From: Deltaproteobacteria bacterium RBG_13_61_14
GTDB taxonomy: Bacteria > RBG-13-61-14
Assembly (NCBI GenBank): GCA_001797815.1
Contig: MGQK01000075.1
Location: forward strand, 31,287-48,401
Direction: 5' to 3'
Length of the DNA: 17,115 nt
The notes under the pieces are model-generated. The model had not been told where the DNA came from, made no database searches, and was given only the letters and a program-made list of their open reading frames with translations. Both the position numbers and the translations under genes were made by a program. Of the stretch, positions 1-17,115 are shown one piece after another; position 1 is the stretch's first letter, and each line of letters opens with the position of its first letter.

Positions 1-742
1 GGAGGGCAAGATCGCGGCGGGGAAATTGGCCCAGGCCATGATCCACGGCGCCAAGACGATCGAGGTGGATGGCAACTTTGACCAGGCGCTGAAGCTGGTG
101 CGGCGGATCAGCGAGGAGTATCCGATCACGCTGGTGAATTCACTCAACCCCTTTCGCATCGAGGGCCAGAAGACCGCGGCCTTTGAGATCTGCGACGTGC
201 TCGGCTCTCCGCCGGACCACCACTGCCTGCCGGTCGGGAACGCGGGCAACATCACCGCCTACTGGAAGGGCTATAAGCAGTATTACGAGGCGCGCCTGAT
301 CCACCGGTTGCCCCAGATGAACGGGTTCCAGGCCGAGGGCGCGGCCCCGATCGTGCGCGGCCGGGTGATCGAGAAACCCGAAACCTTTGCCACCGCCATC
401 CGGATCGGCAACCCGGCGAGCTGGAAGCAGGCCGAGCAGGCCCGGGACGAGAGCGAGGGCATGATCGAGATGGTGAGTGACGACGAGATCCGCCAGGCCC
501 AATACCTGCTTTCTTCGCTGGAAGGGATTTTCTGCGAGCCGGCCAGCGCGGCCTCGGTGGCCGGGCTGATCCGGTATCAGGACAAGCTGAACCTGCAAAA
601 AGGCCAGAAGGTAGTCTGCACCCTGACCGGCCACGGGCTCAAAGACCCGGACGCCGGCCAGGGCACGGCGCGGGCGTTTTCTTCGAACCCGATCCCGGTG
701 CCGGCGGAAATGGAAGCGGTGCTCAAGGCGATGGGATTCTGA
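1..742 (+). CDS. thrC: Threonine synthase, C-terminal part (5' end outside window)
   Basis: PLP-dependent enzyme that converts O-phosphohomoserine to threonine, the last step of threonine synthesis, in the cytosol. The frame is open from base 2 to the TGA at 740-742, giving about 246 residues; the true start lies upstream, so internal start codons here are not used. Recognisable threonine synthase stretches are GKIAAGKLAQAMIHGAKT near the left edge, NSLNPFRIEGQKT, the phosphate-binding-like PVGNAGNITAYWKGY, and the C-terminal CTLTGHGLKDPD. Family membership is clear; the N-terminal lysine that binds PLP is not visible. The gene ends only 10 nt before a repeat-bounded cassette. The next housekeeping gene, apgM, is a likely partner because members of its family are proposed homoserine kinases. 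No terminator is seen after the stop. Confidence 0.93.
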   Translation, partial: EGKIAAGKLAQAMIHGAKTIEVDGNFDQALKLVRRISEEYPITLVNSLNPFRIEGQKTAAFEICDVLGSPPDHHCLPVGNAGNITAYWKGYKQYYEARLIHRLPQMNGFQAEGAAPIVRGRVIEKPETFATAIRIGNPASWKQAEQARDESEGMIEMVSDDEIRQAQYLLSSLEGIFCEPASAASVAGLIRYQDKLNLQKGQKVVCTLTGHGLKDPDAGQGTARAFSSNPIPVPAEMEAVLKAMGF

Positions 743-752
743 AGAGGAAGAG

Positions 753-782
753 TTCACCACAGAGGCACAGAGAGCACAGAGG
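753..782 (+). repeat. Left inverted repeat of cassette A (CACAGAG-type)
   Basis: A 30-bp repeat starting TTCACCACAGAGGCACAGAG and ending GCACAGAGG, made of spaced CACAGAG-like units. It differs at one base from the copy at 3960 and is inverted relative to the copy at 2497. It begins 10 nt after the thrC stop. The bases just outside, GAAGAG (747-752), also precede the repeat at 3960, so the conserved unit may extend outward by about 6 bp. Confidence 0.9.
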
Positions 783-864
783 AGGAAAAAGAGAGAAGAA
801 ATCTATTGAGGTAAGGACGGAAAGAAAGAGGAATATGTTTTAGATAAGAGTGTTGGGATAGAAA

Positions 865-1290
865 ATGGTGACGGCTAAAGAGGTGAAACAGCGATTGAGC
901 GGGCCTAAAATAGATATCGAGGCATTGAACGACTTGAGCGGGAAAATTGTTGACGCCGCGATTGAGGTACATCGGCACTTGGGACCAGGACTTTTGGAGT
1001 CGGCTTACGAAAGTTGCTTGGCCCGGGAGCTAAGTCAACGCGGCCTGGAAATTCAGCGCCAAGTTGAGTTACCAATTCATTATAAGGGTGAGCAATTGGA
1101 GGTCAGCTTTAGGATAGATATTTTAGTTCAGGATTTGATCATTGTTGAAATCAAAGCCGTGGAGCAAATCCTGGGAGTGCATGAGGCTCAAGTGATTACT
1201 TATCTCAAGCTCTCCGGATGCCCTTTAGGCTTACTTCTGAACTTCAACACCAAGCTGATGAAGAATGGGATAAGAAGATTTCGAAATTGA
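865..1290 (+). CDS. GxxExxY family protein (PD-(D/E)XK_3), copy A
   Basis: A 141-residue protein of the GxxExxY family, placed in the PD-(D/E)XK superfamily; the cellular role of the family is not established. The defining motif is seen as GPGLLESAY near residue 45, followed by nuclease-fold signatures: the Asp of FRIDILV, the E-x-K of VVEIKAV-like IIVEIKAV, and the Gln/Tyr of HEAQVITYLK. These are the expected catalytic elements, so metal-dependent nuclease activity is possible but unproven. No signal peptide or membrane segment is visible. The ATG at 865 has only a weak upstream ribosome site; conserved sequence starts near residue 18, so a slightly later start is possible. It lies 33 nt before the second cassette gene. 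About three quarters of aligned residues match copy B at 4062. Confidence 0.88.
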   Translation: MVTAKEVKQRLSGPKIDIEALNDLSGKIVDAAIEVHRHLGPGLLESAYESCLARELSQRGLEIQRQVELPIHYKGEQLEVSFRIDILVQDLIIVEIKAVEQILGVHEAQVITYLKLSGCPLGLLLNFNTKLMKNGIRRFRN

Positions 1291-1323
1291 GGATAACCTA
1301 AAAGGATAAAAAGGAGGAAACCG

Positions 1324-2436
1324 ATGGAACTTTTTTATTTGAAGACCACAGATGATTCATTATCTGTGAAAGAAAGGGCTAAGCCAATCAAATTCAAAGA
1401 AATCCTGACCAAGGGAGCATTAGAAAAGGACCTTGAGCGATTGATAGTCGAAAACCCAGGTCTTCTCGACTGGTCCGATCATAATTCATCCCTCGACGAA
1501 GAGCCGGACTTGCTTATTATCAGCCGCCAAAAATGCTTTGGAAAGGAACCAGACCTCTTGGCGATTGATCGCCAAGCCAATCTTGTGGTAATTGAAATTA
1601 AGCGCGATGCGGTTGATGAAAAAAACAGGAAGGAAGCCTTTGAATTTCAGGCGATCCGTTATGCCGCGGCCAGCAGAAAAATGACGCCTCACCAAATCAT
1701 TGATCTTTTCGCTGGTTATTTGAAGGATCTAGAAGCAGACAAAAAGGATGTTGATTGGAGGGAAGAGGCTGTAAGCAAATTATGCGAGCACTTGTCTGGT
1801 GAGGAAGAAGTATCAGAAGACGACCTTGAGGAATTGCTCAATCCCAGGGATCAGCAAAAGATTTACTTGGTGGCAGCGGATTACGAGCCGGATGTGACCT
1901 CCGCATGCGCCTGGCTTCAGGAACACAATATTAACATCGCTTGTTTCAGGTTGAGACCCTATAAGATAGGTGATCGAATGATCCTCGAACGGGAAAGACT
2001 CATCCCCCCTCCTGAGCTTGATGACTTTATGCCAGAAACGGTGCCAATTTCAGACCAGCGCCGTGAATACCAAAAAGGAAGAACAATAACGAATCCTTCT
2101 GACCCAGCCCAGTGTTTGACTTGGCAAGACGGGGATGGCTCGGAAATATCGGTCAATGGTTGGACCCATGCATTATACCTAGGGACCCAAAAAGCCCTGG
2201 AGTTGAATCTGAGCGAGGACGACCTCCCAATGAAGCACCATGCTGATGAAAAAGACTTTGATCCATCAAGTTCATCAAAGCCAATGAAGATCAAAGAAAA
2301 TCTGTTCATTGACAAGCACGGAAGCGCCAACCAACTTCGAACCTTACTTTCGATTATGTTTCGCAATCTAGACAAAGAGAAGGGATTCTTGCAGATATTA
2401 ACGCAATCGGGAGCTAGTTATGAATTGCCTGATTGA
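1324..2436 (+). CDS. PD-(D/E)XK nuclease-fold protein (DUF91/NucS-like N-terminal region)
   Basis: A 370-residue soluble protein of uncertain function. Residues about 35-115 look like an endonuclease NucS/DUF91-type PD-(D/E)XK core: LERLIVENPGLL, then EPDLLAID with Asp77, then VVIEIKRD with Glu91 and Lys93, then FEFQAIRYA with Gln109 and Tyr113. Residues about 185-225 (IYLVAADYEPDVTSACAWL and following) look like a second alpha/beta segment. The C-terminal 100 residues are not recognised. The start has a strong ribosome site, AAGGAGG at 1311-1317, 6 nt before ATG. It follows the GxxExxY gene by 33 nt, suggesting co-transcription. Base composition is lower in GC than thrC or apgM, which suggests transfer. 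It may be a DNA repair or defence nuclease, or cargo of the cassette; context does not decide. Confidence 0.75.
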   Translation: MELFYLKTTDDSLSVKERAKPIKFKEILTKGALEKDLERLIVENPGLLDWSDHNSSLDEEPDLLIISRQKCFGKEPDLLAIDRQANLVVIEIKRDAVDEKNRKEAFEFQAIRYAAASRKMTPHQIIDLFAGYLKDLEADKKDVDWREEAVSKLCEHLSGEEEVSEDDLEELLNPRDQQKIYLVAADYEPDVTSACAWLQEHNINIACFRLRPYKIGDRMILERERLIPPPELDDFMPETVPISDQRREYQKGRTITNPSDPAQCLTWQDGDGSEISVNGWTHALYLGTQKALELNLSEDDLPMKHHADEKDFDPSSSSKPMKIKENLFIDKHGSANQLRTLLSIMFRNLDKEKGFLQILTQSGASYELPD

Positions 2437-2496
2437 CGAAAGTTATGTCGTGCCTCTGCGGGCCGGGAGAATTTACTATTTTTTAAACTATAATTT

Positions 2497-2525
2497 CTCC
2501 GTGCTCTCTGTGGCTCTGTGGTGAA
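2497..2525 (-). repeat. Right inverted repeat of cassette A
   Basis: Read on the minus strand it begins TTCACCACAGAGCCACAGAG and ends GCACGGAG, an inverted copy of 753-782 with two differences. Its plus-strand end, GGTGAA, stops 6 bases before the apgM start codon. The 18 bases GGTGAA to ATGAAG at this junction differ at one position from those at 4521-4538. Confidence 0.9.
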
Positions 2526-2534
2526 AAATTCATG
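2520..2534 (+). promoter_or_regulatory. Ribosome binding site of apgM lying inside the repeat end
   Basis: GGTGA (2520-2524) matches the 3' part of the consensus AAGGAGGTGA and stands 7 nt before ATG 2532. No other Shine-Dalgarno-like sequence lies close to this start. The site is the terminal part of the inverted repeat, so the repeat seems to provide translation initiation for the downstream gene. Confidence 0.55.
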
Positions 2535-3746
2535 AAGTATGTAGTTCTGATCGGCGACGGGATGGCGGATGATCCGCAGGACCATCACCGCGGACAGACG
2601 CCGCTGGAAGTGGCGAAGACCCCGAATATGGATCGGCTGAGCCGGGGAGCGGTGCTGGGCCGGGTGCGGACGGTGCCGGCGGGCATGCACGCCGGCTCGG
2701 ACGTGGCCAACCTGTCCATCCTCGGCTACGACCCCCGGACGCATTACACCGGCCGGGCACCGATCGAGGCCGCGGGTTTGGGCGTGGAGCTCCAGCCGGG
2801 CGAGACCGCGCTCCGCTGCAACCTGGTCAGCCTGGGCCAAGGTCCGGACGGCCCGGTCATGGAAGACTACAGCGCCGGCCATATCAGCAACGAAGAGGCC
2901 GCGGCGCTGATGGAGGCGCTGAACCACGAGTTCAACGGCCGCGGCATCCGCTTTTACCCGAGCGTGAGCTACCGCAACCTCTGCGTGATCGCCGGGTTTG
3001 ACGACCGGATGCAGGTGACCCCGCCCCACGACTTTTTGAGCGGCAAAGTCGGCGAGCACTGGCCCGCCTGCCCGGGCGCCATCCAGGTCCGGGCGATGGT
3101 AGAGGCCTCCCAGAAGATCTTCGCCGACCATCCCGTGAACCTCAAGCGGAAGAAGCTGGGCCTAAAGACCGCGGATTCGATCTGGCTGTGGGGCCACGGG
3201 GTGATGCCGCGGCTGCGGACCATCCCGGAGCGTGACGGGCTGCATGGCGTGGTCATCTCCGGAGTGGACCTGGTGCGGGGTCTGGGCAAGCTGGCCGGCC
3301 TGGAGATCATCCGGGTGCCGGGCGCGACCGGCGACATCAACACCAATTACTCGGGCAAGGTGGCCGCGGCGCTGCAGGCGCTGGCCGGTCAGGACCTGGC
3401 TTACGTGCACATCGAGGCGCCGGACGAGGCGGCGCACCAGGGCAACCTTCCGGAGAAGATCGAGGCGATCGAGCTGTTTGACCGGCGGGTGGTGGGGCCG
3501 ATGGTGGAGGGTTTGCAAAAGCTCGCGCAGCCGTTCCGGATCCTGGTGATGCCGGACCACATGACCCCGGTCAAGGAGCGGACCCACCGGGACGACCCGG
3601 TGCCGTTCATGATCGTGGATTCCGCGAAGCTGGACCCCAAGGCTGGGCCGGGCCCGGGCCTGACCGAGCGCGCGGCCGCGGCCGCCGGGCTCCTGATCGA
3701 GCGGGGCTATGAACTCCTGGACCGACACTTTTTCCAAAAGGGATGA
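2532..3746 (+). CDS. apgM: Archaeal-type cofactor-independent phosphoglycerate mutase family protein; possible homoserine kinase
   Basis: A 404-residue protein of the alkaline-phosphatase superfamily, ApgM/COG3635 type, full length for the family. Metal and catalytic residues are visible: Asp9 in LIGDGMAD, the nucleophile Ser56 in HAGSDVANLSILGYDP, Asp299 and His303 in EAPDEAAHQ, Asp343-His344 in VMPDHMTP, and His353. The family interconverts 2- and 3-phosphoglycerate in archaea. A bacterial branch found beside threonine genes in genomes without ThrB is a proposed homoserine kinase (TIGR02535 as I recall). The position after thrC fits that role, with phosphohomoserine passed to ThrC; this is inference. 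The start ATG 2532 has its ribosome site in the preceding repeat. The ferredoxin gene begins 4 nt after the stop. Confidence 0.88.
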   Translation: MKYVVLIGDGMADDPQDHHRGQTPLEVAKTPNMDRLSRGAVLGRVRTVPAGMHAGSDVANLSILGYDPRTHYTGRAPIEAAGLGVELQPGETALRCNLVSLGQGPDGPVMEDYSAGHISNEEAAALMEALNHEFNGRGIRFYPSVSYRNLCVIAGFDDRMQVTPPHDFLSGKVGEHWPACPGAIQVRAMVEASQKIFADHPVNLKRKKLGLKTADSIWLWGHGVMPRLRTIPERDGLHGVVISGVDLVRGLGKLAGLEIIRVPGATGDINTNYSGKVAAALQALAGQDLAYVHIEAPDEAAHQGNLPEKIEAIELFDRRVVGPMVEGLQKLAQPFRILVMPDHMTPVKERTHRDDPVPFMIVDSAKLDPKAGPGPGLTERAAAAAGLLIERGYELLDRHFFQKG

Positions 3747-3750
3747 GACC

Positions 3751-3954
3751 ATGCCGCGGGTAGTGGTCAACCCGGAGCGGTGCAAGTCGTGCGAGATCTG
3801 CGTGCACGCCTGCCCCAAGGAGTGCCTGAAGATCGGCGAAGAGACCAATGCCTCGGGCTATTTCGTGGTGCGGTTCGAGAGCGAGGAGCGGTGCACGGGG
3901 TGCCTGATCTGCGGGGAGATGTGCCCGGATCTGGCGTTGCAAGTCTGGAAATGA
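3751..3954 (+). CDS. 2-oxoacid:ferredoxin oxidoreductase, ferredoxin-like delta subunit (2 x [4Fe-4S])
   Basis: A 67-residue protein with two tetra-cysteine motifs, CKSCEICVHAC (followed by PKEC) and CTGCLICGEMC (followed by PD), which bind two [4Fe-4S] clusters. It carries electrons from the catalytic subunits of a 2-oxoacid oxidoreductase to external ferredoxin. I chose ATG 3751 rather than the in-frame upstream start at 3709, because that would overlap apgM by 38 nt, and AAGGGA at 3738-3743 lies 7 nt before 3751. The stop TGA overlaps an ATG (ATGA at 3951-3954). In comparable operons this subunit directly precedes alpha; here a GxxExxY cassette separates them. Confidence 0.9.
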   Translation: MPRVVVNPERCKSCEICVHACPKECLKIGEETNASGYFVVRFESEERCTGCLICGEMCPDLALQVWK

Positions 3955-3959
3955 AGAGT

Positions 3960-3989
3960 TTCACCACAGAGACACAGAGAGCACAGAGG
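3960..3989 (+). repeat. Left inverted repeat of cassette B
   Basis: A 30-bp repeat starting TTCACCACAGAGACACAGAG. The first 29 bases are an exact reverse complement of 4498-4526, and the copy differs at one base from 753-782. It begins 5 nt after the stop of the ferredoxin gene. CACAGAG occurs three times within it at spacings of 8 and 9. Confidence 0.92.
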
Positions 3990-4061
3990 CAAGAAAAAAC
4001 TGGGGTTAAGAAATGGAAGAGGAGAAAGATTGATAGCGGGTAAGATGAAAATGGAGTTGCA

Positions 4062-4478
4062 ATGGCTTATGAAAAAGCGAGAGTAAAAAGATCGGAAATC
4101 GATCTGGAAGCTCTTAACGAGTTGAGTGGAAAAATCGTGGATGCTGCGGTGGAGGTGCACCGGCATCTGGGGCCGGGGCTGTTGGAGTCGGTTTACGAAA
4201 CCTGCCTGGCGAAAGAATTAACCGAGCGAGCGGTTAAGTATCAACGGCAAGCGGAAATCCCGATCTGTTATAAAGGAGAACCGCTGGAAGTTAAATTCAA
4301 GGTAGATCTCTTGGTGGAGGATTTAATCGTAGTTGAAATCAAATCCGTGGAGACCATTCTCCCGGTGCACGAGGCCCAGGTTCTTACCTATCTGAAACTG
4401 ACGGGATGCCCATTGGGTTTACTATTCAATTTTAACAGCAAACTCATGAAAGATGGCATTCGCCGCTTTCGGATTTAA
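4062..4478 (+). CDS. GxxExxY family protein (PD-(D/E)XK_3), copy B
   Basis: A 138-residue homologue of the protein at 865-1290, matching it at roughly 95 of 126 positions in my hand alignment. GPGLLESVYETC carries the GxxExxY motif. KVDLLVED, VVEIKSVE and HEAQVLTYLK give the Asp, Glu-x-Lys and Gln/Tyr of the PD-(D/E)XK fold, all intact, so the gene does not look decayed. Its biological function is unknown. ATG 4062 is supported by GGAG at 4053-4056, 5 nt upstream. It sits on the same strand as the operon it interrupts and could be read through from it. There is no accompanying nuclease gene as in cassette A. Confidence 0.88.
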   Translation: MAYEKARVKRSEIDLEALNELSGKIVDAAVEVHRHLGPGLLESVYETCLAKELTERAVKYQRQAEIPICYKGEPLEVKFKVDLLVEDLIVVEIKSVETILPVHEAQVLTYLKLTGCPLGLLFNFNSKLMKDGIRRFRI

Positions 4479-4497
4479 CTTTTTTGACCTTTAAATT

Positions 4498-4526
4498 CTC
4501 TGTGCTCTCTGTGTCTCTGTGGTGAA
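4498..4526 (-). repeat. Right inverted repeat of cassette B
   Basis: An exact reverse complement of 3960-3988. On the plus strand it ends GGTGAA, 6 bases before the start codon of the alpha subunit gene, exactly as the repeat at 2497-2525 does before apgM. Confidence 0.92.
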
Positions 4527-4535
4527 AGATTCATG
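4521..4535 (+). promoter_or_regulatory. Ribosome binding site of the alpha-subunit gene lying inside the repeat end
   Basis: GGTGA (4521-4525) is 7 nt before ATG 4533, the same spacing as at the apgM start. The local sequence GGTGAAAGATTCATGAAG differs from the apgM junction at one base. No alternative Shine-Dalgarno sequence is evident. Confidence 0.55.
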
Positions 4536-5594
4536 AAGAAGAAGTTGGTAAAGGGCAACGAGGCGTTGGCGCAGGCCGCGATTGAGGCCGGGTGCAGGTT
4601 CTACTTCGGCTACCCGATCACGCCCCAGAACGATATCCCGGAATACCTGGCCCGGGAGTTCCCCAAGCTCGGCGGCACCTTCCTCCAAGCCGAAAGCGAG
4701 ATCGGCTCCATCAACATGGTGCTCGGAGCCTCCGCGGCCGGCATGCGCGCCATGACCTCGTCCTCCGGACCCGGCATCTCGCTGATGCAGGAGGGCTTGA
4801 GCTACCTGGCCGGCTCGGAAATCCCCGCGGTGGTCGTCAACGTCCAGCGCTCCGGCCCGGGCCTGGGCGGCATCTCGCCCAGCCAGGGCGATTACTTCCA
4901 GGCCACCCGCGGGGGCGGCCACGGCGACTACCGCACGCCCGTGCTGGCCCCGGCCTCGGTCCAGGAGATGTGGGACCTCACCTTCCTCGCCTTCGACCTG
5001 GCCGACCGCTACCGCAACCCGGTGGTGATCCTGGCCGACGCCATGCTCGGGCAGATGAAGGAGCCCCTGGAGATGCGGAAGCCGGAGCTGCCGCCGCTGC
5101 CGGCCAAGGACTGGATCCTGGAGGGTTGCCAGGGCCGGGACAAGCGTCTGCTCAAGTCGCTCTACCTGGGCGAGGGCGAGCTGGAGAAGCACTGCTGGCG
5201 CCTGTGGGCCAAGTATGAGGAGATCAAGAAGAAAGAGGTGCGCTGCGAGGCTTACCGGATCGAGGACGCCGAGCTGGTGGTGGTGGCGTTCGGCAGCCCG
5301 GCGCGGATTGCCAAGGGCGCGATCATGGAGGCGCGCGAGCAAGGCTTGAAGGTGGGCCTGCTGCGGCCGATCACCTTGTATCCCTACCCGGAGAAGGAGC
5401 TGGCGGACCTGGCCGACCAAGGCAAGACCTTCCTGGTGACCGAGCTGAACGTGGGCCAGATGGTGGAAGACGTGCGGATGGCCGCGGGCCGGCGCGCGGA
5501 GGTGCACTTTTACGGCCGGCCGCCGGGGGCGGGCAGTCTGCCTTCGCCCGAGGACATCTTGCACGAGATCCGGGAGACTTATCCAGCGAGGTAA
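4533..5594 (+). CDS. vorB: 2-oxoacid:ferredoxin oxidoreductase alpha subunit, VorB type
   Basis: A 353-residue catalytic subunit that, with the beta subunit, oxidatively decarboxylates a 2-oxoacid to acyl-CoA using TPP and CoA, reducing ferredoxin. The N-terminal pyrimidine-binding domain shows GYPITPQNDIPEYLA (26-40), QAESEIGSINMVLGASAAG and TSSSGPGISLMQEGLSYLAG. A C-terminal transketolase-like domain (about 245-350) has LLRPITLYPYPEKEL. Length and sequence resemble proteins named 2-oxoisovalerate (3-methyl-2-oxobutanoate) oxidoreductase VorB, so branched-chain 2-oxoacids are the likely substrates. A 2-oxoglutarate role (KorA) cannot be excluded. The beta gene starts 3 nt after the stop, with GAGG at 5588-5591 as its ribosome site. 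The preceding delta gene is separated by cassette B. Confidence 0.9.
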   Translation: MKKKLVKGNEALAQAAIEAGCRFYFGYPITPQNDIPEYLAREFPKLGGTFLQAESEIGSINMVLGASAAGMRAMTSSSGPGISLMQEGLSYLAGSEIPAVVVNVQRSGPGLGGISPSQGDYFQATRGGGHGDYRTPVLAPASVQEMWDLTFLAFDLADRYRNPVVILADAMLGQMKEPLEMRKPELPPLPAKDWILEGCQGRDKRLLKSLYLGEGELEKHCWRLWAKYEEIKKKEVRCEAYRIEDAELVVVAFGSPARIAKGAIMEAREQGLKVGLLRPITLYPYPEKELADLADQGKTFLVTELNVGQMVEDVRMAAGRRAEVHFYGRPPGAGSLPSPEDILHEIRETYPAR

Positions 5595-5597
5595 ACC

Positions 5598-6365
5598 ATG
5601 TCGGAAACCGCAGAGAAATTGCTCAACCCCCGGCCCGAGAGCCTGGTGGATATTCCCACCCACTTTTGCCCGGGCTGTCATCACGGCATCGTCCACCGCC
5701 TGGTGGCCGAGGCCATTGACCACTTCGGCCTGCGGGAGAAAGCGATCGGCGTGGCCTGCGTGGGCTGTTCGGTCTTCCTCTACAACTACCTCAACACCGA
5801 CGTGGTCGAGGCCCCCCACGGCCGGGCCCCGGCCGTGGCCACCGGGCTGCGCCGGGCGCTCCCGGACCGATTGATCTACACCTACCAGGGCGACGGCGAC
5901 CTGGCCGCGATCGGCACCTCCGAGATCATCCACGCCGCCAACCGGGGCGAGCCGATCACCGTGGTCTTTGTCAACAACACCACCTACGGCATGACCGGCG
6001 GCCAAATGGCCCCGACCACCTTGCTCGGCCAGAAGACCACCACCTCGCCTTACGGCCGCGACTTTCACCAGGCCGGCTACCCGATCAAGATGGCCGAGTT
6101 CCTGGCGCCCCTGGAAGGCGTGGCCTTTTCGGCCCGCGGGGCGGTGGACCGGGTGGCCAACCTCAAGCGCACGCGCAAGCTCATCTTCCGCGCCTTTGAA
6201 GTGCAGGTCCAGCGCCTGGGCTTCGGGTTTGTGGAAGTGCTTTCCGCCTGCCCGACCAACTGGGGCATGACCCCGATCGAGGCGGCGAAAAGGGTGGAAG
6301 AGGAAATGATCCCTTATTTCCCGCTGGGGATTTTCAAGGAGCGGAAAGAGGCGGACCACCTGTAG
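5598..6365 (+). CDS. 2-oxoacid:ferredoxin oxidoreductase beta subunit (TPP-binding)
   Basis: A 255-residue TPP-binding subunit, full length for the VorA/KorB class. It shows CPGCHHG (24-30), the ACVGCS segment, [11 protein letters not shown], and the diphosphate-binding motif GDGDLAAIG (98-106) ending in [11 protein letters not shown] (126-136) that holds Mg-[14 protein letters not shown] near the C-terminus is also typical. It pairs with alpha to form the active site and is translationally close to it (3-nt gap). The gamma subunit would normally follow directly, but a TPR protein gene lies between. Substrate identity depends on the whole complex. Confidence 0.92.
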
Positions 6366-6372
6366 GAGAGTG

Positions 6373-6400
6373 CACAGTGGACAGTGCACAGTAAACAGTG
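6373..6400 (+). repeat. Four tandem heptamers of CACAGTG type
   Basis: Units CACAGTG, GACAGTG, CACAGTA and AACAGTG follow one another exactly, giving period 7 over 28 bp. They occupy most of the 53-bp gap between the beta subunit stop and the TPR gene start. The unit is distinct from, but similar in texture to, the CACAGAG repeats of the cassettes. Confidence 0.85.
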
Positions 6401-6418
6401 AACCGGGAGAATTCATTC

Positions 6419-7243
6419 ATGACCAAGAAATTTTCAAGGCGAACGGTCTGGGCCGAGAGCATTGGATTGTTGCTCTGGCTGATCGCCGGCCCGGTTCATC
6501 CCCAGGCCACGAAGCCAGCGCCGCAAGAATACCATCAGGCGATGGCCCTGCTAAAGGAGCGGCTGGATATCCCGACCCTGCGCCAGGCGATCGCGTTCCT
6601 GGAAAAGGCGGCGGAGCAGGACCCGGGGAACGAGGAAATCTGGTGCCAGTTGGCCTGGCGCTATTGGATGATAGGCGACAACCTGCCCAAGCAGACGGGC
6701 AAGGAGCGCGAAGTGCGGCTGCAATGGTTTGAAAAGGGCCAGGCCGCGGGGGAGAAGGCCCTGGCCATCAACCCCAAAAGCGTGCCCGGGATGTATTGGT
6801 CCACGGCGAACATGGCCGCGGCCGGGGAGATGCGGGGCATCCTCTCCAGCCTGATGCTGGCCGGGACGCTGTTCGGCAACATGAGCCGGGTGGACCGGCG
6901 CGACCCGTATTTCCTGTATGGCGCGACCCGGCGCTTCGGCTCCGAGGTGTTGATCCGGGTGCCGACTTTTTTGACCAGCAAGTTCGGGTTCAAGCACGAA
7001 TACACGGTGGAAGACCTGGAGGCCAACATCGAGCGCTGGCCCAACTATTTTGATAACTACAATTATTTAGCGCGGGTGCACGGGTGGGCGGGCGAAAAAG
7101 ACAAAGCACTCTTGCGGCTGGAATTCGTGCTCAGCCACGACCCGGGGATCATGCCGGAAGAGAAGGCGGAGAACACTCTGCAGCAGGAAATCGCCCGGAA
7201 GCTGTGGAAGGAATGGACCGGAAAGGAGTATCCCGCTCGCTGA
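6419..7243 (+). CDS. Exported TPR protein (resembles TRAP-transporter TatT/T-component family)
   Basis: A 274-residue protein with a basic N-terminus and hydrophobic stretch IGLLLWLIAGPVHPQA ending near residue 28, consistent with a signal peptide and periplasmic location. The rest is alpha-helical with TPR-like repeats: LRQAIAFLEKAAEQDPGNEE, AGEKALAINPKSVPGMYW and DKALLRLEFVLSHDP. The segment GMYWSTANMAAAGEMRGILSS and the later DPYFLYGATRRFG recall the TatT-like family; this is recognition by eye. I chose ATG 6419 because GGGAGA at 6405-6410 sits 8 nt upstream; the longer GTG start at 6398 lies inside the heptamer repeat. The gene separates beta from gamma in an operon where they normally adjoin, suggesting a later insertion. 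Its function is unknown. Confidence 0.7.
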   Translation: MTKKFSRRTVWAESIGLLLWLIAGPVHPQATKPAPQEYHQAMALLKERLDIPTLRQAIAFLEKAAEQDPGNEEIWCQLAWRYWMIGDNLPKQTGKEREVRLQWFEKGQAAGEKALAINPKSVPGMYWSTANMAAAGEMRGILSSLMLAGTLFGNMSRVDRRDPYFLYGATRRFGSEVLIRVPTFLTSKFGFKHEYTVEDLEANIERWPNYFDNYNYLARVHGWAGEKDKALLRLEFVLSHDPGIMPEEKAENTLQQEIARKLWKEWTGKEYPAR

Positions 7244-7264
7244 GTGCGGGAGCAGTCTGGAGCG

Positions 7265-7822
7265 ATGTATCATGATGTCACCATGGCCGGCTTCGGCGGC
7301 CAGGGAATTCTTTTGATCGGGAACCTTTTGGCGGAAGCGGCGCTGGCGGAAGGGCTGCACGTGACCTATCTTCCCAGTTACGGGGTGGAGATGCGGGGCG
7401 GCTCGGCCAACTGCACGGTGGTGATCTCGGACCAGGAGATCGGGAGCCCGGCGGTGGGCTCGCCCCGGGCCTTGCTCGTGATGAGCCGGCCGGCGCTCTC
7501 CCGCTTCCAGGCCTCGGTCAAGCCCGGGGGCCTGCTCATTGTCAACACCTCGTTGATCGAGCCGGCCGAGGTTGAGCGCCGGGACGTGGAGCTCCTGGCC
7601 TACCCGCTCAACCAGATCGCGCTGGAGCTTTCGCACCAGCGCCTGGCCAACATGGTGGCGCTCGGCCTTTACCTGGGCCGGACCCGGGTGGTGGGCCTGG
7701 AGTCCATCGAGCACGGCTTCGCGGAGTTGCTCTCCGAGAAGAACCGGGTTTTCATACCTCAAAACGTCGCCGCCATCCAGAAAGGGATGGCGCTGGCGGC
7801 GGAAGCGGGAGGGAAGTCATGA
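7265..7822 (+). CDS. 2-oxoacid:ferredoxin oxidoreductase gamma subunit
   Basis: A 185-residue gamma subunit of the pyruvate/2-oxoacid ferredoxin oxidoreductase family, the domain that helps bind CoA. The N-terminus MAGFGGQGILLIGNLLAEAA, the MRGGSANCTVVIS segment, and LANMVALGLYLGRT with PQNVAAIQKGMAL near the C-terminus are diagnostic. I chose ATG 7265 because family proteins begin a few residues before AGFGGQG; an in-frame GTG at 7244 would add seven residues. The stop overlaps the start of the XRE-cupin gene (ATGA at 7819-7822), so the two are translationally coupled. It completes a delta-alpha-beta-gamma set with the genes upstream. Confidence 0.92.
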   Translation: MYHDVTMAGFGGQGILLIGNLLAEAALAEGLHVTYLPSYGVEMRGGSANCTVVISDQEIGSPAVGSPRALLVMSRPALSRFQASVKPGGLLIVNTSLIEPAEVERRDVELLAYPLNQIALELSHQRLANMVALGLYLGRTRVVGLESIEHGFAELLSEKNRVFIPQNVAAIQKGMALAAEAGGKS

Positions 7823-8406
7823 CCGAGCCGGTGCCAGAGATGCGGGTCGGCGAGAAGATCAAGCGGCTGCGGGAAGACCGGGCGATGAGCCTGGAGGAGA
7901 TGTCGAAGAAGACCGGGCTGTCGAGCTCGGTGCTGTCCCAGCTCGAGAACCACCTGATCAGCCCGCCCTTGGGCACGCTGATCAAGATCGCGTGCGCCTT
8001 CGAGGTGCCGGTGGGCTATTTCTTCCGGGACCAGCCGGAGCAGGACCCCTTCTGCCTGGTGCGGGAGCACGAGCGGCAGAAGGTCTCCCGCTTCGCTTCC
8101 AAGGACGGGGTCAACTACGGCTACTCCTACGAGGCGCTGGGCTACGGCAAGAAGGACCGGCACATGGAGCCGTTCGTGGTGACCCTGACTCCGGCTACCC
8201 TGGGCCCTGCGGACCTGTCCAGCCATGCCGGGGAGGAATTCATTTATGTCTTGGAGGGCGAGGTGGAGGTGACCTTGGGCGACCACACCGACCTGCTGCG
8301 CCCCCATGACAGCATCTACTATGACGCCACCTTGCCCCACCGGGTAAGCTGCGCCCAGGGTCGGCCCGCCAAGATCGTGGCGGTCATCTGGGCGCCGGAA
8401 AAGTAG
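7819..8406 (+). CDS. XRE-family regulator with C-terminal cupin domain
   Basis: A 195-residue DNA-binding protein. Residues about 10-66 form a lambda-repressor-like helix-turn-helix (VGEKIKRLREDRAMSLEEMS, then GLSSSVLSQLENHLISPP). Residues about 115-192 form a cupin_2 barrel with HAGEEFIYVLEGEVEV and a second motif around LPHRVSC. Such proteins usually sense a small ligand through the cupin. The 4-nt overlap with the gamma subunit gene suggests it regulates the 2-oxoacid oxidoreductase operon in response to a metabolite; the ligand and operator are not visible. The sensor kinase gene starts 53 nt after the stop. Confidence 0.9.
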   Translation: MTEPVPEMRVGEKIKRLREDRAMSLEEMSKKTGLSSSVLSQLENHLISPPLGTLIKIACAFEVPVGYFFRDQPEQDPFCLVREHERQKVSRFASKDGVNYGYSYEALGYGKKDRHMEPFVVTLTPATLGPADLSSHAGEEFIYVLEGEVEVTLGDHTDLLRPHDSIYYDATLPHRVSCAQGRPAKIVAVIWAPEK

Positions 8407-8459
8407 CCCTCGGTCTCGGGCTTGCCGAAAGCCCCGACCCCAGGCTTGAGGAAATGGCC

Positions 8460-10679
8460 ATGTTTCAGGTGCTGGTGGCGGAACCGGACGACGCTTCCTT
8501 CCAGAGGATCCGATCTTACCTGGCGCCGGAAGCCTTTCATATTTGGCGCACCGTGAATCTGGCCGAGTGTGTCAAGGGCCTGAAGGCGATCCAGGCGGAT
8601 GCCGTCTTGATCTCTTTCGATTTTCCTGAAGGCGGAGCCCGGGCTTTGCTCCACCACCTGCTCGCCGAAGCCCTGGAAGTCCCGGTGGTGGTGCTGGGCA
8701 ATCCCGGCCAGGAAGAAGCCTGCCGCCGGATCGTGCTGGACGGCGCCGCCGATTACCTGACCCGCGAGCCGGGGAGGTGGGAACTGCTCGACCCGGTGCT
8801 GCGGCGGGCGATTGCCTACCACCGCCTGACCGCCCAGTTGGCCGCCTCCGAGCAGAAATATCGCACCTTGTTCCATCACTCCCCCAACGGCTTGGTCTTG
8901 CTGGATACGGAGGGCGCGGTGCTGGATGCCAACCGGGCCGCGGAGGAAATCTTCCAGATCGGCCGCTCGCACTTGTTCGGCCGTCCCCTGGCCGTGCAGT
9001 TTCCGGCCGGGAGCGAAATCCGCCGGCTCCTGGAAAGCCCGCAGGATTTGTCCCGGTCCGGCAATCAAACCCTCTCCTTTCAGCGGGGCGGGCAGGAGCT
9101 TTGGCTGGAGATCCGCCTGAATCCCATGGAAGCCTATTTGCGCCGGCACTACCTGCTCTTGGTGCGGGACGTGACCCAGGCGCGGCGGGCCGAGGCCGAG
9201 CTCGCGGCCTCGGAAGCCCATTACCGCGACATTTTCGAGAACCTGGGGACCATGATCGTGATCCTGGACGTGGAAGGCCGGATCGTGGACGCCAACCGCT
9301 GGGTGGAAGACTGGACCGGCCAGCCCCGGGAAAAGCTGCGCGGCTTCCATCTTTTTCAGCATTTAGGTGATCAAGGCTTAGGCGAATGGCTGGAGCAACG
9401 GGGTCGAGAGCTCCGGGAGGAAGGCGTGATGCGGGGAGAGTTCGAGGCCCGGCTCTTTGGCCGGCAGGCGGTGCTGGGATGCCATGCCACTTCGATTCTC
9501 CAGGGAGGCCGGGTGACCGGTTACCGCCTGGCCTTTCAGGACATCACCTATCGGGTGGAGCTGGAGCGCCAGCGCGAGGAGTTGCAACTGGAACTTCTGG
9601 AGCGGGACCGGCTCGCGGCCATGGGCCGGCTGCTCCAGGGCGTGGCCCATAACCTGAGCAACCCGCTCACCATCCTGCAGAGCACTTTGGACTGGATCCG
9701 GTCCGAGGGGGTGGACGCGGTCAACCTGGCCGAGGAGCTTCAGGTGCTGGACCAGCAGGTGCGCCGGCTGCGGGAAATGCTGAGCAACATGCAGGAGAAG
9801 GGCCGGCGCGAAGCGCTGCGCCAGGTGGTGCGCCTGGACCTGAACGCGATTCTGGAGGCGGAGTTGAAATTCCTCCAGGCCAACCCCTTCTTCAAGCACG
9901 AGGTCAAGCTCTTGACCCAGCTCTTGCCCCTGCCCCCGATCCTGGGCATTTACTCCGACTTCAGCCAGAGCTTTTCCAACCTGCTCAACAACGCCCTCGA
10001 CGCCATGTTCGACTCGCCGGCGAAAACCCTGAAGGTGAGCACCGCCTGCCGCCAGCAGGAGATCGTCATCGAGATCCAGGACACCGGCCACGGGATTTCC
10101 CCCGAAGCCCTGCCCCAGATCTTTGATCCCTTTTTCTCGACCAAGCCCAACGTCTCGGTGGACGGTCGGCCGGCCGGAACCGGTCTGGGCCTGCATGCCT
10201 GCCGGATGCTGCTCGATCCTTACGGGGTCAAGTTCGAGGTCGAGAACCGGCCGGGAGCCGGGGCCGGCTTTCGGCTGAGAATTCCCATCCAGCCGCGCCG
10301 GGGAGTGCGCGCGCTCCTGGTGGAGGACGAGAGCGCGATCCGGCTCGGGCTCCAGAGTGGGCTTCGGGCTTTCAACGTGAATGTCACCGCGGTGGAAAGC
10401 GCGGAGGCCGCGCTCTCCCTGGCAAACGGGTTTGACGTGTATTTGGTGGACACGAGCCTGCCCGGCATGAGCGGCCTGGACTACATCGCGCAATTGCGCG
10501 CCCGGCAGCCGGAGGCCAAGGTGCTCCTGCTCGCCGGCGCGGATTTACCCCAGGTGGAGCCGCGCGCCCGGACCCTGGGCGTGAACCTGGTCCTGCTCAA
10601 GCCGGTCACCTTCCGGGAGGTCGCCCAGGCCATTGCCCTCCTGGATACACCGAATTCGCCGGTAGCCGCGGGCTGGTAA
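8460..10679 (+). CDS. Hybrid sensor histidine kinase (degenerate REC, PAS, PAS, kinase, REC)
   Basis: A 739-residue cytosolic protein without membrane segments. Residues 1-115 resemble a receiver domain, but Ser52 stands where the phosphorylated Asp is expected (VLISFDFPEGG) and the C-terminal Lys is missing (ADYLTREPG), so it is probably non-phosphorylatable. PAS domains are at about 130-240 and 250-365. The phosphoacceptor His397 lies in VAHNLSNPLTIL, and the ATPase has NLLNNALDA, DTGHGIS, FDPFFSTKP and GTGLGLHA. The C-terminal receiver (615-730) has LLVEDE, Asp664 in VYLVDTSLPGMSG, and Lys714 in LLKPV. ATG 8460 is preferred over ATG 8454 because GAGGA at 8448-8452 is 7 nt from the former and 1 nt from the latter. 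Target and stimulus are unknown. Confidence 0.9.
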   Translation: MFQVLVAEPDDASFQRIRSYLAPEAFHIWRTVNLAECVKGLKAIQADAVLISFDFPEGGARALLHHLLAEALEVPVVVLGNPGQEEACRRIVLDGAADYLTREPGRWELLDPVLRRAIAYHRLTAQLAASEQKYRTLFHHSPNGLVLLDTEGAVLDANRAAEEIFQIGRSHLFGRPLAVQFPAGSEIRRLLESPQDLSRSGNQTLSFQRGGQELWLEIRLNPMEAYLRRHYLLLVRDVTQARRAEAELAASEAHYRDIFENLGTMIVILDVEGRIVDANRWVEDWTGQPREKLRGFHLFQHLGDQGLGEWLEQRGRELREEGVMRGEFEARLFGRQAVLGCHATSILQGGRVTGYRLAFQDITYRVELERQREELQLELLERDRLAAMGRLLQGVAHNLSNPLTILQSTLDWIRSEGVDAVNLAEELQVLDQQVRRLREMLSNMQEKGRREALRQVVRLDLNAILEAELKFLQANPFFKHEVKLLTQLLPLPPILGIYSDFSQSFSNLLNNALDAMFDSPAKTLKVSTACRQQEIVIEIQDTGHGISPEALPQIFDPFFSTKPNVSVDGRPAGTGLGLHACRMLLDPYGVKFEVENRPGAGAGFRLRIPIQPRRGVRALLVEDESAIRLGLQSGLRAFNVNVTAVESAEAALSLANGFDVYLVDTSLPGMSGLDYIAQLRARQPEAKVLLLAGADLPQVEPRARTLGVNLVLLKPVTFREVAQAIALLDTPNSPVAAGW

Positions 10680-10685
10680 GTTATT

Positions 10686-10720
10686 CTCACCCTCTCCCTC
10701 TGGGAGAGGATGGGGGTGAG
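10686..10720. repeat. CTCACCC/GGGTGAG hairpin repeat between convergent genes
   Basis: CTCACCC (10686-10692) pairs with GGGTGAG (10714-10720), and inner TCTCCC (10693-10698) pairs with GGGAGA (10702-10707), forming an extended hairpin. It starts 6 nt after the sensor kinase stop. It resembles a short repeat widespread in proteobacterial intergenic regions, by memory. It may help end transcription from the left, but no T-run follows. Confidence 0.6.
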
Positions 10721-10728
10721 GGAGGTAG

Positions 10729-10751
10729 CCGCGACCGCCCCTCGGTCGCGG
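10729..10751. terminator. Perfect 9-bp hairpin between convergent genes; possible bidirectional terminator
   Basis: CCGCGACCG (10729-10737), loop CCCCT, CGGTCGCGG (10743-10751). It lies 8 nt past the hisD stop on the minus strand, between two convergent genes, the usual place for a shared terminator. Neither side has a clean T-tract (AAAAGCTC to the right, CTACCTCC on the minus side), so termination is uncertain. Confidence 0.45.
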
Positions 10752-10759
10752 AAAAGCTC

Positions 10760-12118
10760 TTATTTCCGGCCCCGTTTTTTCGGAGGCTTCTTTTTCGCCA
10801 AAGCTTCCCGCCGGATCCGGATCGCCTGCGCGTGCCCGTCCAACCCCTCCAGTTCCGCCATCCGCTCCGCCACCGGTCCCAGCTTCAGCAGCGCCTCCTT
10901 CGAAAACTCCACCACGCTCTGCCGCTTGACAAAATCCTCGACCCCCAGCGGAGAAGCAAAGCGGGCGCGGCGGTCAGTGGGAAGAACATGGTTGGGGCCC
11001 GCCAAATAATCTCCTATTGGAACTGGCGAATAAGGCCCAAGAAAAATTGAAGCCGCGTTTTCAATCAAGGGCATAACCCTTCTGGGGTTTTGGATCATTA
11101 TTTCGAGATGCTCTGGTGCGATCCAATTCACAACATCCAGAGACTCTTTAAGACTTCTGGTTATTAGTCCTACCGCTAAATCACCAGCAGAAGATTTTAA
11201 ATATTTCTTACTCATTGGATTATTTATTTGGTATTCAACTTCCTTTTTAACTTCTTCTGCATATTTTCGAGAATGGGTTACCAAAACTGCCATGCTGTCT
11301 TCTCCGTGTTCGCATTGCGAGATAAGGTCTGCGGCAACAATAGCGGCGGGATATGAGCCGTCGGACAAAACAACTATTTCACTGGGTCCAGCAGGACTAT
11401 CAATGCCAACGAAACCCAAGCTGGCTGAAAAAATTTTTGCTTGGGTAACCCAGAGGTTGCCCGGCCCTACGATCTTTTCAACATTGGTAATAGTCTCCGT
11501 GCCGTAGGCCAAGGCAGCGACTCCCTGGACTCCACCAATCTTGTATATTTCATCAACACCCGACATTAAAGCAGCTACCAGAATATGAGGATTCATTTGA
11601 CCATTCGGCCAAGGAGAAATCATGGCTATTTGTTTGACTCCCGCAATCTGGGCGGGAATAGCGGTCATCAAAACGGTTGAAAATAAAGGTGCCCGACCAG
11701 CAGGAATGCAGATACCTACTCTTCTAATAGGCAAGAGCCGTTGCTCGATAATCGTTCCAGAATCTTCCTTGATTTTAAAATTGTTCAGTAAGAGTTTTTT
11801 CTTTTGTTCCTCATGAAAATTCCTAATTCTTTTTGCTGCTAAAGAGATAATTTTTCTATCCGCTCCTGGCACTTGCTTCCATGCTTGGACAATTTCCTGT
11901 GGGCTTACTCTAACCGTTTCGGCTTTCAAAATATGGCGATCGAATTGCTTTGTGTAAAAAAATACTTTAGTGTTTCGATCTCTTGCATTTGTTATTGATA
12001 AAAATATTTTATTCACTTCTTTCTCAATTATTTTCTTTTTTGCTAATTGAAAGAAATGCCTTGATGCAAAAATATCTCGCATTTTCTTATTATTGATATC
12101 AAATTGATAAATTTTCAC
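10760..12118 (-). CDS. hisD: Histidinol dehydrogenase
   Basis: A 452-residue zinc enzyme that oxidises L-histidinol to L-histidine with two NAD+, the final step of histidine synthesis. Visible signatures are GICIPAGRAPLFSTVLMTAIPA, KIGGVQGVAALAYGTETI, VGPGNLWVTQAKIF, GIDSPAGPSEI, Gln268 and His271 in SQCEHGEDS, Glu336-His337 in APEHLE, Asp370 in GDYLAGPNHVLPT, and His429 in LDGHAQAI. The basic tail AKKKPPKKRGRK is extra. The GTG start lies 1 nt after the murA stop, with AAAGGA upstream inside murA. Codons for residues 1 to about 375 are AT-rich and the remainder GC-rich like the neighbours, so the gene is a mosaic. No other his gene is in the window. Confidence 0.94.
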   Translation of the reverse strand: MKIYQFDINNKKMRDIFASRHFFQLAKKKIIEKEVNKIFLSITNARDRNTKVFFYTKQFDRHILKAETVRVSPQEIVQAWKQVPGADRKIISLAAKRIRNFHEEQKKKLLLNNFKIKEDSGTIIEQRLLPIRRVGICIPAGRAPLFSTVLMTAIPAQIAGVKQIAMISPWPNGQMNPHILVAALMSGVDEIYKIGGVQGVAALAYGTETITNVEKIVGPGNLWVTQAKIFSASLGFVGIDSPAGPSEIVVLSDGSYPAAIVAADLISQCEHGEDSMAVLVTHSRKYAEEVKKEVEYQINNPMSKKYLKSSAGDLAVGLITRSLKESLDVVNWIAPEHLEIMIQNPRRVMPLIENAASIFLGPYSPVPIGDYLAGPNHVLPTDRRARFASPLGVEDFVKRQSVVEFSKEALLKLGPVAERMAELEGLDGHAQAIRIRREALAKKKPPKKRGRK

Positions 12119-12119
12119 T

Positions 12120-12125
<6 letters not shown>
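10998..12125. other. AT-rich compositional island inside hisD
   Basis: Sampled lines give about 22% GC at 12001-12060, 32% at 11161-11220 and about 52-55% at 11341-11400 and 11461-11520, against about 73% at 12601-12660 in murA. The right edge falls in the last few codons of murA. The left edge is near the GPNHVLPT codons of hisD. The reading frame is intact throughout. Confidence 0.8.
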
Positions 12126-13385
<1,260 letters not shown>

Positions 13386-13427
13386 GTGGCGGATAGGATA
13401 CCAGGGAAGGCCGCTCCGGGCAAGCCC

Positions 13428-13470
13428 CTTAAACTAACATTTGGGGCCTGACCCCAAATGTTAGTTTAAG
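13428..13470. repeat. Perfect 19-bp inverted repeat overlapping the end of prmC
   Basis: CTTAAACTAACATTTGGGG (13428-13446), loop CCTGA, and its exact reverse complement (13452-13470). The palindrome contains the stop codon and the last 13 sense codons of prmC. The core, GGGG around CCTGA and CCCC, resembles GGGGTC-type palindromes that I recall as dispersed repeats in many bacterial genomes, some linked to REP-associated transposases. It could also fold as a strong mRNA hairpin. Confidence 0.9.
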
Positions 13471-14346
13471 GACGCGGTCGGCGCCGCTCAGGTCTTTGAG
13501 CGGGGGCCGGGCTTCCAACTCGGGAGGCGCGAGCGCAGCCACCGTGGCGGCCTGGTCGTCGCCCACTTCCAGGACCAGGAAGCCGCCGGCGACCAGGTGA
13601 GCGGGCGCTTGGGGCAGGATCGAGGCGATGAAACTTAAGCCCTCCGGCCCACCGTCCAGGGCAAGGCGCGGCTCGAAGACCGAGGCCTCGGGCATGAGGC
13701 TGTCCAACACCCGGGTCGGAATATAAGGCGGATTACAAGCGATCAGGTGGCAGGGCGGCTCGCCGGCGACGGCGGCAAAGCGATCGCCTTGGCGGAAGGT
13801 CACCCTCCGGCTGAGTCCGAGCCGCTCGGCGTTCTCTCTCGCCAGGGTCAGGGCCTCGGCGCTTAAGTCGGTGGCCAGGTAGTGGGCTTCAGGAAAGGCA
13901 TGGGCCAGGGCGAGCGCGATGGTGCCGCAGCCGGTGCCGAGGTCGAGGACGCGGAGCCTTCCGGCCGAGGGCCCCTGCCGGGCCGAGAGCTCGCGCAGCA
14001 AGCGCAAGCATTCCTCCACCAGGGTTTCCGTCTCGGGCCGGGGGATGAGCGCGGCGCGGCTGACCCGTAGGGTGATCTCGTGGAAGGGCTTCTCGCCCAG
14101 GATGTAAGCGACCGGCTCGCGCAGGGAGCGGCGGTAGGCGAGCGGCTGGAAGCGGGCGAGCGCCTCGGGTCCGGGAGAATCGTCCAGCCGGCGGAGGAGT
14201 TCGGTGCGGGAGAATTTGAGGGCGCGGGCCAGAAGCAGCTCGGCGTCGAGCCGGGGGCTTTCCGCCCCGTTCGAGGCCAGGTCCTGCGCGGTCCACTCGA
14301 GGAGTTGGCGAATGGTGAAGGGTGCCGGAGGCGCCTGGGGTGTCAC
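13429..14346 (-). CDS. prmC: Peptide chain release factor N5-glutamine methyltransferase
   Basis: A 305-residue SAM-dependent methyltransferase that methylates the Gln of the GGQ motif in release factors such as PrfA, encoded just upstream. Motif I is [14 protein letters not shown] (135-148), and the catalytic NPPYIP is at 205-210. The N-terminal helical domain has the [10 protein letters not shown] signature, and [21 protein letters not shown] is typical. The start is GTG at 14346, overlapping the prfA stop by 4 nt (GTGA). The normal end after SGADRV appears to have been replaced: residues 293-305 ([13 protein letters not shown]) are encoded wholly within the palindrome at 13428-13470. All catalytic elements are retained, so the enzyme is probably functional. 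Confidence 0.95.
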
Positions 14347-15443
14347 GGGCGGCTTTCCGGCTGATCGGGAGCTACTTCATTGGCCAAAGTCTCGGCCTGA
14401 TGGTTGGCGCGCAGGGCCTCGACAAAGGGATCGAGCGCGCCTTCGAGCACGCGGTCGAGCTGGTGGATGGTCAGGCCGATGCGGTGGTCGGTGACGCGGT
14501 TCTGGGGGAAATTATAGGTGCGGATCTTTTCCGAGCGGTCGCCGGTGCGGACCTGGGAGCGGCGCAGCGCGATCCGCTCCTGCTCCTGGCGCTCGCGCTC
14601 CATCTCCAGGAGGCGGCTTTTTAGGATCTTCATGGCCTTGGCCTTGTTCTTGTGCTGGGAGCGCTCGTCCTGGCAGACCACCACCATGTTGGTGGGAAGG
14701 TGGGTGATGCGGACCGCGGAGTCGGTGGTGTTGACGCCCTGGCCGCCCGGGCCCGAGGAGCGATAGACGTCAATCTTGAGGTCCTTCTCGTCCACGTCCA
14801 CCTCGGCGTCCTCGGCCTCGGCCAGCACGGCCACGGTCGCGGCCGAGGTGTGGACGCGGCCCTGGGCCTCGGTCTCCGGCACCCGCTGCACCCGGTGCAC
14901 GCCGCTCTCGAAGCGGAGCCGGCCGTAAACGGCTTTGCCCTCGATGCGGGCGATGACTTCCTTGTAGCCGCCCTTGCCGGTGGGGTGGTGGCTCAAGATT
15001 TCCACCTTCCAGCCCTTCTGGTCGGCGTAGCGGAGATACATCTCCAAAAGGTCGCGGGCGAAGAGCGAGGCCTCGTCGCCCCCGGTGCCGGCGCGGATCT
15101 CGAGGATGATGTTCTTGCCCTCAAGCGGGTCCTTGGGCACCAGCAGTTGCTTGAGCGTCTCTTCCAGCGCGCCCCGGCGCTGCTCCAGGCCGGTCAGTTC
15201 CTCGGCGGCCAAGGGCACCAGCTCGGGATCGCCTTCCGCCAAGACGCTCTGCTGCTCCTTGATTTCCTCGCCGAGCTTCTTGTAGCTCTCGTAGGTCTCC
15301 ACCAGCTCCCGCAGTTCGGCATGCTCGCGGGAGAGCTTTTTCATGAGCTCGAGGTTCTTATGCACGGCCGGGTCGGCCAGCCGGCCCTCCAGGTCGCGGC
15401 AGCGGGCGGATACATTTTCCAGTTTAGTCCACCGGTCGTTCAT
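14343..15443 (-). CDS. prfA: Peptide chain release factor 1
   Basis: A 366-residue class I release factor recognising UAA and UAG on the ribosome. The catalytic GGQ is in [17 protein letters not shown]. The P-x-T codon-recognition region reads [20 protein letters not shown]. The C-terminal [20 protein letters not shown] distinguishes RF1 from RF2. ATG 15443 lies inside the end of the DUF1385 gene (20-nt overlap), and the stop overlaps prmC. The C-terminal tail after [18 protein letters not shown] is slightly extended. The Gln of GGQ is the substrate of the adjacent prmC product. Confidence 0.97.
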
Positions 15444-16377
15444 GGCCGTCTCGATTTCTTTCCAGGTAGAGCGCCGCCTCGACGGCGCGGATGGCGACTT
15501 CGATCTGGTCCGGGGTGGGCTCGCGGGTGGTCAGGCGCTGGAGCAGGAGTCCGGGCGCCGCGGCCAGGCGGAGCACGGGGTGGTCGGGCCGTTTGCCGGC
15601 GAGCTTGATGAACTCGTAGGAGATGCCGGCGACGGGGAAGAGGAGCGGGAGCTTGACTCCGATCTGGGCAAGGTTGTTGAGCCAGAAGTTTTGTGAGAAG
15701 CGGGGGAGCCAGGGAAAGAGCGCGGCAAACAGGAGGATGCTCACCACCACCACGAAGAGGAGGAAGGCGGTGCCGCAGCGGGGATGGAGGGTGGAGTGGT
15801 TGGTCACGTATTCCAGGGTGAGCGGCTCGCCGGCCTCGAAGGCGAAGATGACCTTGTGCTCGGCGCCGTGATACATGAAGACGCGGCGGATGTCTTTGAG
15901 CAAAGAGATGCCGAGGATGTAGAGGACCAGGAAGACGACCTTGATCAACCCGTCCACCAAGTGAAAGGCGAACGACTGGGCGGAAAGGCCCAGGCTCCGA
16001 GCGGTGAGGTAATGAGGCAGGGCCACGAACAGGGCCAGCGCCAGCCCGATGGCCAGGACCAAAGTCGAGGCCAAAGCCCAGGGGCTGATTTCCTCCGGAG
16101 TCTGGTCCGCAGGTTTGCCTTCCGCTTCGGGCACGGCCTGGTTGACGGAAAAGTTAAGGGCCTGGATGCCGTTGACCAAGCTTTCCACCAGCACCACCGA
16201 GCCCCGGAAAAAGGGCCAGCGCAAAAAGGCAAAGCGGTGCCCGAGCGAGCGCCAGGGCCGCTCGGCGATCACGATCTCGCCCGAGGGCTTGCGCACGGCC
16301 ACGGCAAAAGCGTGGGGGGAGCGCATCATCACGCCCTCAATGACCGCTTGACCTCCAAGATGAAGCTTCTCTTCCAT
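15424..16377 (-). CDS. DUF1385 family membrane protein
   Basis: A 317-residue inner-membrane protein of unknown function, conserved between rpmE and prfA in many bacteria. The family opening [14 protein letters not shown] is at residues 8-21, and [14 protein letters not shown] and [10 protein letters not shown] are further hallmarks. Hydrophobic segments include [54 protein letters not shown] and [16 protein letters not shown] chose ATG 16377 because conserved sequence begins a few residues later. The 38 extra upstream in-frame residues are translated repeat and terminator sequence. No Shine-Dalgarno sequence precedes the ATG; a GGATT-type repeat touches it directly. It overlaps prfA by 20 nt, indicating co-expression. 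Confidence 0.88.
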
Positions 16378-16460
16378 TGCGGATTGTGGATTTCGGATTT
16401 CGGATTGGCCGGAGGTTCTTCTTTCCCAATCCCCAATCCAAAATCCGCAATCCCCAATCA
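16378..16460. repeat. Inverted array of GGATTNN heptamers abutting the DUF1385 start
   Basis: The left arm reads GGATTGT, GGATTTC, GGATTTC, GGATTGG (from about 16380). The right arm (to about 16460) carries the same kind of units on the other strand. The arms match at about 24 of 28 positions and are separated by about 16 bp, so the region can fold into a long hairpin. It lies between the rpmE terminator and DUF1385 and ends directly at the start codon. Similar GGATTTCGGATT strings occur as intergenic repeats in other genomes, by memory. Confidence 0.8.
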
Positions 16461-16506
16461 CAAAAAGAACCACCGGCCCGGGCTGATTCACCCGAGACCG
16501 GTGGTT
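16461..16506 (-). terminator. Intrinsic terminator after rpmE
   Basis: Read on the minus strand: AACCACCGG (16506-16498), then CUCGGG pairing with CCCGGG across an 8-nt loop, then CCGGTGGTT (16476-16468), followed by CTTTTTG. This gives a stem of about 15 bp with one bulged U and one G-U pair plus a U-run. It starts 14 nt past the rpmE stop. It should strongly reduce readthrough into DUF1385. Confidence 0.85.
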
Positions 16507-16520
16507 GCAAAGATGCCGCG

Positions 16521-16733
16521 CTAGCTGCCCGAGGGCTTGCCGTACTTGCGGTAAAAGCGCTCGACCCGGCCGGCGGTGTCAATCAGCTTCTGCTTGCCGG
16601 TGAAGAAGGGGTGGCAGGCCGAGCAGATGTCCAGCTTGATGGTCCCCGGGCGGGTGGAATTGGTCTCGAACACGTTGCCGCAGGCGCACTCGAACCGGAC
16701 CGGCCCGTAGGAGGGATGAATCTTATCTTTCAT
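16521..16733 (-). CDS. rpmE: 50S ribosomal protein L31 (zinc-binding form)
   Basis: A 70-residue ribosomal protein of the zinc-binding L31 type, with Cys16, Cys18, Cys37 and Cys40 (ECACGNVF and [11 protein letters not shown]) as ligands. The [16 protein letters not shown] and [11 protein letters not shown] segments are family hallmarks. ATG 16733 has AAAGGAG at 16750-16744, 10 nt upstream. A sigma70-like promoter stands 33 nt before the start, and an intrinsic terminator follows the gene, so rpmE can be a single-gene transcript. The presence of all four Cys means the zinc form, rather than the Cys-less paralogue made under zinc limitation. Confidence 0.96.
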
Positions 16734-16765
16734 GTTCGGTTGACTCCTTTACCTGAACCACAGCT

Positions 16766-16794
16766 AGTATAGCGATTTTTCCGCCGCTCGGCAA
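16766..16794 (-). promoter_or_regulatory. Sigma70-type promoter of rpmE
   Basis: On the minus strand, TTGCCG (16794-16789) and TATACT (16771-16766) are separated by exactly 17 bp, matching 4 of 6 and 5 of 6 consensus bases. Transcription should start near 16759, about 26 nt before the rpmE ATG. It lies in the 65-bp gap between rho and rpmE. Confidence 0.7.
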
Positions 16795-16798
16795 GTCC

Positions 16799-17115
16799 TT
16801 ACTTTTTCATGGATTCGAGGAACTCATCGTTGTTCTTGGTGCCGGACATCTTATCGAGCAGGAATTCCATGGCGTCAATCGAGTTGAGGGGCGAGAGCAC
16901 CTTGCGCAGGAGCCAGGAGCGCTGGCGGATCTTGTCCTCCACCAGCAGCTCCTCGCGCCGGGTGGCGGACTTGTTCAGGTCAATGGCCGGGAAGATCCGC
17001 TTCTCCATCAGCTTGCGGTCGAGGGTGATCTCCATGTTGCCGGTGCCCTTGAACTCCTCGAAGATCACTTCGTCCATGCGCGAGCCGGTGTCAATCAGGG
17101 CGGTGGCGATGATGG
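16799..17115 (-). CDS. rho: Transcription termination factor Rho, C-terminal part (5' end outside window)
   Basis: The last 104 or so residues of the RNA-dependent hexameric helicase Rho. [54 protein letters not shown] and the C-terminal [17 protein letters not shown] are characteristic; the R-loop and arginine-finger region lies partly here. The frame is open to the window edge, so the start codon at 17077 is internal and the gene continues beyond. It is followed on the same strand by the rpmE promoter 5 nt past its stop. No hairpin terminator is seen between rho and rpmE. Confidence 0.96.

Follow-up and report, generated by a model that had tools for sequence, protein, structure and literature searches.

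Short intervening sequences (IVSs) of 23S rRNA that lack an ORF are known. The IVS of Coxiella is 428 nt long, has a 28-bp terminal stem and an IVP ORF, and is excised by RNase III in vitro (PMC4990558). REP/REPIN-RAYT systems have many intergenic palindromes and a transposase as partner, and MITE/IS families have a transposase gene in the parent copy. GxxExxY is, to our knowledge, a common bacterial protein family without an assigned role. In the open-access PMC literature it is mentioned by two papers only, a single time each and in passing, and no description of a GxxExxY-repeat element was found; an earlier description may exist elsewhere. The recurrent pairing of this gene with the repeat points to a family of mobile DNA that is apparently undescribed. 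We analyzed a window of 17,115 nucleotides from the genome of Deltaproteobacteria bacterium RBG_13_61_14 (contig MGQK01000075.1), in which two cassettes, A and B, combine a GxxExxY gene with inverted terminal arms (Table 1).

The inverted repeats are real. The arms of B are complementary at 30 of 30 positions and enclose 509 bp, those of A at 27 of 29, and between A and B the arms are 93-97% alike. Chance would not be expected to produce a perfect 30-bp pair in 17 kb. A sequence-only reading of the window had described two cassettes with matching ends, exact in B, in the same orientation and about 1.4 kb apart, lying between thrC and apgM and between ferredoxin and alpha-subunit genes. All of this was borne out, with a gap of 1.43 kb and with profile matches for the four neighbors, that of the ferredoxin-like subunit being below its cut-off. 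The same reading placed the GxxExxY gene at an equal distance from the left arm in both cassettes. The gene does lie near the left arm, but the distance differs (84 bp in A, 74 bp in B) and varies widely at other GxxExxY loci. As that reading also stated, neither cassette has a transposase; the contents are GxxExxY and, in A, a PDC-S11-like ORF, which also has a weak NucS-like match and is the only likely cargo. A search of the cassettes against Rfam gave no RNA family above the gathering score. The comparison with empty sites that had been proposed was made in a relative of the same order (G001), where both operon junctions are empty: thrC abuts apgM without an insert, and the spacer from ferredoxin to the alpha subunit is 42 bp. 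The view that A and B are inserted units with common ends is supported.

Table 1. Features of cassettes A and B and their host neighbors in the window
Feature	Position	Strand	Evidence or remark
thrC (host; 5' part beyond window), left neighbor of A	26..742	+	TIGR00260 E 4.1e-56
Left arm, cassette A	753..781	+	tandem CACAGAG-type units; 27/29 complementary to 2497-2525
GxxExxY gene A, 141 aa, predicted PD-(D/E)XK nuclease fold	865..1290	+	PF13366 E 1e-44, TIGR04256 E 1.6e-45
Second ORF in A (370 aa), phage-defense candidate PDC-S11, probable cargo	1324..2436	+	PADLOC PDC-S11 E 1.5e-38
Right arm, cassette A	2497..2525	-	inverted copy of 753-781
apgM (host), between A and B	2532..3746	+	TIGR00306 E 3.9e-140
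Ferredoxin-like 2-oxoacid oxidoreductase delta subunit (host), left neighbor of B	3751..3954	+	PRK09626 E 8.7e-13, below its cut-off
Left arm, cassette B	3959..3988	+	30/30 complementary to 4498-4527
GxxExxY gene B, 138 aa, predicted PD-(D/E)XK nuclease fold	4062..4478	+	TIGR04256 E 1.6e-44; AlphaFold2 pLDDT 92.9; D82, E92, K94, Q106 conserved
Right arm, cassette B	4498..4527	-	inverted copy of 3959-3988
2-oxoacid oxidoreductase alpha (VorB-type) subunit (host), right neighbor of B	4533..5594	+	PRK07119 E 1.7e-165

Proteins A and B score 154 and 151 bits against TIGR04256 (cut-off 35), and for the partner protein PF13366 alone reaches its cut-off. The motif residues G39, E42 and Y45 are invariant in 42 proteins, D82, E92 and K94 are invariant in 43 aligned proteins, and the catalytic D, E, K and Q are conserved across these alignments (42-43 proteins). 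No solved relative was found in the PDB by sequence. The AlphaFold2 model of protein B (pLDDT 92.9) matches Cas4 SSO0001 with a Z score of 9.7 over 100 residues. From the predicted fold and the conserved catalytic residues, GxxExxY appears to be a minimal PD-(D/E)XK nuclease. It shares the fold core and the D...ExK active site with Cas4, lambda exonuclease and Hjc, and its Q-x3-Y resembles that of RecB/Cas4-type enzymes. However, it is much smaller (~120-140 aa) than Cas4, lambda-type exonuclease or Hjc, its own N-terminal helices carry the GxxExxY motif, and it has no adjoining cas genes in this window. Genes A and B differ with a dN of 0.18 and are just 39% identical at third codon positions; the GxxExxY genes are under purifying selection.

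The association between gene and arms extends far beyond the window. This genome has four GxxExxY genes, each of them bracketed by such arms; many short gene-less copies are present besides, and the repeat pattern has 175 matches compared with 1 in the control. In unrelated genomes, a motif-free test found arms around 27 of 43 and 51 of 75 GxxExxY genes, as opposed to 0 of 83 and 0 of 129 shifted positions and 1 of 30 ParE genes, so that bracketing exceeds chance, a comparison that the sequence-only reading had proposed. Chance pairing of repeats is ruled out by these controls. An arm is usually built from some three degenerate 8-10-mers in tandem, and a genome can hold several GxxExxY paralogues and arm types. 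Gene and repeat are paired in this way in many bacterial phyla; no arms were detected at several GxxExxY loci. Arm units go with protein clades (Fisher 1.7e-7; Mantel rho 0.40, against at most 0.22 in 1000 permutations). The idea that GxxExxY is a phage or plasmid gene was rejected, with matches in 0 phages, 7 of 72,556 plasmid records and 1 viral contig.

Gene-less copies, palindromes of ~60-140 bp that fold as strong hairpins when computed with DNA parameters, number dozens in many gene-bearing genomes and far outnumber the gene-bearing copies. They occupy gene junctions, such as that between gmd and fucose synthase in Bacteroides ovatus. At least 10 repeat copies were found in 13 of 26 genomes with the gene versus 3 of 90 without it (Fisher 7e-8, from raw counts that ignore phylogeny). 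In Thioalkalivibrio, more than 40 copies were present in 7 of 9 genomes with the gene and in 1 of 21 without it, phylogeny again being ignored. Two genomes are exceptions: G010 and G144 hold 51 and 56 copies, respectively, without any GxxExxY match. The repeat is dispersed through the genome yet strongly associated with GxxExxY genes; with the empty junctions in G001, this means that neither outcome that could have overturned the sequence-only reading was seen. The co-distribution rules out a repeat unlinked to the gene. At one Thioalkalivibrio site, the gene and its arms changed jointly between flanks up to 96% identical; gene identity between groups with differing arms is 49-68%, and some flanks are 93-96% identical. 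Independent insertions at a hot spot could also account for this site. No clean target-site duplication was found in Thioalkalivibrio genome synteny (~0.6 Mb).

On balance, we consider it probable, with modest confidence, that these cassettes are copies of a mobile element that has no transposase but encodes a nuclease acting on its arms and, in trans, on derivatives without the gene. Each cassette would be one such copy, with two inverted arms enclosing a GxxExxY gene. The protein most likely recognizes the type of arm unit found in its own clade, either as tandem duplex sites or as a cruciform or hairpin that the arms can form, and cuts at or near the element ends. Copying during repair would then spread the unit, or put it in the place of an older resident copy whose outer ends are similar. 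The short palindromes would be MITE/REPIN-like derivatives served in trans by the same protein. Copies settle at gene junctions, mostly with GxxExxY in the direction of its neighbors and probably expressed by readthrough. DNA cleavage, arm recognition and integration of new copies are steps that we infer. GxxExxY-bearing copies look like master units and the short gene-less copies like non-autonomous ones, because gene-less copies depend on the presence of the gene in the genome, because each protein clade has its own kind of arm unit, and because one site shows a joint change of gene and arms. The sequence-only reading had proposed a non-autonomous unit with GxxExxY as cargo. An inserted unit is upheld, but a non-autonomous one with GxxExxY as cargo fits less well with gene-bearing copies that look like masters. 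Action of the protein on the repeat, also suggested by that reading, has the best support among the interpretations, with movement itself as a putative step.

The co-distribution and the clade linkage could also arise from a one-piece unit moved by something else. In such a rival view, GxxExxY is a passenger or maintenance gene, the unit being spread by host replication or repair, by a reverse transcriptase or by a transposase encoded elsewhere, and the nuclease would only bring a benefit, such as element protection or defense, to the unit or its host. The excess of gene-less copies, their abundance in G010 and G144, the defense-candidate gene within cassette A and the presence of IVP genes, which encode no nuclease, in the same style of arms are all consistent with this explanation. 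We nevertheless regard it as unlikely, as two independent samples show repeat number rising with the presence of the gene, arm units and protein clades go together, and both cassettes of the window are without a transposase.

An RNA-level element similar to the 23S rRNA IVS appears quite improbable. RNase III would remove the hairpin of the transcribed arms, insertion into operons would be tolerated, and GxxExxY would act on RNA or be incidental. GxxExxY is co-directional with both neighbors at 35 of 59 loci, the size and shape resemble those of the Coxiella IVS (PMC4990558), the gene-less units fold as strong hairpins under DNA parameters, and genome-wide 16 of 28 IVP genes have similar arms. 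However, hairpin processing accounts for the tolerance of insertions and not for spread, and alone it does not explain the linkage of arm unit to clade or of repeat number to gene; moreover, GxxExxY is antisense to both neighbors at 8 loci and lies between divergent or convergent genes at 16. A separate proposal, that IVP genes drive the CACRRAG repeats, was unsupported after stratification (1/22). Coincidence, in which an often intergenic gene would by accident lie among stem-loops that are common between genes (terminator-like or other palindromes), draws on the gene-less copies at gene junctions but is already disfavored and very improbable, since arms are missing at ParE genes and shifted positions, arms follow the protein clade, repeat counts follow gene presence, and gene and arms changed jointly at one site.

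The link to the repeat, which in many phyla occupies dozens of sites in a genome, gives GxxExxY a testable function. A large class of intergenic palindromes that so far lack an explanation may be GxxExxY repeats. Should the nuclease move the repeats, DNA could become mobile by a route that needs no transposase. More tentatively, a stand-alone PD-(D/E)XK nuclease, without transposase, recombinase or reverse transcriptase, may spread both gene-less palindromes and the inverted-repeat unit to which it belongs, in a widespread class of bacterial mobile DNA in which the repeat unit co-evolves with the nuclease and the four-helix IVP family is a second, parallel branch; this broader view is possible, though somewhat less likely than not. 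The IVP parallel may bear on how the intervening sequences of 23S rRNA spread (PMC4990558).

The 23S rRNA IVS, with its four-helix IVP/S23 protein, resembles the present element in having a small ORF inside terminal inverted repeats of ~28-30 bp and a sporadic distribution (PMC4990558), and its stem of ~28 bp is paralleled by the arms of A and B. In contrast to the IVS, GxxExxY replaces IVP, the sites are protein-gene junctions and not rRNA, and dispersal is genome-wide. MITE/IS families share terminal inverted repeats, a gene-bearing copy with short gene-less derivatives that have the same ends, and nesting; the present element differs in having no transposase gene and in arms made of tandem sub-units, and the Thioalkalivibrio synteny comparison gave no clean target-site duplication. 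As in REP/REPIN-RAYT (TnpA_REP) systems, many short intergenic palindromes occur per genome, the partner gene is flanked by the same palindromes, and copy number is linked to the partner gene. The partner here, however, is a predicted PD-(D/E)XK nuclease and not a Y1/HUH transposase, the arms are tandem degenerate 8-10-mers, and several paralogues and arm types occur per genome. The best reading of these comparisons is that the element appears to be REPIN-RAYT-like, but with an unrelated enzyme.

The two GxxExxY cassettes bounded by inverted repeats, proposed by the sequence-only reading, were confirmed with small corrections by arm alignment and profile matches. Cassette A lies between thrC and apgM and cassette B between the ferredoxin and VorB-alpha genes, with the flanking genes co-directional in both cases. 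Cassette A has a second ORF, which matches a phage-defence candidate and, since it sits between the arms, may be defence cargo of the element. The two GxxExxY proteins are 72% identical, while the genes show a dN of 0.18 and just 39% identity at third codon positions. This pattern indicates an old divergence under purifying selection and excludes a recent duplication.

Arms and genes of the two cassettes, and arm types of the four GxxExxY genes of the source genome
Feature	Position	Property
Cassette A arms	753-781 and 2497-2525	27/29 bp complementary
Cassette B arms	3959-3988 and 4498-4527	30/30 bp complementary
GxxExxY gene, cassette A	865-1290	one per cassette
GxxExxY gene, cassette B	4062-4478	one per cassette
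Second ORF, cassette A	1324-2436	370 aa; PADLOC candidate PDC-S11, E 1.5e-38
Arm type, cassettes A and B		CACAGAG
Arm type, gene on contig C53		CACNAAG
Arm type, gene on contig C23		CCACGAAGG

Both cassettes appear to be insertions. In G001, a same-order relative whose apgM is 56% identical, thrC directly adjoins apgM with nothing inserted, and 42 bp separate the ferredoxin and alpha genes. The genome set for this comparison includes three genomes of the phylum, and at the second junction the result relies on the first alpha codons only because the G001 alpha frame ends early in its contig, probably through an assembly fault. In G001 the orthologous junctions, whose comparison the earlier reading had suggested, lack the cassettes.

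The repeat is dispersed through the source genome, and each of the four GxxExxY genes there is bracketed by inverted arms, which fall into three related types, in line with the proposed association. With up to 2 mismatches, CACAGAGNCACAGAG has 94 matches against 9 for the reversed control, and the pattern CCACNRAGN{1,2}CACNRAG has 175 against 1. Many further copies carry no gene and span about 100 bp, with ends identical in type; one such gene-less unit folds into an almost perfect hairpin (-42 kcal/mol, z -10.9). Two copies are nested, with a CACNAAG-type unit within a CACAGAG unit (L002, L019). The fourth GxxExxY gene (L034, C23:7046) may be decaying, because a TGA falls in frame close to its C terminus. 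On contig C128 (L025, 255-870), CACAGAG arms enclose an ORF similar by eye to the adjacent downstream gene, which encodes an MlaD-like membrane protein; the ORF is possibly a captured or duplicated gene.

The association is not confined to one genome. A motif-free test, in which local alignment of the flanks must exceed z 4 and be matched by none of 100 dinucleotide shuffles, is blind to degenerate arms and to contig ends; it found arms at 27/43 GxxExxY loci in unrelated genomes (0/83 shifted positions) and at 51/75 named loci (0/129), against 1/30 for control ParE toxin genes. Arms occur in named genomes of Chloroflexota, Acidobacteriota, Bacteroidota, Planctomycetota, Verrucomicrobiota, Pseudomonadota, Omnitrophota, Cyanobacteria, a Leptospiraceae MAG and Chlamydiota. 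A typical arm is a tandem array of about three degenerate 8-10-bp units, e.g. ACCACAGAG-n-CACAGAG-nn-CACAGAG. The unit follows the protein. Among 86 armed loci, those whose protein has GPG in the GxxExxY region split into 57 with RAG-type units, 1 with GAT-type and 16 with others, and those with another residue there into 8 with GAT-type, 3 with RAG-type and 1 with another (RAG against GAT, Fisher 1.7e-7). Protein clade and arm unit are also correlated in a Mantel-type test (rho 0.40; 1000 permutations peak at 0.22).

Repeat number varies with the presence of the gene, in counts uncorrected for phylogeny and from genomes of which some are fragmented. Among 116 diverse genomes, at least 10 copies occur in 13/26 with GxxExxY and in 3/90 without it (Fisher 7e-8). 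Presence of IVP, the 23S rRNA intervening-sequence protein family, is insufficient alone to explain copy numbers (1/22). Among 30 Thioalkalivibrio genomes, 7 of the 9 gene carriers have 44-205 copies; the remaining two (G129, G130) belong to a GSG clade, with GAT-type arms and zero RAG copies. Of the 21 without the gene, G144 has 56 copies and all others have at most 8. In a Parachlamydiales genome an unusual CCACTGAGCACACTGAG arm is common to the gene-bearing unit and numerous gene-less ones. In Bacteroides finegoldii the arm start GTTCACCACAGAGGACGCAGAGGACAC is common to one gene-bearing unit, between radA and a FAD-dependent protein gene, and one gene-less unit adjoining lptB. In Bacteroides ovatus (L336, 1500-1575) a palindrome of the same arm type, with no gene inside, separates gmd from the GDP-L-fucose synthase gene, and this stretch has an 87.7% match along its full length in a B. 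finegoldii record. Genome G010 has 51 CACNRAG copies and no GxxExxY match; at several of its sites (contigs C2, C3, C7, C12) partial IVP matches recur as inverted pairs with a spacing of about 370 bp.

Gene and arms also differ together at one Thioalkalivibrio junction, where the element is present in seven genomes and absent from eight (empty spacers 9 to 94 bp). Three gene groups carry CACAGAG arms (G116, G138), CACGAAG arms (G134, G136, G156; decayed in G156) and AGGAAGA-like arms (G133, G142), the last read by eye and below significance in the arm test. Some flanks match at 93-96% identity (G138 against G142 and G156), yet gene identity between groups is 49-68%. Such divergence within near-identical flanks would reflect either joint replacement of gene and arms or independent insertions at a favoured spot. 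Apparent remnants of older arms lie outside the present element, and no target-site duplication was established from synteny among these genomes. Many loci of G134 (L299-L308) and G136 (L309-L313, L319-L323) hold nested palindromes, with CACGAAG arms outside, CACAGAG arms inside and a third palindromic core.

A structure model from a 43-sequence alignment (mean pLDDT 92.9) matches Cas4 SSO0001 best (Z 9.7 over 100 residues); a restriction-endonuclease-like protein comes next (Z 8.1), and Hjc resolvase and lambda-type exonucleases follow with lower Z. The aligned proteins show little or no variation at D82, E92, K94 and Q106. By fold and residues GxxExxY is a predicted small PD-(D/E)XK nuclease. 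We lean slightly towards GxxExxY being the enzyme that works on the arms, because the catalytic residues are conserved, arm unit and protein clade are linked, gene-less copies depend on the gene, and gene and arms change jointly. Such an enzyme would cut DNA, would recognize the arms as duplex or as cruciform, and would lead to integration of new copies. The gene is sense with both neighbours at 35/59 loci and antisense to both at 8, which suggests expression by readthrough; this mostly sense orientation leaves room for an element acting at the RNA level, like the 23S rRNA intervening sequences (IVSs). Relatives of the cassette B protein occur in 7 of 72,556 plasmid records, 0 of 50,697 phage records and 1 viral contig, a near-absence that is unusual for a mobile gene.

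IVS elements carry an IVP ORF inside 28-bp terminal inverted repeats (PMC4990558). IVP genes (PF05635, four-helix bundle) from unrelated genomes (L115-L142) have arms at 16/28 loci against 1/30 for ParE, and the loci examined lie genome-wide, outside rRNA. Their arms are tandem degenerate 7-9-mers in the style of the GxxExxY arms, with other units, e.g. GTTAACA, GGTTCCT and GTCAGTG. The two families co-occur in 21/26 genomes (p 3e-7). IVS elements resemble the GxxExxY element in shape, but differ in gene and location. REPIN-RAYT and MITE-parent systems are alike in working mode, but their defining partner is a transposase; the GxxExxY element has none. The element therefore counts as a variant form of the known systems in which palindromic repeats are paired with an enzyme. 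Relative to the open-access papers covered, the novel part, if true, is a mobility mechanism without a transposase.
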